A DNA stretch of 64,000 nucleotides from Desulfatirhabdium butyrativorans DSM 18734. Lineage in GTDB: Bacteria > Desulfobacterota > Desulfobacteria > Desulfobacterales > Desulfatirhabdiaceae. The translations under genes and the position numbers were made by a program. Under the pieces are notes generated by a model that was not told where the DNA came from, ran no database searches, and saw only the letters and a list, made by a program, of their open reading frames with translations. Shown piece after piece: positions 1-64,000 of the stretch. Every line of letters begins with the position of its first letter. Within the stretch, counting starts at the first letter, position 1. The stretch spans positions 47,976-111,975 of the forward strand of contig NZ_KE386987.1 in assembly GCF_000429925.1 (NCBI RefSeq). Direction: 5' to 3'.

Positions 1-482
1 TCCGCCTCGGCTTTTTCTCTGGCAATGCGTTCAGCCTCGAGCCTTTCGGCTTCCGCTTTCTCCTTGGCGACCCGCTCTGCTTCCATCCGTTCAGCCTGGG
101 CTTTCAGAAAAGCCGCCTCTTCTTCAACCCAATGAAATTGCCGAAATCGAATGGATTCGAGTCCGGGATCGGATGGTTGTGGATTGTCTGGATGCAGGAT
201 TCTCTCGCATGGCGCGTAAGGCACGATGGGACGATAGTTGCTTTCGAAGGTCATGAAGAGAATTTCTTCCCGTGTTTTGGGCCTTGAGGGCTTTGCCGGA
301 AGTTTCTTCGGTGATGCCGCTACAGCTTCTTCCTGGCGGGGGATATCCGGCTTCGGAGATGCCGAAAGAGGTGCTGCTGCAGGAGACTCGTGTTGCGGAG
401 CCGGTTTGACTTCCCTCTTTGTCTTTTTTGCATTTTCTTTTTTCTTGGGTGTGGATTTCTTCTTCGGGTTCGCTTTGGTCAT
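1..482 (-). CDS. Lys/Ala/Glu-rich protein, N-terminal part (runs off left edge)
   Basis: The reading frame is open from an ATG at 480-482 to the window edge, so only about 160 N-terminal residues are seen. An AGAGGT ribosome-binding sequence lies just upstream. The first ~65 residues are a basic, Lys/Pro/Ala-rich low-complexity tail (KKKSTPKKKE). A short folded-looking stretch follows (EEILFMTFESNYRPIVPYAP). The part nearest the edge is a repeating A-E-R/K pattern (AERMEAERVAKEKAEAERL) typical of a long charged helix or coiled coil. No enzyme motif is visible and no function is assigned. It is the last gene of the minus-strand run that begins near 10.2 kb, but the spacing does not prove cotranscription. 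Confidence 0.7.
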   Translation of the reverse strand, partial: MTKANPKKKSTPKKKENAKKTKREVKPAPQHESPAAAPLSASPKPDIPRQEEAVAASPKKLPAKPSRPKTREEILFMTFESNYRPIVPYAPCERILHPDNPQPSDPGLESIRFRQFHWVEEEAAFLKAQAERMEAERVAKEKAEAERLEAERIAREKAEA

Positions 483-522
483 GGGGTTACCTCTTTGAGT
501 TGGCTTCGCCATTGGTTGAGCA

Positions 523-1149
523 TCATTGCAGCCCGGCAAAGGGATTGAACCGTTTTTCTCTGCCAATGGTGGTTTCCGGGCCATGGCCACAATATACGGT
601 CACATGGTCGCCAAGGGGAAAGAGCCTTTGTTGGATGGCTCGGATCAGGGTATCGTAATCGCCTCCTGGGAAATCCGTTCTGCCAATGGAGCCTGCGAAC
701 AGGGTGTCGCCGACAAAAACGACATCCGGTGTGAAGAGGGAAATGCCTCCCGGTGTGTGCCCGGGGGTATGGATGACTTGCAGGGAGATATCCCCGACCT
801 GGACGGTATCGCCGTCCTGCAGCCTCCTGTCGGCTTTGGGCGAATTTTCCGTGCTGAGCCCGAATTGGGCCGCCATCTGTTTCAGAAGGGAGAGCATCGG
901 TTCATCGGCGGCATGGATCATCAAGGGGGCTCCGGTAGCCTCCTTGATTTTCTTGTTGGCGCCGACATGATCGAAATGACCATGGGTGTTGATGATGCAT
1001 TCGACCGTCAAATTCAGGGATGCAAGCTTCATGAGGATTTTTCCCGATTCCGCACCGGGGTCGATGACAGCGGCCTTTCGGGTTCGCTCACATCCGAGGA
1101 TGAAACAATTGGCCATGATTGGCCCGACGACAAGCGATTCAATGATCAT
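523..1149 (-). CDS. MBL-fold metallohydrolase (glyoxalase II-like)
   Basis: A 208-residue metallo-beta-lactamase-fold hydrolase of the small glyoxalase II / persulfide dioxygenase-like branch. The metal-binding motif THGHFDH is present, followed by HTPGHTPG, a GDTLFAGSIGRTD segment and a C-terminal GHGPETTIG, which together supply the usual His/Asp ligands. Such enzymes hydrolyse thioesters or related substrates, and the exact substrate cannot be told from sequence. The frame is open upstream to 1281, but the ATG at 1149 is preceded by GGAG nine bases away and gives the family's usual start (MIIESLVVGP), so I chose it. Cytoplasmic; no signal peptide. Confidence 0.88.
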   Translation of the reverse strand: MIIESLVVGPIMANCFILGCERTRKAAVIDPGAESGKILMKLASLNLTVECIINTHGHFDHVGANKKIKEATGAPLMIHAADEPMLSLLKQMAAQFGLSTENSPKADRRLQDGDTVQVGDISLQVIHTPGHTPGGISLFTPDVVFVGDTLFAGSIGRTDFPGGDYDTLIRAIQQRLFPLGDHVTVYCGHGPETTIGREKRFNPFAGLQ

Positions 1150-1361
1150 GATGTCTTGCTCCAGTAAAATGTCGGCGTTACCCAAAACAGGGAATCTCGC
1201 CATCTTTTCAATCGCTCTGGCGACTTCAAGCAATTGGGCGCTGCAGGGCAGGCTTTGATACCCGGCTGGCTGCACGAGCAATTCGCCGGGGTTAAAACAT
1301 CTCCTTCGGCGCCTTCAACCCCGATCCCATCGGATTGCCGGATCAGGGCATGGGCACCTGG

Positions 1362-2735
1362 TTATCGGCTTTTCAATATCTGGGGCTTGGGATTGTTTTC
1401 GTAAACTTTTTTCCCCTTTTCGATATCCGCCTCACAAAGCTCGAAATTGGACAATTGCTTGGAAAAATACTTTTCGTATGCTGTCAAATCCAGCAGACCG
1501 TGCCCGCTCCAGTTGAACAGGATGACTTTTTCCTTGCCTTCCTCCCGTGCCTTGACGGCCTCCTCCACGACACAGGCCAGGGCATGGGTCGTTTCGGGAG
1601 CGGGGATGATTCCCTCGGTCCGTGCCGTCAGCAGGCCGGCGTCGTAAGCAGCCAACTGCTGAACGGATCTGGGCGTGATGATGCCTTCTGCGGCCAACTG
1701 GCTTACCGTTGGCGCCATGCCATGGTATCTCAGGCCGCCTGCGTGCAACGGAGGCGGGACAAAGGCGTGACCCAGGCTGTGCATCGCCAGAAGCGGCGTA
1801 TAACGGGCCGTATCCCCGTGGTCGTACACGAAGGGCGCCCTGGTGAGGGTGGGGCATGCCGCAGGTTCCACCGGATAGATGTCAATATGCCTGCCGTTGA
1901 TCTTGTCCAGTACGAAGGGAAAGGCAAGTCCGGCAAAATTGCTGCCGCCGCCGACGCAACCGATGATGACATCCGGATAGTCCCCCACTTTGGCCAGTTG
2001 CGCCTTGGCCTCCAATCCGATGATGGTCTGATGCAGCATGACATGGTTGAGAACGCTTCCGAGAGAATAGCGGGTTTGCCCGCTCGTATCGGAGACGGCG
2101 GCCTCGATGGCTTCACTGATGGCGATTCCCAGGCTTCCGGGGGTATTCGGGTCCTGCTCGAGGGCCGCTCTTCCGGCCTGGGTTTCCCTGCTCGGACTTG
2201 CGACACAGGTGCCTCCCCAGACTTCCATCATGGATTTGCGATACGGTTTCTGATCAAATGAAACCCGCACCATGTACACCTTGCATTCGAGGCCGAATTT
2301 GCAGCAGGCGAACGAAAGGGCGCATCCCCATTGTCCTGCTCCGGTCTCGGTCGTCATTTTGCGGATGCCGAAAACCTTGTTGTAATAAGCCTGCGGGACG
2401 GCCGTATTGGGTTTGTGGCTGCCGGGCGGGCTGACGCTTTCGTTCTTGAAATAGATGCGTGCGGGTGTATTGAGCGCTTTTTCGAGAAACGTGGCCCTGA
2501 CTAATGGAGACGGTCGCCAGATGCGGTAAATGTCGAGGACGGGCTCCGGAATATCGATCCAGCGGTCGGTGGAGACTTCCTGCTCGATCAGGTTCATGGG
2601 AAAGACAGGCGCGAGGTCTTCGGGTCGGAGCGGTGAACCATCCGGTTTCAGCGGGGGGTTCAGCTTGATGTCGGCAAGAATGTTGTACCATTGGCGGGGC
2701 ATTTCGTTTTCGCTGAGCTCGATTTTGTGTGACAT
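1362..2735 (-). CDS. trpB: TrpB2-type pyridoxal-phosphate tryptophan synthase beta chain
   Basis: A 457-residue member of the long TrpB2 branch (about 50-60 residues longer than classical TrpB). It is expected to condense indole with L-serine (or phosphoserine in some archaeal enzymes) using pyridoxal phosphate. The PLP lysine is in GSHKPNTA at about residue 108, the catalytic Glu region is ETGAGQWG, and the phosphate-binding loop is GCVGGGSNF. There is no trpA beside it and no other trp gene in the window, which is common for TrpB2 and leaves open an indole-salvage role. The SD (AGGA, nine bases from the ATG) overlaps the end of nusB, so the gene may be cotranscribed with the rib-nusB run. 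Confidence 0.92.
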
Positions 2736-2745
2736 TGCACGTTTC

Positions 2746-3435
2746 CTATCTCTCTGTGGTAGTTACAGGTCTTGAAAAGTTTTTTGGGTCCTGAACAATT
2801 CTTCTTCGCCTGGGTTTCGTTTCGGTATCGTCGCGCCCATTCGCGTCTTCATCTCTTGCCGATGCATGTGACCAGCTCGATTTGCCGGGTACAACGCCCG
2901 GCTTCTGCATCAATTCTTCCAATGGTTTCAGCTCGGGATTTTCGATCCGTTTCCGGATTTCTTCGCTCGGGGTGATCCAGGAAATGGGTTCCTTTTCGAC
3001 GGCGATTCGCAGGCTGTCCAGTATCCCGTTGATGAAAGCGCCCGACTCTTCGGTACCGAATTTTTTCCCCAGATCGATCGCTTCGTTGATGGATACCGTA
3101 TGGGGAATTTCCGGACGGCAGCAGATTTCGAATACAGCCATACGCAGAATGTTCCGGTCTACGCTTGACATGCGATGAACTTTCCAATGGCTGGAAAATC
3201 GCTCGATGATGGCGTCGATTTCCGGACGAAGATAGGTGACCCCCCGAACAAGCATCAGAAAGAACGATAGGTTGGTTTGATGAACCTCGAAATTGCTGCA
3301 GAACGACCGGAGGCGAAGCTCTGTTCCGATTTCAATGTCCTGCGCCTGGGGAGTGGCGGTGGCGTTGCTGCGCTCCCATTCCAGGAAGTACAGCGCCTGC
3401 AGGGCAAGCTCCCTCGATTTTCTGCGTGTGCCCAT
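2746..3435 (-). CDS. nusB: Transcription antitermination factor NusB with C-terminal extension
   Basis: NusB binds boxA RNA together with NusE (ribosomal protein S10) and promotes antitermination on rRNA operons. The N-terminus ([18 protein letters not shown]) and the core [15 protein letters not shown] / [25 protein letters not shown] are characteristic. Usual NusB proteins have 130-170 residues, whereas this one has 229. The extra ~70 C-terminal residues are charged and low in complexity ([17 protein letters not shown]) and probably disordered. It lies ten bases after ribH, the order ribH-nusB common in bacteria, and its stop region carries the ribosome-binding site of trpB. Confidence 0.95.
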
Positions 3436-3444
3436 GGGATCGTC

Positions 3445-3933
3445 TTATGCCTGTCCTGTAGCGGTAGAACCGATGATCTTCATCAGATTGGCCATTTCGA
3501 TGGCGGCGATGGCCGAACTCCAGCCCTTGTTTCCGGCCTTTGTGCCTGCCCGTTCAACTGCCTGCTCGATGCTTTCCGTGGTCAATACCCCAAAAATGAC
3601 GGGAATCCCGCTTTCGAGGCTGACCATGGCAATTCCCTTGCTGACTTCGGCGGCAACATAATCGAAGTGCGGTGTTGCGCCACGGATGACGGCTCCCAGG
3701 CAGATGATGGCATCGTATTTTCCGGATAGGGCAAGGGCTTTGGCCGTTATGGGGATTTCGAAAGCGCCCGGGACTTTGACGACGGTGATATTGCTGTCTG
3801 CAGCACCTGAACGGGTCAGGGCATCGATTGCGCCGGAGACCAGCCGATCCGTGATGAAATCATTGAAACGGCCGGCGACGAGGGCGAATTTTTTCCCTTC
3901 CGCCAGCAGATTCGCTTCGATGATGTTGGGCAT
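3445..3933 (-). CDS. ribH: 6,7-dimethyl-8-ribityllumazine synthase
   Basis: Lumazine synthase joins 5-amino-6-ribitylamino-uracil and 3,4-dihydroxy-2-butanone 4-phosphate, the penultimate step of riboflavin synthesis. The length (162 residues) and motifs are typical: [37 protein letters not shown] with the catalytic His, and [10 protein letters not shown] strong AAAGGA site precedes the ATG at 3933. It sits between ribBA and nusB in the riboflavin cluster and is expected to form the usual capsid-like or pentameric assembly in the cytoplasm. Confidence 0.97.
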
Positions 3934-3962
3934 GGGGTGTCCTTTCGTATCGCTTGTTACAA

Positions 3963-5177
3963 TTACAGCAAATTATCCAGATGAAGCGTATGACCCATCC
4001 GATTTTTTTTGCATTCGAGATAGCAACGATTGTAGTCGTTCGGCGGGATTTCGATGGGAATTTGTTCGATGATGCTCAGGCCATAGCCTTCGAGTCCGAT
4101 CATCTTCTTGGGATTGTTCGTGATAAGGCGCATCTTCCGAACCCCCAGATCGACCAGAACCTGCGCGCCGATGCCGTAATTGCGCAAATCCGCCTGAAAT
4201 CCCAGCTCCAGATTGGCATCCACGGTATCGAATCCCTGATCCTGGAGGACATAAGCCTTCAGTTTGTTGACCAGCCCGATTCCCCGGCCTTCCTGCCGGA
4301 TGTAGAGCAGCACGCCGGAGCCTTCCTTGTCGATCATTTTCATGGCCTCATGCAGTTGATCGCCGCAGTCGCAGCGGAGCGAGCCGAAAATGTCTCCGGT
4401 CAAACATTCGGAATGGACCCGGACGAGAACGGGTTTCTGGGGATCGATATCTCCCTTGACGAGGGCGATATGCTGCATGTGATCCACGTCGTTTTCATAG
4501 ACGATGATCCGGAATTCCCCGGCATGGGCTGTAGGAATCGTGGCCTCCACCGCTCGATGGACGAAGCTTTCCTTCCGCATGCGGTATTCGATGAGATCGG
4601 CGATGGTGCAGATGCCAATGCCGTGGGTTTCGCTGAACCGCTCGAGTGAGGGCATTCTGGCCATCGTGCCGTCTTCGTCCATGATCTCGCAAATGACGCC
4701 TGCAGGCTTCAAACCCGCGAGACGCGCCAAATCGACGGAGCCTTCGGTTTGTCCGGCGCGGACGATGACCCCGCCTTTTCTGGCCCGGAGCGGAAAGACA
4801 TGACCCGGGCTGACCAAATCGTCAGGGGTGGCCCCGTCTGCAATGGCGGTAAGGATGGTTGTGGCGCGGTCTGCGGCGGAGATGCCGGTCGTAACGCCTT
4901 TTGCCGCCTCGATCGATACGGTGAACCCGGTATTGAAGGGAGAGCGGTTGTCCTTGACCATCATCGGAAGTCCGAGGCTGTCGACTTTCTCTCCGGTCAT
5001 GGAAAGACAGATCAGCCCCCTTCCGAATTTTGCCATGAAATTGATGACCTCAGGGGTGACTTTTTCGGCGGCAATGGTCAAGTCCCCTTCGTTTTCCCGG
5101 TCTTCATCATCCACAAGAATGACCATTCGGCCATTCCGAATTTCCCTGATTGCCTGTTCTATAGATAGTTTGGCCAA
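3963..5177 (-). CDS. ribBA: Bifunctional DHBP synthase / GTP cyclohydrolase II
   Basis: A 404-residue fusion. The N-terminal RibB part (acidic [11 protein letters not shown], and [10 protein letters not shown]) makes dihydroxybutanone phosphate from ribulose 5-phosphate. The C-terminal RibA part opens GTP and has the zinc cysteines in [16 protein letters not shown] plus RQEGRGIGL. Both active-site sets look intact, although the RibB histidine region should be checked by alignment. The frame is open to 5210, but no ATG exists there. A TTG at 5175-5177 is preceded by GGAG eight bases away and yields the family's normal start ([15 protein letters not shown]), so I take TTG as the initiation codon. 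A repeat-filled gap separates it from ribE upstream. Confidence 0.95.
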
Positions 5178-5228
5178 GTTTTTCGCTCCAGATCGTTCGA
5201 TATTGCCCAAAAGGGGCAGCAGTCATTG

Positions 5229-5331
5229 AAGTTTTAAGGGTTAAGTTTTAAGGGTTAAGTTTTAAGGGTTAAGTTTTAAGGGTTAAGTTTTAAGGGTTAA
5301 GTTTTAAGGGTTAAGGGTTAAGTTTTAAGGG
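5229..5331. repeat. 14-bp tandem repeat array
   Basis: Six perfect copies of AAGTTTTAAGGGTT follow one another from 5229 to 5312, then a 7-bp half unit and a final partial unit. The array is AT-rich within GC-rich surroundings and lies 50 bases upstream of the ribBA start codon, inside the gap between ribE and ribBA. The rest of the gap (5332-5498) shows only a short REP-like piece (GTCACCCCGGCGAAATTC, near 5356) and no gene. Confidence 0.95.
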
Positions 5332-5498
5332 GGCCAATTGTAAAACCCCCATATTTCGTCACCCCGGCGAAATTCTGCCTCAGGCAGGAGGGGGCCATAA
5401 CGCTTTGAAATAAAAGGAATCCGGAGAAGGCCGGGGGCTGCGTCCTGATGGATGAAAGCCGCAGGAGCAACTTTCAAAAACGAAGTCATCCGCATTTC

Positions 5499-5552
5499 TT
5501 CTGACTTCTGACTTCTGACTCCTGACTCCTGACTCGTGACTCCTGACTCCTG
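5499..5552. repeat. Heptamer tandem repeat (TTCTGAC / TCCTGAC)
   Basis: Seven consecutive 7-bp units, three TTCTGAC then TCCTGAC variants including one TCGTGAC, plus a partial unit, end 11 bases before the ribE stop codon. The reverse complement of the unit (GGAGTCA) forms the array at 25272-25340, so the two arrays belong to one family in opposite orientation. Confidence 0.9.
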
Positions 5553-5563
5553 CCGCCTACGGC

Positions 5564-6226
5564 TTACAGGAATCCGCTTCGCGCCAGAAAGTCTTTGTCG
5601 ATCCCCGGATGGCTGCCCGTTTCTCTGGATTTGAGAAGCAGCCGCTCCACATATTTGCCGATCACATCGGTTTCAATGTTAACGGCAGCACCGATCCTTT
5701 TCAACCCCAATGTGGTCATTTTCGCCGTATGGGGAATCAGGCTGACCTCGACATGGCTGTTTCCGGTCTCATTTACGGTAAGGCTGATCCCGTCGATGGC
5801 AATCGATCCTTTTTCGACGATATATCGGGAAAGGGCGGACTCGATGGAGAAGGCCATCAGAATGGCGTTTCCCCGGTTCCGGATGCTGCGGATCCGGCCG
5901 ATGCCATCGATATGGCCGGATACCAGATGCCCGCCGATGCGATCCGAAAGCCGGAGTGCTCGCTCCAGGTTTACGGCATCGCCGATGCGAATGGATCCCA
6001 GCGTCGATCTGGAAAGGGTCTCTGGCGAAACATCGGCCTGGAATGTCGATTTCTCACCGGATTGCAGAGCCGTTGCCGTCAGGCAGACCCCATTTACGGC
6101 GATGCTGTCTCCGATTCGGCTCTCCGAAAGATCGAGACCGGTCTGGATGGTGAGGACCTTGCCTTCCGATGCGGCGGAGCGGATTGCCGAGACGGCGCCG
6201 ATGGCTTCAACGATTCCCGTAAACAT
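5564..6226 (-). CDS. ribE: Riboflavin synthase alpha chain
   Basis: Riboflavin synthase dismutates two lumazine molecules into riboflavin and its pyrimidine precursor. The protein (220 residues from the ATG at 6226) shows the internal duplication typical of the family, with two lumazine-synthase-like barrels. The first begins MFTGIVEAIG and contains GDSIAVNGVCLT. The second contains GSIAIDGISLTVN and a VSLIPHTA motif. An in-frame ATG five codons upstream would add MWNRP, but MFTGIVE is the invariant family start. The gene overlaps the end of ribD by 20 bases, which argues for translational coupling. Confidence 0.96.
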   Translation of the reverse strand: MFTGIVEAIGAVSAIRSAASEGKVLTIQTGLDLSESRIGDSIAVNGVCLTATALQSGEKSTFQADVSPETLSRSTLGSIRIGDAVNLERALRLSDRIGGHLVSGHIDGIGRIRSIRNRGNAILMAFSIESALSRYIVEKGSIAIDGISLTVNETGNSHVEVSLIPHTAKMTTLGLKRIGAAVNIETDVIGKYVERLLLKSRETGSHPGIDKDFLARSGFL

Positions 6227-7340
6227 GGGGCGATTCCACATATCCGATGATCATCACATCCTGATCGATGCGTGAGACGTCGATGTCCCTTAGTTTGAGG
6301 CAATCGGCCATCTGCTCGACGCCCCGCCCGGAACAGACCGGCACGCCATCGTCTCCCATCAGCATTTTGGGCGCATAAAAACCCACAAATTTATCCACCA
6401 GCGCGCAGCGGAAAAAGGAGCCGACGATGCGGCTTCCACCCTCGATCAGAAGGCTGGTGATCCTCTTTTCTCCCAGCAAAGGCATCAATGCATGCAAGTC
6501 TATGCGATTTTGGCGGATCGGGCAAGGGATGATCCGAACATTTTCCCGTTCGAGACGCTTCCTGTCCTCGGCGGCCACCGGCTCAGCCGCAACAAGCCAG
6601 GTTTGGCTGGCATCCCGGTGGTGCAACACGTTCGAAGACGGATCGATCCGCAGATGCGTATCCAGAACGATTCGAACAGGGTTTTTCGGCTGCCCACCCG
6701 CAAGCGCATCCGCATCGATTCGGGTGGTGAGCATCGGATTATCCCTGAGCACCGTATCGACACCCACCAGGATGGCATCGCATGCATGGCGCATGCGATG
6801 GACGATGTTTCTGGAGGCTTCGGAGCTGATCCACCGGGCGTCTCCGGTACGGGTGGCGATCCGGCCGTCGAGTGTAGCGGCAATTTTCACCGTTACAAAA
6901 GGCAAACCGGTGGTCACATATTTGACGAAGACTTCATTGAGGCGCATGGCCTCATCTTCGAGAACGCCGCTGGTGAGCTGAACACCAGCCGCCCGAAGCC
7001 TTTGGGCACCGCCTCCGGAAACCTTCGGGTTCGGGTCTTTCATGGCCATGACGACATGGGAAATGCCCGATGCGAGAACCGCATCGGTGCAGGGAGGCGT
7101 TTTGCCGGTATGGTTGCAGGGTTCAAGCGTTACATACAGCGTTGCCCCCCGGGCCTTTTCCCCTGCCTGTGCGAGGGCATTGACCTCGGCATGGGCTTGC
7201 CCGTAGGCCCTGTGCCATCCTTCACCGACAATTCGACCCTCTTTGACGACAACGGCTCCCACCATCGGGTTTGGAGAGGTGTAGCCCGTTCCCCGTTCGG
7301 CCAGCTCGAGGGCCCTGCGCATGTAGACTTCATGGTTCAT
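6207..7340 (-). CDS. ribD: Bifunctional pyrimidine deaminase / reductase RibD
   Basis: RibD performs steps two and three of riboflavin synthesis. The N-terminal zinc deaminase carries HAEVNAL and PCNHTGKTPPC, and the C-terminal NADPH-dependent reductase carries KIAATLDGRIA, DARWISS and LIEGGSRIVGSF. The 377-residue length is normal. Its start codon overlaps the nrdR stop by four bases (ATGA) and its end overlaps ribE, so nrdR, ribD and ribE look like a coupled unit. I see no FMN riboswitch upstream of the cluster, so flavin feedback through that element is not evident here. Confidence 0.96.
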   Translation of the reverse strand: MNHEVYMRRALELAERGTGYTSPNPMVGAVVVKEGRIVGEGWHRAYGQAHAEVNALAQAGEKARGATLYVTLEPCNHTGKTPPCTDAVLASGISHVVMAMKDPNPKVSGGGAQRLRAAGVQLTSGVLEDEAMRLNEVFVKYVTTGLPFVTVKIAATLDGRIATRTGDARWISSEASRNIVHRMRHACDAILVGVDTVLRDNPMLTTRIDADALAGGQPKNPVRIVLDTHLRIDPSSNVLHHRDASQTWLVAAEPVAAEDRKRLERENVRIIPCPIRQNRIDLHALMPLLGEKRITSLLIEGGSRIVGSFFRCALVDKFVGFYAPKMLMGDDGVPVCSGRGVEQMADCLKLRDIDVSRIDQDVMIIGYVESPHVYGNR

Positions 7341-7816
7341 GGCGACCCGACGATTCTGGTTTGTTTGTTCGACAGGACGCTCTTGAGTTCTTCCACGAAA
7401 TCGTTGACATCCTTGAATTCGCGGTATACGGATGCGAACCGGACATAGGCCACCTCATCCAGATCGTGCAGGATGGCCATGATCCGCTCGCCGATGACCG
7501 AGGAGGGGACCTCCTTTTTACCGCTTTCCTGAAGATCGCGCTCGATCCGGTCGATCCATCCATCGATCGTTTCCATGCTGATGTTTCGTTTTTCACACGC
7601 CTTGACGATGCCAGATCGGATTTTCTCCCGCATGAACAGTTCCCGTCTGCCGTCTTTCTTGACGATCATCATCGGCACATCTTCGATGGATTCGAACGTA
7701 TTGAACCGTCTCCCGCAATGAATGCACTCCCGCCTCCTGCGGATGGTATCCCCTTCACGGCTGAGTCGCGAATCGATGACCTTCGTATCGAGCATGCCGC
7801 AATAAGGGCATTTCAT
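7337..7816 (-). CDS. nrdR: Transcriptional repressor NrdR
   Basis: NrdR represses ribonucleotide reductase genes in response to ATP/dATP. The N-terminal zinc ribbon (MKCPYCG ... [12 protein letters not shown]) and the following ATP-cone domain ([35 protein letters not shown]) are complete over 159 residues. A GGAGGG site precedes the ATG at 7816. It overlaps the dCMP deaminase gene by four bases, which couples two functions linked to deoxynucleotide supply. Confidence 0.97.
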
Positions 7817-8292
7817 GGGCGGCCCTCCGGTTCACCGGCAGAGAACATGCGGGTTTCGATTCCGGCTTCATTCAGCAGGGTTCGGGAAAGATCATCCGGG
7901 TAGCCCTCCGCATAGATGATTCTTTGGATGCCGGCGTTGATGAGCATTTTGGAACAGATCGCGCACGGAAAATTGGTGCAGAACAGGGTGGCCCCACGAA
8001 TGCAGATGCCGCAGCGCGCTGCCTGAATGATGGCGTTTTGCTCGGCATGGATGCCGCGGCATAGCTCATGGCGCTGCCCGGAGGCGATCTGCAGGCTTTC
8101 CCGAAGACATCCCCTGTCCAGGCAATGGGCAAGGCCGGTTGGCGCGCCGTTGTAGCCTGTGGTCAGGATGCGGTTTTCCATGACCAGAACGGCGCCCACA
8201 GCCCTTCGGGTGCAAGTGGAGCGCCTGGCCACCAGCCGGGCAATGTCCATGAAATAGGATTCCCAGGAAGGTCTGTCTTTCGTTTGCCGCAT
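7813..8292 (-). CDS. Deoxycytidylate (dCMP) deaminase
   Basis: A cytidine/deoxycytidylate deaminase-family zinc enzyme converting dCMP to dUMP. The zinc and catalytic motif HAEQNAI and the [14 protein letters not shown] motif are present, together with the family start [12 protein letters not shown]. An upstream ATG at 8325 would add eleven residues but lacks a ribosome-binding site. The ATG at 8292 has AAGGA nine bases before it and gives a 159-residue protein of normal length, so I chose it. It is followed by nrdR with a four-base overlap, supporting a role in deoxynucleotide balance. Confidence 0.93.
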
Positions 8293-8370
8293 CAGGGCTT
8301 TCCTTGCCAACTTGTCATCTGTCATGCCGGGCCGCTATCCGGTTTTCCATTGTATGCAGTGATGGACCGG

Positions 8371-8444
8371 GCTCCCCTGTTCGGGGGAGCGCAACGCCTG
8401 CCCTCCGGCTCAGATCCGGGGAAAGGCAAGGTTCCGTTCAGGCG
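8371..8444. repeat. Degenerate copy of the GCCTGAACGG inverted-end repeat family
   Basis: Downstream of the glyA stop, the sequence read on the minus strand starts CGCCTGAACGGAACC only seven bases after TAG. It continues through a GCCGGAGGGCAGG core and ends in a hairpin (GCTCCCCTGTTCGGGGGAGC, 8371-8390). The pieces match the better copies at 12832 and 21688 but the middle is shortened. The hairpin could work as a weak transcription barrier after glyA. Confidence 0.65.
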
Positions 8445-8451
8445 CCATGGG

Positions 8452-9696
8452 CTATCTCGCAATCGGAAATGCGTTGCACAGGGACTGAACTTCCTGGCGA
8501 ATGCGGGCCAATCCGGTTTCATCGTTCGGATTGCGCAGCACCGCAACGATCCATTTGGCAATCGACGCCATTTGCGGCTCCTTCATCCCGCGGGAGGTGA
8601 CGGCTGGCGTGCCGATCCGAATGCCGCTTGTCACATGGGGTCCCCTGGTTTCGAAAGGCACGGCGTTTTTGTTGACCGTAATGCCCGCTTTTCCGAGAGC
8701 GGTTTCCGCCGCCTTGCCGGTGATGCCCAAACGGGTGAGATCGGCCAGCATCATGTGGTTGTCCGTCCCCCCCGAGACCAGATCGATCCCATCGGCCATC
8801 AGGGAGTCGGCCAATTTTGAGGCATTGGCCACGATCTGGGCCTGGTAGGACTTGAATTCGGGCTGCAGGGCTTCCTGAAAAGCGACGGCTTTGGCAGCGA
8901 TGACATGCATGAGCGGGCCACCCTGGATGCCGGGGAAAATCTGGCGATTGAGGATATCGCCGCAGTCTTTGCCCGAGACGATCAGTCCGCCTCTTGGACC
9001 TCTGAGCGTCTTGTGTGTCGTGGATGTGACGACATCAGCATGGGGAATCGGCGAAGGATGAAGCCCTGCCGCAATAAGCCCGGCAATGTGGGCCATATCG
9101 ACCATGAGGATGGCATCGACCGAGCGGGCGATCGCAGCGAAGCGATCGAAATGGATGGTCCTGGCATAGGCGCTGGCGCCGGCGATGATCATTTTGGGTC
9201 GGTGCTGTTTTGCCAGAAATTCGACCTGATCGTAGTCGATGCATCCGGTTTGCGGATGTACGCCGTAGGAGACGATGTTGAACAGCCTGCCGGAAAAGCT
9301 GACCGGGCTGCCATGCGTCAGGTGGCCGCCATGGGCCAGATCCATGCTGAGAATGGTGTCCTGCGGATTCAGGAAGGCGAAGAGCACGGCCATGTTGGCT
9401 TGTGAGCCGGAGTGCGCCTGGACGTTTGCGTATTTGGCATTGAAGAGGGCTTTGGCTCTTTCGATGGCGACCGATTCCACCACGTCCACGAATTCGCATC
9501 CCCCGTAATAGCGTTTTCCGGGATAGCCTTCCGCATACTTGTTGGTCAGTACACTGCCCTGGGCAGCCATGACGGCATGGCTTGCGATGTTTTCGGATGC
9601 AATGAGCTCGAGTGTTTCCGCCTGTCGTTTCTGTTCATGGAGAATGGCGGCTGCGATTTGGGGGTCGATTTGATCGAGAGGTTGAAAATTCGACAT
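8452..9696 (-). CDS. glyA: Serine hydroxymethyltransferase
   Basis: A PLP enzyme that interconverts serine and glycine with tetrahydrofolate. [23 protein letters not shown], the PLP-lysine region [14 protein letters not shown] and the C-terminal [16 protein letters not shown] are all present. The frame is open to 9756, but the ATG at 9696 (MSNFQPLDQ, preceded by ACAGGTACC) gives the usual length of 414 residues. The order rpiB-glyA-dCMP deaminase-nrdR is a frequent arrangement in this group of bacteria. Confidence 0.97.
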
Positions 9697-9781
9697 GGTA
9701 CCTGTCTGGTTATCCGCGTAGGGTTGTAAAAAGGGAAGAAGCGGTTTTCGCAGCAAGCGATGGTCTGTTCAAGGAACAGCC

Positions 9782-10234
9782 TCAGTCCTGCACCGCATCG
9801 AACTGGTCGATTCTTCTCTGGTGACGGCCGCCCTCGAATGGGGTGGTCAGCCATGTGCGAACGATTTCTTCCGCCAGGACGTCTCCAACGATGCGACCGC
9901 CCATCACGAGAATATTGGCATCGTTATGGCGTCTGCTCATGATCGCGGAAAACAGATCGTTACACAGCGCCGCACGGACATGTTTGAACTTGTTGGCGAC
10001 CATGCTCATGCCCTGACCCGTTCCGCACATCAGGATGCCTGCCGGATAGATGCCGGATGAGACGGACCTGGCGACTTTCTGCCCGTAGGATGGGTAATCG
10101 ACCGAATCCGGGTTGAAGGGGCCGCCATCTTCCACTTGCAGTCCCTGGGTGATGAGCATTTTCCGAATAATTTCCTTCAGTGCGAAAGCGGCATGGTCGC
10201 TTGCGATGATGATCGGGTTGAAGATGGATTCCAT
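9782..10234 (-). CDS. rpiB: Ribose-5-phosphate isomerase B
   Basis: RpiB/LacAB-type sugar-phosphate isomerase interconverting ribose 5-phosphate and ribulose 5-phosphate, the latter being a substrate of RibB in the same cluster. IASDHAAFALKE, the catalytic-cysteine loop ILMCGTGQGMSMVANK, RAALCND and SRRHNDANILVMGGR are diagnostic. A TTG four codons upstream keeps the frame open, but ATG at 10234 gives a normal 150 residues. It is the first gene of the minus-strand run. Confidence 0.96.
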   Translation of the reverse strand: MESIFNPIIIASDHAAFALKEIIRKMLITQGLQVEDGGPFNPDSVDYPSYGQKVARSVSSGIYPAGILMCGTGQGMSMVANKFKHVRAALCNDLFSAIMSRRHNDANILVMGGRIVGDVLAEEIVRTWLTTPFEGGRHQRRIDQFDAVQD

Positions 10235-10280
10235 ACAAAATTCCAAGTAAAGGTTCTGATGACGGTTTGTCGTATCCGTA

Positions 10281-10420
10281 GTACCTGAACGAAAAACCCC
10301 TATTTGGAGCAGCGAGCCGCCTTCGGGCAGGCAATTTTGCGATGCAGCGTGAAATCCTGCGGAACACAGGACGGCCGCCCGATCTCGTACGTGTCGGGCG
10401 GATCCGGATCCATCAAGAAA
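10281..10420. repeat. Partial inverted-end repeat plus nested hairpin
   Basis: 10281-10360 matches one end and the core of the 127-bp family (GTACCTGAACGAAAAACCCC ... GGGCAGGCAATTTTGCGAT), with the other end missing. Instead it runs into a hairpin CCGCCCGA ... TCGGGCGG, which resembles an internal hairpin of the different element at 21339-21650. From 10421 to 10665 I see no gene or further repeat. Confidence 0.7.
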
Positions 10421-10665
10421 AACGGCTTAACACAAGTTGCACCCGGTTCCCGGAAGGCAATGCTCCTGGTCCAGAAAGAATGGGTTTAATAATACAGATG
10501 GGACGAAAAAACAACAGCTATCCTGAAAGCAGGCATTTCATCGGTTGCAAAAACACCCGGATTCGGATTGCCGGGGTGATTATCAGATGCAGCCCGCTGG
10601 GCAGGCGATATGAATCGGGATAAAGCCGGATTATATTCAGGAAAATTCATTTCAGGAAATATTGG

Positions 10666-10693
10666 TTGACAACGGATCAAGGGTCGAATTAAT
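10666..10693 (+). promoter_or_regulatory. Candidate sigma-70 promoter ahead of the truncated ORF
   Basis: A perfect TTGACA (10666-10671) is followed after 16 bases by ATTAAT (10688-10693, four of six matches to TATAAT). It points at the short ORF starting at 10797 and, beyond it, at the lipoate ligase gene. No experimental support. Confidence 0.4.
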
Positions 10694-10796
10694 GGAACTG
10701 ACCGATATGACAACGATCAACCGCTTCCCGTAAGCAGCGGATCGCCGCCAAGGCTGAGTCGTCAATGTGAGATCTTGCTTTTTTGAGGACAATACA

Positions 10797-10931
10797 ATGA
10801 ATGTTCTTGCAATCGTAGGAAGCGCCCGAAAGGGCAAGGCGACCGATGTATTGGTTGACAGGACAATAGAAGGCGTCAAATTTGCCTATCTGAATTGCGC
10901 TGTCAAGAAAATCAATATGCCGTGCGGATAA
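10797..10931 (+). pseudogene. N-terminal remnant of a flavodoxin-fold FMN reductase
   Basis: A 44-codon ORF with an excellent start (GAGGA eight bases before the ATG) begins MNVLAIVGSARKGKATD. This is the first strand and phosphate-binding loop of the NAD(P)H-dependent FMN reductase / iron-sulfur flavoprotein family, whose members have 180-250 residues. The frame ends at TAA (10929-10931), directly before the lipoate ligase gene, and no continuation is found in other frames. It therefore looks like the stump of a gene whose remainder was deleted. A functional micropeptide is possible but less likely. Confidence 0.6.
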
Positions 10932-10943
10932 GATGAAAACCCT

Positions 10944-11921
10944 ATGCTCTGCCTGATCAGTCCCAGCACATCTCCTGCTTTCAACCTGGGTACCGAAGAG
11001 TACCTGCTGACAGTCGGCCGGGAGGACTGCTTCTTGCTGTGGCAAAGCGACAGCGCCGTCATCGTGGGCCGAAACCAGAATGCCTGGGCCGAGGTCAATG
11101 CTTCCTACATTCGAGAAAACCGGATTCCCGTCATCCGGCGCCTGAGCGGGGGCGGGGCCGTGTACCACGACGGAGGCAATATCAATTTTACGTTCATTCG
11201 GTCGGATGCAGGCCGGTTCCGGGCGGCATTCACGCAGATGCTGAATCCCGTGGTGAGCTTTCTGCAAGCGATGGGGGTTCCGGCATGCCTGGAAGGAGTC
11301 AGCGATCTGGCGGTCGAAGGCCGCAAAATTTCCGGAAACGCCCAATGCGTTCATCGGGGAAGGCTCCTGCATCATGGCACGCTGCTGTTCGATTCCGATC
11401 TTGCTGCACTTTCCCGGGCGCTTCGCGTCATCCCGGGCAGATATATCGACAAGGCCGTCCCATCGATCCGAAAGCCCGTCACCAACATCCGACCATGGCT
11501 GAAAGAGGATATGGATGCACCGGCGTTCATGGAACGGCTGCTGGCTGAAATCCAGAAACGCTTTGCCGCTCGAAGGATCATTTTCTCCGATCGCGATCGG
11601 ACGGTTATCCGCGAGCTGGCAGCCGGTCGATACGATACCTGGGAATGGAATTTCGGACATGGCCCGCCATACCGGTTTCAAAACACCCTCGATGCGGCTG
11701 GCTGCAAACTGACAATTGCATTCGATGTCCGTGCCGGGAGACTTGGTCACGTCCGGCTGACCGGCTCTGGTCTGAGTTCTTCCGCCACGGCAGCCATCGA
11801 AGCCTGCCTGACGGATTGCCGTCATGACCATCGAGCCCTCCGGGAAGCCCTCCTGCCCATTTTCGGCACGAGATCATTGCATGGAATCTGCCTGAATGAC
11901 TTTCTCGATGCCCTGTTCTGA
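10944..11921 (+). CDS. lplA: Lipoate-protein ligase A family protein
   Basis: A 325-residue biotin/lipoate ligase-fold protein that attaches lipoate (via lipoyl-AMP) to lysines of lipoyl domains. The RRLSGGGAVYHD motif binding lipoyl-AMP, the catalytic lysine region DLAVEGRKISGNAQ, LHHGTLLFD, and a C-terminal accessory domain (YDTWEWNFGHGPPY) are visible. The E2 subunit of the nearby dehydrogenase operon (16674-18068) is an obvious substrate, which would explain the location. This is an inference from context. The start ATG has only a weak ribosome-binding site. Confidence 0.92.
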   Translation: MLCLISPSTSPAFNLGTEEYLLTVGREDCFLLWQSDSAVIVGRNQNAWAEVNASYIRENRIPVIRRLSGGGAVYHDGGNINFTFIRSDAGRFRAAFTQMLNPVVSFLQAMGVPACLEGVSDLAVEGRKISGNAQCVHRGRLLHHGTLLFDSDLAALSRALRVIPGRYIDKAVPSIRKPVTNIRPWLKEDMDAPAFMERLLAEIQKRFAARRIIFSDRDRTVIRELAAGRYDTWEWNFGHGPPYRFQNTLDAAGCKLTIAFDVRAGRLGHVRLTGSGLSSSATAAIEACLTDCRHDHRALREALLPIFGTRSLHGICLNDFLDALF

Positions 11922-12107
11922 TTTCGAACATCCGTCTGTTTCAGGTGTGCCGATTCTGAACGGACAGGCGTGCCAACACGGAAGTGTCGCTATGACATGG
12001 GCAAGTTGCTGCGGCCGGAAGGCACCATGTCCCGTGGGCATGAGAATTGCTTTTACCTGTGGCGGAGTGATTTGAAAATCCGGATGAAAACCCAAAAGGA
12101 GAGTCAC

Positions 12108-12434
12108 ATGAATGCAGCCGAAAAAGCAGCCGAAGCCATGACCTATCTGCAGAAATATGCACCTGATTCCTACGCGAAGTATCTCGAATTCACCAAGAAG
12201 CTGGGGGAGACCGGCAGCCTTGCGCCGGTGACGCTCGAGCTGATTCTGGTGGCCTGCGCCGTGATGAGCCAGTGCGACATGTGCATCACCATTCACGTGG
12301 AAAATGCGGCGGCTCAGGGGGCATCGCGGGAGGATATTCTGCAGGCGGCGCTGATGGCCGTTGCGATGGGCGGATCCCCGAAGCTGATGTATATGAAATA
12401 CGTCTTCGAGGCCCTGGAGGATTTGTTCGACTGA
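12108..12434 (+). CDS. Carboxymuconolactone decarboxylase / AhpD-like protein
   Basis: A 108-residue all-helical CMD/AhpD-like protein. The motif SQCDMCITIHVENA has the CxxC pair followed by His that forms the redox centre in AhpD-type proteins. Such proteins act as small disulfide reductants or peroxidases, and the substrate here is unknown. The frame is open from 11970, but ATG at 12108 follows AAAGGAG closely and matches the family start. It stands alone on the plus strand between lplA and the convergent DUF6506 gene. The 186 bases upstream (11922-12107) show no other gene. Confidence 0.88.
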   Translation: MNAAEKAAEAMTYLQKYAPDSYAKYLEFTKKLGETGSLAPVTLELILVACAVMSQCDMCITIHVENAAAQGASREDILQAALMAVAMGGSPKLMYMKYVFEALEDLFD

Positions 12435-12444
12435 ATCCAATTTT

Positions 12445-12472
12445 CCGGCGGCATCTGCAGGGATGCCGCCGG
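12445..12472. terminator. GC-rich hairpin between convergent genes
   Basis: A perfect 11-bp stem (CCGGCGGCATC / GATGCCGCCGG) with a 6-base loop sits between the stop of the CMD gene and the stop of the DUF6506 gene. There is no real U-tract on either strand, so it may act as a bidirectional pause or RNA-stabilising structure rather than a classic intrinsic terminator. Confidence 0.55.
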
Positions 12473-12478
12473 CATGAC

Positions 12479-12790
12479 CTATGCGAAGAACCGGTCTCCG
12501 CTGACATTCCCCAATCCGGGGTGGTTGTCGAAACGCACCACACCTACCGGTATCTTTCCTTCGACGGCTTCCTGGATCATGGCAACGCCTTTGTTGCCGA
12601 AACCGGCGCATAATTCGATCGCCAGGATGCCTTCGGCAAGAAGGGCCTTTGCCGTGGATACGGCATCGGCATAGTTGCTGACCCCTACGACCACAAGATG
12701 AACTTTCGGGGTTTTGATCCATTGGCGGTGTGTGTTCGGATCGGCTTCCGGTGCAACAAAGATGAAGGCCGCCTTCAAGATGTCATTCAT
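12479..12790 (-). CDS. DUF6506 family protein
   Basis: A 103-residue protein beginning with an alpha/beta pattern (LKAAFIFVAPEADPNTHR) that I recognise as the small DUF6506 family, whose function is unknown. The following segments (VHLVVVGVSNYADAV, GILAIELCAGFGNKGVAMI) suggest a compact Rossmann-like domain with a glycine-rich turn. A strong GGAGG site precedes the ATG. It is convergent with the CMD gene and is not obviously part of the dehydrogenase operon. Confidence 0.8.
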   Translation of the reverse strand: MNDILKAAFIFVAPEADPNTHRQWIKTPKVHLVVVGVSNYADAVSTAKALLAEGILAIELCAGFGNKGVAMIQEAVEGKIPVGVVRFDNHPGLGNVSGDRFFA

Positions 12791-12831
12791 GTGATGTTTC
12801 CTCCAAGTGGATGATTTCGGGTTGTATGGTG

Positions 12832-12958
12832 GTGTCTGAACGGAAAACCCGTTTTGGGTACAACCTGAGCCGGAGGGCAGGCTGTTTCACGCTGTATCGC
12901 AAAATTGCCTGCCCGCAGGCGGCGCGCTGCTCCGAATAGGGGTTTTCCGTTCAGACAC
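12832..12958. repeat. Full-length 127-bp inverted-end repeat (MITE/REPIN-like)
   Basis: The element starts GTGTCTGAACGGAAAACCC and ends with its near-perfect inverse (GGGTTTTCCGTTCAGACAC). The interior carries GAGGGCAGG ... CCTGCCCGCAGG, which can form a second hairpin. A copy of the same length lies at 21688-21814. There is no coding capacity and no obvious target-site duplication. The remaining gap to 13169 holds only a short GGGGTCGACC ... GGTCGCCCC hairpin near 12965 and no gene. Confidence 0.9.
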
Positions 12959-13169
12959 GATGGTAGGGGTCGACCTCCTGGTCGCCCCTTGAGCTGCCGT
13001 TTCCTCTCTCAGAATTCCGTCAAGGCCCTTTTCAATCGCATGGCGTCTTCTCATGTTCCGGGCTGTCCACCAGCAACGCCCACAAACAAAAGAAGGGCAT
13101 TTACAGGGTCTTCCATTCCGTGATACGGCTTCACGCATTTGCGATCCGGCATGCATGGACGAATCCGCA

Positions 13170-14222
13170 TCATCCGCAGTGGGGTGTACACAGCAATCCA
13201 TGAGTCTGTGCATACTGCATGGTGTGTGATACATCCACCACGAAAGGCCCCTCATCGGAAAGTCTCACGGATACCCGGCGTCCTTTTGGGATTTCCACCT
13301 CCCGTTCCCCATCCAGGGCAAGGACGCAGCAATCCAATGCCACCTCGATTTGTTGTCCGACAACCAGGATCTGCTCGTCACAGAGACAAACCGTTTGCAT
13401 GAGGCCGGGTGCGATGGGGGCCAGCACATGCCGTCGTCCATCGGGTCCCAGTGCGAGGTAGAGCCCCCGGGGCTCCTGCGGATCGATGCTGTACAACTGC
13501 CCGCCGATGGCCGAAAGCCCGATGGCATCGGGCCGGGCGCGGGTCAGGAAAATCTGGGTCACTTCCCGGATGTCCCAGATCGCCCGGGCTGCGATGAACG
13601 GGCTGTTCACGACAGCCACATCCACCAGGGCAATGTCGACAAGGCGCTCGTCCTCAACGACCTCCAGTCGGCACGAACGGTACAGCCCGCTTTGAGGCGG
13701 CACCCTGCCGGATGCGATCAGACCTGCGGCCAAGCCTGCGACCGTGGCTTCGATCAGGTAGGGGAACACGTTGTTGGTGCCTGTGGAGATGGGCAGAAGC
13801 GGCACCATCTGCGATGCCTTGGCGACGGCCCGGCACGTGCCGTCGCCGCCAAGCACCACGATGCATCCGACATTCCGGGAAGCCATCCAGGCAGCAGACC
13901 GGGTGGAATCGTCCTGGTGGTTTTCCATCTTCAGCGGAGCAGGCGTTCGGCGGATGGATGCCGGACATCCGCCTGCGGCCCGCTCCACGATGCCGTATTC
14001 ATCCGGCATGAAGAGCACTTCCGGAATACCCAGCGCTGATAGCGCCATCAGCAGCCTGCGGACGATGCGTACCTTTTCCTGGTTGTCGAAGACGCTTCCG
14101 TGGGCCACCAGCCGACGGATGTCCTTGCCCGACACCGGATTGGCAATGATACCGACCGCCGCCGGCTGCGTCCCGACAGGCGATATATCGTCCGAAGAGA
14201 AGGCTGAGTCCCCGGTGGTCAT
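13170..14222 (-). CDS. acoX: ATP-NAD kinase-like protein (AcoX family)
   Basis: A 350-residue protein with the NAD-kinase/diacylglycerol-kinase fold: IIANPVSGKD at the N-terminus, then VVLGGDGTCRAVAKAS (GGDGT nucleotide-binding motif) and PISTGTNNVFP. Proteins of this type (AcoX) are regularly encoded beside acetoin or related 2-oxoacid dehydrogenase genes, but their exact role is not established. It is the last gene of the operon and overlaps the E1 beta gene by four bases (ATGA). Between 12959 and 13169 there is no further coding sequence. The symbol rests on family plus context. Confidence 0.85.
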   Translation of the reverse strand: MTTGDSAFSSDDISPVGTQPAAVGIIANPVSGKDIRRLVAHGSVFDNQEKVRIVRRLLMALSALGIPEVLFMPDEYGIVERAAGGCPASIRRTPAPLKMENHQDDSTRSAAWMASRNVGCIVVLGGDGTCRAVAKASQMVPLLPISTGTNNVFPYLIEATVAGLAAGLIASGRVPPQSGLYRSCRLEVVEDERLVDIALVDVAVVNSPFIAARAIWDIREVTQIFLTRARPDAIGLSAIGGQLYSIDPQEPRGLYLALGPDGRRHVLAPIAPGLMQTVCLCDEQILVVGQQIEVALDCCVLALDGEREVEIPKGRRVSVRLSDEGPFVVDVSHTMQYAQTHGLLCTPHCG

Positions 14223-15196
14223 GCGATTCCCAGTTTCTGCACGGCAGCCAACACCTGGCCGACGCTCGGGATGAACGCCTGTTCGAGCGGCGGAGAAAAC
14301 GGAACCGGCGTGAAGGGGGCCGCCACGCGCAGGATGGGCGCATCCAGATAGTCGAAGGCGAGCTCCGCCACCTGAGCGGCGATTTCCGCCCCGGCACCGG
14401 CGAATTTCACCGCTTCATGGACGATGATCAGCCGGTGGGTCTTTTTGACCGATGAAACGATCGTTTCGGTATCCAGCGGCAGCATGGTTCTCGGGTCGAT
14501 GACCTCGGCCCCGATGCCTTTTGCGGCCAATTGTTCGGCGGCTTCAAGAGCCGTGTGCACCATCTTGGATGTGGCGACGATCGTCAGATCCGTGCCTTCT
14601 CGAACGACGTTCGCCTTTCCGAACTCGATGGCGTAGGGCTCGTCCGGCACCTCGCCCTCCATGCCATACAGCAGCTTGTGTTCCAGAAAGATCACGGGGT
14701 TGTCGTCCCGGATGGCGCTGATCAGAAGCCCCTTGGCATCGTAGGGGGTGGCGGGCATGGCGACCTTGAGCCCCGGCACATGCATGAACCAGGCTTCCAG
14801 CGACTGGGAATGCTGGGCCGCTGCTCCCAGACCGGCCCCCTGGGGGGCGCGCAGCACCATGGGGATTTTGGCCTTCCCGCCGAACATGAACCGCATCTTG
14901 GCGGCCTGGTTGAACAACTGATCCATTGCCACACCGATGAAATCGACGAACATCAGCTCGCAGACAGGGCGCAGCCCGGCTGCGGCAGCGCCCGTAGCCG
15001 CGCCGACGATGGCGCTTTCGGTGATGGGCGTATCCTTGACGCGATCCTCGCCGAAACGATCGAAAAGCCCCTGTGTTACGCCGAAACAACCGCCGAACTG
15101 CCCCACATCTTCTCCGAGAAGAAACACCGTGGGGTCTTTTTCCATTTCCTGCCGAAGCGCTTCGTTGATTGCCTGAAGATATGTCTTGACGGCCAT
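14219..15196 (-). CDS. acoB: Thiamine-dependent dehydrogenase E1 component, beta subunit
   Basis: A 325-residue transketolase-type beta subunit of a pyruvate/acetoin/branched-chain dehydrogenase complex. FLLGEDVGQFGG, the TESAIVGAATGAA segment, HSQSLEAWFMHVPGLKV and the C-terminal LRVAAPFTPVPFSPPLE are typical. It pairs with the E1 alpha protein to decarboxylate a 2-oxo compound on ThDP and pass the acyl group to the lipoyl E2. An AGGAGG site precedes the ATG. The AcoX-like neighbour and the activator favour acetoin or a similar substrate, but pyruvate or a branched 2-oxoacid cannot be excluded by sequence. Confidence 0.92.
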   Translation of the reverse strand: MAVKTYLQAINEALRQEMEKDPTVFLLGEDVGQFGGCFGVTQGLFDRFGEDRVKDTPITESAIVGAATGAAAAGLRPVCELMFVDFIGVAMDQLFNQAAKMRFMFGGKAKIPMVLRAPQGAGLGAAAQHSQSLEAWFMHVPGLKVAMPATPYDAKGLLISAIRDDNPVIFLEHKLLYGMEGEVPDEPYAIEFGKANVVREGTDLTIVATSKMVHTALEAAEQLAAKGIGAEVIDPRTMLPLDTETIVSSVKKTHRLIIVHEAVKFAGAGAEIAAQVAELAFDYLDAPILRVAAPFTPVPFSPPLEQAFIPSVGQVLAAVQKLGIA

Positions 15197-15229
15197 GGAT
15201 GTACCTCCTGTCGTTGGGATAGCGGATGG

Positions 15230-16189
15230 TTATGCGTACACGTTCTCTTCGAGTTCGGACGGGTCCGGAAGCGGGCTCTGCTGCGCAAAGGAAATGGCGT
15301 CGGCCAGCTCCGCTTCGATGTCTTTGCGGATGGCTGCGGCCTGTTCGGGCGTCAGGATGCCGTTTTGGAGCAGGCGGTTTTCCAGCCGGGGAATCGGGTC
15401 TTTTTTGACCCATTCCTGTAGTTCGTCCTCCCCGCGGTAGACGCAGGCGTCTCCTTCGAAATGGCCGCGCCATCTGTAGGTCTTGCATTCCACAAGCGAG
15501 GGGCCTTCTCCGTTTCTGGCCCGGTTCACTGCGGCCGATACCGCTTCGTGAACGGCGAGCACATCGTTTCCGTCCACGACGACGCCGGGCATGTCATAGG
15601 CCGCAGCCCGGTCGGCGATATCGGTGATCGCCATGGATTTGCAGGTCGGGCAGGAAATGCCGTATCCGTTGTTTTCGTTGACGAAGATGACCGGAAGCTT
15701 CCAGGCGCTGGCGAGGTTCAGGGCTTCCTGGGTGGTGCCCTGATTCGAGGCCCCGTCGCCGAAGAAGCAGACGGCCACGTTGTCCTCCTTGCGGTATTGG
15801 ATGGCCAGGGCCGCGCCGTTGGCAATGGGCCCACCCCCGCCCACGATGCCGTTTGCGCCCAGAATGCCCAGCTCCACGTCCGCAATGTGCATCGAGCCGC
15901 CCTTGCCTTTGCAGTAGCCGGTGGTCTTGCCGAAGATTTCGGCCATCATGCGTTTGAGGTCCCCGCCTTTTGCGATCAGATGGCCATGCCCCCGGTGGGT
16001 GCTCGTAATGTAATCGGTTCTGCGCAGGGCGGCACAAGCGCCGGTTGCCACCGCTTCCTCGCCGATGTATAGGTGAACGAAACCGGGGATTTTCCCTTCC
16101 GCAAAGAATTCCTGGAGTTTGGTTTCAAACGTCCGGATGCGGATCATGGTGGTCAGCATTTGGGTCATGTGTTCGTTGGACAGGTTCAT
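15230..16189 (-). CDS. acoA: Thiamine-dependent dehydrogenase E1 component, alpha subunit
   Basis: A 319-residue E1 alpha protein. The ThDP/Mg motif reads FFGDGASNQGTTQEALNLA ... NENNGYGIS (GDG-x26-NN), and STHRGHGHLIAKG and GKGGSMHI are also standard. The frame stays open upstream to 16522, but the ATG at 16189 has a perfect AGGAGGTGA site and gives normal length. The gene lies 33 bases before E1 beta and 44 bases after the Lin0512 gene. No E3 (dihydrolipoamide dehydrogenase) gene is seen in the window, so the complex must borrow one encoded elsewhere. Confidence 0.93.
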   Translation of the reverse strand: MNLSNEHMTQMLTTMIRIRTFETKLQEFFAEGKIPGFVHLYIGEEAVATGACAALRRTDYITSTHRGHGHLIAKGGDLKRMMAEIFGKTTGYCKGKGGSMHIADVELGILGANGIVGGGGPIANGAALAIQYRKEDNVAVCFFGDGASNQGTTQEALNLASAWKLPVIFVNENNGYGISCPTCKSMAITDIADRAAAYDMPGVVVDGNDVLAVHEAVSAAVNRARNGEGPSLVECKTYRWRGHFEGDACVYRGEDELQEWVKKDPIPRLENRLLQNGILTPEQAAAIRKDIEAELADAISFAQQSPLPDPSELEENVYA

Positions 16190-16233
16190 CGGTTCACCTC
16201 CTGAAACGTTTCGGTTGATACGAACAATGAAGG

Positions 16234-16629
16234 TCAGTGCCGTTCCGGAAAGCCGGGTTCCCCCGGTGCCGTCTCCACCCACACCGTGACGGCCGCATTG
16301 GCCACCACGATGGTATCGCATGCCGTTGCAAAGGCATCCACGCAAATGCCCGCAGCCTGCATGCCTCCTGGTGTCACCCGTACCGACGGAACGCCGACCG
16401 GAATTTCCGCCTTGACGGCATCGATGTCCACCCGCTCGGGAGAGGGACAGGACACCAGCACGTCCACCGTCAAGCCCTGGAAGCGGTCTCTCCCGAGGAT
16501 TTCGATGACGCCGCACAGACAACTGCGGGAAATGGCGTCGCGAACGGCTCTACAGGCGGCCTTGGTCACGTCCATGCCGTGAAGATCCACACCGGTTCCC
16601 AGTTCCACAATGAAGCGTTTTCGGCTCAT
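16234..16629 (-). CDS. Lin0512 family protein
   Basis: A 131-residue protein starting SRKRFIVELGTGVDLHGMDVTKAACRAV, which I recognise as the Lin0512 family, small proteins of unknown function. The second half (DVLVSCPSPERVDIDAVKAEIPVG, then GVCVDA-like segments) has an alternating beta/alpha pattern. An upstream in-frame ATG at 16677 exists, but the one at 16629 has AAGGA in good position and is the family start. Its place inside the dehydrogenase operon, between E2 and E1 alpha, suggests an accessory role that is otherwise undefined. Confidence 0.8.
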   Translation of the reverse strand: MSRKRFIVELGTGVDLHGMDVTKAACRAVRDAISRSCLCGVIEILGRDRFQGLTVDVLVSCPSPERVDIDAVKAEIPVGVPSVRVTPGGMQAAGICVDAFATACDTIVVANAAVTVWVETAPGEPGFPERH

Positions 16630-16673
16630 TTGTCTATTTCCTTCCGCACGTGTTCGCCGGTTCCTGCATACCT

Positions 16674-18068
16674 TCATGAAAGAAGCGTCACCGGCTCTTC
16701 CAGGTAATCGGCCAGGGTTCGCAGAAAGCGCATGGCCGGCGCCCCGTCCACCACACGGTGGTCGAAGGTGAGGCTCAGGGTCATGAAGGAACGGATGGCG
16801 ATCTGGCCGTTTTCATCGATACCCGGTTTCTGCACGATGCGGCCCACCCCGAGAATGCCGGTTTCCGGCGGGTTCAGAATGGGCGTGAAGCCATCGACGC
16901 CCAGACGGCTCACATTGGTGATGGTGAAGGTGCCGCCCTGAATCTCGTCGAAGGTGAGCTTTGCCTGTCGGGCCATTTCCACTACCCTGCGGATGTCTGC
17001 CGACAACTCGAGAAGCCCTTTGTTGTGGGCATCCTTCACATTGGGCACCACCAGCCCGTCAGGCAGCGCGACGGCAATGCCGAGATTCACCTCGGCATGC
17101 AGGACAATCCCCTCGTCGGTCAGCCAGGAGTTCATGATCGGGTGATCCTTCAGGCTGCGGCATACGGCCAGAGCGACGATGTCGTTGATGGAAATGCGGA
17201 CCTCTTCGCTGCGAGCGTATTTTTCTCCGATCCTGCGATGCAGGGAGACGAGCCGGGTGGCATCGATTTCAACAAAGACCGTCAGCTGGGCGGACTGGTG
17301 AATACTGGCCATCATGTTGTCGGCAATGATCTTCCGCATCCCGGCCATGGGCTGGACGGTTCCGGGTACGGCGGATGCCGGAGATGGCGGTTGCGCTGCA
17401 GCGGATGTCTGGGGCTTGGACGAGAGGGCCGGATTCATGGCCCGCAGCACATCGGCCTTGGTGATCTTGCCTCCCGGGCCGGTTCCGGTGATCCGGGACA
17501 GATCGACGCCTGCCTGCTCGGCGAAAGCGGCGATCCTGGGATCCACGGGGATTCCAGGACTTGCTGCAGCGGGGGCTTTGCCGGGGCTTGCCGCCTGTGC
17601 ATCGCGTGCAGCCTTGAAGTTCTTGACATCTTCTTCCGTGACTCGGCCGTCGGGACCGGTTCCTTTCACCTGCGAGAGGGAAATCCCCCATTCTTTGGCC
17701 AGACGGCGGGCAATGGGAGAGGCGGAAACGAATGAGCGGCCATCTTCCGGTTGCGCCTTGTCCTGTTTGTTTTCGGTCTTAGCGGCAGGCACCGATGCTG
17801 TTTCGGGCGTGATCCGCTCCGGTGTTTCTCCGGAGGCTGCAATGAGTGCGACAATGGTTTGAACCGGAACGGTTTCTCCCGCGGGAACGACGATCTGAAA
17901 CAGGATGCCGTCCGCCGGTGAGGGTACCGTGTTGGTGATCTTGCTGGTCTCCACTTCGAAAAGCGGTTCGTCTTTCTGCACGGCGTCCCCTTCGGATTTG
18001 AACCATTTGGACACCTTGCCTTCCTTCATGGTCAGCCCCCATTTGGGCATGCGTACTTCCGTTGCCAC
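16674..18068 (-). CDS. acoC: Dihydrolipoamide acyltransferase (E2) with two subunit-binding domains
   Basis: A 464-residue E2. The N-terminal lipoyl domain (residues ~1-80) carries the lipoylated lysine in VETSKITNT. Two peripheral-subunit-binding domains follow (ASPIARRLAKEWGISLSQV and PRIAAFAEQAGVDLSRI), joined by Pro/Ala linkers. The C-terminal catalytic domain has the acyltransferase motif DHRVVDGAPAMRFL. Two binding domains in one E2 are less common than one. Initiation is at GTG (18068) with a strong AGAGGAGGAA site. It is the first gene of the operon, behind the sigma-54-type promoter at 18172-18189. Confidence 0.93.
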   Translation of the reverse strand: MATEVRMPKWGLTMKEGKVSKWFKSEGDAVQKDEPLFEVETSKITNTVPSPADGILFQIVVPAGETVPVQTIVALIAASGETPERITPETASVPAAKTENKQDKAQPEDGRSFVSASPIARRLAKEWGISLSQVKGTGPDGRVTEEDVKNFKAARDAQAASPGKAPAAASPGIPVDPRIAAFAEQAGVDLSRITGTGPGGKITKADVLRAMNPALSSKPQTSAAAQPPSPASAVPGTVQPMAGMRKIIADNMMASIHQSAQLTVFVEIDATRLVSLHRRIGEKYARSEEVRISINDIVALAVCRSLKDHPIMNSWLTDEGIVLHAEVNLGIAVALPDGLVVPNVKDAHNKGLLELSADIRRVVEMARQAKLTFDEIQGGTFTITNVSRLGVDGFTPILNPPETGILGVGRIVQKPGIDENGQIAIRSFMTLSLTFDHRVVDGAPAMRFLRTLADYLEEPVTLLS

Positions 18069-18171
18069 CGCTGGTTCCTCCTCTTCTGTGATGATGTCAG
18101 CCTGAACCTGTGTCGAAGGCTGCCCTCTTATGAGAAATTATCGCAAGATGAGCTTGCCTATCGCAAGAGTA

Positions 18172-18189
18172 TTGCAAAGATGGTGCCTA
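18172..18189 (-). promoter_or_regulatory. Sigma-54 (-24/-12) promoter of the dehydrogenase operon
   Basis: Read on the minus strand the sequence is TAGGCACCATCTTTGCAA. It has AGGCAC, five bases, then TTGCA, nearly the TGGCAC-N5-TTGCA consensus with the invariant GG and GC ten bases apart. It lies about 105 bases before the E2 start codon. The divergent gene encodes a sigma-54-dependent activator, as required for such a promoter. Confidence 0.7.
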
Positions 18190-18237
18190 AGATGAAAAGC
18201 CTTTATGGTCAAGGAAAGCGTATTGTGAGGGTATCCC

Positions 18238-18261
18238 GGTGGTCGATTTTCGAACACCACC
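18238..18261. promoter_or_regulatory. Candidate activator-binding dyad (UAS)
   Basis: GGTGGTCGA, six bases, then TCGAACACC (eight of nine positions pair; flanked by ACC): an interrupted dyad centred about 65 bases upstream of the -24 element. That is a usual enhancer position for a sigma-54 activator. The site also lies 170 bases before the activator gene itself, so it could serve autoregulation. No other strong dyad is seen in 18069-18429. Confidence 0.45.
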
Positions 18262-18429
18262 TGTCAGAAAAAGCTTGCCAGCCATACGGCATCTGATTTA
18301 ATCAATCCCCGATTGGTCCGCAGCAAATCGATTGGTCTCATCCAGGCCTGAGCATGCGGCGATCTATGGGCTTGGGGTATTTCAGCGCGTTTGACTGAGT
18401 GATCTGATCGTCATTCCTGGAGGTGGGAT

Positions 18430-20487
18430 ATGTACGAGCTGGTCTGGCAAGGGTCCGGTTATCACATCGTCGAGCGAAATTCCGGTTCCGTGGAATCCTC
18501 CTCCGAATTTCGCTCTGCGGCGCTGCCGCTGTCTACCGGCAGCAGGATCGATCGTTCCCATTGGAAACGTTTCGTCCAGAACGGCTCGATGGACACGGCC
18601 GTCGTCTGTCCCCCCATCGGAACATCCTGGCTTCGGTGCCGGGAAATGGGTGTCGATCCTGCAGTCGGCAAATGCCGGAACATTCTTCCCGAAGCCGAAT
18701 TCAGCGAGAGCCACCGCCGGCTGCAGGCGCTGTCGCAGGAGACAAAGCGCCGCCTCTACGATCTGGTCCGCGATCAGGGGCTGCTGGTGACCATCAGCGA
18801 CCCGCAGGGGATCCTGGTGACAATGTTCGGCGACCACCGCACCCTTGTCATTGCCGATCGCCTGCATTTCGGTCCGGGCGCCGATTGGTCCGAGAAGAGT
18901 GTTGGCACCAACGCCATCGGAACGGCGCTTGCCGAATGCCGCTCGTTGCAGGTGGCCGGTTTCGAGCATTTCTGCGAAGGTCACCATGAGTGGGTCTGCA
19001 CCGCCGCCCCGGTTTTCGGCATCAGCGGCGATGTGGTCGGCTGCGTGGATGTTTCCGGCCCCAAAACCGTTGACCACAGCCGGGCGCTGTCCCTGGTGAT
19101 GATCGGCGCCCGCGCCATCGAGCGGGAGCTCTTCCGCCAGCATATCGGGGCATTTGGCGCCCTTGCCGAAGGAGCGATCCGGTCACGAATGCCTGAAGCC
19201 GAGATGACGGGGATCGTCGTGCTGGATATGCAGGGCCGAATCGTGTTCGTGAATCCGGCGGCAGTCGAACTGCTGGGCCGGGCGGTGATGCATGCGGCCG
19301 GGATGAGCGCCGATGAACTGTTTGCATGGGGCGGTGGTTCCTTCCGGAGGATATCGTTTCGGGAGATGCATCGTTGCGGTTCAATTTCGGTCACCTTCCG
19401 GCCCAACCCGGCCATCCCGGTGCAGGCGTTTCCGCTGGTATCTCCCAACGGCGTTTTTTCCGGCATGGCGCTTGCCATCTGGACGAGAGCGGCTGCAAGT
19501 GTTCGCAGGCGCGTTTCACCTGCCGCTCTGAGCACCGATCCCTTTCAGCGGATTCTCGGCGAAAGCGACCCGCTGCAACAGGCCATCGCCACGGCGCGGC
19601 GGATCGCCTCGACAGCCATCCCGGTTCTGATCACCGGCGAAAGCGGTGTGGGTAAGGAGGTGATGGCCCGCGCCATCCACGAGGCCAGCCCCCGATCCAG
19701 AGGACCTTTTGTTGCCGTCAATTGTGGGGCCATACCGGCCGAGCTCATTCAAAGCGAGCTTTTCGGGTATGAGGAAGGGGCTTTTACGGGAGCGCGGCGC
19801 GGAGGGGCGTCGGGGAAATTTGAGCAGGCTTCCGGCGGGACGTTGTTTCTGGATGAAATCGGCGAGATGCCAGCTTCCATGCAGGTGAATCTGCTTCGGG
19901 TGATCGAGGATGGGCAGGTGACGCGGGTGGGCGGAAGCAGACCCATTCCCGTGGATGTCCGGTTGATTGCCGCAACCCATCAGGACATCGACACCCGGAT
20001 GGCATCCGGGGCGTTTCGTCGTGATCTCTACTACCGCATTCATGGCGTTCGCATCGAAATTCCGCCGCTTCGGAAAAGGGGAGGCGATATCGTGCTGCTG
20101 GCCAGGCGATTCATTGAGGAAATGGCTCCCAAACTGGGCAGACAGATCCGCAGTATCGACGATGGCTTCTTCGACGCGCTGAAAGCCTACGACTGGCCGG
20201 GCAATGTGCGGGAATTGCGCCATGCCGTCGAGAGCGCCATCGCCCTGATGCAGGCGGAAACGCTGGGAGTGGACAGCCTGCCCGAAGCGATCCGGAGAAA
20301 CCGGCGAACGGCAGCAAGCGCTCCGACGTCAGCTCAAAGCCGCGAACTCAATTTGGAAGTCCTGGAAAAGGCCGCCATTCGAGATGCCTGGCGCAGCTTG
20401 AACGGGAACGTGACGCAGATGGCCAGAGCGCTTGGCATCGGGAGAAACACGTTGTATGCCAAGATGAAAAAATACGGGATTGCATAA
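18430..20487 (+). CDS. acoR: Sigma-54-dependent transcriptional activator, AcoR-like
   Basis: A 685-residue enhancer-binding protein. An N-terminal region with a GAF-type sensor spans ~100-240 ([20 protein letters not shown], as in AcoR proteins), and a PAS-like segment spans ~255-350. The AAA+ domain has Walker A GESGVGKE (403-410), the sigma-54 contact loop GAFTGA (450-455) and Walker [12 protein letters not shown] Fis-type helix-turn-helix closes the chain ([23 protein letters not shown]). GGAGG precedes the ATG. It is divergent from the E2-first dehydrogenase operon that carries a matching promoter, so it is very probably its activator, responding to acetoin or a related compound. Confidence 0.93.
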
Positions 20488-20594
20488 ACGAATTGGTCAA
20501 CTGGATTGGATAACCGATGCATTGAGGAAAAGCTGCATCAAAAAGCACATTGAGCAGGCTCTTGCTTTTCCCTTCTGGACGCGAGGACACGGCA

Positions 20595-21305
20595 CTAACG
20601 ATAGGTGATCAGATCAGGTGGTTTTTGCATCAACAGATGGCAAACATCATTGAAACCGGAAAGAAAAACCCCCCGTTTTCCAATAAAGAACCGGCTTACC
20701 GATGCGTTCAGAACCTGCCAGGAAATTTCCATGGCCTTCGGATCCGAAAGCCCGAGAGCAAGCTTCATCCAAATCCCGATCGGCCCGCCCGAAGTAAAGA
20801 CGGCAACATGCTTCATGCCGGCGCTGATGCGCATGATCGTATCCACTCCGTCCCGCACCCGCTCGATGATGGACGGCCATGTCGGTTCTCCCGGGAGAAC
20901 CCGTTTGCCGCTGGCCCATTCCATCATGACGATTTCAAACAATTTCTGAAACGCTTTACGATCCGTTTGGGCTTGTTGAATCATTTCGGCGAGTGAGACA
21001 TCGGTTCGCAGCATCTCGGCGACATGGTTATCCCAGATGCCGAACGCGTCATATTCATCAAAAGCGGGCAGAACAATCGGCTCCGGCATTTGCCATCCGG
21101 CTTGCCGGTAAACGTCGAGGAACGTCCGGGCCGTTTGCTGCTGCCTGTTCATCGTTCCGCTCACCACGGCATCGAAATGGATACCTAGATCGAGGCAATG
21201 GTTCCCGAGGATTTCGGCTTGACGAAACCCCAGGGGAGAAAGCGCATCGTAGTTGGCTGTTCCAAAAGACGCCTGACCGTGGCGGATGACGTAGACAAGA
21301 CTCAT
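20595..21305 (-). CDS. Histidine phosphatase (phosphoglycerate mutase-like) family protein
   Basis: A 236-residue protein with the N-terminal RHG motif (VYVIRHGQASFG), the partner SGTMNRQQQTARTF region, and a conserved late segment (VAVFTSGGPIGIWM) where many members have a second His. Here the usual SHGG-type histidine motif reads TSGG, a substitution found in some environmental relatives. The frame is open to 21455, but the ATG at 21305 (MSLVYVIRHG) is the family start. Substrate unknown; cytoplasmic. It is convergent with the activator gene. Confidence 0.85.
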   Translation of the reverse strand: MSLVYVIRHGQASFGTANYDALSPLGFRQAEILGNHCLDLGIHFDAVVSGTMNRQQQTARTFLDVYRQAGWQMPEPIVLPAFDEYDAFGIWDNHVAEMLRTDVSLAEMIQQAQTDRKAFQKLFEIVMMEWASGKRVLPGEPTWPSIIERVRDGVDTIMRISAGMKHVAVFTSGGPIGIWMKLALGLSDPKAMEISWQVLNASVSRFFIGKRGVFLSGFNDVCHLLMQKPPDLITYR

Positions 21306-21338
21306 GTGAGTGACCCGATTTTCTCGATGAACGATGTT

Positions 21339-21650
21339 TGACGGACTCGCAAAAAGTCCGATGCTCTTGTCTAACCCGCAGGAGAGCGGGTGCATTTTGC
21401 TTGCGCAGCGGAAAAACTCAGCAGCCCGATCTCGTAAGATCGGGCGGATGGCCAAGACGGAAACGAAGGTTTTCTGAAAGGCAACCTACTGTTTTTCAGC
21501 CGAAAATGGATGAAGCGCGTCCGCCCGATCCAACGATCTCCGGCTGCTTCAAACACGTTTCCGCTGCTTCGCAAAACACCACCCGCCCTCCTGCTGGAAG
21601 CCCGGCATTAGAAGGAAATCGGTAAGTAGCGACTTTTTGCGAGTCCATCA
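21339..21650. repeat. 312-bp element with 20-bp inverted ends
   Basis: Left end TGACGGACTCGCAAAAAGTC and right end GACTTTTTGCGAGTCCATCA are inverse to each other with two mismatches. The interior contains GCCCGATCTCGTAAGATCGGGC, a perfect hairpin, and a segment (GCTTCAAACACGTTTCCGCTGC) shared with the longer elements at 39484 and 47435. It has no coding capacity and looks like a non-autonomous mobile element. Confidence 0.8.
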
Positions 21651-21687
21651 TGTTTGGATGGTAGTTTGGATGCTGTTCTGCGATATG

Positions 21688-21814
21688 GTGCCTGAACGGA
21701 AACCCCGTTTTGGTGACAACCTGAGACGGAGGGCAGACTGTTTCACGCTGTATCGCAAAATTGCCTGCCCGCAGGCGGCGCGTTGCTCCAAATAGGGGTT
21801 TTTCGTTCAGGCAC
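21688..21814. repeat. Full-length 127-bp inverted-end repeat (MITE/REPIN-like)
   Basis: GTGCCTGAACGGAAACCCCG at the left and GGGGTTTTTCGTTCAGGCAC at the right. The interior is almost identical to the copy at 12832-12958 and in the same orientation. It lies 120 bases upstream of etfB. Confidence 0.9.
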
Positions 21815-21876
21815 GATATAGATGAGTCGAGAGTTGAAAGCAAGGAAAAAAGAACAAACGTTCGTTTTATCTTGAC

Positions 21877-21894
21877 CTGGCATATTCGATGCGG
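21877..21894 (+). promoter_or_regulatory. Candidate sigma-54 promoter of etfB
   Basis: TGGCATATTCGATGC has GG and GC ten bases apart as in -24/-12 promoters, with five of six bases of the first block. A small dyad AAACG-TT-CGTTT (21857-21868) lies directly upstream. The site is 40 bases from the etfB start. A weak sigma-70 reading (TTGACC at 21873) competes, so confidence is limited. Confidence 0.4.
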
Positions 21895-21932
21895 CAAGAT
21901 AAATTGCAAAAATGGACAGAAAGGTCGTACGA

Positions 21933-22739
21933 ATGCGACTGTGCAGTGTGGTCTGTATTAAAGCGATTCCGGATGAGACTTCCGAAGGGTACCGGGGCGT
22001 GCCGGGAAGCCCGGATGCGAGCGATGAAGGCCGTTTCCGGATGAACCGCTATGACGCCTACAGTCTCGAAGCAGCACTTGGCCTGAAGAGCCAGTTCGGT
22101 GATATGCATATCCATGCCTTGGGGATCGGGCCCTCGGGAACGGAGTCTGTTCTGAAAAGGGCCATCGGTATGGGTGCGGATGCCGCATGGTTTTTCCGGA
22201 CCGAACCATCGGATGGCGATGATCCGTTCCGGACGGCCCATTGTATTGCAGAAGTGATCGGCTCAATTGACTGTAATCTGTTGTTTTTTGGCTATATGGC
22301 CGAAGATTCCCAGCGGGGCCTCGTTGGTCCGATGACTGCCGCCTTGCTTGACTGGCCCTGTGTGAGCGCCGTGGTGTCTGAAAGAGGCGATCCGGATGCT
22401 TTCCAGAAGGTGGGCCTTCGATTGGAAAGAGAGCTCGAAGGGGGGATCATCGAGGAAATCGCCTGCAGGCTGCCTGCCGTATTGACGATCCAGACCAGGG
22501 CCACAACCCCTCGATATCCCGCACTTTCGCGGATGCTGCGCAGCGCACAAGCGATTGAAACCCTTTCTGCCGATCCTATCGAGCGGGTATCCATCCCCCA
22601 AAGACAGGGCCGGATCGATGCCATTCCGCCCCGGGCCAGCCGCTGCCTGCGCCTGCTCGATGGCCCTGTCGAAGCGCAGGCGCTTTCGTTGCTCAAAATC
22701 CTTTCAGAGGAACACCGCATATTTGCGCCAGCGCCATGA
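21933..22739 (+). CDS. etfB: Electron transfer flavoprotein, beta subunit
   Basis: A 268-residue ETF beta/FixA-type subunit, which binds AMP or a second FAD and, with the alpha subunit, accepts electrons from a dehydrogenase. VCIKAIPDETSEG at the start, NRYDAYSLEAALGLK, and the family pattern LLFFGYMAEDSQRGLVGPMTAALLDWPCVSAV are clear. An upstream ATG at 21912 lacks a ribosome-binding site; ATG at 21933 follows AAGG and gives the usual N-terminus. The stop overlaps etfA by four bases. No acyl-CoA dehydrogenase is encoded next to it, so the partner is unknown. Confidence 0.9.
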   Translation: MRLCSVVCIKAIPDETSEGYRGVPGSPDASDEGRFRMNRYDAYSLEAALGLKSQFGDMHIHALGIGPSGTESVLKRAIGMGADAAWFFRTEPSDGDDPFRTAHCIAEVIGSIDCNLLFFGYMAEDSQRGLVGPMTAALLDWPCVSAVVSERGDPDAFQKVGLRLERELEGGIIEEIACRLPAVLTIQTRATTPRYPALSRMLRSAQAIETLSADPIERVSIPQRQGRIDAIPPRASRCLRLLDGPVEAQALSLLKILSEEHRIFAPAP

Positions 22740-23875
22740 AGACAACGCCAAGAGCCATCATCCTGTTGCCAGATTTGCCGGAAGAGGGGCAGAAGACGAT
22801 CGCCGATCTGCCGAGGCTGCTGAATTTTGCCGAGAGCGCCTTTTCCCGGTTGCCACAGTCCGGCCTCCGATTCCCGGAAACTGATGCAATCCCGTCCGAG
22901 TCTGAAATCGACGGCCCGGCAAAGGTCTGCGACGGCCTACAGCCCGTCCATGAGGACCCGGATGCATGCGTTTCTCCGCTTGTGGCCATGCTGGTGCGGG
23001 ATGAGCCATCCATCGAACGGATGAACCAAATGCTTCCGGGCGTGGATTTGCTCTTTGGCAAAATCGAATCGGGAACCCTTCAGGAAAAATCCCCAACACC
23101 CTGGTGCCATCTTGCCTCCGCATGGGCTGAGTTACTCGAAGGGCTGTCTCCGGCCCTTGTCATCCTGCCCCACACCATCGATGGACTTCAGCTTGCCGCG
23201 GGTCTTGCGGTTCGGCTGCAGGCGGCCTGCATCCCGGGGGTGCTGGATGTCGAAGCGCATGAATCGGGATGCTGTTTCCATCGTCTCGAGGAAGGTGGCA
23301 GGGTCGTTTCCCGCATTGCAGCGCATACGCCCGGCGTCATTGTCACGGTTGACGATGCATACCGGCCAAGGCAGGTCGCAGTGCGCTCCAAATGCAGGCG
23401 AGCCGTCCGGGTGAAAGCCATCCGATCCGAAACCGATACCCGCTGCCGTGTCATCGGCAGACGCAAGCCAGCAGCCGATACCCGGGATCTCGATACGGCC
23501 CGGGTGGTTGTGGCGGTCGGCAGAGGAATGGGAGAAGCCGAAGATCTTCCCCGGATTCAGGAATTCGCAGCGACTTTTCCGGGCTCTGCGCTGGCGGGAA
23601 GCCGATGCGCCTGCGATCTGGGATGGATTCCACCGGAGCGGCAGATCGGTGTGACCGGAAAGAGCGTTTCCCCCGAGCTCTATGTCGCCTGCGGCATTTC
23701 GGGTGCGCCGCAACACATTGCCGGCATGCACCGGTCAAAGACAGTCGTTTCCATCAACAGTGATCCCCATGCCGCCATTTTCCGGCACAGCGATGTCGGT
23801 ATCGTGGCCGACATGTTTTCGTTCGTTGCGGCATGGATCGATCTGCTTCAACAATGCCAACAGAAAGGAACATGA
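22736..23875 (+). CDS. etfA: Electron transfer flavoprotein, alpha subunit
   Basis: A 379-residue ETF alpha/FixB subunit. The C-terminal FAD domain is well conserved (ARVVVAVGRGMG, GVTGKSVSPELYVACGISGAPQHIAGM, INSDPHAAIFRHSDVGIVAD). The N-terminal ~110 residues are more divergent than usual and include an insertion of roughly 50 residues (DEPSIERMNQMLPGVDLL). No extra ferredoxin-type cysteine motif is seen. It overlaps etfB at its start, and the downstream DUF362 gene follows by two bases, so all three are probably one operon. Confidence 0.9.
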   Translation: MKTTPRAIILLPDLPEEGQKTIADLPRLLNFAESAFSRLPQSGLRFPETDAIPSESEIDGPAKVCDGLQPVHEDPDACVSPLVAMLVRDEPSIERMNQMLPGVDLLFGKIESGTLQEKSPTPWCHLASAWAELLEGLSPALVILPHTIDGLQLAAGLAVRLQAACIPGVLDVEAHESGCCFHRLEEGGRVVSRIAAHTPGVIVTVDDAYRPRQVAVRSKCRRAVRVKAIRSETDTRCRVIGRRKPAADTRDLDTARVVVAVGRGMGEAEDLPRIQEFAATFPGSALAGSRCACDLGWIPPERQIGVTGKSVSPELYVACGISGAPQHIAGMHRSKTVVSINSDPHAAIFRHSDVGIVADMFSFVAAWIDLLQQCQQKGT

Positions 23876-23877
23876 TC

Positions 23878-25209
23878 ATGCCTTCCATTCCCGTTTCGGT
23901 GCTCCGCTACGAAACACCTTTTCAATCGGTGAGCCAGGCCGTTACCCTCGCCAACGGTCTGGCGCAACTGCCTGCAAACGCCAAGGTGCTCATCAAGCCC
24001 AACATCGTTTTCTGGACCCGCGCCACGGATTTCCCCAAATACGGGGTAATCACCACTTCCCGCGTGGTCGAAGATATTGTGGCCCTGCTAAAGGACCACG
24101 GCGTAGCCGGAATCACCATTGCCGAAGGTACCATCGTGCGGGACCCGAAAGACAAGGAAACGGCCAGGGCGGCCTTCGAAGGACTGGGCTATGGGGTGCT
24201 GGGCAAGCGATACGGGGTGCAGGCCGTCAGCTTCTGGGAGCGGCCTTATCGAAAGGTGGATTTTGGCGACGGCATGACGCTCCATGTCGCAGAAGACATT
24301 CTGGATGCGGATTTTGTGGTCAATCTGCCGGTGATGAAAACGCACAACCAGACCATGGTCAGTCTCGGCATCAAAAATCTCAAAGGGGCGCTTGATATCG
24401 CCTCCAGAAAGAAATGCCACCGGATGGATGCGGAAAACAACCTGCATCACATGGTGGCCCGGCTGGCCGATCCGATGCCGCCGATGTTGACCGTGATCGA
24501 CGGGATTTTTACCAACGAAAGGGGTCCCAGCTTCGATGGAAAGATGCGCAGAAGCAACCTGCTGGTGGCATCCGCTGATGTGCTTTCTGCGGATATGGTC
24601 GGCGCCAGGCTTCTGGGCTGGGAACCCAAAGATATCCCGCATCTGGCGTGCGCCGCTGCGCACAGAGGCCGACCGGTCGATGGTACCGATATCGAGATTC
24701 TGGGGGAATCGGTCGAGAAACTCGCCCGCCGGCACGAGTTTGATTTTGTCTATACAGAAGATCAGGAGGAAGTGCTTCCGCTTCCGTTCGCGCAAATGGG
24801 CATGAAGGGACTTTCCTATCGCAAATACGATTTGTCCATGTGCACCTATTGTTCCGGCATCAACGGTGTGGTACTGTCTGCCATCCGGTATGCATGGAAG
24901 GGGCAGCCCTTCGACAAGGTGGAAGTGCTGACCGGAAAATCCATGTGGCCGACGCCGGGGATGAAGAAAACCATATTGCTGGGCCAATGCATTTACAAGG
25001 CCAACAAGGATCATCCGGACATTCAGGAAATGATCGCCGTCAAAGGCTGCCCGCCAAAACCGGAGGAAATCGTTTCCGCCCTGCACCAGGCGGGCATTCC
25101 GGTGGATCCCAAAATTTTTGAAAACATCGATCTGCTGCCCGGCTTCTTTCTGAGCCGGTATGAAGGAAAACCGGAATTCGATCCATCCTTTTTCCGGGTT
25201 GTCCAGTAA
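23878..25209 (+). CDS. DUF362 domain-containing protein
   Basis: A 443-residue DUF362 protein. KVLIKPNIVFWTRATDFPKYGVITTSRVVEDIVALLKDHG is the hallmark start, followed by NLPVMKTHNQTMVSLGIKNLKGALD and the DVLSADMVGARLLG segment. The family is thought to bind iron-sulfur clusters or cofactors in anaerobes, but no defined reaction is known. Here the classical C-terminal 4Fe-4S pair is absent; only MCTYCSG and scattered cysteines remain. The second of two nearby ATGs (23878) has AAAGGA eight bases before it. Directly behind etfA it may form a functional unit with the flavoprotein. Confidence 0.88.
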   Translation: MPSIPVSVLRYETPFQSVSQAVTLANGLAQLPANAKVLIKPNIVFWTRATDFPKYGVITTSRVVEDIVALLKDHGVAGITIAEGTIVRDPKDKETARAAFEGLGYGVLGKRYGVQAVSFWERPYRKVDFGDGMTLHVAEDILDADFVVNLPVMKTHNQTMVSLGIKNLKGALDIASRKKCHRMDAENNLHHMVARLADPMPPMLTVIDGIFTNERGPSFDGKMRRSNLLVASADVLSADMVGARLLGWEPKDIPHLACAAAHRGRPVDGTDIEILGESVEKLARRHEFDFVYTEDQEEVLPLPFAQMGMKGLSYRKYDLSMCTYCSGINGVVLSAIRYAWKGQPFDKVEVLTGKSMWPTPGMKKTILLGQCIYKANKDHPDIQEMIAVKGCPPKPEEIVSALHQAGIPVDPKIFENIDLLPGFFLSRYEGKPEFDPSFFRVVQ

Positions 25210-25271
25210 ATGCTCGTGGTTAGGCCCCGCCGTCGGAAATGAAAATACAACCGATCATTCCGGCGAAGGCA

Positions 25272-25340
25272 GGAGTCAGGGGTCAGGAGTCAGGAGTCAG
25301 AAGTCAGGGGTCAGAAGGCAGAAGACAGAAGACAGAAGAA
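25272..25340. repeat. Heptamer tandem repeat (GGAGTCA family)
   Basis: About ten 7-bp units, GGAGTCA, GGGGTCA, GAAGTCA and then drifting to GAAGACA. The unit is the reverse complement of the array at 5499-5552. The sequence between the DUF362 stop and this array has nothing recognisable. Confidence 0.9.
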
Positions 25341-25360
25341 ATGCGGATGACTGCTATTTC

Positions 25361-25442
25361 GTGTCTGAACGAAAAACCCCTATTCGGAGCAGCCCGCCCT
25401 CCGGCTCAGGTTGTACCCAAAACGGGTTTCCCGTTCAGGCAC
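25361..25442. repeat. Shortened (82-bp) inverted-end repeat, opposite orientation
   Basis: GTGTCTGAACGAAAAACCCC ... GGGTTTCCCGTTCAGGCAC. Both ends are intact but about 45 bp of the interior (GGCAGGCAATTTTGCGAT part) is missing relative to the 127-bp copies, and the element is inverted with respect to them. Confidence 0.88.
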
Positions 25443-25618
25443 GATTTATACTGAACTGCGGGCCGCTGCACCTGCGACTGTCATTCATCGCGGCGCAGCA
25501 CTGCTGCATGGGGAATTCTGGCGTAATCCCGCCTTTGCCGGGAGGAATCCAGTTCGATCATGGCGGGGCTTTGCCAGGTTCTGGACTCCTCCTGCCGGAG
25601 GCAGGATTTCGCCGGGGT

Positions 25619-25660
25619 GACTGCCCACTGCCGACTGCCGACTGCCAACCGCCCGCTGCC
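25619..25660. repeat. Heptamer tandem repeat (GACTGCC)
   Basis: Six 7-bp units (GACTGCC, CACTGCC, GACTGCC, GACTGCC, AACCGCC, CGCTGCC) end directly before the ribosome-binding site of the DUF3124 gene. The sequence between 25443 and 25618 is an imperfect REP-like stretch (CCCGCCTTTGCCGGGAGGAATCC) without a gene. Confidence 0.8.
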
Positions 25661-25674
25661 GAGAGGTGAATGCG

Positions 25675-26166
25675 ATGCGCACGCCCGGATTGAAAACCGT
25701 TTTGTGGTTCTTTCTGACGATCGGATGCTGGATTGCCGTATGCGGCACGGCGGAAGCCGAGGTCAGGCACCTGAGCGGCCAGACCCTTTATGTGCCTGCC
25801 TATTCTCACATTTATTACGGTGACCGGGAAAGGCCGATGCTCCTGACCGTCACCCTGAGTGTGCGCAATACCGATCTTTCCGCTCCTATTTCCCTTCAAA
25901 GCGTGGAGTATTACGATTCGAACGGAAAGCGTGTCTCGAGCATGATCCAGGAGCCGATGCCCCTTGCACCGCTGTCTTCCACCCGGTTTGTCATCAAGGA
26001 ATCGGATGCCAGCGGCGGATCCGGGGCATGCTTTGTGGTCCGCTGGAAATCCGCCAAGCCGGTTACGGAGCCCGTGGTCGAATCGATCATGATCAATACC
26101 CAGTCTCAATTGGGGATTTCGTTCACTTCCCCGGCCCGGGTGCTTGAGGAAATCATCGCCAGATGA
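25675..26166 (+). CDS. DUF3124 domain-containing exported protein
   Basis: A 163-residue protein with an N-terminal signal sequence (KTVLWFFLTIGCWIAVCGTAEAE, cleavage near the AEA), so it is exported to the periplasm or outer membrane. The mature part (LYVPAYSHIYYGD, LSVRNTDLSAPI, YYDSNGKRVSSMI, MPLAPLSSTRFVIKE) matches DUF3124, a small beta-rich family of unknown function. An in-frame GTG at 25666 exists, but ATG at 25675 is better placed behind AGAGGTG. The stop overlaps the next gene's start by four bases. Confidence 0.82.
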   Translation: MRTPGLKTVLWFFLTIGCWIAVCGTAEAEVRHLSGQTLYVPAYSHIYYGDRERPMLLTVTLSVRNTDLSAPISLQSVEYYDSNGKRVSSMIQEPMPLAPLSSTRFVIKESDASGGSGACFVVRWKSAKPVTEPVVESIMINTQSQLGISFTSPARVLEEIIAR

Positions 26167-28799
26167 GCCGTCCCGACGATCCGCCGCCGATAGTATCGAC
26201 AGAAGTCGATATCGGGCCCCGCTCCCGAACAGAAATCTGGATCGATCTGGGTCTGATGGCGCTTATCTTCGGCTTTATGCTTACGTACATCGAACCGGGC
26301 TATCTCTTTTCGAAAACGATCACAGCAGGCGGGGATACGGCATCCCATTATTATACGGCCCAATATTTGCGCGATGTCCTGCTGCCCGAGGGCAGAATTT
26401 CGGGATGGTGCATGGGAAATCTTGCCGGTTTTCCCATGCTGCAATTCTATTTTCCGTTGCCTTTTGTGGCGATGGCGCTGCTCAGTTTCATCATTCCGCT
26501 GCAGATCGCCTTCAAACTGGTCTCCGTTCTCGGTATTTTCCTGCTTCCCGTCTGTACCTACGCCATGTTTCGGCTCTTCCGGCAGCGCTTTCCGGCGCCC
26601 ATCGTGGCAGCGGGTTTGAGCATCCTGTTTTTGTTCAACCAGGGAAATTCCATGTGGGGGGCGAACATCCCGAGCACCCTCGCGGGGGAATTCAGTTACA
26701 GCATCGGCTTTTCCCTCAGCATCCTGTGGCTGGGTCTGCTTTACCGCTGTCTGGGTGAAGATCGCTCCCTCAAACCCTGCATCGGCGTGCTGGCGATCAT
26801 TGGCTTGTGCCATGGCTATACATTGCTGTCCGCCGGTTTTTTTTCACTCTTCTTTCTGCTGGTACCCGGATGTTACGGGAAACATCTTCGCAAGCTGATC
26901 CTCATTCATGGATCGGCCGTGCTTCTGATCGCCTTTTGGCTGTTTCCGCTGATTGCCTACCTGCCGTATACAACTCGGTTCAATTTTGTCTGGCTGTTTT
27001 ACTCCTGGCGGCAGATGGTCAAAGAAATCCTGCCGGTCATCTTCTGGCCGGGGCTGATGCTGAGCGCCGCTGCGGCCATTTGGCTGATGCGACGGGAGCG
27101 CCGATGTCTCGGCGCCCTATGGCGCCACCCCCTCACCTGGATGACCTTCATCGTCATGCTCAGCATTCTGCTCTACCTGGGTGGAGACCGGATCGGGGTG
27201 GTCGATATCCGGTTTTTTCCCTTCATGCAGTTCGTATCGGTGGTTTCGGGCGCCATGCTTTTTTCGATGTTGCCGTTGAAGAGCCTGCCGAAAACGGCTT
27301 TCGCGGTCGCCATGGTCGTTCTTGCCCTGGTCTGGGCGGATATGCGGACAACCTATATCCGGCACTGGAGCCGTTTCAATTACAGCGGTTTCGAACAGAA
27401 ACCGCTCTGGCCCGTATTCTCGCAGGTCAATGCTTTCCTGAAGGGATCGGTTGGCGATCCGAGGGTCGTCTACGAGCACAGCATGATCCATGATCGGGCG
27501 GGAACCAGCAGGGCCTTCGAGAGCCTGCCGCTCTTTTCGGGCCGATCCACCCTCGAAGGGGTTTACATGCAGGCGAGTCTGAACAATCCCTTCATTTTCT
27601 ATATGCAAAGCGAACTGAGCCTCTCGCCTTCCACCCCGCTTCCGGATTATGGCTATTCCCGATTCGATCTTGCCCGGGGGATCCGGCACATGCGGCTTTA
27701 CAATGTACGGGATTATATCGTCGCGGAAGACAAGACGCGGGAACGGGTCCGGGCGTGCAGCGAATTCGAAACCGTTTTCGAAGCGCTGCCATACACCGTG
27801 TTCCGGCTGAAAGGTCCCATCGATCGTTATGCCGTACCGCTCGCAAACAAACCCGTCCTGGTTCCGATGCGGGATTGGAAAACCGTCGCCTACAGGTGGT
27901 TCCGATTGACAGACGGCGATGTGCCACTGGTGTTTTGCGACGATCCGGGCCCTATGGCCAGGGAGCGCTTCATTCGGGCGCCTGTAATCGATTGGAACCG
28001 ATTGCCTGCAGAACCGATCGAAACCGTACTGCCGAAACGCGAGCGGATTACGGAGAACAGTATCGAAATCGAGGGCGCCTCCATCGGCGGACCTCTGCTC
28101 ATCAAGGTCTCCTACCATCCGGGATGGCGTGTGGCCGAGGGAGCGGACCGGATTTACCTGACGACGCCTGCTTTCATGCTCGTCTATCCGCATGCGTCGA
28201 AGGTTCGTCTGGTTTACGAAAGGCCCATGGCGGAGCGGGTCGGGATCGCCACGACTGTGGCGTTTGCACTGCTCCTGCTCTTCTTCAACACCGCACCGGT
28301 CCGATGGGCCGCAGACTGGGCGCTTCGGTTATACAACCGGTGGCTTCTCGCGTTATCGGTGCCGGCCGCTGCGCTCCTGATCATCCTGATTGGGTATCAT
28401 GCGCTCGTTACCCCCGTTTCGCCGATGGTGGCCTATCATAAAGCCCTCGATGTCTATGGTCTGAAACAATATGATGCCGCGCGGGAGCGGTTCTGGAATA
28501 TCCTGATGAAAGCGCCGGACAGTATCGTAGCCGATCAGGCGGCTTATCATTACGGCTTGTGTTTTTACGTTCAGGATGATTGGAACAATGCGATCCTTGC
28601 CATGAAGCGGCTGTTGCGCAACTATCCGGATTCGGTCAAGGCGCCCGAAGCCTGCTACCACATTGGTTTGAGTTATCAGCGGCTTGGCCGAAACGGTGAA
28701 GCCCGGCGCTGGTATGAAACGCTGTTGGAGCGATTCCCGGATGCCCAAATTTGGCGGCAATACGCTATGGATCGGCTGAAAGAACTGCCGGAGCGATGA
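26163..28799 (+). CDS. Large polytopic membrane protein (6-pyruvoyl-tetrahydropterin synthase-related / GT-C-like) with TPR-like tail
   Basis: An 878-residue protein. Residues ~25-400 contain about ten hydrophobic segments (IWIDLGLMALIFGFMLTYI, LPFVAMALLSFIIPL and others) with a first loop TAGGDTASHYYTAQYL. This is the pattern of the GT-C-like membrane family annotated as 6-pyruvoyl-tetrahydropterin synthase-related, where the acidic first-loop residue is thought to be catalytic. A soluble domain (~410-695) and two more membrane spans (~700-765) follow. The last ~110 residues hold YbgF/BamD-like TPR repeats (YHYGLCFYVQDDWNNAILAMKRLLRNYPDS). Glycosyl transfer to an envelope component is a guess. 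Coupled to DUF3124. Confidence 0.75.
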   Translation: MSRPDDPPPIVSTEVDIGPRSRTEIWIDLGLMALIFGFMLTYIEPGYLFSKTITAGGDTASHYYTAQYLRDVLLPEGRISGWCMGNLAGFPMLQFYFPLPFVAMALLSFIIPLQIAFKLVSVLGIFLLPVCTYAMFRLFRQRFPAPIVAAGLSILFLFNQGNSMWGANIPSTLAGEFSYSIGFSLSILWLGLLYRCLGEDRSLKPCIGVLAIIGLCHGYTLLSAGFFSLFFLLVPGCYGKHLRKLILIHGSAVLLIAFWLFPLIAYLPYTTRFNFVWLFYSWRQMVKEILPVIFWPGLMLSAAAAIWLMRRERRCLGALWRHPLTWMTFIVMLSILLYLGGDRIGVVDIRFFPFMQFVSVVSGAMLFSMLPLKSLPKTAFAVAMVVLALVWADMRTTYIRHWSRFNYSGFEQKPLWPVFSQVNAFLKGSVGDPRVVYEHSMIHDRAGTSRAFESLPLFSGRSTLEGVYMQASLNNPFIFYMQSELSLSPSTPLPDYGYSRFDLARGIRHMRLYNVRDYIVAEDKTRERVRACSEFETVFEALPYTVFRLKGPIDRYAVPLANKPVLVPMRDWKTVAYRWFRLTDGDVPLVFCDDPGPMARERFIRAPVIDWNRLPAEPIETVLPKRERITENSIEIEGASIGGPLLIKVSYHPGWRVAEGADRIYLTTPAFMLVYPHASKVRLVYERPMAERVGIATTVAFALLLLFFNTAPVRWAADWALRLYNRWLLALSVPAAALLIILIGYHALVTPVSPMVAYHKALDVYGLKQYDAARERFWNILMKAPDSIVADQAAYHYGLCFYVQDDWNNAILAMKRLLRNYPDSVKAPEACYHIGLSYQRLGRNGEARRWYETLLERFPDAQIWRQYAMDRLKELPER

Positions 28800-28801
28800 A
28801 T

Positions 28802-29248
28802 ATGCCGAGGCGATATTTCTTTTCGGACGGTCTTCGTTTCGAATGTATGCGATGCGGGGCCTGCTGTACCGGGGAGCCTGGAATCATTCGGGTCACCGAA
28901 GCGGAAATTATGCGCATCGCTGATTGGCTGAAGCGACCCTTCGGTGAAATCTTTCAGGAATCGGTTGAACGCATTGCGCAGGGATATGGGATTCGGGAAC
29001 GGCCAGACGGGGCCTGCATGTTCTGGCGCGATACGGGATGCGGCATTTATCCAGTCAGACCCCTGCAGTGCAGGCTTTATCCCTTCTGGTTCAATCTGTT
29101 GCGAAACCCGGCGGCATGGGAAGCGGAAAAGAAGCGCTGCCCCGGCATCGGGAAAGGCAGGCGCCATACGGAAGCGGAAATCCTCGAATGGGTAACCCTG
29201 TCGATGGCGGAATACACAAGTCTGGAAGAAACAGTGGGCTCTTCTTGA
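28802..29248 (+). CDS. YkgJ-type cysteine cluster protein
   Basis: A 148-residue protein with the zinc/iron cysteine pattern of the YkgJ (CxxCxxCC) family: FECMRCGACCTGEPG near the N-terminus, GACMFW, CGIYPVRPLQCRLYPFWF, and a late Cys (KKRCPGIGKG). The function of the family is not known. ATGs occur at 28796 and 28802. A GGAG lies eight bases before the second, which I prefer; the first would overlap the previous stop (ATGA). It ends the DUF3124-membrane protein run. Confidence 0.85.
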   Translation: MPRRYFFSDGLRFECMRCGACCTGEPGIIRVTEAEIMRIADWLKRPFGEIFQESVERIAQGYGIRERPDGACMFWRDTGCGIYPVRPLQCRLYPFWFNLLRNPAAWEAEKKRCPGIGKGRRHTEAEILEWVTLSMAEYTSLEETVGSS

Positions 29249-29294
29249 GCCGCGTGCTCCCGCCCGAATGCTGCGGTATTTTGTCCAGCATCCT

Positions 29295-29354
29295 GCGAAA
29301 TTGCCTGCAAGCAGGCGGCGCGCTGCTCCGAATAGGGGTTTTCCGTTCAGGCAC
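29295..29354. repeat. Half copy of the inverted-end repeat family
   Basis: Only the right half is present (GCGAAATTGCCTGCAAGCAG ... AATAGGGGTTTTCCGTTCAGGCAC). It lies 46 bases downstream of the YkgJ-type gene. The rest of the gap to dnaG (29355-29649) is AT-rich and holds only a candidate promoter. Confidence 0.82.
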
Positions 29355-29570
29355 TGAGTAGCGGAAGGAACAGTTTGGCTCGGGTGTTCCTGAAACTTGA
29401 TTTTCGATGACCGATTTCCATGAAAACCATCATGAAGGAAATACCCGTCTGTAAATCTTTTCAGAAAGTGCCAAGCATGGACATTTGGAGGATTGTGTGT
29501 GAATTCCCTTGACCAATGGTTCTGAGTGCTTAGTGTGTTAAACAATGCGAATGGGGAAAAATAATAATTC

Positions 29571-29599
29571 TTGACTTTCAAGAAATCTCATCATAAATA
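29571..29599 (+). promoter_or_regulatory. Candidate promoter of the dnaG-rpoD operon
   Basis: TTGACT (29571-29576) with a 17-base spacer to TAAATA, or 15 bases to CATAAA, in a strongly AT-rich stretch that also contains AATAATAATT upstream and an A-tract downstream. It sits 50-80 bases before the dnaG start. The -10 match is poor. Confidence 0.35.
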
Positions 29600-29649
29600 A
29601 AAAAAATTTTTCGATTGTGGGCTCTATCCGGAAAGGGTGGCGGCAGTCC

Positions 29650-31427
29650 ATGGTTATCCCCAAGGAGAAGGTTTCACAGATCAGACAGTCTGTGGATATC
29701 GTCGAAATCATATCCGAATCGGTTTTACTCCGAAAGACTGGGAAATCCTTTATCGGGCTTTGCCCGTTTCACGCCGAGAAAACTCCCTCGTTTACCGTTT
29801 CTCCCGACAAACAGAGATTCCATTGTTTCGGCTGCGGCGAAGGCGGCGATGCCATCACGTTCGTGATGAAGCATGAGGGGATTTCTTTCATGGATGCGGT
29901 GCGAAGGCTCGCGCAAAAATGCGGGATCGACATCGAAGAAAAGCACGGCAGAAGGGATCCGGCGTACGAGCTGCGGCGATCGATTCTGGAGATCAATCGG
30001 CTCGCATCCGATTTTTATGCCGAAATGCTTCGCAAACATGAATGTGCCGAGCGGGCCAGGGCCTATCTGGTGAAACGCGGCATCAGCAAACAGACCGTGG
30101 ACGATTTTCATCTCGGCTATGCGCCTGATCAGTGGGAAGCGCTCCTGAGCCATCTGCGGCGAAACCGTGTGGATGTATCCATTGCCGAAAAAGCGGGGCT
30201 GGTCGTTCCCAGGGAGAAGTCATCCGGTCATTACGACCGTTTCCGTAACAGGCTGATGTTTCCGATTCTCGATATTCATGGTGAAACCGTTGGCTTGGGG
30301 GGAAGGGTGCTGGATGATAGCAAACCGAAATACCTCAATTCCCCCGAAACGCCGGTATACCAGAAGGCCCGGAACCTCTATGGGTTCAACAAGGCCAGGA
30401 ATGCCTGCAGGAAAGCCGGTGAAGTGTTCGTCACCGAAGGGTACATGGATTTGATCGCGATGCATGTGCATGGGTTCGAGAATACGGTTGCCACTCTCGG
30501 AACGGCCATGACTGTCGATCATATCCGGATGCTCAAGGGGGTGGCCGAGCGCATCGTGTTGATGTACGATTCGGATGCGGCAGGCATCAAGGCCGCAAAG
30601 AGATGTATCGAGTTGTTCAAGACGGAAAAACGGTTCGAAGATATCCGGATTCTGATTCTGCCCCAGGATCAGGACCCGGATTCCTTTCTCCGGGAGTTCG
30701 GACCGGATGCCATGCGAGAGCATATCGAAAACAGCCTCGGGGTATTTTCTTTTTTGATTGAAACGTCTGTTCGGCAGCATGGACTGAGCCCTCAAGGCAA
30801 GGTCAAGGTTATCGAATCCCTGATCGAGCCGATTGCCGCCATAGAAGCCTTTGACAGCCTGACACGGCTGACAGCGATACGGGAATTGGCGGATAAAACA
30901 GGAATTCCGGAAACCACCATCCAGGACCGGATTCGGCAAACTCCGGAGCAGATCAGGCCCGGAGCCAAACCATTGTCTCGAACGCCAATCGAACTTAACC
31001 GGCTGGAAAGATACCTGGCCATGATGGTGCTGCATTTTCCGGACGCCATCCCTGAGCTGAAGCAGAGCCAATGGATGGGAAAACTGGAAGATCCGGTTCT
31101 GAATCGGATCGTCTGCAAGGCTTGCGCCCAATACAACGGCTCAGATCGGCAACGGAACCTCAACGACGTTGTCGGCCTGCTGTTGGAAGATGCCGAGAGT
31201 TCTGATGAAAAACGATTGATTACCGAGTTGTCCATGAGCACTGAGGTCTGGGATCAGGCAGCCTGCAAAAAGCTCATATTGCAGTACACGATACGTAGAC
31301 GCCACGAAATCCATGCGGCATGGATGCAAAAAATTCGCTTTGCGGAAACAAGCCATGATCGCATTGTCCTCCAAAAAACACTGGAAGATGCCCAGTCCGC
31401 CTTAATCTCAACAGGAGGGACGGATCC

Positions 31428-31431
<4 letters not shown>
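29650..31431 (+). CDS. dnaG: DNA primase
   Basis: Synthesises RNA primers at the replication fork. The N-terminal zinc-binding domain ([30 protein letters not shown]), the RNA-polymerase core ([34 protein letters not shown]), the Toprim motif [14 protein letters not shown] with later LMYDSDAAG, and a C-terminal helicase-interaction region are all present. The frame opens at a GTG (29617); I prefer the ATG at 29650 ([19 protein letters not shown]), which is the family start and gives 593 residues, although neither has a strong ribosome-binding site. It overlaps rpoD by four bases, the common macromolecular-synthesis arrangement. Confidence 0.95.
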
Positions 31432-33182
<1,751 letters not shown>

Positions 33183-33360
33183 TGCGAAAAAGGGCAGGGG
33201 GTTCTTCCCGTGAGGCACTTGAAATGGACGTGTGTCCGACTTGACAAAGCATGCCCTTACGGATAGACTTTCGCTGCTTTCGTAAGCCATCGAGACGCAG
33301 CGTGGTGCGCATAGCATGTACGATGGATTCAACGGTATTTTTGCCGAAAAGAAGCCAATC

Positions 33361-33433
33361 GGGCCTATAGCTCAGCTGGAAGAGCCACCGGCTCATAACC
33401 GGTCGGTCCCTGGTTCGAACCCAGGTGGGCCCA
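33361..33433 (+). tRNA. tRNA with anticodon CAT (Met or Ile2)
   Basis: A 73-base cloverleaf: acceptor GGGCCTA/TGGGCCC, D arm GCTCAGCTGGAAGAGC, anticodon stem CCGG/CCGG with loop CTCATAA, and T arm with GGTTCGAACC. CCA is not encoded. The CAT anticodon and A-T/G-C rich acceptor do not have initiator features. It is either elongator tRNA-Met or the tRNA-Ile that is modified to lysidine by TilS, which cannot be settled by eye. Confidence 0.93.
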
Positions 33434-33447
33434 TCTTCTCAGAATTC

Positions 33448-33478
33448 AAGGCGTGGAAATATTCCACGCCTTCTTTTG
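33448..33478 (+). terminator. Intrinsic terminator after the tRNA
   Basis: An 11-bp stem AAGGCGTGGAA / TTCCACGCCTT with a three-base loop is followed by CTTTTG, only 15 bases after the tRNA. It looks like the end of the tRNA transcript. Between here and 33674 nothing else is recognised. Confidence 0.85.
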
Positions 33479-33674
33479 TTATCGTGAAAATGAATCGTCT
33501 TCACACCCTCATGATGAGGCTGAGACGGGCAGAAAGCCTATCCCCAATTCCCAAAGAGGGGTGCAGGAATTTTTGGCTCCCGGGGGGCACCGCACCATGG
33601 GTAATGAATGATATGCGCCAGGAAGGTGGTTTGAACCGGACGTACACATCTTCCTGGTGGAGGATTTTTCGAAA

Positions 33675-34793
33675 ATGACCACTGTTGCCGATATCGTTGC
33701 CATCATGAATGATATGGCGCCTCCGGAGCTTGCCGAGTCATGGGATTCCATCGGGCTTCAGATCGGCGATCCCCGATTCGAAGTGCAAAAACTCTGGGTG
33801 GCGCTCGATCCATTACCCGAAGTCGTATCGAGCGCCTGCAACCACCAGGTTGACCTTCTGATCACCCATCACCCGCTGATCTTCAAACCCGTCTCTTCCA
33901 TCGATTTTTCCACCTCTCTTGGCAGTATCCTGCAGCAGGCTGCAACGAACCGACTCTCAATTTTCTGTGCGCATACCAATCTGGACAAGGCTGTCGGGGG
34001 AACCAACGACGTTCTGGCTCGGGCCATCGGGCTTGAATCGATCTCCGTTCTGACCGATGCGGCACGGAAGGCCATCTGGAAACTCGTTGTTTTCGTTCCG
34101 GCAAGCCATGAGCAGGCGATCCTCGAAGCCATCCTCGAAACGGATGCCGGAGCAATCGGGAATTATCGCGCTTGCTCCTTTCGAACCGCAGGGAAGGGGA
34201 CCTTCGAGCCGCTGGATTCCGCGCATCCATACCTTGGTTCTCGGGGTCAGATCAACGAAGTGGATGAAGTCCGGATCGAAATCCTTGTTGAACCCCGGCA
34301 GCTTGCGTCGGCGCTTGCGGTCATCCGAAGCCATCACCCTTACGAAACGATGGCATACGATGTGTATCCGCTGATCGATCGAGAGAGCGGGGCCGGCATG
34401 GGCCGGATCGGAACGCTTTCTGCGGTGATGCGGCTGGATGCGTTTGCCCAACATTTATGCCGTTGTCTGCATCTGAGCAGTCTTACGGTGGCCGGAGACC
34501 CCGCTCTGCCGATACGCAGGGTCGCCTTGTGTACGGGGAGCGGATCGAGTTTGGTCAGACGGTTTTTTCAATCAGATGCCGATGTGTTCATCAGCGGCGA
34601 TCTGCATTACCACGATGCCCGGGATGCCGAGCAGCGGCGAAAGGGTTTGATCGATATTGGCCATTTCGATTCCGAACACATCGTTGTTGGCGACCTTTCC
34701 AAGCGGCTGAGAAGCGTACTGGCTTCATCGGGGGTGGTGGTGGAAGCCTGCACGCTGGAAAAGCGCCCTTTCCGGTGGATTACAGGCGGATGA
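33675..34793 (+). CDS. NIF3 / YqfO-type dinuclear metal-centre protein
   Basis: A 372-residue NIF3-family protein of the long type (YqfO), with a CutA1/PII-like insert of about 115 residues in the middle (KLVVFVPASHEQAILEAILETDAGAIGNYRACSF ... VIRSHHPYETMAYD). The outer domain carries metal-binding histidines in VDLLITHHPLIF and FCAHTNLD, and late in GHFDSEH. The family has been linked to GTP cyclohydrolase-like or regulatory roles, but its function is not settled. ATG at 33675 is favoured by GGAGG upstream and by the family start TTVADIVAIMND. The next two features (zinc ribbon, rnpB) follow in the order seen in related bacteria. Confidence 0.9.
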   Translation: MTTVADIVAIMNDMAPPELAESWDSIGLQIGDPRFEVQKLWVALDPLPEVVSSACNHQVDLLITHHPLIFKPVSSIDFSTSLGSILQQAATNRLSIFCAHTNLDKAVGGTNDVLARAIGLESISVLTDAARKAIWKLVVFVPASHEQAILEAILETDAGAIGNYRACSFRTAGKGTFEPLDSAHPYLGSRGQINEVDEVRIEILVEPRQLASALAVIRSHHPYETMAYDVYPLIDRESGAGMGRIGTLSAVMRLDAFAQHLCRCLHLSSLTVAGDPALPIRRVALCTGSGSSLVRRFFQSDADVFISGDLHYHDARDAEQRRKGLIDIGHFDSEHIVVGDLSKRLRSVLASSGVVVEACTLEKRPFRWITGG

Positions 34794-34905
34794 ATGGCGG
34801 TCTTCCGAATTGGTGAATGCGGAATCGAACAGCAGGTATTTTGGGAGCAGCACAATGTTGTATGATCAAGGGCAGGACATTACGTCAACGAAACGGACAG
34901 GAAAC

Positions 34906-35631
34906 ATGAAAGAGCAGATTCAGACGCTGGTAACCATCCAGGATATCGAAGCGGAAACGGCTGAAATCCAGCAGCAGTTGGCAGGCGCATACCACCGTAT
35001 CGAGGAGATGGAAAACCAGTTGAAAGAAAAGCGGAAGCAAGCAGTAGAAAGGGAAGAAACCGTATCTGTATGGAAAATCTCCTACCGGGATTTCGACCTG
35101 ACATTGAAATCAAATAACGAAATGGTTCTCAGAAGTCAGGAAAGATTGAAAAGCGTCAAGACCAATCGGGAATATCAGGCATTGCTCAAGGAAGTGGAAG
35201 AGTTGAAGAAGCAAAATGCCCGAATTGAGGATGAAATGATCAAACTCATGGGGGATATTGAGTCGGGTGAAGCGCAGCTTGCACAAAGCGCAACCGAGAT
35301 TCAGTCCCTTGCTGCCGAGATCGAAGCGGAAAAACTCGCTGTGGAGGAATCGACCCAATCTCAGCGGCTTCGCCTCAAAGAGCTCGGGGAGAATAAATCG
35401 CGATACACCGTAAAAACCGAACCCGGTCTTCTGAAACTCTTCAACCGTGTCCGCAGCATTCACAGCAGAGGTAACGCCGTCGTTCAGGCGATCGATGCGG
35501 TTTGTGAAGGATGCCACATGAATATTCCCCATCAACTCTACAACGAATTGCAGCGATGCGACAGCATCAAGCTGTGCCCGAACTGCCAGCGAATCATCTA
35601 TTGGCAGCAACCGGAATGTGCGGACAAGTAG
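34906..35631 (+). CDS. Coiled-coil zinc-ribbon protein (zf-RING_7 family)
   Basis: A 241-residue protein: residues ~5-185 form a long helical hairpin (IQDIEAETAEIQQQLAGAYH, RSQERLKSVKTNREYQALLKEVEELKKQN), and the C-terminus is a C4 zinc ribbon (VCEGCHMNIPHQ ... LCPNCQRIIYW). This family is widespread and conserved next to NIF3 and RNase P RNA genes; its function is unknown, with a nucleic-acid role suspected. The frame opens at 34810, but ATG at 34906 has AGGAAAC in front and the family start KEQIQTLVTIQDIE. Confidence 0.9.
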   Translation: MKEQIQTLVTIQDIEAETAEIQQQLAGAYHRIEEMENQLKEKRKQAVEREETVSVWKISYRDFDLTLKSNNEMVLRSQERLKSVKTNREYQALLKEVEELKKQNARIEDEMIKLMGDIESGEAQLAQSATEIQSLAAEIEAEKLAVEESTQSQRLRLKELGENKSRYTVKTEPGLLKLFNRVRSIHSRGNAVVQAIDAVCEGCHMNIPHQLYNELQRCDSIKLCPNCQRIIYWQQPECADK

Positions 35632-35770
35632 TCTTCATTCGGATCAATCCTGCAGAGTTGCCCGGACAGGAGTTCGGAAATGCCGAAATTTCGCCATCGA
35701 GGTATCCGGTTTACCGCAGGCACGATATAGAAGCGTATTCTCAGGCTGTTTATGAAGCGGTAATTTCAAA

Positions 35771-36175
35771 TTCAGGTCAATCCAGGGCAGACGATCGCTG
35801 GAGTCCGTTGCGGATTCTGGAGGAAAGTCCGAACACCACAGGGCAGGGTGCTCCATAACGTGGAGTCGTGGTGACACGAAGGAAAGTGCAACAGAAAACA
35901 TACCGCCTGCCATGAGCGCTTTCGGGCGCAACATGGCCGGTAAGGGTGAAATGGTGCGGTAAGAGCGCACCAGCCTCCCGGGTGACCGGGGGGCTTGGTA
36001 AACCCCACCCGGTGCAAGACCAAATATGGAAACGTCCGAGGGCTGCCCGCCCGAGTTTCCGGGTAGGTCGCAAGAGATGCCGGGCAACCGGTATTCCGAG
36101 ATGAATGATCGTCGTTTCGAACCGGGTAACCGATTCGAAAAACAGAATTCGGCTTATGCACTGGATTGACCTGAA
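35771..36175 (+). ncRNA. rnpB: RNase P RNA
   Basis: About 405 bases of bacterial type A RNase P RNA. Recognised conserved segments are GAGGAAAGTCCGAACACCAC (CR I), ACAGAAAACATACCGCC, GGTAAGGGTGAAATGGTGCG (P10-11 area), GCAAGACCAAATA, AGATGAATGATCGTC and ACAGAATTCGGCTTATGCAC (CR V). The ends are set by helix P1: TTCAGGTCAATCCAG at 35771 pairs perfectly with CTGGATTGACCTGAA at 36161-36175. Confidence 0.97.
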
Positions 36176-36249
36176 CCTGATCTGGTTGAATGAATGCGTG
36201 CTTGCCATCATCGAAATCGGTAGATAGGAATCGAGAAAGGGATCGTCTT

Positions 36250-37008
36250 ATGCTGATCATCGAGGAATTGGGGGTGGAAGTCGGGGGGAAACCCATCCTG
36301 AAAAATGTCAATATGCACATCCCCGAAGGGGAAACGCATGTGCTTTTCGGGCCCAACGGTTCCGGCAAAACCAGCCTGATGATGACGCTCATGGGTTTTT
36401 CGGGCTATCGCGTGACGCATGGCAAGATTACCTTCAAGGGTATCGATATCACCGAGTTGCCCATTCACGAGAGAGCCGCGATGGGCATGGGGATATTGTT
36501 TCAGCGACCGCCGACCATCCACGGGCTCAAGACCCGGGACATGGTGAAGCTGTGCGCCGGGGCAAAGGCGGTTGATGTCGCGGGTCTGGCGGCTCAGGTG
36601 AATTTCAGCGAATTTCTGGATCGGGATGTGAACCACAATTTCTCGGGCGGAGAAATCAAGCGTTCGGAGCTTCTCCAGCTCATGGCCCAGCAGCCCGACC
36701 TGGTTCTGCTGGATGAGCCGGAATCGGGCGTGGATCTGGAAAACATCGTCATGCTGGGTGAGACGATCAATACCCTGCTGCGGCGAGGCATCAAACGACC
36801 GGTGGCAAGACCGCACCGGGAAATCGTTCAGGACCGTTCCAAATCAGCCTTGGTCATCACCCACACGGGCCATATCCTGGATTATATCACATCCGACAAG
36901 GGCCAGGTTCTATACAACGGCGTTCTGTGCTGCTCCAGGAACGCCCGTGAAATTCTCAAGTGGATCCGCGAATACGGTTATGAGGAGTGTGTCCGATGCA
37001 CCCTGTAG
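36250..37008 (+). CDS. sufC: Fe-S cluster assembly ATPase SufC
   Basis: A 252-residue ABC ATPase of the SUF type. Walker A is LFGPNGSGKTSL, the signature is NFSGGEIKRSELLQL, and Walker B is LVLLDEPESGVDLENI. SufC powers assembly of Fe-S clusters on the SufB(D) scaffold in the cytoplasm. The frame opens at 36190, but ATG at 36250 has AAGGG upstream and the family start LIIEELGVEVGG. It overlaps sufB by 13 bases. An insertion of ~15 residues (RRGIKRPVARPHREI) after the D-loop is longer than in E. coli SufC. Confidence 0.93.
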   Translation: MLIIEELGVEVGGKPILKNVNMHIPEGETHVLFGPNGSGKTSLMMTLMGFSGYRVTHGKITFKGIDITELPIHERAAMGMGILFQRPPTIHGLKTRDMVKLCAGAKAVDVAGLAAQVNFSEFLDRDVNHNFSGGEIKRSELLQLMAQQPDLVLLDEPESGVDLENIVMLGETINTLLRRGIKRPVARPHREIVQDRSKSALVITHTGHILDYITSDKGQVLYNGVLCCSRNAREILKWIREYGYEECVRCTL

Positions 37009-38171
37009 ACAAAACATCCAATGACAAACTCGAGCAGTATCAAGTTGACAGCGAGGATCATCCCTATATCGAACGTCTGGATCAACTGGAAAGTCAGGAC
37101 GCCGAGAAATTTCTGCATGTCGGCGTCGATCCATCGGAGAATATCCGCTCCGGTTCCTTCATTCAGAAAGACAAATCGGTCATTCATTGCAAGAGCTGCC
37201 AGCCTGGCGTCGAAATCATGGGCATCAGCGAAGCCCTGTCCACGCATGATTGGCTCAAGGATTATCTGTGGAACAACGTATCGCCAGAAACCGATGTCTT
37301 TACGGAGCGCGTCCGGAAGATGCCGCACGAAGGCTATTTCATCCGCACGCTGCCCGGCGCCAAGGTGACCCATCCGGTTCAGGCCTGCCTGTACATCGCC
37401 AAAAACAATTTTTCCCAGCACGTCCACAATATCGTGATTGCGGAAGAAGGATCGGAGCTGCATATCATCACCGGGTGCGCCACGGCCCCGCACCTCGTAT
37501 CCGGCTTGCATGTCGGTGTATCGGAATTTTACGTCAAGAAGGGGGCCAAACTCATTTTCACAATGATCCACGAATGGGGGGATCAGGTGAACGTCCGACC
37601 GAGAACGGTGACCCGGGTGGAAGAAGGCGGGATCATCGTATCGAATTATGTTTCGCTCAAGCCTGTCGGATCGCTGCAGATGAATCCGGCGACCCATCTG
37701 GTCGGAAAAGGGGCGGTGGCCCGGTTCAACAGCATCCTGGTTGCCAGCTCGGGAACGAATATGGATGTGGGCTCACGGATTTATCTCGAAGCGCCGGATA
37801 CGAAGGCGGAAATCATCTCGAGAGCCATCACGAGCGGCGGATCGATCATCGCGCGGGGCAATCTGATCGGGATGGCCTCTCCCATCAAGGCCCACCTTGA
37901 ATGCAAGGGGCTTATCCTGAAGGACGGGCTGATGCAGGCCATCCCGGAATTGAGCGCCACGGTGCCCGGCGTGGAAATGTCGCATGAAGCTGCGGTCGGA
38001 AAGATTGACAAGCGCGAGATCGAGTACCTGATGGCCAGGGGCTTGGACGAAGAAACGGCCGTTTCGACCATCGTGCGCGGATTTCTGAATGTCGATATCG
38101 AGGGCTTGCCGCCGCTGCTCAAGGTCGAACTGGATCGGGCCATTGCGGAAACCCAGAAAGACATGATGTGA
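36996..38171 (+). CDS. sufB: SufB/SufD-type Fe-S scaffold protein
   Basis: A 391-residue SufBD-family scaffold (right-handed beta-helix): FSQHVHNIVIAEEGSELHIITGCATA, GKGAVARFNSILVASSGTNMDVGSRIYLEAPDTKAEIISRAITSGGS and HEAAVGKIDKREIEYLMARGLDEETA are diagnostic. GAGGAG stands eight bases before ATG 36996. No SufS, SufU, SufE or second SufB/D is nearby, so this is a two-gene sufC-sufB unit of the kind considered ancestral and typical for anaerobes, where one protein serves both SufB and SufD roles. Confidence 0.92.
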   Translation: MHPVDKTSNDKLEQYQVDSEDHPYIERLDQLESQDAEKFLHVGVDPSENIRSGSFIQKDKSVIHCKSCQPGVEIMGISEALSTHDWLKDYLWNNVSPETDVFTERVRKMPHEGYFIRTLPGAKVTHPVQACLYIAKNNFSQHVHNIVIAEEGSELHIITGCATAPHLVSGLHVGVSEFYVKKGAKLIFTMIHEWGDQVNVRPRTVTRVEEGGIIVSNYVSLKPVGSLQMNPATHLVGKGAVARFNSILVASSGTNMDVGSRIYLEAPDTKAEIISRAITSGGSIIARGNLIGMASPIKAHLECKGLILKDGLMQAIPELSATVPGVEMSHEAAVGKIDKREIEYLMARGLDEETAVSTIVRGFLNVDIEGLPPLLKVELDRAIAETQKDMM

Positions 38172-38178
38172 TGATCTT

Positions 38179-39483
38179 ATGAGTAATTGCCTCCCAACCA
38201 GCGGGTTTCTCGAAAAAGCCTCGTTCTTTTCGGAGGACCTGATCAAATGCTGCCGGTATATCCTTGCCTTTTCGGATGACGGCACGATTTTCACCAAACG
38301 CTTCTATTCCAAGCTCATTTCCACCACCAAACTGCTGGAGGATTTGCTCGACTTCCACGGCGCCAAGAACAACAAGAAATGGTATTTCTACCGTGAACTG
38401 ACGGCAACCGTCGTCCATCTGTGCAGAAGCGCCTATTCCCAGAAGCACATCAACAATCGGCTGCGTTTTTACAGTCTTCCCAACGCGCTGGAATTCGAAA
38501 ACGAGGGGAAGCATACGCTGAATTTCCTCAACGAGGCACTCGGCCGTCTGGCACCTGTCATTCTGAAGGAAACGGCGCTTCTCGATCTTCGCTCACCAAC
38601 GAGTGATTTTGCCAGAACCGATTTCCCAACGCTTACCACGTCGGAAATGCTCGATTATGATATCGATGACGAAGACCGGGTTCAGCAGAACGAAAACCTG
38701 GTCAAAATCGCCAGCGATTTTCTGCGCATCGCAGGCGAGTTCGAACAATTCGGATTTTTCCGGACTTACGAATTCGAGCAGATGCTGACGATCATCCCCT
38801 TGAAAATCAACGAGGTGGAAGTTCGGCGCTATGAAATGCTGGTTCACAATCTGCAGTCCGCCTTCGATACGTATGTCATTCATGGGGGGTATCAGTTCGG
38901 TAATCGCAAGCTCAAGGACCTGCGGGGATATTTCAGCGTTTGCCTGCATCTGTTGGAAATGGCGGGGTCTTTGCTGCACCTGTACGAGCGGCACCTTCAC
39001 GATGCAGGCTACAAGAACACCTATAAGCGATCTCAGGAGAGGCTCTCGGAGCTGGTCGATCCCAAATTGATTCTCAGCCGGATCGTCAATTACGGGCTGT
39101 ATTATTCCGGGCATTTTCTGAACATAGGCAAGACGTTGGCCCAGGCCATTTTGAACGAGCACATCGAACGATCGAGCATCCGGGTAGGCATTCCCGTTGC
39201 TTTGGGATTTCATACCCGTCCGAGCCTTCTGGTGGCCAAGATCGTCCAGCATTACGGTGGAGAGGTCACCTTGTGTGTCGGGGAGGACCGGTTTGATGCC
39301 TCAAGTGTTCTCGATATCCAGTGGGCTGGCGGCAAGATCCACAAGGAAAATATTCAGACCGTGGTTTTCGAGGGAGATACACGGGCGCTGAAAGATATTG
39401 AAATCCTCGCCGGTGTCAATTATGGAGAGGACAGCATGGGAAAAGGCATTCCGCTTCCCGCTGAATTGACATATCTGAAGTAG
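38179..39483 (+). CDS. Protein of unknown function with C-terminal HPr-like domain
   Basis: A 434-residue protein. Residues ~335-420 resemble the PTS phosphocarrier HPr: VALGFHTRPSLLVAKIVQHYGGEV has the phosphorylatable-histidine context (His345 in GFHTRPS), and FDASSVLDIQWAGG matches the region of the regulatory serine (Ser375/376). The N-terminal ~330 residues are mainly helical (SFFSEDLIKCCRYILAFSDD, SQERLSELVDPKLILSRIVN) and I do not recognise them. No other PTS gene is in the window, so phosphorylation by EI is hypothetical. It follows sufB by seven bases, and its TAG stop is directly followed by a repeat element. Confidence 0.75.
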   Translation: MSNCLPTSGFLEKASFFSEDLIKCCRYILAFSDDGTIFTKRFYSKLISTTKLLEDLLDFHGAKNNKKWYFYRELTATVVHLCRSAYSQKHINNRLRFYSLPNALEFENEGKHTLNFLNEALGRLAPVILKETALLDLRSPTSDFARTDFPTLTTSEMLDYDIDDEDRVQQNENLVKIASDFLRIAGEFEQFGFFRTYEFEQMLTIIPLKINEVEVRRYEMLVHNLQSAFDTYVIHGGYQFGNRKLKDLRGYFSVCLHLLEMAGSLLHLYERHLHDAGYKNTYKRSQERLSELVDPKLILSRIVNYGLYYSGHFLNIGKTLAQAILNEHIERSSIRVGIPVALGFHTRPSLLVAKIVQHYGGEVTLCVGEDRFDASSVLDIQWAGGKIHKENIQTVVFEGDTRALKDIEILAGVNYGEDSMGKGIPLPAELTYLK

Positions 39484-39775
39484 CGCCTGAACGGGAAACC
39501 CCTGTTCGGGGCAGCGCGCCGCCTGTAGGGGCGACCGGCCGGTCGCCCCTGCGATTCCCTGCGAATGCCTTGGGCTGTATTACTGCATCTGCCGGAATGA
39601 CGACCGAATTTTCGTCTCCGGGAGCGGCGACACCGCCATGAACATTTATTGTTCTTTTTCCTGGAGAATGCCCGGCCCAGCGATTTCCGGCGGCTTGAAG
39701 CAATCTCCCGCTGCATCGCAAAACAGCCTGCCCTCCGGCTTCGGTTGTACCAAAGCGGGTTTTTCGTTCAGGCAC
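39484..39775. repeat. Composite ~292-bp inverted-end repeat with nested pieces
   Basis: Left end CGCCTGAACGGGAAACCCCT begins directly after the TAG stop of the HPr-domain gene, and the right end is GGGTTTTTCGTTCAGGCAC. Inside lie a perfect 24-bp palindrome centred on GGCGACCGGCCGGTCGCC (39527-39550) and a REP-like piece CCGGAATGACGACCGAATTT (shared with 54494). A segment GCTTGAAGCAATCTCCCGCTGC is shared with 21339-21650 and 47435-47730. No gene. Confidence 0.82.
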
Positions 39776-39800
39776 TGCGTAATCCAATGGGGGGTCTACG

Positions 39801-40466
39801 ATGATCGCTGCAATTGTGGTGGCTGCAGGGAAGGGAGTCCGGATGGGACTTGCGCTTCCCAAACAATTTCTGCCGCTCAAGGGCATTCCCCTGGTCTGTC
39901 ACAGCATCCGCAGCCTCTCGTTTCTTGTGGATCGTCTCATTCTCGTACTTGCCGAACACGATATCCCCTATTGCCGGGATCATGTCCTTGTTGATCTGGA
40001 ACTTCCCCTTCCGGTCGAACTCGTTGCCGGAGGAGCACAACGCCAGGAGTCGGTGTTTTGTGGGTTGTCCGTGCTGAGGCCGGAAGATCGATGGGTCGTG
40101 ATTCATGATGGCGTCAGACCCTTTGTGCCGATCAAAGCCCTGCAGCAATGCATCCAGGTCGCCCGGAAAACCGGCGCCTGCATCGTCGGTATGCCTGCAA
40201 TCGACACCCTCAAACGGGTGAACGATTTGGGGTTGATTCAGGGCACGCTGGATCGGGAAGGGATCTGGCAGGCCCAGACGCCGCAGGTGTTTCGAACGGA
40301 GCTGGTGATGCAGGCCCATCGCAAGGCCAGGGCAGAAGGTTACAGCGGAACGGATGATGCCTCTCTTGTGGAGCGGATGGGGCATCCCGTTTCGATGGTT
40401 CAGGGAAGCCGGTACAACATCAAAATCACCACCCCTGAAGACCTTCGGGTGGCTGAGTCCATCTAA
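39801..40466 (+). CDS. ispD: 2-C-methyl-D-erythritol 4-phosphate cytidylyltransferase
   Basis: IspD couples MEP with CTP in the non-mevalonate isoprenoid pathway. AAIVVAAGKGVRMGLALPKQFLPLKG is the nucleotide-binding loop, VAGGAQRQESVFCGL and WVVIHDGVRPFV carry the catalytic and CTP contacts, and GTDDASLVE and YNIKITTPEDL complete the family pattern. 221 residues, normal length. The neighbour ispF, often found beside it, is not here. The TAA stop is directly followed by a repeat end. Confidence 0.95.
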   Translation: MIAAIVVAAGKGVRMGLALPKQFLPLKGIPLVCHSIRSLSFLVDRLILVLAEHDIPYCRDHVLVDLELPLPVELVAGGAQRQESVFCGLSVLRPEDRWVVIHDGVRPFVPIKALQQCIQVARKTGACIVGMPAIDTLKRVNDLGLIQGTLDREGIWQAQTPQVFRTELVMQAHRKARAEGYSGTDDASLVERMGHPVSMVQGSRYNIKITTPEDLRVAESI

Positions 40467-40467
40467 A

Positions 40468-40533
40468 GCCTGAACGGAAATCCCCTGTTTGGAGCAGCCT
40501 ACCGCCTGCGGGCAGGCCGTTTATTGCGCGACA
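40468..40533. repeat. Half copy of the inverted-end repeat family
   Basis: GCCTGAACGGAAATCCCCTG directly abuts the ispD stop codon (TAA-A-GCCTGAACGG) and continues GGAGCAGCCTACCGCCTGCGGGCAGG. The inner half and the second end are missing. Confidence 0.82.
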
Positions 40534-40570
40534 ATCCCGTTTCCCGTTTTCATTTTCTCCTGGAGGACCC

Positions 40571-42163
40571 ATGACTGAAGCCAAATCCGAGAATCCCATT
40601 CTGGTGCAACTGAGACAATTTTTTGCAGACATGCCCAATGATATTTACCTGATTTTGTTCGCAGAGCCCGATGGCAATGAAGCGCCTTTTGTGGAGGCGA
40701 CTCGCCAGGTGGTGAAGGCTTTCCGCGAATTGACAAAACGGATCAGCTTCAAGGAGTTTCGAATTGAGCATCGAGAGGCCAAGAAATATGGCATTACGGA
40801 AACGCCTACACTGCTGATCGCTCCTGAACGCTATGCCATCCGATGGCTGGGTGCGCCTGTCGGCGAGGAGGCCAAAACGTTTCTGCAGATGCTCTACCTG
40901 GTAGGATCCGGAGCGAGCCAGTTGAGCGAGCAATCCAGAAAAGTGCTTCAAAAAATGGAGGGGACAAGAACGATCAAGGTCTTCATGAGTCCTTCTTGCC
41001 CGTATTGTCCTCAGCAGGCCATGCATGCGCTTCGGGCGGCAGTCGAGCTTCCCGGGCAGGTATCGGTGGAGCTGATCGATATTCAATGCAAGCCGGAACT
41101 TGCCCAGCAATATGAAGCGTTCAGTGTTCCGCAGACCTATGCCAATGAAATATTGATCGGGAAAGGAGCACAATCGGAAGAGGTTTTCGCCTTGTCGTTA
41201 TCCAAGCTTGAACCCCAAAGCCTGTTCATCCCGGATATCGAGGATCCGGAGGTTCAGGCAGACCTGCTGATTGTGGGTGGCGGGCCGGCCGGTCTCACTG
41301 CGGCCATCTATGCGGTGCGAAGTGGGCTCAAGACCGTGTTGGTCGAGAAAGGACTTCTGGGCGGCCAGGTGGCCACCACGCCCGTTGTCGAGAATTATCC
41401 AGGATTTACGCATGTGGGTGGAAAGGTGCTGGTGGATATGATGGTCAGCCACGCGCTCGAATACGTACAGATATTCCAGGGCGAGGAGGTCCTCGATGTC
41501 CGGCGGGGAGCGGTTTTCGAAGTCAAGACCAACCGGCGCCGGTTTTGGACAAAGGCCATTTTGCTTGCGACGGGAGCGAAACATAAAAGGCTCGGTGTCC
41601 CGGGGGAAGAGCGGCTGGCAGGCCATGGGATCAGTTATTGCAGCACGTGTGACGGGCCGCTGTTCAAAGGCAAAAGGGTCTTGATGATCGGAGGGGGAAA
41701 CAGCGCCATAACGGAGGCGCTGTATCTCCAGCATGTCGGCGCTTCGGTTACCCTCGTTCATCGTCGGGATCGTCTGAGGGCACAGGAATTCCTGATCTCT
41801 CAGCTCCAGCATGCCGGAATTCCGATCCTCTACAATGCAGAGGTTACGGAAATCCATGGAGAAGCGAGGGTGGAGGCGGTGAGTCTTCATCATATCGAGA
41901 CAGGCCAAACGACTCGGTTGGAAACCGATGGGGTCTTTATTGCGATCGGATATGAGCCGTCGGTCGAGCTGGCGAAAAGAATCGGAGTGTCTCTGGATGC
42001 CGATGGATTCATCCAGCGGGATTCGAGACATCGCACGAGTGTACCTGGAATCTATTCGGCTGGGGATGTGGAGGGCGGATACAAGCAGATTGTGACTGCT
42101 GCGGGGCAGGGGGCTGAAGCGGCGATGGCGATCTTTGAGGACATGCTCTCCGTGAAACGGTGA
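40571..42163 (+). CDS. AhpF-like thioredoxin reductase with N-terminal glutaredoxin-fold tandem
   Basis: A 530-residue flavoprotein. The first ~220 residues are two thioredoxin-like folds; only the second has a redox motif (SPSCPYCPQQ, around residue 140), as in AhpF. The rest is a thioredoxin-reductase domain: FAD loop LLIVGGGPAGLTAAIYA, redox pair YCSTCDGPLF, NAD(P) loop VLMIGGGNSAITEALYL and C-terminal FAD motif GIYSAGDVEGG. It would pass NAD(P)H electrons to a disulfide or peroxiredoxin partner. No ahpC lies next to it, although the CxxC protein at 12108 is AhpD-like. GGAGG precedes the ATG. Confidence 0.9.
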   Translation: MTEAKSENPILVQLRQFFADMPNDIYLILFAEPDGNEAPFVEATRQVVKAFRELTKRISFKEFRIEHREAKKYGITETPTLLIAPERYAIRWLGAPVGEEAKTFLQMLYLVGSGASQLSEQSRKVLQKMEGTRTIKVFMSPSCPYCPQQAMHALRAAVELPGQVSVELIDIQCKPELAQQYEAFSVPQTYANEILIGKGAQSEEVFALSLSKLEPQSLFIPDIEDPEVQADLLIVGGGPAGLTAAIYAVRSGLKTVLVEKGLLGGQVATTPVVENYPGFTHVGGKVLVDMMVSHALEYVQIFQGEEVLDVRRGAVFEVKTNRRRFWTKAILLATGAKHKRLGVPGEERLAGHGISYCSTCDGPLFKGKRVLMIGGGNSAITEALYLQHVGASVTLVHRRDRLRAQEFLISQLQHAGIPILYNAEVTEIHGEARVEAVSLHHIETGQTTRLETDGVFIAIGYEPSVELAKRIGVSLDADGFIQRDSRHRTSVPGIYSAGDVEGGYKQIVTAAGQGAEAAMAIFEDMLSVKR

Positions 42164-42224
42164 TTGACAAGAAAGGCGAACTGGAATCAGCAGCCTGACG
42201 ATTCGATGGCTGGGCCCGGGGCCC

Positions 42225-42298
42225 GGTTCGCTGTGTCGCCAAAATGTCTGCCCCCAGGCGGTCCACTGCACCGAAGAGGGGTTCCCCCGTCCAGGCGC
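42225..42298. repeat. Half copy of the repeat family touching the cas6 stop
   Basis: The sequence ends AGAGGGGTTCCCCCGTCCAGGCGC, whose last base forms part of the cas6 stop codon (CTA on the plus strand = TAG). It is about 75 bp of degenerate family sequence (TGTCGCCAAAATGTCTGCCC ...), and the other end is missing. Confidence 0.75.
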
Positions 42299-43311
42299 TA
42301 TGTCAGATAAAACGTTCCGCACCCGATATGGGTTTGACTGCCCACATGCAGGATGGCGCCGATATCCAGCAAGGGCAAGAGGATTTCCGGAATCTCTTGA
42401 CAGAAAGTGACGGGGCCGATCCCCTGGCCTGGAAGCCCTCTGGTTGGCGGCACGATTTTCTGTGTCATCAGACCGATCGATTCGGCCAGATCAAAGGCCT
42501 CTCTCAATGGTTCGACCAGCACCGGAGCGATTCCCTTCCAGAATACATCCAAATCGTTGCGTTTCTCCGGCAGAACGGCAGCGATGCGTTTGATGGATGC
42601 ATCCAGAATGTCCCTGAGCCGGGGGATGGGTAACAGAGCCTTTTCTTCGGAGGCTTCGGATATGTCCTCGCCGATGGATCCCACCCTATCGAAGGGGGTT
42701 GCCCAGACCAGGTTTCGAAAACGGTTGGGTGGGGGGGATTCGGAATCCATTCCCTCAACCCATTGGGTTGCGGTTGCCCGATATTTCAAATCCAGCTTTC
42801 CGTCCTGGACCAGCGGTTCCCAGCGTCTTCCTTTTGCAACATAAACCGCCTGAATTTCAAAATGCCCCCACAGAGAATTCGGTCTATGGCAGGGCATGTC
42901 GATTCGGTATCCGGCAGCTTCCAGAACGGGGAGGATCGTTTCGAGGAAAAAGCCGTGATCCGCTTCCTTGCCGAGGATTTTGAATTCCAGCAGAATTCTC
43001 TCCCCGGATCCATAGTGCCGCTTTCCCGGGTATTGAAACCAGACGGTTTCGATGGGCCAGGATGCCGCCGGCGGGCGGGTATTCCAATTTGTCTTCTTCG
43101 AAAAGGCATGGATTCCGCCTATCGCATCCCATACGGCAAGTGTTTTCCGCCATTGTCGAACCCGTGGAACCGGGATGCGTTCCGCAATCAGGGTTCCCAG
43201 GACCAGAGACAACTCTGCCGGAAGCCAGGGGGGCAGGTGCACGATGGGTTTATTGATTCGCAGGACCAGCAGATAGCGAATCATCGGAATCTGTCGAATA
43301 ATATTCCACAT
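42298..43311 (-). CDS. cas6: Cas6-like CRISPR RNA-processing endoribonuclease
   Basis: A 337-residue RAMP protein of the Cas6 type. The C-terminus LLPLLDIGAILHVGSQTHIGCGTFYL is the glycine-rich Cas6 signature, and the long central segment (ERILLEFKILGKEADH, MPCHRPNSLWGHFEIQAVYV) fits the second ferredoxin-like fold. Cas6 cuts pre-crRNA within repeats. A general-acid His cannot be fixed by eye. Starts at 43311 or 43284 (MIRYLLVLRINKP) are both possible and neither has a ribosome-binding site; both overlap the upstream gene, so translation is probably coupled. It is the last gene of the three-gene operon, and no repeat array is near it. Confidence 0.82.
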   Translation of the reverse strand: MWNIIRQIPMIRYLLVLRINKPIVHLPPWLPAELSLVLGTLIAERIPVPRVRQWRKTLAVWDAIGGIHAFSKKTNWNTRPPAASWPIETVWFQYPGKRHYGSGERILLEFKILGKEADHGFFLETILPVLEAAGYRIDMPCHRPNSLWGHFEIQAVYVAKGRRWEPLVQDGKLDLKYRATATQWVEGMDSESPPPNRFRNLVWATPFDRVGSIGEDISEASEEKALLPIPRLRDILDASIKRIAAVLPEKRNDLDVFWKGIAPVLVEPLREAFDLAESIGLMTQKIVPPTRGLPGQGIGPVTFCQEIPEILLPLLDIGAILHVGSQTHIGCGTFYLT

Positions 43312-44167
43312 AATTCATCAAATTGAAGAACAGATTGAGCTGGGATTTTGGCCAATGCCGAAAGCGCCAGGCTTCCAGCATGCAGACAGCTTCGGGTTTG
43401 AGCAGGTTCAACAGCCTGCCCCAATAGAAGCATTCTTCATGGTTATTTTTCAGATGCAGCAGTTCATGGACTGCCTCCTGGATATTCGGCGTGAGGAGTG
43501 AGCGAAAAACGGCCGCCGCTTCCAAAAGGCCCTTGAACGTTCCGATGTCGTAGATCGGCACCGATTGTTTGTTCGAACGGTTCGCCGAAAAAAGATGAAA
43601 GACCTTGTCGTAGAAATATATCCAGAGTCGATCGGTCGGGTAATCCGGCGCGGCGTACAGAATGCGGGCCATCGTGTCGCCCGTACAGATATATCGGTTG
43701 CTGCGCGGTGGAAAGATCACCAGATGTCCTGCCATATCCGGCCGATACAGCAGAATATTTTCAATCCAGGTTTTCAGCCGTCTCCGGAAGATCATCGACA
43801 GAAAGTGACGGTCGTCGTGCACACAAGAGACGATAGAACCCCTTCGCAGGACGTCCGCCAGGTTCCGGCATTCTTTCGCGGGCATATCGACGCTTCCCCA
43901 GATGGCTATGGCATCCTGGGCATGGACCCCGAAGCGTTTGGCGTAAGTCTGGATATTGTGGCAGATCGGGCAGCAGGGCTTTGCCCTGTATTTGGAAGTG
44001 CCGGCATACGTCCAGCAACGGCGGCAGAGATCCGCCGTCGCCGAATGGGTGGGGCCGATCTCCGCTGCTGTCTCGAAGAGATCGGGTTGTGTCGCCAGGA
44101 TTTTCAGAGTGGCGAAGAGTTCATATCCATTTCTGCTGAGAAGAATCCAGTCCAGCTCAGTCAGCAT
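43250..44167 (-). CDS. Unrecognised zinc-finger protein in the RAMP/cas6 operon
   Basis: A 305-residue protein I cannot assign. A treble-clef-like cysteine set lies at residues 48-69 (LCRRCW ... KPCCPICHN). The rest is mixed alpha/beta with many aromatic residues (LWIYFYDKVFHLF, RFRHWPKSQLNLFFNLMNYVEYY) and no visible nuclease or nucleotide-binding motif. The gene starts 11 bases inside the end of the RAMP fusion gene and overlaps cas6 by up to 62 bases, so the three proteins are almost surely made together. It could be an effector subunit, a target-RNA or nucleic-acid binder, or an ancillary effector; there is no evidence to choose. Confidence 0.7.
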   Translation of the reverse strand: MLTELDWILLSRNGYELFATLKILATQPDLFETAAEIGPTHSATADLCRRCWTYAGTSKYRAKPCCPICHNIQTYAKRFGVHAQDAIAIWGSVDMPAKECRNLADVLRRGSIVSCVHDDRHFLSMIFRRRLKTWIENILLYRPDMAGHLVIFPPRSNRYICTGDTMARILYAAPDYPTDRLWIYFYDKVFHLFSANRSNKQSVPIYDIGTFKGLLEAAAVFRSLLTPNIQEAVHELLHLKNNHEECFYWGRLLNLLKPEAVCMLEAWRFRHWPKSQLNLFFNLMNYVEYYSTDSDDSLSAGPANQ

Positions 44168-47100
44168 GCAGAACCTTTCGCAACTGTTCGATATGGGATA
44201 GAATATCGGGATGATGCCATTGATCCGCCTGAAGCGGCATTTTCCACTGGCTGTCGGGCTTTCCTTCGTATCGGGCTTTCCAGTCGATGAGATGGCTGTC
44301 CGGCAGAAGCCGCATCCGGATCGTGCCGAAGCCGAGATAGCGCCCCATCCCGATCTTGTGCACCATGTTCCCTTCGAGGGTGATGCACCAGATCAGGCGC
44401 TCGAGTTCTTCCCGGGTCAGATTCCAGAACCGTATGGTAAAATGGGCCCGGCTTCCCGGCATCATGGCTCGAAAATAGGAGGCCTGAAAGCTATCCGGTC
44501 CAAAGGCATCGAGCTGCTGGACGAAATCGGGAATCGGCACATGGGGAAACATACGCCAGGTGTTGGCGATGAGCAGCGGGGTGACGAAGCCTTTGCCCGC
44601 ATTTTTCCACTGCCCGTCCAGATGTTTCCAGGAACCGTAGGGGTAGGGAACCTTGAACCAGGCGAGGGATGAATGCTGGAACGGGGCGAATTCGAGCGCC
44701 ATTCTGCCCATGATGGCCTGGTTGGGCCCGTTGCCGACCCAACCGAACAGACTGTCTGCCGGGTTCAGGCGGGACAAATCGGTGCTTTCCTTCCGGGAAT
44801 CGCTGACAATGCTGTACATGTGCCGGAGCATGCCCTTGATGGACTTGCTGGGCAGTGCGTAGGTCTTTTCGTCGCTGCGACAGGCGGCTTCCGCCGGAGA
44901 CATGGAGAAAAAATCCCATCCATTGACGGGGCCTTCCGGTAAATCGACCCGAAAGGAAGGTTCACCGCTTTCCCGGATGCAGGTCGGGCTGAGTACCTCC
45001 ACTTCGACCGAGAGCATCCCGCAGAATCCGCCGAAGGCCCTGTGGGAAATGAAGCCGGCGGCTGATCGTGGCGGATCGACGGAAGCCTGGCTTCGGGTGG
45101 GCAGGGAACCACAGGATGTCAGGGCGTTGGCGGCGGCTGCGTCGGTGAGTTCGCTTTTGTACCACATGCCATCCCGGACGGTCGAAGCTTCTCCGACAAT
45201 CTTTTTTCCGATGCCCTTGGGGTCTCCCGTAAGCCAGGTCAGTCGTTGGATGTCGGCATGAACCCAGCCGAACCCATCTGTTTTGAAGCCACCAAGCGGG
45301 ATGTCTCCGTTCCGAAAATCCCGTAACAGGTGTTTCAAAACCGTCAGCAGGGTCTCATCTTCCGGACGGATGTCCTGGATGTTGAGCTGCATGTGGAAGC
45401 GGAGCTGTTCTCCATAGGCAAACAGGTAATCCGCCTTGGCTTCCTCGATGGGGGCGCCGGTTTTCGGATCCATCTTCACACCATCCATGACACACCAGTA
45501 GCGCTCGGATGTCTTGGTGTCCACCAGGTGGGCATCCGAAAACAAAATCATTCCCCGACGTCCCTGCTCTCCGAAGAGCCGGCTGATCGTCTCTCCGGTG
45601 TTGGCACCCTCACCCCAGAGGGTTTTCAGGATCTGGGATGCCCTTTTGCGAAAAGCTCCCTTGATGGTGCCACCCGGTATGAAAATGGCCCATTTCGATT
45701 CGCCCGTTGAGCCGGGTTCCCAGCACAGCATGCGCATGAAGACATTGTCGTAAGGTTTGCCGTACTTTTTCGAAAATACGCGGTTACCGACACCGCCGGC
45801 CCGAAAATCGATGTGGTCGGGTTGGGCCAGTTCCTGACGGACTTTTTCGCGATAGGTCTGAAGACAGGCGATGAAGTTGCGGTCGTTGGTCATGCTTTTG
45901 TTGAGGTTGCGTTCGTTGAGCATGTGCTGAAAGCGCACCCGTTGGTGGGATTCCGTAAATTCTCGCCATGCGGCCGCGCCGACCCCTTCCGGAACATCCA
46001 GCGGATCGCCCCAGTGATCCTCGGGAATGGACCCGTTCAGCAGCATTTCCTTGATCTTCAGGTGTTCCTCCCGGCTGGTGAATTCCATTTCCACCCAGGT
46101 ATCGCTTTGGGAAAGCCGGATCTGCTGATCGATCCGTGTGAACAGGCCGGAAAGAGCGGGATGTATTTCCTGGATCAGGGCTTCGATCAAACGCGGCTCA
46201 TCCTGAATGCGAGATCGGATCGATTCCGGAGGCGTTTCGGAAAGGCCAAGACCGGAGGCCAGCTCTTGCCAGAGGTTCGGATCGAGTCGATGGACGGTTT
46301 CCTTGCGGACATCGGCAACCTTCAGAATCCGGTCGACCATGTTGGCATTGGCGCCCAATGCCTGTTTGAGCTCTTGCAGCAAGACATCCTGACTCTCCAT
46401 TGGCCGGTCGATGAGCGGCTCGAGGGCCTTGAGCACTTTCTTGCTGAGCGGATGTTTCCCCTTGGCGAGTTTGCCGACAGCTCCGGCGGGCAAGGTCCAG
46501 GTTTCGGTTTCTGTTCGAGCGCTTTCCCGAAGCCAGATGCAGATGACCTTCGGCAGGTATTCCGAAAATCGGCGTTTCCAGTCTTTGGGATTCAGGATGG
46601 GGCCTGCAAGCAGTCCTTCGAGACGTTTGCGGATCGGCGCCGGCAGATTGCGCATGGCTGACACGAGGGTGCGGCCATCGACGGCGGTGAACGCCGGAAT
46701 TTCGGGGTTGATTTTACCCCAGTTCCATCCGACCAGTATGGGATTGGTCGCATCGAAGGCGATCGATATCTGAAGGTGGTTGGCATTCGGATGGATTCGG
46801 GGCGGCTCCTTGGGGGTCTCGACAGGGGATTGCAGTTCGAGACGGCATTTCCCCAGGCCCTTGCTCTTTCCGGCACCAAACCAGAGGCGACCTTCGGCGA
46901 GCTCGCGCAGCAGATAGAACAATTTCGAACCGTTGTCGGCATCTTTCAACACCTTGTCGTTGACGAGCATGCTGAAATCGAAAACAGAATTGCGAAAAAG
47001 GGTTTCGAACTTGTAGTTGGCGTTGGCTTCTGCCGCAGCCCGATCTTCGTTCAGCCTGATTCCCATCCGCAGATCGAAGAATCGGTCTTTGGGATAGCAT

Positions 47101-47372
47101 TGGGGGTTGAGCTGGCAGGAGACAGATTGAATCAGGTTCTGAGGAAGAGTCGTACCGTAGAGTCTTTCCCACAACTGGTTGAGCAACCCCTTGTTGCGGC
47201 CGTCCCGCGACGCTCCGATAAAAGCGTCCATCAGCGATTGTGCCGTTCCGCTGATTTCTCCGGCCAGAGAGACCAGCCGCTGTGTGCCGTCTCCATCTCG
47301 GGTAAAGAGGGTTTTACGGGCATTGCCCCGATAAATCGGAGACTCTGCGTACAGTTTTCCGCTAAGCTGCAT
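44157..47372 (-). CDS. Triple-RAMP (Cas7-like) fusion protein, type III-like effector candidate
   Basis: A 1071-residue protein with three RAMP modules, each marked by a glycine-rich loop. Module 1 (~1-185) is Csm3-like (RMGIRLNEDRAAAEANANYKFET, loop FGAGKSKGLGKC). Module 2 (~200-715) has its first strand at 199-210, then a ~280-residue largely helical insert, then IPGGTIKGAFRKRA (565-578) and loop LGGFKTDGFGW (693-703). Module 3 (~780-1025) has LPSKSIKGMLRHMYS (840-854), SLFGWVG and loop GMGRYLGFGTIRM. Module 3 resembles the TIGR03986 RAMP family. The insert could replace a small (Cas11-like) subunit. ATG 47372 has AGGAG ten bases before it; the frame upstream is repeat DNA. No Cas10 is encoded nearby. 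Confidence 0.8.
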   Translation of the reverse strand: MQLSGKLYAESPIYRGNARKTLFTRDGDGTQRLVSLAGEISGTAQSLMDAFIGASRDGRNKGLLNQLWERLYGTTLPQNLIQSVSCQLNPQCYPKDRFFDLRMGIRLNEDRAAAEANANYKFETLFRNSVFDFSMLVNDKVLKDADNGSKLFYLLRELAEGRLWFGAGKSKGLGKCRLELQSPVETPKEPPRIHPNANHLQISIAFDATNPILVGWNWGKINPEIPAFTAVDGRTLVSAMRNLPAPIRKRLEGLLAGPILNPKDWKRRFSEYLPKVICIWLRESARTETETWTLPAGAVGKLAKGKHPLSKKVLKALEPLIDRPMESQDVLLQELKQALGANANMVDRILKVADVRKETVHRLDPNLWQELASGLGLSETPPESIRSRIQDEPRLIEALIQEIHPALSGLFTRIDQQIRLSQSDTWVEMEFTSREEHLKIKEMLLNGSIPEDHWGDPLDVPEGVGAAAWREFTESHQRVRFQHMLNERNLNKSMTNDRNFIACLQTYREKVRQELAQPDHIDFRAGGVGNRVFSKKYGKPYDNVFMRMLCWEPGSTGESKWAIFIPGGTIKGAFRKRASQILKTLWGEGANTGETISRLFGEQGRRGMILFSDAHLVDTKTSERYWCVMDGVKMDPKTGAPIEEAKADYLFAYGEQLRFHMQLNIQDIRPEDETLLTVLKHLLRDFRNGDIPLGGFKTDGFGWVHADIQRLTWLTGDPKGIGKKIVGEASTVRDGMWYKSELTDAAAANALTSCGSLPTRSQASVDPPRSAAGFISHRAFGGFCGMLSVEVEVLSPTCIRESGEPSFRVDLPEGPVNGWDFFSMSPAEAACRSDEKTYALPSKSIKGMLRHMYSIVSDSRKESTDLSRLNPADSLFGWVGNGPNQAIMGRMALEFAPFQHSSLAWFKVPYPYGSWKHLDGQWKNAGKGFVTPLLIANTWRMFPHVPIPDFVQQLDAFGPDSFQASYFRAMMPGSRAHFTIRFWNLTREELERLIWCITLEGNMVHKIGMGRYLGFGTIRMRLLPDSHLIDWKARYEGKPDSQWKMPLQADQWHHPDILSHIEQLRKVLHAD

Positions 47373-47434
47373 CGTGTCGGCTCTCCTGTATTGGTCGATT
47401 AAAAAAAAGAAGGAGGGATGAATCGATATATTGG

Positions 47435-47730
47435 GTGCCTGAACGCAAACCCCCAATTTGGCGCAGGGTGTTCTCTGCGGGCAGGCGATTTTACGATACG
47501 GCATGACAACATAGCCGACCGGTATCGCAGGGGCCGGACGGATCCTATTCCATTCAGAAAAGCCCAATCCGCTGGATTCATGAAGTTGTTGAGTAATCTC
47601 ATCGATAATGCCCGGCCATCGATCAGGCTGTTGGCTTAACGCTGGTGGCTTCAGGCAAGTTCCCGCTGCATGTTGAACGACCAGCCTTCCGGCTCGGGCC
47701 AGCCGAAAAACGGGGTTTCCGTTCCGGCCC
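47435..47730. repeat. Composite ~296-bp inverted-end repeat upstream of the RAMP operon
   Basis: Left end GTGCCTGAACGCAAACCCCC and degenerate right end ACGGGGTTTCCGTTCCGGCCC. The inner right part GCTTCAGGCAAGTTCCCGCTGC matches the composite at 39484-39775, so the two represent a longer subtype. It covers the likely promoter region of the RAMP operon. From 47731 to 47871 nothing is recognised. Confidence 0.7.
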
Positions 47731-47871
47731 TATCGATTCGGTTTCTGAAGCCGCTACCCTAACATAGGGGGAATTATGCCGTCAACGATGATGGTCTCTC
47801 ATGTTGGCTACAATACTTGAATATTTAGAACCATTCAACTATGATGAATTCGACAAAAAGTCGATCATATG

Positions 47872-48008
47872 GACGGCTTCGAAAAAAGGCCGCAGGCAAG
47901 GAGTGCAAATCCCGAGGAGTGAGGCGTACTTAGACGTACGCCGCAACGACGAGGGATGCAGCACGATCCCGCGGCACGCGGGATATCTGGCCTTTTTGCG
48001 AAGCTGTC
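47872..48008. repeat. 137-bp inverted-end element with internal hairpins
   Basis: Ends GACGGCTTCGAAAAAAGGCC and GGCCTTTTTGCGAAGCTGTC are inverse with two mismatches. Inside are GGCGTACTTAGACGTACGCC (hairpin) and CCCGCGGCACGCGGG. The style of the ends (TTTTTGCGA) resembles the element at 21339-21650. Non-coding. Confidence 0.8.
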
Positions 48009-48355
48009 AGGCATGACAACCGGAGAATTGTGTGGCAATCCATATTGATGGCGAAAGTTGCCATCAGACTTTTGGTTGTGTGATTGGCCGAGGCTACCCC
48101 GAGTATCTTGGCGGCAGAGAAGGCTTGCAGCCAGTGGTGTTGCGATATGAGCTTGTAGCCATAGGAACAGGGCTAAGGTGTTCTCAACAGAGCTGTATAA
48201 AAATGATCCAGGAATGCATAAATAGATCACAGTTGATATGGTTTCTTGTATTCATCCGGGGGAGGGGAGAAATCGTTTTTTGGTGACGATGGCTTGGGAA
48301 AGGGCTTTTTTTCCGGAATTTCCAGAAGGTGAAGTCGCGATTGTTTGCATATGAA
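48009..48355. other. Gene-free stretch
   Basis: Open frames here are short and show no codon-usage or family signal on either strand. The stretch may contain decayed sequence. Nothing could be identified. Confidence 0.5.
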
Positions 48356-48372
48356 TGGCATGATTTGTGCTT
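48356..48372 (+). promoter_or_regulatory. Candidate sigma-54 promoter of the exported-protein pair
   Basis: TGGCATGATTTGTGCTT matches the -24/-12 pattern (TGGCAcg-N4-tTGC) with GG and GC ten bases apart; only two consensus bases differ. It lies about 90 bases before the proline-rich protein gene, followed by an AT-rich TTATATATC. Confidence 0.45.
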
Positions 48373-48459
48373 ATATATCTTTCATGAATTTTTCGTCGTT
48401 GGATGGACGATGGTGATTGCGACGAAGACGAAACCCGATTTATACGAAAGGCTTGCCCT

Positions 48460-48801
48460 ATGAAAAAATGGAATCTCTTTTTAGCGATCATGGTGTTGTT
48501 TTCGGTGATGTTTGCCTGCAATGCGATGGCCTACGATCATTGGCGTCATGGTGGACCGCATTGGGGAGGGCCCCGAATTGTGATCAATCCATGGTTTCCC
48601 CTCTACTATCCGCCTCCTCCGGTTGTCGTCCAACCGGCTCCTGTCTATCAACCGCCCGAGGTGTATATTCAGCAAACCCCTCCGCCTCCGGAACAGGGCT
48701 ATTGGTATTATTGCGAAAGCGCCAGGGCGTATTACCCTTATGTGAAAGAATGTCCAGGGGGATGGATGAAAGTATTGCCGCAGCCAACCCCCAATCGATA
48801 A
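48460..48801 (+). CDS. Exported proline/tyrosine-rich small protein
   Basis: A 113-residue protein with a signal peptide (KKWNLFLAIMVLFSVMFACNAMA, cleavage after AMA; an internal Cys makes a lipoprotein reading conceivable but no clear lipobox follows). The mature part is rich in Pro and Tyr (YYPPPPVVVQPAPVYQPP) and ends in GYWYYCESARAYYPYVKECPGGWMKV. This Cys-containing motif recurs at the C-terminus of many small exported proteobacterial proteins of unknown function. The glycine-zipper lipoprotein gene follows by 25 bases, probably in the same transcript. Confidence 0.8.
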   Translation: MKKWNLFLAIMVLFSVMFACNAMAYDHWRHGGPHWGGPRIVINPWFPLYYPPPPVVVQPAPVYQPPEVYIQQTPPPPEQGYWYYCESARAYYPYVKECPGGWMKVLPQPTPNR

Positions 48802-48826
48802 CGGTTCAATCAGGGAAAGGAACTCT

Positions 48827-49387
48827 ATGATGACTCGAAAATATGCCGTTCTGGCAGGGATTGCCGCTTTGCTGATCAGTGGATGCGCCACCATTCCGCC
48901 GGGTCCGAGCGTCATGGTCCTGCCCGCGCCGGGTAAATCGTTCCAGGAATTTCAGTACGATGATTACGCATGCAGGCAATGGGCGCAGCAACAGACCGGA
49001 TGGAACGCCAATGAAACCGTCACTCAAAATACGGTGAACAGCGCGGCAGTGGGAACCTTGCTGGGCGCAGGCCTTGGCGCGGCTATTGGATCGACTTCCG
49101 GTAATGCAGGTGCCGGTGCGGGGATTGGTGCGCTTGGCGGGATGGCGCTCGGAACTGCAGCGGGCAGTCAACAGGCGTATGTATCCGGTATGGAAGTGCA
49201 GCGGCGTTATGATATGGCGTATCAGCAGTGCATGTATTCGAAGGGGAATCAGATTCCTGGCCGTGTACAGCCCTATCGTGCGCCGCAGTATACGCCGCCT
49301 CCGCCTCCGCCGCCATCCAACTACACGCCATCGGAGATTCCGCCACCGCCAGCGGGCACCCCGCCTCCGCCTCCACCGACAAATTAG
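48827..49387 (+). CDS. Glycine-zipper lipoprotein
   Basis: A 186-residue lipoprotein. The signal peptide ends in LISGCAT, where the lipobox Cys would be lipid-modified. A glycine-zipper segment (VGTLLGAGLGAAIGSTSGNAGAGAGIGALGGMALGTAAG) can insert into or stack on membranes. The C-terminal 50 residues are a poly-proline tail (PPPPPPPSNYTP, PPPPPPTN). An AAGGA site precedes two adjacent ATGs. A role in the outer membrane or envelope is likely but not specific. Confidence 0.85.
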   Translation: MMTRKYAVLAGIAALLISGCATIPPGPSVMVLPAPGKSFQEFQYDDYACRQWAQQQTGWNANETVTQNTVNSAAVGTLLGAGLGAAIGSTSGNAGAGAGIGALGGMALGTAAGSQQAYVSGMEVQRRYDMAYQQCMYSKGNQIPGRVQPYRAPQYTPPPPPPPSNYTPSEIPPPPAGTPPPPPPTN

Positions 49388-49446
49388 GGGGAACAGGATA
49401 CCGTAAGGCAGTCACGTTGTTACGGGCAAATACAATGAAAGTTTCA

Positions 49447-50628
49447 TCAAGGGGCGATCCGCCGGATCGCCCCTTTCTCATTCATCTTTTCCAGGATCGA
49501 AGCTGTTTTTGAAGCGCCCTCCAGGCATGGCGGCTCTGAACGTTCGGGCCATGATTCGATGGCAGCCAATATTCGCTCCGCAAGGCGATCGGCAACGAGG
49601 TCCGCTTCCTGAAGAACGGAAACGAAGCCTTTATCAGCCAGCCGGTTGGCGCGCATTTCCTGCTCACGGTTTTGAGAAAAGGGAAGCACCAGGGCCCTGA
49701 CGCCCGTGGCAAGAATGTTCATGCAGGTGTTGTATCCGGCCATGCTGATGGAAAGATCGGCGGCAGCCAGAAAGGCCGGAAACTCGGGTGTAAAACGATC
49801 GACCTGAACGTTTGACGGAGCGATTGCCCCGATTCGCCGGAAATCGGCTTCGTCCAGAAAAGGCCCGGTAAACACCTGCCCCACGAAACCCCCATCTTTC
49901 GGAAGAAAGCGAAAAGCCGCGGTTGTCGCCTCACATAATTTCCCCCCGACATTGCCGCCGCCCGCGCTGATAACGATCAGGCGCTCCGAAGCGCCCAATT
50001 CCAAATACTGACGGATTCGTTCACGATCTCCCGGTGTGGGCCGTTGCGCCACGAACCCCGTATAAACCACCGGAGGGGCTATGTCCTTTACCCGCGAAAA
50101 TGTTTCATCCAGGGATATCCAGTCGGGGTCTGCGTGCACCAGCAATCCGTCAAACCAGCGGTTGAGAATGCGGATCACACGTTCTTCATAAGCCCGGGTA
50201 TCCTTTTTTTCGACCAGAATATCCCGTAAACTGCATATCACCGTGCTTCGGGGCAATTGGCCAGATGCAATCGATTCCAGGACAGGATCGAGCTCGAAAC
50301 GGAACGCTTTTCTACCGAAAGGATAGAGCTCGATGACAAACATATCGGGACGCTCCTCTCGAACCGCATTGAAAAGAATGGCTTTTCGCTGTTGGAGAAT
50401 TTCGGAGACACTCCTGGTCGGCTCTGGTGCATGCAGGCTGGTGAAGTTTTGATCCATCATCAAGGCGGGCAGGGAGATGGAGCGGATATGGGAAGGCAGG
50501 GCAAGGTCGGGCAGGGTGCCGCCGACGATCAGCACGACATCATGAGAGACGAGGTGTCTGCAGATTTCGAGGGTTCGAAAAAAATGCCCGATTCCCAGGA
50601 CGTGCTGACAATACACAAAAATTTTCAT
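49447..50628 (-). CDS. MurG-like glycosyltransferase (GT-B fold)
   Basis: A 393-residue GT-B protein. The start KIFVYCQHVLGIGHFFRTLEIC resembles the N-terminal GxGHxxR motif of MurG/UGT-type enzymes, and the C-terminal half (LIVISAGGGNVGG, FLAAADLSISMAGYNTCMNILATGVRALVLPFSQNREQEMRA) is the GT28-type donor-sugar domain. Donor and acceptor are unknown. The frame is open to 50763, but ATG at 50628 is the family start. It follows the phosphatase gene by seven bases, probably in the same operon. Envelope or secondary glycoconjugate synthesis is a guess. Confidence 0.85.
   Translation of the reverse strand: MKIFVYCQHVLGIGHFFRTLEICRHLVSHDVVLIVGGTLPDLALPSHIRSISLPALMMDQNFTSLHAPEPTRSVSEILQQRKAILFNAVREERPDMFVIELYPFGRKAFRFELDPVLESIASGQLPRSTVICSLRDILVEKKDTRAYEERVIRILNRWFDGLLVHADPDWISLDETFSRVKDIAPPVVYTGFVAQRPTPGDRERIRQYLELGASERLIVISAGGGNVGGKLCEATTAAFRFLPKDGGFVGQVFTGPFLDEADFRRIGAIAPSNVQVDRFTPEFPAFLAAADLSISMAGYNTCMNILATGVRALVLPFSQNREQEMRANRLADKGFVSVLQEADLVADRLAERILAAIESWPERSEPPCLEGASKTASILEKMNEKGAIRRIAP
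49451..49477. terminator. Bidirectional terminator hairpin
   Basis: A perfect 10-bp stem GGGGCGATCC / GGATCGCCCC with a GCC loop, followed on the plus strand by TTTCTC. It lies downstream of the lipoprotein gene and overlaps the last codons of the convergent glycosyltransferase gene, so it would stop plus-strand transcription inside that gene's end. Confidence 0.75.
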
Positions 50629-50635
50629 TCGGGGA

Positions 50636-51340
50636 TTAACGCAGGACCGGTTCCGGCCTGCCAGGTTCCAGCAGGTCGACCGCATTTGGCTGATCGAGAA
50701 AGAGACCGTTCGCATCGACGGCAAACAGTTGCAGGCAGCCTGATAGCATCGGTGGATAGCCATTTGCGGAAGCCCGCCTGACGCTTGGGTGATAATACAG
50801 ACATTTCAGGGTTCCCTCGTGGCAGACTACCAGTATCCGCTCTCCTGCAAAACGGGTGGCTGCGTCATTGAGCGCCAGGGTGCTTCTGTAGTGAACATCG
50901 ATGTATCGCTCGCCTTCCGGTGCTGAAAAATGCCAGTCTCCTGCCGAAGCCTTCTCCCAGACCGCAGGAAAATGGGTTCGGATATCGGCCAGGGTCCAAC
51001 CCGTCCACAGGCCCCAATCCATTTCACGCAATCGTGCATCCTGCGCCAGGGGAATATCCAGCACGGAGCGGATGATCTGCGCCGTTTCGATTGCCCTGCC
51101 GAGATCGCTGCAAAGGATGCGATCCCACCGACTTTCAGATAGGCGCTTCCCACATGCAAGCGCATCCTGGCGCCCTTTTTCGGTCAGCGGGCTGTTCTGT
51201 TGCCCCTGAATCCTTCCGATTTCATTCCAGCAGGTGCGTGCATGTCGCAGGACACCGAATCGGGTGAGGGGCTGCTGATCAGGGCTCCCATCGATGCCTT
51301 TTTTGTCGCTCCCCATCCAGACGGCAGGTTCTTCGCTCAT
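50636..51340 (-). CDS. Histidine phosphatase family protein (CobC/PhoE-like)
   Basis: A 234-residue protein of the phosphoglycerate-mutase-like superfamily. Motif 1 is FGVLRHARTCWNEIGRIQGQ with RHA in place of the usual RHG. LCSDLGRAIETAQII and REMDWGLWTGW follow, and the second His is in ILVVCHEGTLKCL. Possible substrates include alpha-ribazole phosphate or other small phosphoesters. ATG at 51340 overlaps the stop of the upstream small membrane protein (ATGA), so I prefer it to the ATG at 51355. An N-terminal tail of ~30 residues precedes the domain. Confidence 0.85.
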   Translation of the reverse strand: MSEEPAVWMGSDKKGIDGSPDQQPLTRFGVLRHARTCWNEIGRIQGQQNSPLTEKGRQDALACGKRLSESRWDRILCSDLGRAIETAQIIRSVLDIPLAQDARLREMDWGLWTGWTLADIRTHFPAVWEKASAGDWHFSAPEGERYIDVHYRSTLALNDAATRFAGERILVVCHEGTLKCLYYHPSVRRASANGYPPMLSGCLQLFAVDANGLFLDQPNAVDLLEPGRPEPVLR

Positions 51341-51537
51341 CGATGGAGAAACCATACGAGAATGGGAAACAGGATGACGATGATGATGATGAGTATCCCC
51401 GGGGGGCTCATGTATGCCGTATGCCAGGGCAGGGCTTTCCTTCTGGCGGATCGAAGTTCGGCAAGAAACCAGTTGCCGAGCATCGATGCGCCGATCAATA
51501 CTGCAAGGGCCTTCAGAATCAACAGCAGGGTATTCAT
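51337..51537 (-). CDS. Small two-helix membrane protein
   Basis: 66 residues with two hydrophobic helices (LLLILKALAVLIGASMLGNWFL and GILIIIIVILFPILVWFL) joined by a basic loop (RSARRKALPWH). No family recognised. It sits between the SYLF gene (seven bases upstream) and the phosphatase gene (four-base overlap), so the run SYLF - small membrane protein - phosphatase - glycosyltransferase is probably one operon. The longer open frame (to 51672) runs into the SYLF gene and is not credible. Confidence 0.65.
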   Translation of the reverse strand: MNTLLLILKALAVLIGASMLGNWFLAELRSARRKALPWHTAYMSPPGILIIIIVILFPILVWFLHR

Positions 51538-51544
51538 ATCAAAA

Positions 51545-52228
51545 TTATCTGGCCATTTCGTTGAGGAGTGAACGGAGTTCTGATGCCACCCGGGGTGTTG
51601 GCAGGGTTGCATTTTCAAAAACATCCCGTGCGCCGATCTGCGGATTGTTATAGAAATCCGCAATTGCGGCATAATCCATTTCCAGAGACGCGCCTTCTAT
51701 GGATACCCCGGCAAAAAGACCACGACTTCTGGAATAGGAGTAAATTTCGGCGCTCAGCCGAATATCGGTGCCTGCGCTTGCCTGTCTGCCGACAGGACCT
51801 GCTGCAACCGACGCATCGGCACCAAGTGTGAATGTTCCGGCGCTGATGGCATCCACGCTGCGTCGGCTCTTGAAAACCAGTACGATGTCCGTTGATTGAG
51901 CCCCGATCTGCCAGCCAAGACTCCCGCCGATCAGCCGGACAAAGACCGGATTGCTCCATTGCCCACCCTGCCCGCGAATGCACAGGACGCCGGTGCCATA
52001 TTGGCCGCCCAGAATGAAACCGACTTTGAGAAGCCCGGGGATAACGGCGATTCCATAACTGTACTTCAGGAGCGCAGGTGGAATATCCCGCTCGGGAATG
52101 GCATGGATTTCCCGAAGGACTTCGATCGCTTCCTCTACCTTCTTGTTTTCGCTGATACCCGCCCAGGCGCCTGGAACGGCCGATATCAAAAATATTGACA
52201 AGATGACGATGCGTGTAATCGTTTTCAT
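51545..52228 (-). CDS. SYLF (lipid-binding YSC84-like) domain protein, exported
   Basis: A 227-residue protein with signal peptide (KTITRIVILSIFLISAVPGAWA). The mature part is a SYLF domain: KYSYGIAVIPGLLKVGFILGGQYGTGVLCIRG, VRLIGGSLGWQIGAQSTDIVLVFK and LFAGVSIEGASLEMD. Eukaryotic SYLF domains bind phosphoinositides; bacterial ones are exported or outer-membrane-associated and poorly understood. A GGGAGG site precedes the ATG. The 266 bases between it and htpG contain only divergent promoter space. Confidence 0.88.
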   Translation of the reverse strand: MKTITRIVILSIFLISAVPGAWAGISENKKVEEAIEVLREIHAIPERDIPPALLKYSYGIAVIPGLLKVGFILGGQYGTGVLCIRGQGGQWSNPVFVRLIGGSLGWQIGAQSTDIVLVFKSRRSVDAISAGTFTLGADASVAAGPVGRQASAGTDIRLSAEIYSYSRSRGLFAGVSIEGASLEMDYAAIADFYNNPQIGARDVFENATLPTPRVASELRSLLNEMAR

Positions 52229-52494
52229 GGCGTTCCTCCCGTAAACATGATTGGATGGAGGTGTCTCAGGAACGGCAGAGAGGTGTGTCTGCTCAAGTAC
52301 CTGCCGTGCTGTCCTTACCGCTGGAGGTAATGCAGCATGCCGTTCTTGACAATTCGGAAATCGGGAACATTTTTCATAGGGTATCAGCGGTTTCAGGCTT
52401 TATCGATGATTCGATCCTGATAAGACCAACGTGATTTCTTCGTATTTCTCATATCACATCAACCTTTTTGACGCAAACAGGAGCTGCAGGAAAC

Positions 52495-54414
52495 ATGAAA
52501 AAGGAGACGTTTGCATTTAAAACCGAAGTTCAGCAACTGTTGAACCTGATCGTCCATTCCCTCTATTCCAACAAGGAAATCTTCTTAAGAGAGCTCATCT
52601 CGAATGCATCCGATGCCATCGACAAGCTGCGGTTCAAGGCCCAGACCCAGCCCGAATTGCTCGAAAACGATTCGGATTTTCGCATCCGGATCACGCCTGA
52701 CGGCATCAAGCAGACCATTGAAATCTCCGATAACGGAATCGGAATGACCTATGATGAAGTCATCGAAAATATCGGCACCATAGCCAAAAGCGGGACGGCT
52801 GCTTTTCTTGAAGCCCTTTCCAAACAGCAGGCATCCCTGACGCCGGAGCTGATCGGACAATTCGGCGTCGGTTTCTACAGTGCCTTCATGGTTGCAGAGA
52901 AGGTCACACTGCTGACCCGGGCGGCAGGGCAGGGTACGGCGACCTTGTGGACATCAAACGGGGATGGCTCTTACACGATCGAGGAAGCCGAAAGGCCTTC
53001 CCGGGGTACCACCATCACCCTCTACCTGAAAAAGCGGGAAAATGACGATCCGGATTTTACGGATCGGTGGACGATTCGGCGCATTGTCAAACAGCATTCC
53101 GATTTTGTATCCTACCCTATCGTCATGGATGTGGAAAAAGAGGAGCCACTGCCCGAAAACGAAATCATCAAGGACAAGGATGGAAAGCCAATCGGCAAGA
53201 CCACCCGAACCGTGATGGCGGAGGAAACCCTCAATTCCATGAAAGCCATCTGGTTGAAAGACAAGAAGGACGTCACCCAAGAGGAATACGAGGAATTCTA
53301 CAAGCATATCAGCCATGACTGGAAGGCGCCGCTTGCCCATTTGCACATGAAATTCGAAGGAACGACGGAATATAGTGCGCTGCTCTATATTCCGGAGCAG
53401 ATGCCCTTTGATCTGTTTGCGCCGGAACACAAACACGGCATCCAGCTTTACTGCAAGCGGGTGTTCATCATGGACGACTGCGAAGAGCTGATGCCCGAAT
53501 ATTTCCGTTTCGTCAAAGGTGTGGTGGATGCTCCGGACCTGAACCTGAACATCAGCCGGGAGATTCTCCAGCAGGATCGGCTGGTCGCCAATATCCGGAA
53601 AAATCTCGTGAAAAAGCTGCTGGAACTGCTCGAAGGCATGGAAGGGGAAACATACGAAAAATTCTATGCCGAATTTGGCCCCATCCTCAAGATTGGCATC
53701 CACACGGATATGGACAACCGACACCGGATTGCGGCCCTTGCCCGGTACAAGACGACGAAATCCGAAGGCAAGTGGGTGAGCCTCAAGGATTATGTAGCCA
53801 ACATGAAGCCGGATCAGAAGGAAATCTATTACATTACCGGCGAGAACCTCACCGCCCTGATGAACAGCCCGCATCTGGAACGGCTGAAGGAAAAAGATTT
53901 CGAAGTCTTGCTGATGGTTGATCCCATTGACGAGTGGGTTGTCCAGGCCCTGAATGAATTTGACGGGAAACCGTTCAAAAGTGCCGAAAAAGGGGACCTT
54001 GAAACCGAAGCGCCGGATAAAAGTAAAGAAGAAGCGTTCAATGCGCTTTTTGGCTGCATCAAGGCGAATCTCGATGACAAGGTGAAGGAAGTCAAACCGT
54101 CCACCCATCTGAAAGATTCACTCTCCTGTCTATCGGGAAATCCCTACGACATGAGCATTTTTATGGAGCGGATGCTCAAGGCCACCGGCCAGAAGCCACC
54201 GGAGATCAAACGGGTGCTCGAAATCAACATGGATCATCCGGTCATGACCAAGATCAAAGCCATCTACGATGCGGACCGCAACGATCCGCTTCTCCAGGAG
54301 TACAGCCACCTGCTCTACGATATGGCCCTGATCGGTGAAGGCGGCAAGATCGACAACCCGTCCCGATTCCATCGGCTGATCGGCGGATTGATGGATGCAT
54401 CGCTGAAAGCATGA
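52495..54414 (+). CDS. htpG: Chaperone protein HtpG (Hsp90)
   Basis: A 639-residue bacterial Hsp90. The N-terminal ATPase has [44 protein letters not shown] and GTTITLYLK. The middle domain includes the [29 protein letters not shown] segment with the catalytic arginine loop, and a C-terminal dimerisation domain ends the chain. ATG at 52495 has AGGAAAC directly upstream, and an earlier start in the same frame (52468) is not needed. I do not see a CIRCE element; heat-shock control could be of another type. Confidence 0.96.
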
Positions 54415-54460
54415 CCCGGGTCCAGAACCTGCTCAAGTCCCGCTCTCATGGCACTGAATT

Positions 54461-54560
54461 CCGGCTTACGCCGGAATGACACCCCAAGGCCTTCGCCGGA
54501 ATGACGACCGAATTTGGATCTACGTGGGCGGAGGCCCTCGCCATGACCATTTATCGTGGA
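54461..54560. repeat. REP-like repeats at the end of the 54551 gene
   Basis: CCGGCTTACGCCGGAATGAC and CTTCGCCGGAATGACGACCG form a REP-like pair. The following ~60 bases (CGACCGAATTTGGATC ... CGCCATGACCATTTATCG) match the sequence inside the composite element at 39590-39655. The right end supplies the stop codon of the neighbouring minus-strand gene. Confidence 0.75.
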
Positions 54561-55360
54561 TGGTTTTTCGCAGCTGCGATGCGATCCATCAGGTTGGTGA
54601 TCGCATCGCGGTTCAGGCGGATTTGTTCTCCGCAAAATTTTCGAATCTTCCTCTCGACCGTATCGGGAGACGGCGGTACGGGGATGGCCGGAAGAGAAAG
54701 CGATTCGATGTCCACCGGGCTGATGCACAGGTTGTCCAAAAGCCCGGCGGAGTACCTGCCGTGAATGCCGCCTGTCACATCCTCAGCTTCCTGGCTGCGC
54801 ACATCGAGGGAGCGAACGAACTGCAGGGTGCACTCCATGGAAAATGTGTCATTGACCGACCGGATCTTTTCGTTGAGCAGGTTTGCCATGGCGAGCACCA
54901 TATCGTAGCAGGGTGCAGGCGCTTCGTCCTTCTGGGATACGTTTGCGGGGCGGCAATGCCGGTAGCTGTCGCATGCCTCGTACAGTTCTGAATACGTTTG
55001 CAAAACGATGCCCGTGTATTTTCCTTTCAGGGTCCAGCCTTTTCGGATATGCGGAAAATCCGTGTCTTTCAGCGTAATAGTTGACGTATCCATATCAAAG
55101 GCGCGTGCGGGAATGCCGATTGCCTCCCAGAAAGCGTCCATCCGCTCTTTTTGATCGAGCACCAAGGCCTTCAAAACGGCAAGCTGTTTCAACGGCTTTT
55201 TCCCCATTTCCCGGAGATCCGCAACATAGCGATCCAGGGTTTCCTTCATCTCATCGATTTCTTTCCTGGCGCCGAAGAATCGATCCGCCGTTTCCCGGAG
55301 CATTTCGAGTGTCAAATCTTCGCTGTAATGATTCAGGATGTCGAAATGATCTTTTCCCAT
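54551..55360 (-). CDS. Conserved-looking protein of unknown function
   Basis: A 269-residue soluble protein, mostly helical (SEDLTLEMLRETADRFFGARKEIDEMKETLDRYVADL), with a middle beta part (TITLKDTDFPHIRKGWTLKGKYTGIVLQTY) and a few cysteines (YEACDSYRHCRPA). No motif points to a function, and I recognise no family. The ATG at 55360 is the first true ATG and has a G-rich sequence upstream. It is transcribed convergently with htpG. Its last codons and stop lie within repeat-related sequence, so the natural C-terminus may once have been different. Confidence 0.7.
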   Translation of the reverse strand: MGKDHFDILNHYSEDLTLEMLRETADRFFGARKEIDEMKETLDRYVADLREMGKKPLKQLAVLKALVLDQKERMDAFWEAIGIPARAFDMDTSTITLKDTDFPHIRKGWTLKGKYTGIVLQTYSELYEACDSYRHCRPANVSQKDEAPAPCYDMVLAMANLLNEKIRSVNDTFSMECTLQFVRSLDVRSQEAEDVTGGIHGRYSAGLLDNLCISPVDIESLSLPAIPVPPSPDTVERKIRKFCGEQIRLNRDAITNLMDRIAAAKNHPR

Positions 55361-55499
55361 GGGCAAGGCCCCCCGTATGAGATGATTCAGACTCGCTTAG
55401 CGCATTTCGATCAATATCGGTGGTTTCACCAAAAAAGTCGAGAAATTTCCCCTTTTCGTCATTTTTTGCGGAAGTCGTCTGCACGCGCTGCCCGGCTGC

Positions 55500-55532
55500 A
55501 CGCTCCCCTCGTCTACGGGTTTCCGTTCAGGA
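55500..55532. repeat. Degenerate repeat end at the ABC exporter stop codon
   Basis: On the minus strand the sequence CCTGAACGGAAACCC begins inside the last codon of the exporter gene; the TGA of CCTGAACGG is its stop codon. Only this end and a short GGGGAGCGTGCAG piece are recognisable. Confidence 0.6.
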
Positions 55533-57506
55533 AGCCGATTGCGGGGAGAGGGAATGGCCCAGTTGATTCAGTTTGTAATAAACGCCTTGTTTGGACATCA
55601 GGCTTTCATGGTTTCCGGATTCGATGATCCGGCCTGCACCCATCACCAGAATGTGGTCCGCAGAGCGGGCCGTGACCAGCCGATGGGCGATGACGATGGC
55701 GGTGCGATCCTTGAGCAGATTTTCGACCGCCGTCTGGATCAATTGTTCGGTGTGGGAGTCCACGTAGGATGTAGCCTCATCGAGGATGATCAAATCCGCA
55801 TTTCGGGTAAAGGCCCGGGCGATTGAGAGCAGTTGGCGCTCGCCGCTCGAAATCGAAAGCCCGCCTTCCGAGAGTACGGTGTCCAGGCCTTTTGGAAGGT
55901 TTTCCACCAGGGAACGACATTGGGCTGCCTCGAGGATATGCCACAGGGCTTCATCCGGAAGCGGCTCGATGCCATGCAGCAGGTTTTCCCGCAAGGATTC
56001 GGAAAACAGGAACGGATCCTGGCTGACAACGGCAATCCGCCGTCGAAGCGCTTGCGGCGCATATTCCCGGATATTCCGACCATTGATCCGGATGCTTCCC
56101 GATACGGGTTCATAGAGACGAACCAGCAGATGGATCAGGGTGGTCTTCCCGGAGCCTGTCGCCCCGACAATGGCCAGGATCTCGCCTTTGGACAGAGAGC
56201 AGGAGACTTGTTTCAATACCAATTCTCCCGGAATATACCCGAAAGAAACGTCATCTACTTCAATCCGCTCGATTCGGCCCCGGATGGTTTCTCCTTGCTG
56301 TGGCAGCTTGCCTTCCTGCTCGTCGAAAATCTGGAAAAGGCGTTCCGCTGAAGACATGGCATTCTGCAGGATATTGTATTTTTCCGCAATGTCCCGGATG
56401 GGCCGGAAAAACATCTTGATATAGGAGATAAAGGCGACCAGCACACCAATGCTGATCCGGTCCGCAAAGACATCCCATCCGCCCCAGAAAATGACCAGCG
56501 CCATCGCTGTCATGCCCAGCACCTCAATGGCGGGCATGAAGAGGGCGAACACGTGCAGTTGCTGCATTCCGGCAAGATAATACTCGTGGTTGACCTTGGA
56601 AAAACGCTTGAAGTTGACCGCTTCGCTTCGGAAGAGCTGAATCACGCGAATGCCGGATACGGTTTCGGAAAACCGGGAATTGATTTCAGCGGTTTTCACC
56701 CGGAGCGTTCGGAAAGCCCCCCTTGCCAACTGACTGAATCGGATGGCAATCCAGACAACGATCGGGAGGACGGCAAAGGAGATGAGGGCAAGTTTCCATT
56801 GCATGATCAGCAACATCAGGGCAATGCCCGAGAGCAGAAACACATCTTTGAAGACGAAGACGACAACGGAAGTGAAGAGCTCATCCATGTTCTGGATGTC
56901 GCTTGTTGCCCGGGTGACGAGCCTGCCGACCGGGTTCCGGTTGAAGAACGACATGCCAAGGGAGAGCAGGTGATCGAGCAGTTTCATCCGGAGATCGTGC
57001 ATGATGCGCTGTGCTGCAATTTCCATCGTCACCTGCTGCAGAAAGTTGAGCGCGAAATCGAAGATCACCAGCCCCAGAAACAGAAGACTCATCCAGGCGA
57101 CACCCGAAAGATCGAAGGCTCGCAGGGTGCGGATTTCTGGATCGGACAGCGATTTGAGTCGGTCGAAGGGGATGCATGCCTTTTCTCCGGATTGGATGAA
57201 AAGTCCGGAATGCTTCGCCACGATTTCCGAAACGCCGGGTTTGGAGAGATCGACCTGCAGCATGCGCACATTCTCCCGAACGTCGCAGGATTGCGTGCTC
57301 CGCTTCGGCACGATGTAGCGATCGATGGTTTCCTTTGTGATATAGGGAAGTGCCAGGTCGAGTCCCGTCAATACGATGGACAGAATGATCGCGGTGAGCA
57401 GCAGGTGTTTCCAGGGCTTCAGAAACGGCGCAAGTCTCCGGATGAGATGGATATCCGCCACATGGCCGAGCTGACTTTCTTCGAAATGTCCGAAATCACC
57501 GTGCAT
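55527..57506 (-). CDS. ABC exporter half-transporter (subunit with canonical Walker B)
   Basis: A 659-residue type IV ABC half-transporter: six membrane helices, then an ATPase with Walker A GATGSGKTTLIHL, Walker B LIILDEATSYVD and H-loop IVIAHRL. The signature is degenerate (LSISSGERQ in place of LSGGQ). Between helices 1 and 2 there is an extracytoplasmic insert of ~75 residues (VPKRSTQSCDVREN ... AFDLSGVAW), as in BmrD/YheH-type subunits. It overlaps the partner gene by 11 bases. The pair forms a heterodimeric drug or lipid exporter whose substrate is unknown. Confidence 0.92.
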   Translation of the reverse strand: MHGDFGHFEESQLGHVADIHLIRRLAPFLKPWKHLLLTAIILSIVLTGLDLALPYITKETIDRYIVPKRSTQSCDVRENVRMLQVDLSKPGVSEIVAKHSGLFIQSGEKACIPFDRLKSLSDPEIRTLRAFDLSGVAWMSLLFLGLVIFDFALNFLQQVTMEIAAQRIMHDLRMKLLDHLLSLGMSFFNRNPVGRLVTRATSDIQNMDELFTSVVVFVFKDVFLLSGIALMLLIMQWKLALISFAVLPIVVWIAIRFSQLARGAFRTLRVKTAEINSRFSETVSGIRVIQLFRSEAVNFKRFSKVNHEYYLAGMQQLHVFALFMPAIEVLGMTAMALVIFWGGWDVFADRISIGVLVAFISYIKMFFRPIRDIAEKYNILQNAMSSAERLFQIFDEQEGKLPQQGETIRGRIERIEVDDVSFGYIPGELVLKQVSCSLSKGEILAIVGATGSGKTTLIHLLVRLYEPVSGSIRINGRNIREYAPQALRRRIAVVSQDPFLFSESLRENLLHGIEPLPDEALWHILEAAQCRSLVENLPKGLDTVLSEGGLSISSGERQLLSIARAFTRNADLIILDEATSYVDSHTEQLIQTAVENLLKDRTAIVIAHRLVTARSADHILVMGAGRIIESGNHESLMSKQGVYYKLNQLGHSLSPQSAS

Positions 57507-59256
57507 CGCAGCACTCCTCGATTTCCTGAAGCCGGAAAATGGATGCGTAGTATCCGTTCGAGGTTATCAGTGTCTCGTGAGAGCCTGATTCCACGATCCT
57601 GCCGCGATCCAGAACGACGATATGATCCGCCGGCCGCAGGGCTGCCATTCGATGCGACACCAGAATCACGGTGGCTTCCTTGGCCCAATCCTGAATGGAT
57701 CGGATGATCGATTGCCCGATTTCGATATCCACCTGGCTGACCGGATCGTCCAGAATGAGCAGTTTCGGTTTGCCGATAAAACATCGAGCCAATGCAACGC
57801 GTTGTTTCTGTCCGCCGGAGAGCATGACGCCTTTTTCGCCGACGATGGTATCCAGTCCTTTCGGGAAAGTCTGAATGGTCTTTTCGAGCCCTGAAATCCG
57901 GACCGCTTCCCAGATCGCGGCATCATCGATATCGTCCCTGGACATCAGAATATTGTCTCGGATCGTTCCGGAAAACAGAAAAGGTTCCTGAGGGAGGAAG
58001 GCGATGTTCGAGCGCAATTCATCCAGCCGATACGCCTTGTTGGAGATGCCATCGATCCGGATTTCTCCGCTTCCGGGATCGTAGAGTCTCGGGATCAGGG
58101 AAATCAGCGTGGACTTGCCGGAGCCTGGGGGGCCTGCGATGCCCAGAAAACTTCCGGCGGGAATATCGAGATCGATATCGATCAGTACCGGTTTTCCCGA
58201 TGTAGCTTCCGAAGCCGGATAAGCCATGGTAACCCGTTCGAAAGAAATGTGTCCGCCCTGGATTCCGGAAACGGCAGCAGCCTGTTTCGGGTCTGCAATT
58301 TCAGGCATGGTCCGCAGGATGCGGTCGATGCGATCGATCGACGCCTTTCCCCGCTGGATGAGATTCGTCACCCAGCCCATGGCCATCATCGGCCAGGTGA
58401 GCAGCCCCAGATAGCTGATGAACGCAACGAAATCTCCGGGTGAAATCCGATTGTATATGGTGTTTCTGCCACCTACATACAAGATCAGCACGAGGCTGAT
58501 GTTGGAAAAAAACACCATCATCGGGAAAAGGGAGCCGGTGATCCGGACCAGGGCGATGTTTTTGCTGATGTACGCCTGACTTTGCCTCCCGATCCGTTCC
58601 ATCTCGAAGGCGTGGGTATGGTGGCTTTTGACCAGACGAATCGCCGTAATCACTTCCCGGACTGCTTCCGTCAAATCGGAGAAGGCGGCCTGAACCTGCT
58701 GATAGCGGGCATGCATCAAGCGGCTGAAGACACGGGTGCCCACAACGATGAGCGGCATCGGCAGGATCACCCACAGGGTAAGCTCAACGTGAATATACAG
58801 CATGAAACCGATGGCGGCGCATCCCATGACGATGGCATCGGTCAGGGCAACCATGCCCATGCCCACAGCCATCCGGATATGGGTGATGTCGTTTGTGGCA
58901 TGGGCCATGATGTCGCCGGTTTTCATCCGGTCGAAATACGTGGCAGAAAGAAGCTGGATGTGGCTGAACAGGCTGTTGCGGAGTTCCTCTTCCACCTGCC
59001 GCGACATGCCGATGAGGCATCTGCGCCAGACATAGCGCAACGATCCCATGGCGAGCGCAATGCCGATGATCCAAAGCCCGTACCGGCCCAAATCGGCAAC
59101 CGTGATGCGAGCCGTCGTCAACCCGTCTATGGCGTGCTTGATGATGCGGGGAACGACAAGCTGCAGCATGTCCACCACGATGAGACAACCCACACCGATG
59201 ACGATGTACCAGCGGTTCCGGTAGAATGTCGGTCGAATCAGATCGAAAACACCCAT
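57496..59256 (-). CDS. ABC exporter half-transporter (subunit with degenerate catalytic site)
   Basis: A 586-residue half-transporter with six membrane helices and an ATPase: Walker A GPPGSGKSTLISL, canonical signature LSGGQKQRVALA, and Walker B LLILDDPVSQVD with Asp in place of the catalytic Glu. This complements the partner, which has the Glu but a degenerate signature, so one of the two composite ATP sites would be active and one inactive, as in BmrCD and TM287/288. It is the first gene of the pair. Confidence 0.92.
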   Translation of the reverse strand: MGVFDLIRPTFYRNRWYIVIGVGCLIVVDMLQLVVPRIIKHAIDGLTTARITVADLGRYGLWIIGIALAMGSLRYVWRRCLIGMSRQVEEELRNSLFSHIQLLSATYFDRMKTGDIMAHATNDITHIRMAVGMGMVALTDAIVMGCAAIGFMLYIHVELTLWVILPMPLIVVGTRVFSRLMHARYQQVQAAFSDLTEAVREVITAIRLVKSHHTHAFEMERIGRQSQAYISKNIALVRITGSLFPMMVFFSNISLVLILYVGGRNTIYNRISPGDFVAFISYLGLLTWPMMAMGWVTNLIQRGKASIDRIDRILRTMPEIADPKQAAAVSGIQGGHISFERVTMAYPASEATSGKPVLIDIDLDIPAGSFLGIAGPPGSGKSTLISLIPRLYDPGSGEIRIDGISNKAYRLDELRSNIAFLPQEPFLFSGTIRDNILMSRDDIDDAAIWEAVRISGLEKTIQTFPKGLDTIVGEKGVMLSGGQKQRVALARCFIGKPKLLILDDPVSQVDIEIGQSIIRSIQDWAKEATVILVSHRMAALRPADHIVVLDRGRIVESGSHETLITSNGYYASIFRLQEIEECCDAR

Positions 59257-59360
59257 TGGATATCTATATTCTTCGCGTTTGGTCCGGAATGTTCATGGCA
59301 AGGGTCAATACCATTGACTTACGCTCTTCGGTCGGTTGATAGGAATTCCTGCGTCGTTCA

Positions 59361-59538
59361 GGCGAAAGCCGGAATCCCGTCCCGCCAAGGCGGGATTCGA
59401 ACAGGTTATAGCCCCCGGCTTTCGCCGGGGTGACATTTGAGGGCCGGTATTTTCCCTTAAGTCAATGCCATTGGAACAAGGGTTGCCGCCTCCCGGGGAC
59501 GAAAAACCGGCTGCCATTTCGGCGAAAGCCGGGGTGAC
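59361..59538. repeat. REP-like inverted and direct repeats (GGCGAAAGCCGG)
   Basis: GGCGAAAGCCGG at 59361 and its inverse CCGGCTTTCGCC at 59415, followed by GGGGTGAC, and a third copy in direct orientation at 59519 (CGGCGAAAGCCGGGGTGAC). Part of the 444-base gap between the exporter and the next gene, which has no coding sequence. Confidence 0.85.
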
Positions 59539-59560
59539 GGGCCCGGGGAATTGCGATTGC

Positions 59561-59704
59561 GATTACGACAACGACAACGACAACGATTAGGATTACGACA
59601 ACGACAACGATTAGGATTACGACAACGACAACGACAACGATTAGGATTACGACAACGACAACGACAACGATTAGGATTACGACAACGACAACGACAACGA
59701 TTAG
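59561..59704. repeat. 30-bp tandem repeat built of GACAAC hexamers
   Basis: Five units of 30, 24, 30, 30 and 30 bases, each GATTAC + (GACAAC)n + GATTAG, with the 24-base unit lacking one hexamer. Units are otherwise identical. The right edge overlaps the last codon of the gene starting at 60561: its TAA stop lies in the final GATTAG/GATAAC junction. Confidence 0.95.
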
Positions 59705-60561
59705 GATAACGATAAAAAAGCAAGTCGGCCGCTCCGATCGTCATTTTCCGGCAGCATCGACAGGGAAACCCAGCGCCCGATGGCTTCGATCATCTGGGTA
59801 TCGTTATCGAACGTGCTGCCCAGTTCCTGGAGGATTTCGACCCAGCAATCGTTCAACACGATCGGATTCCGCATTGTCGTATCCGGAAAGCCATCCGGGA
59901 GAAGCGGCCCAGGCTCGGCGTCGTTGAAAAAATAATGGATCCTGTCCCGTACCTCATCCTTGCGATACGGCCAATTGAGCACCCAATCGATTGCAATCCG
60001 AACGATTTCGATCATCGCAGCCCATGACCGGTGTTCCGCGTATCGGGTACCGAACAGCAAACGATCGAGGTATGCAAGGGTCTTTCTGCGCGTGACGATC
60101 AGACCGTAAGCATACCAGTCCTGCGTGGCGTCCATCAACAAAGTAAGCATCCTTTGGGGGATATGCACATGGCTGGGACAAAAATAGGTGCGGCAGGCAA
60201 AACCGCCATAATGGCAAATATCCCGCCAGTCTCTTCCGCCGTTTCCCGGGGATTGGGGATGCAGCAGGCATCCGGGTTTTGCCATGAGCCTGTCGATGAA
60301 TCCGATGTACGGGCAATGATGGAAATCGGGCAGGGGCAAGGAGCCCTTCAGCCTTTCCAGGGCAGAAGCGCCGAAGGCCTCTATTCCGGAAAATGTCCGG
60401 GGCGTTTCGGCAAACCGGGCGCTACGCTCCTCCAGAAGCGCCTGCAGCGCTGTGCGGCTGTTGTCCGGAAGGTTATAGAGTCCGCAACAGGCTGCGCAGG
60501 AGAGCCTGTGACCCTGACAAAAGGAGGTTATCACGGGGTTCCATTCAATGCGTTTTGCCAC
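59701..60561 (-). CDS. Cysteine-rich protein of unknown function
   Basis: A 286-residue protein with many Cys/His (FCQGHRLSCAACCGLYNL near the N-terminus, then FHHCPYIGF, GCLLHPQS, ICHYGGFACRTYFCPSHVH). The pattern recalls YkgJ-like or Fe-S/zinc proteins, but the family is not recognised. Initiation is at GTG (60561), 31 bases inside the end of the helicase gene, which suggests translational coupling and a functional tie to it. The C-terminus (RLAFLSLS) runs into the tandem repeat, so it may be truncated or newly extended. Confidence 0.7.
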   Translation of the reverse strand: MAKRIEWNPVITSFCQGHRLSCAACCGLYNLPDNSRTALQALLEERSARFAETPRTFSGIEAFGASALERLKGSLPLPDFHHCPYIGFIDRLMAKPGCLLHPQSPGNGGRDWRDICHYGGFACRTYFCPSHVHIPQRMLTLLMDATQDWYAYGLIVTRRKTLAYLDRLLFGTRYAEHRSWAAMIEIVRIAIDWVLNWPYRKDEVRDRIHYFFNDAEPGPLLPDGFPDTTMRNPIVLNDCWVEILQELGSTFDNDTQMIEAIGRWVSLSMLPENDDRSGRLAFLSLS

Positions 60562-63539
60562 TTTACCGGAATGCGCACCGTTTTTTTGGCCTTGTTTTCA
60601 AAGAGCAGATATCCGTTTTGCAGGCCGAACAGGAACAGATCCCGTGTGATGGCGACATCCATCCGGCAATATTCGATGATTTCCGCGATGCGGCCTTCTT
60701 TCCACCACCTGAGCGCCTGAAGACCGTCTCCGGATTTGGCCTTGCCGAGGGTGATGTGGGCCAGATGGTCCAGAGAGAGCCGATATCCCAAAAATCCATG
60801 AACCGATTCGAGAATATCGAGTGTGGGGATTTGCTGGAAGTCGAATTTTCCATATCCCCGCAGCACTTGATAATCGAATCGTTTGATGTTGAAGCCCACC
60901 ATCAGGTCGAAAGTTTTGAGCCGCTCCAGCAGCTCATCGATCCGATCTTCAAGATAGGCATCGTAACGGTCGGTTTGCGAATCGTAGAGAACGGCGCAGC
61001 TGACCTTCATCCTGTCCGCGCGGTTCCATCCACCCGCTTCTTCCGCGGACATCTGGGTTTCGATATCGAGAACGCCGTAGTGACCCATCGATAAACTCTG
61101 CGGGGTGGCGGGCTTGGTGTCTTTCCCCGGTGAACCCGCTGGTGATGGTGCACCGGAGGGCGCGGGGGCTACCGCAGGCTCCGGATGTTGGGGTGTGGCG
61201 CTGCTGTTCACACGCTCCTCCTGGACCGCCGGCCTGGATGCCGTGGCGGATTCCACTTTCTTTTTTCGCAGTATGGTCTTTTTCGATGGTGCTTCAAGCA
61301 GTTTGCGCAGAATGAAGCACGCGGCAGCCTTGTCGATGGGACGGTTACCCGAGCCGCATTTGGGGGAATGGACACAGGAAGGGCATCCATTGTTGCAGGG
61401 GCAGCTCTTGATCTGTTTGTACACGTATCCGACGAGTTCCTCGATTCGTTCGAAGGCCTCAGCGGTCAAACCTGCTCCTCCGGGGACGGCGTCATATACG
61501 AAGATGGCCGCCTCGCCCACATGGGGATGCAGGGTCGTGGAAATACCGCCCAGATCGTTTCGATCCGTCATGACCAGCAGGGGAAAGAGCCCGATGGTGG
61601 CATGCTCGATGGCATGGATGCCGCCCATGAAATGCAGAAACTGCTTTTCGGTCGCTTCGCGAATGGCATTTGGAAGGGCAATCCACAAGCCTTCGGTTTC
61701 GAATGTCAACGGCGGCATATCCAGCGAGAGCACCTGAATCTTGCGATGGGGGGAATGGCGCCATTTTTCATATCCAACTACCTGATCGGTCACCCGGAGT
61801 CTTCCCCGGAACGCATGAATGCCCTTTTGGGTCTGTTCGCCATCTACGGACAGGATGTCGGTTTCCTTGTGCGTGTGGGGCCGGGTATAGTAACCGAGAT
61901 TCTTCTCTTCGACCCATACATCCTGATTTTCCAGATCGAGCCGATCCACGACATAGGTCCTTCCCCGGTGCGTATAGATCGCACCCGGATGCGCCTCCCG
62001 AAATACGCGAAAACCGTCGATGGTGCCAATGACGCGCTGTTCGTTGCGGATCAGGTAGTTCTTTCCGGTTCCCCGCAGATCCACATCCCGCTGCGGATTG
62101 CGCTGGCCGGTGGTCCAGCTATTTCCATCCGAGCTTTTCAACAGCCTGCCATCGGCCTCCAATGCAAGCAGGCTCTGGGAGATTTGAGGCGTCTGGCAAA
62201 GGGGTTCCTGGGTCCGAATGTCGAGTTCCGCCGCGGCGCACAGCAGATGCTTTTCGAGGATGACCGGATTGAGCGGATTGACGACAGCCGTTTCGGGTCT
62301 TCTATCCAGAAGATCCCGCGGATTTCGCAGAAAATACTGATCGAGCGCGTTGTCCCCGCCGATCAGAATCAGCGCGCTGTCCTGGCCGGAGCGTCCTACC
62401 CTGCCCGCGCGCTGCCACATGGACACTACGGTTCCGGGATAGCCGACCAGGATGCACAGATCGAGGTATCCGATATCGATGCCCAATTCGAGGGCGCTGG
62501 TGGAAACGACGGCCAGAAGCTCACCGGAGCAGAGTTTCGCCTCGATTTCCCTGCGCTCTTCCGGAAGAAAGCCTGCCCTGTAGGCGCTGATGCGGTTGCG
62601 AAAGCTGCCGGATCGCTGCGATGCCCACATGGCGATGCGTTCGGTCATCTCCCGGGATTGGGCATAAACGATGGTGCGCAACCCGCGGTGCAGGGCGGCC
62701 TTCATCAGGAGGATGGCCGTCTGGGACATGCCTGCGACAGGATCCAGAAAGATGAGATGGCGATTTCCCTGCCCGGCGCCCGAGTCGGTGATGGCGACCA
62801 TGTCCTGAGCGGTCAGCCGGCTGCAGAAGGCTGCCGGGTTGTCCACCGTTGCCGAACAGCAGACAATTGTCGGGGATACGGCGTAGTGCCCGGCGACCCG
62901 GAGCAATCTGCGGATGACCCATGCCATGTGGCTTCCGAGGATGCCGCGGTAGGTATGTACTTCATCGATGACGATCAGCCTGAGTCGGGAAAAAAAGGTT
63001 TTCCACAGATGATGATAGGGCAGAAGCGACAGATGGATCATTTCCGGGTTGGTGAGCAGAATGTTGGGCGGGTTGTCCCGGATCATCTTCCGCTTCGGGG
63101 ATGTCGTGTCGCCGTCGTATGTTTCCACGGTAGGCCGAAGAACGCTGCCTGCAGGAGACAATTCGGATATGACGCGCATCTGGTCGTGGGCCAGCGCCTT
63201 GAGCGGAAAAACATACAGCGATGTCGCTTCCGGTTCCTCGGCCATCCGCTGCAGGAAAGGGATGTGGTAGGTCAGCGTTTTACCGCTTGCCGTCGGTGTC
63301 GCCACCACCACATGACGGCCATCCAGAACGGCATCGATCGCTTCGGCCTGATGGGCGTACAGCGCAGGTATTTTGGCTGCAACGAGCAGCTGCCGTACGG
63401 GCGCAGCCAACCGGTGCCTCAATTTCTGGGTTTTGGGGGAACTGGCGGGAAGGATCTGGTTGTAAATGACCTGATCGCCGAGAGCATCGGAGCGTTTCAG
63501 CGCCTGGATATATTCGGTAATGCCGGATTCATGCTTCAT
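60531..63539 (-). CDS. MrfA-like DEAD/DEAH helicase fused to a DEDD exonuclease domain
   Basis: A 1002-residue fusion. Residues 1-740 are a superfamily 2 helicase of the MrfA/Hrq1 type: Walker A ATPTASGKT (80-88), LIVIDEVHTYRG, CCSATVDNP, QRAGRVGRSGQ, and a C-terminal DUF1998 zinc cluster (CPCNNGCPSCVHSPKCG). A Pro/Ala/Lys linker spans ~745-820. Residues ~820-1002 are an RNase H-like exonuclease (YGVLDIETQ with D825/E827, VGFNIKRFDYQ with D889, YCRMDVAITRD with D961). In Bacillus, MrfA and MrfB are separate proteins acting in mitomycin-damage repair; here both activities are in one chain. A DNA-repair role is inferred. Confidence 0.92.
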   Translation of the reverse strand: MKHESGITEYIQALKRSDALGDQVIYNQILPASSPKTQKLRHRLAAPVRQLLVAAKIPALYAHQAEAIDAVLDGRHVVVATPTASGKTLTYHIPFLQRMAEEPEATSLYVFPLKALAHDQMRVISELSPAGSVLRPTVETYDGDTTSPKRKMIRDNPPNILLTNPEMIHLSLLPYHHLWKTFFSRLRLIVIDEVHTYRGILGSHMAWVIRRLLRVAGHYAVSPTIVCCSATVDNPAAFCSRLTAQDMVAITDSGAGQGNRHLIFLDPVAGMSQTAILLMKAALHRGLRTIVYAQSREMTERIAMWASQRSGSFRNRISAYRAGFLPEERREIEAKLCSGELLAVVSTSALELGIDIGYLDLCILVGYPGTVVSMWQRAGRVGRSGQDSALILIGGDNALDQYFLRNPRDLLDRRPETAVVNPLNPVILEKHLLCAAAELDIRTQEPLCQTPQISQSLLALEADGRLLKSSDGNSWTTGQRNPQRDVDLRGTGKNYLIRNEQRVIGTIDGFRVFREAHPGAIYTHRGRTYVVDRLDLENQDVWVEEKNLGYYTRPHTHKETDILSVDGEQTQKGIHAFRGRLRVTDQVVGYEKWRHSPHRKIQVLSLDMPPLTFETEGLWIALPNAIREATEKQFLHFMGGIHAIEHATIGLFPLLVMTDRNDLGGISTTLHPHVGEAAIFVYDAVPGGAGLTAEAFERIEELVGYVYKQIKSCPCNNGCPSCVHSPKCGSGNRPIDKAAACFILRKLLEAPSKKTILRKKKVESATASRPAVQEERVNSSATPQHPEPAVAPAPSGAPSPAGSPGKDTKPATPQSLSMGHYGVLDIETQMSAEEAGGWNRADRMKVSCAVLYDSQTDRYDAYLEDRIDELLERLKTFDLMVGFNIKRFDYQVLRGYGKFDFQQIPTLDILESVHGFLGYRLSLDHLAHITLGKAKSGDGLQALRWWKEGRIAEIIEYCRMDVAITRDLFLFGLQNGYLLFENKAKKTVRIPVKWQNALNGTP

Positions 63540-63554
63540 GAAGGTTTTTCGATC

Positions 63555-64000
63555 TCAAAGAGGCGGCGGCTGTTCGACGGGTTGTTTCGAGCGAAGCCAT
63601 TGATCCAGGACCCGCAACAGCGCCTCCCGATTGATGGGTTTGCTCAGATAATCATCCATGCCGGCGTCGAGGCATTTTTCCCGGTCACCGGCCATGGCAT
63701 GGGCCGTCATGGCGACAACCGGTGTGTGACACAGCTCGCCTTCGAGCTGGCGGATCCTGCGAACCGCATCGAGTCCGTCCATTTCCGGCATCTGGATATC
63801 CATGAAGACGATATCGTACAGATTTTCCATCACCTTGGCGACCGCCTGCCTGCCATTTTCGGCAAGATCCACGTCATAACCGAGTTTTTTCAGCGTGATA
63901 TACGCCGCCTTCTGGTTGACGGGGTTGTCTTCCACCAGCAGAACCCGGTACCTGGGCAAGGACGGGTCGGGGAGGCCGGAGGCTTCTCTTTTCGGTATCT
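63555..64000 (-). CDS. Hybrid histidine kinase, C-terminal receiver domain (runs off right edge)
   Basis: The frame is open from the window edge to the stop at 63555, giving 147 residues. They form a complete response-regulator receiver: VLLVEDNPVNQKAA (acidic pair), phospho-acceptor Asp in DIVFMDIQMPEMDG, TAHAM and the Lys of YLSKPI. A short Pro-rich end follows. Receivers with the LLVEDNPVNQ start usually form the C-terminus of hybrid (BarA-like) sensor kinases, and the open upstream frame (REASGLPDPSLPRYRV) fits that. The kinase part lies outside the window. Confidence 0.88.
   Translation of the reverse strand, partial: IPKREASGLPDPSLPRYRVLLVEDNPVNQKAAYITLKKLGYDVDLAENGRQAVAKVMENLYDIVFMDIQMPEMDGLDAVRRIRQLEGELCHTPVVAMTAHAMAGDREKCLDAGMDDYLSKPINREALLRVLDQWLRSKQPVEQPPPL

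Follow-up and report, generated by a model that had tools for sequence, protein, structure and literature searches.

A single-chain YprA-family helicase and DEDDy exonuclease of Desulfobacterota that looks like a parallel version of the MrfAB pair

The window, a 64,000-nucleotide stretch of the Desulfatirhabdium butyrativorans DSM 18734 genome, encodes a helicase-exonuclease that looks like a parallel version of the MrfA/MrfB (YprA/YprB) pair of Bacillus subtilis and not a simple merger of its two members. We consider it probable that this protein is a single-chain DNA-repair enzyme, composed of a YprA-family helicase from outside the MrfA clade and a DEDDy exonuclease distinct from MrfB, and that it fills the place of MrfAB in its lineage. 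It resembles the Bacillus pair in that both combine an SF2 helicase carrying a winged helix and an MZB (DUF1998) domain with a PF13482-type DEDD exonuclease; in B. subtilis, however, where the pathway is required for surviving mitomycin C, these are two genes and the exonuclease is a DEDDh enzyme with His, whereas here there is one chain with Tyr.

The open reading frame, Pfam and AlphaFold2 agree on the architecture proposed in the initial annotation, namely a DUF1998/MZB helicase, a low-complexity linker and a DEDD 3'-5' exonuclease joined in one protein (Table 1); in the source genome the open frame spanning the gene amounts to 1007 aa. In the AlphaFold2 model of the whole chain the exonuclease domain folds well beyond the linker. 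By eye, residues 749-820 are abundant in Ala, Pro, Ser and Lys, and among 129 distinct fused proteins the linker ranges from 20 to 176 aa (median 38).

Table 1. Features of the fused gene and its product, in window coordinates
Feature	Residues	Position	Strand	Basis
Whole gene, helicase-exonuclease of 1002 aa		60531..63539	-	ORF, ATG start, 0 internal stops
YprA/MrfA-family helicase	1-750	61290..63539	-	phmmer to BsMrfA 6znp and fold match
DEAD/RecA1 domain, Walker A TPTASGKT, DEVH box	62-234	62838..63356	-	Pfam PF00270, 1.6e-30
Helicase_C/RecA2	282-385	62385..62696	-	Pfam PF00271, 3.2e-14
Winged helix WHD_HRQ1	420-491	62067..62282	-	Pfam PF22982, 4.1e-8
MZB (DUF1998) Zn-binding domain	644-723	61371..61610	-	Pfam PF09369, 1.4e-21
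Disordered linker	759-816	61092..61265	-	AlphaFold2 pLDDT <50
DEDDy 3'-5' exonuclease domain	818-998	60546..61088	-	PF13482, AlphaFold2 pLDDT, fold match
Catalytic Asp	D825	61065..61067	-	D in 70/71 fused homologues
Catalytic Glu	E827	61059..61061	-	kept in 71/71 fused homologues
Catalytic Asp	D889	60873..60875	-	kept in 71/71 fused homologues
Fifth catalytic residue (His in MrfB)	Y957	60669..60671	-	Y in 71/71 fused homologues
Catalytic Asp	D961	60657..60659	-	D in 70/71 fused homologues

The N-terminal half belongs to the YprA/MrfA helicase family, with PF00270, PF00271, PF22982 and PF09369 each above the Pfam cut-off, a phmmer match to BsMrfA (6znp) of 461 bits covering residues 7-725, and a predicted fold that superimposes on the same structure (VIA Z 38.5, 723 residues aligned, rmsd 6.7). 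Residues T81, P82, T83, S85, G86, K87, D192, E193 and H195 are invariant in 20 of 20 full-length fused proteins, as are the MZB cysteines C713, C715, C719, C722 and C728. Within the family, a tree of 50 rows places BsMrfA in one group with 8 split-gene helicases (support 1.0) and the 25 fused helicases in a single clade of their own (support 0.978), although under a mixture model the SH-aLRT support of the latter is just 74. A single group of fused helicases, split-gene helicases and BsMrfA was rejected (AU p 0.0005, mixture model, 39 of the 50 rows), and BsMrfA is 47-53% identical to the split-gene helicases of the phylum vs 33-39% to the 25 fused ones. Judged by its sequence, then, the fused helicase represents a YprA-family clade other than MrfA proper.

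The exonuclease half also departs from MrfB. It is not of the DEDDh type: four residues ahead of the last catalytic Asp, the fused homologues invariably carry Tyr, whereas 11 of 11 MrfB rows carry His. MrfB is described, in the portions of PMC11194089 consulted, as having an N-terminal extension and C-terminal tetratricopeptide repeats (TPR). TPR_14 matched 3 of 4 split MrfB rows, the 9 Pfam matches to the whole fused chain include no TPR family, and its last catalytic Asp leaves 41 residues to the C-terminus. The window protein has Ser at the position of the MrfB Leu wedge (Leu113, six residues past the first Asp), but this was dropped as a clean marker because Leu occurs there in 4 of 20 fused rows as well as in all 11 MrfB rows. 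In a mixture-model tree of 147 columns, BsMrfB groups with the split-gene exonucleases of the phylum, apart from the fused domains, in an MrfB clade with support of 100/100. The initial annotation had proposed a check of the C-terminal domain against MrfB; the catalytic acids are all present, but the fused exonuclease, on alignment and tree, lies outside MrfB proper and is of the DEDDy and not the DEDDh class.

What the fused exonuclease is nearest to is a separate matter. The order given by an LG+G4 tree, in which the fused domains joined a cyanobacterial row and MrfB joined free-standing domains (98), was unsupported by the better mixture model. Under the latter, a group of fused domains and MrfB has p 0.061, above 0.05, and one that includes the cyanobacterial relative has p 0.458, so we make no claim that the fused exonuclease is nearer to anything else than to MrfB; on this tree the fused and the free-standing exonuclease groups need 2 changes each. 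The p value of 0.458 is what an ancient origin would call upon: a single pairing may have diverged into fused and split branches, with losses in helicase-only lineages (such as the helicase-only clade of the helicase tree, 8 rows out of L064-L072) and the change between Tyr and His occurring within it. We regard this history as rather unlikely, since the fused and MrfAB-type helicases do not form one group and other helicase clades pair with other exonucleases, though further losses elsewhere could explain the former.

Nucleolytic activity in the 3'-5' direction is putative, and is suggested by the presence of all four metal-binding acids of the DEDD class (D825, E827, D889 and D961). RNase_H_2 (PF13482) is matched at residues 864-968 with 22.2 bits in the whole chain and 27 bits in a scan of the isolated domain (cut-off 22), and at E 0.01 or better in 40 of 40 fused domains. 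The AlphaFold2 model of the domain (pLDDT 96.4) has as its top fold match the proofreading domain of a family-B DNA polymerase (Z 15.5, rmsd 2.7, 158 of 181 residues), with identities of 13-21% to family-B polymerase domains among the fold matches listed; the fold is shared, but the proofreading domain sits in a polymerase. An enzyme that processes RNA or RNA:DNA hybrids could be imagined, as some DEDDy enzymes, RNases among them, have RNA as substrate, and DNA_pol_A_exo1 (PF01612), a family that includes RNase D, is matched at E 0.01 or better in 33 of the 40 domains. The polymerase fold matches and a helicase half nearest to the DNA helicase MrfA both speak against it, and we find it improbable. 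Proofreading domains of family-B polymerases are themselves assigned to the DEDDy class in the portions of PMC11194089 at hand.

The initial annotation had identified the two halves with MrfA and MrfB, and this identification fails on both sides. A plain fusion of the two orthologues would agree with the shared helicase family, with the common PF13482 assignment of the exonucleases, and with the order of the adjacent MrfA- and MrfB-type genes at L030, L075, L099 and L100, where the helicase comes first and the exonuclease second as in the fusion. But both Bacillus proteins fall with the split genes and not with the fusion, Tyr stands in place of His, and the TPR match is absent. A profile of the fused exonucleases searched against the PDB did not match MrfB (8un9) at E 1 or better, whereas a split MrfB profile recovers it at 1.4e-48; direct comparison of the two alignments gave a weak relation (probability 47.6, E 0.00019 for one comparison). 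The absence of 8un9 among the fold matches listed for the exonuclease is uninformative, as these are filled by polymerases. We therefore reject the plain fusion on the helicase tree and the exonuclease features, and leave it a very slight chance.

The fusion is neither a chance event nor a one-off. The genome searches scored a limited number of candidates per genome (at most 2, 9 or 4, depending on the search), so that misses are possible. Of 345 genomes in the phylum, 101 matched a fused-type exonuclease profile (A1), and in 95 of these the domain lies in an open frame that is 940 aa or longer. The helicase and the fused-type exonuclease occur together in 26 of 57 genomes (the source genome included), and in 25 of those 26 one frame runs from the helicase start through the exonuclease; in G035 the helicase part is split over two frames and a fused-type exonuclease is present. 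True MrfAB, as two genes, occurs in the phylum as well, an MrfB profile (A2) matching 49 of the 345 genomes, or 47 without two TPR-only rows. No genome matches both profiles, where ~14 would be expected under independence, and the 29 families with A1 do not overlap the 17 with A2; if a total of 100-143 families is assumed, P at family level is only about 0.002-0.02. This exclusion may largely reflect shared ancestry, because entire families have either the fusion or MrfAB. Within the family to which the window belongs, G000 carries the fusion and G005 the adjacent MrfA- and MrfB-type genes of L030.

A search of contigs with the full-length protein returned no match, and one with the exonuclease alignment returned at least 557 relatives among 588 candidate stretches; the titles of the 80 kept name Deltaproteobacteria, Desulfo- genera and relatives, Olavius delta symbionts or Proteobacteria. 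The exonuclease is present on contigs L208, L237 and L241, whose titles name Nitratidesulfovibrio or Desulforapulum. A plasmid search gave a single weak relative, cyanobacterial, at 27%. Besides MrfAB (DEDDh with TPR, in a separate gene) and the C-terminal DEDDy fusion of the window protein, YprA helicases were seen paired with DEDD exonucleases in a third helicase clade, which has a DEDDh gene upstream (L073, L074), and in haloarchaea, where the neighbour is of HhH-DEDDy type (L275, L278).

Across 129 loci, with flanks that reach ~4.5 kb at most and often no more than 1.5 kb, the fusion has no conserved neighbour, and the commonest flank cluster, mixed in content, occurs at 19. YprA helicases are central to anti-phage systems such as DISARM, Dpd, Druantia and ARMADA according to the sections of PMC12458937 considered, and PADLOC models do match the helicase core, but a defence role is most improbable given the lack of a conserved neighbour in these short flanks, the confinement of the 25 PADLOC matches listed (of 56) to residues 42-776, with the best, BrxHI, covering 42-386, and the placement of exonuclease-linked YprA in a repair branch in those same sections.

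Helicases joined to exonucleases are known elsewhere. Human WRN, which appears among the helicase fold matches, likewise carries its helicase, of 3'-5' polarity, and its DEDD 3'-5' exonuclease on the same chain; it is a RecQ-family protein with an N-terminal exonuclease and, to our knowledge, has no MZB domain. SaDinG of Staphylococcus aureus, as presented in the portions of PMC12345164 used here, is a DinG protein of another helicase family with 5'-3' polarity and a DEDDh exonuclease at its N-terminus. A 2025 preprint (PMC12458937) mentions YprA helicases "fused to" MrfB/YprB homologs, which probably include the present architecture; in the sections considered the fusion takes up a single phrase, 'DEDD' is absent from the main text, and neither lineage nor exclusion is given. 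Complementation, according to the same preprint, is reported to require closely related alleles. The window protein is thus better described as a variant than as a new kind. Among the papers listed by our literature searches, none deals with this DEDDy fusion and none with Desulfovibrio fitness data under mitomycin.

If the window protein is indeed a single-chain repair enzyme, the helicase would load onto single-stranded DNA beside a lesion and translocate 3'-5', a polarity borrowed from BsMrfA, so that the tracked strand would have its 3' end trailing behind the helicase. The exonuclease, on its flexible tether, could then trim this trailing strand, which would remove the damaged DNA and leave a gap for refilling. 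That DNA is the substrate, what kind of lesion is handled and that the enzyme could stand in for MrfAB are what we infer here. More tentatively, YprA helicases may have gained DEDD exonucleases several times independently, with the fusion replacing MrfAB outright in this phylum and selection keeping the pairing itself and not either partner.

The initial annotation had taken the fusion as natural evidence that MrfA and MrfB share a substrate. As the helicase is not MrfA proper, nor the exonuclease MrfB proper, this 'Rosetta stone' argument does not apply to them directly, and what is left of it is an analogous pairing. The annotations 'DEAD/DEAH box helicase' and 'ribonuclease H-like' conceal at least 2 distinct systems. 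With both activities on one chain, and their stoichiometry thereby fixed at 1:1, the coupling of translocation and trimming could be measured, something that is difficult when MrfA and MrfB are separate proteins. Should the fusion prove to be an independent counterpart of MrfAB, comparison would offer strong evidence for joint action of YprA helicases and a 3'-5' exonuclease, because the pairing would have arisen more than once, from different parts.

The helicase and the exonuclease do lie in one chain, as the initial annotation held: a single open reading frame of 1002 codons encodes Pfam helicase domains, MZB/DUF1998 and RNase_H_2 (Table). Residues 7-725 match the solved Bacillus MrfA (6znp) at 461 bits, and a predicted model of the chain superposes on it with Z 38.5 and rmsd 6.7 over 723 residues. 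Modelled alone (pLDDT 96.4), the exonuclease domain most resembles, in fold searches, family-B DNA polymerase proofreading domains (Z 15.5, rmsd 2.7, 158 of 181 residues), to which Foldseek also leads (6.7e-7). Among 71 fused homologues, D825, E827, D889, Y957 and D961 are each conserved in 70 or in all 71. Across 20 full-length fused proteins the Walker A motif, the DEVH box and five zinc-region cysteines show no variation. In one homologue (L096) Asn replaces the first and last catalytic Asp alike, and its exonuclease is therefore probably inactive as a nuclease, with the helicase retained.

Features of the fused gene and protein and of related loci
Feature	Location	Position	Remark
Fused gene	window	60531-63539 (-)	
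286-aa protein gene	window	59701-60561 (-)	
DEAD	fused protein	residues 62-234	Pfam
Helicase_C	fused protein	residues 282-385	Pfam
WHD_HRQ1	fused protein	residues 420-491	Pfam
MZB/DUF1998	fused protein	residues 644-723	Pfam
Linker	fused protein	residues 759-816	predicted disordered
RNase_H_2	fused protein	residues 864-968	Pfam, score barely at cut-off
Doubly substituted exonuclease	L096	5552-6097	
Interrupted fused gene	L282 (G035)	2087-5022	
Free-standing exonuclease	L280 (G281)	3610-4269	219 aa
Free-standing exonuclease	L281 (G157)	3367-3933	188 aa
Exonuclease upstream of helicase	L073	2-2673	
Exonuclease upstream of helicase	L074	273-4057	
Haloarchaeal plasmid pair	L275	3019-7187	
Haloarchaeal plasmid pair	L278	1388-5988	

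The further reading of the two halves as MrfA and MrfB did not hold, and to judge from sequence comparison neither half corresponds to MrfA or MrfB in the strict sense. A 50-helicase tree places B. subtilis MrfA with eight helicases from split genes (support 1.0; 47-53% identity) and the 25 fused helicases, 33-39% identical to it, in a separate clade (0.978). Under a mixture model on 39 of the 50 rows support for the fused clade is 74, and forcing fused, split and B. subtilis helicases together is 45 log units worse (p 0.0005). The group closest to the fused clade in the 50-row tree consists of helicases without a fused exonuclease (eight of L064-L072 and L078), and a search of those loci found no fused-type exonuclease. 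The fifth catalytic position is Tyr (DEDDy) in 20/20 fused rows and 20/20 free-standing relatives, not His (DEDDh) as in 11/11 MrfB rows. MrfB is a clade at 100/100 with the fused rows outside; a grouping of fused rows with MrfB was not rejected at 0.05 (p 0.061), nor was one with a cyanobacterial relative added to the two (p 0.458), and the fused domain may be the sister of MrfB. A profile of split-gene exonucleases finds solved MrfB (8un9) at 1.4e-48, and the fused exonuclease profile gave no hit to this structure with an E-value of 1 or lower.

Split genes of the MrfAB type occur in the same phylum. At four loci (L030, L075, L099, L100) a YprA helicase is followed, within 50 bases or overlapping, by a frame of 410-464 aa (truncated by the locus end in L030) encoding a DEDDh exonuclease, with a TPR_14 match in three of the four. 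An MrfB profile matched 49 of 345 genomes, two of them through the TPR part only; among the other 47, helicase position is given for 39, within 1 kb of MrfB in 31 (two of which, G079 and G323, represent another pairing type) and not so in eight. A survey of fused and split forms bears out a recurrent fusion, with helicase and fused-type exonuclease together in 26 of 57 genomes (the window's own counted), but it is the split genes that group with B. subtilis MrfA.

A profile of the fused-type exonuclease matched 101 of the 345 genomes. In 95 of them the match falls in a frame no shorter than 940 aa; whether that frame also encodes the helicase was tested in the fetched loci. The remaining six comprise a free-standing frame in G281, where the 8 kb examined contain no helicase, and five frames of 46 to 711 aa, presumed contig-end fragments; G157 has a free-standing copy in addition to a fused gene. 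In G035, one of the 26 genomes with both parts, the helicase part is interrupted, giving two overlapping frames (288 and 724 aa), through either real decay or sequencing error. Named organisms among 80 contigs with the exonuclease are Desulfobacterales, Desulfovibrionales-type genera and relatives. Across 129 distinct fused proteins from the loci examined the linker spans 20-176 aa (median 38), and the commonest cluster in the short flanks examined, which occurs on both sides and strands, accompanies 19 of the 129 fused loci. Within the window, 15 bases separate the end of a response-regulator frame from the fused gene downstream of it, and the gene for a 286-aa protein overlaps the end of the fused gene by 31 bases; that protein, cysteine-rich by eye, had no match in Pfam, NCBIfam or PADLOC, and none of the other loci examined yielded a homologue.

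No genome of the 345 matched both profiles, where about 14 would be expected under independence (P 8.6e-9, computed as if genomes were independent, though they are not). At family level, 29 families carry the fused-type exonuclease and 17 MrfB (16 minus TPR-only matches), with none in common. Within the window's own family, genus g1 (the window's) carries the fusion and genome G005 of genus g2 the MrfAB pair, with no fused-type match at 1e-20. Shared ancestry accounts for part of this exclusion, which is consistent with replacement of MrfAB by the fusion. A 2025 preprint (PMC12458937) mentions in passing YprA helicases fused to homologues of MrfB. Among the papers listed in literature searches, none was seen to describe the DEDDy class, separate clades or mutual exclusion of this fusion.

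Other pairings differ again. In L073 and L074 an MrfB-like DEDDh exonuclease frame, with no TPR match found in its aligned stretch, lies immediately upstream of a third-clade YprA helicase; in L275 and L278 a YprA-like helicase adjoins an HhH and PF13482 protein with Tyr (by eye) at the fifth position, and in L278 another PF13482 protein lies farther downstream. The YprA helicase family therefore repeatedly meets DEDD exonucleases in different builds. A third PF13482 group (L247, L254, L256, L261 and others) comprises DEDDy proteins that stand alone, their frames 174-320 aa long, and co-occurs with the fusion in some genomes (e.g. G092, G076, G089, G098).

Three papers describe MrfA as a 3'-5' helicase and MrfB as a 3'-5' exonuclease, jointly serving mitomycin C repair (PMC11194089, PMC12345164, PMC12458937). 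Translocation in the 3'-5' direction would leave the 3' end of the tracked strand behind the helicase, where a tethered 3'-5' exonuclease could trim it. On this model the fused chain may constitute a translocate-and-trim machine.
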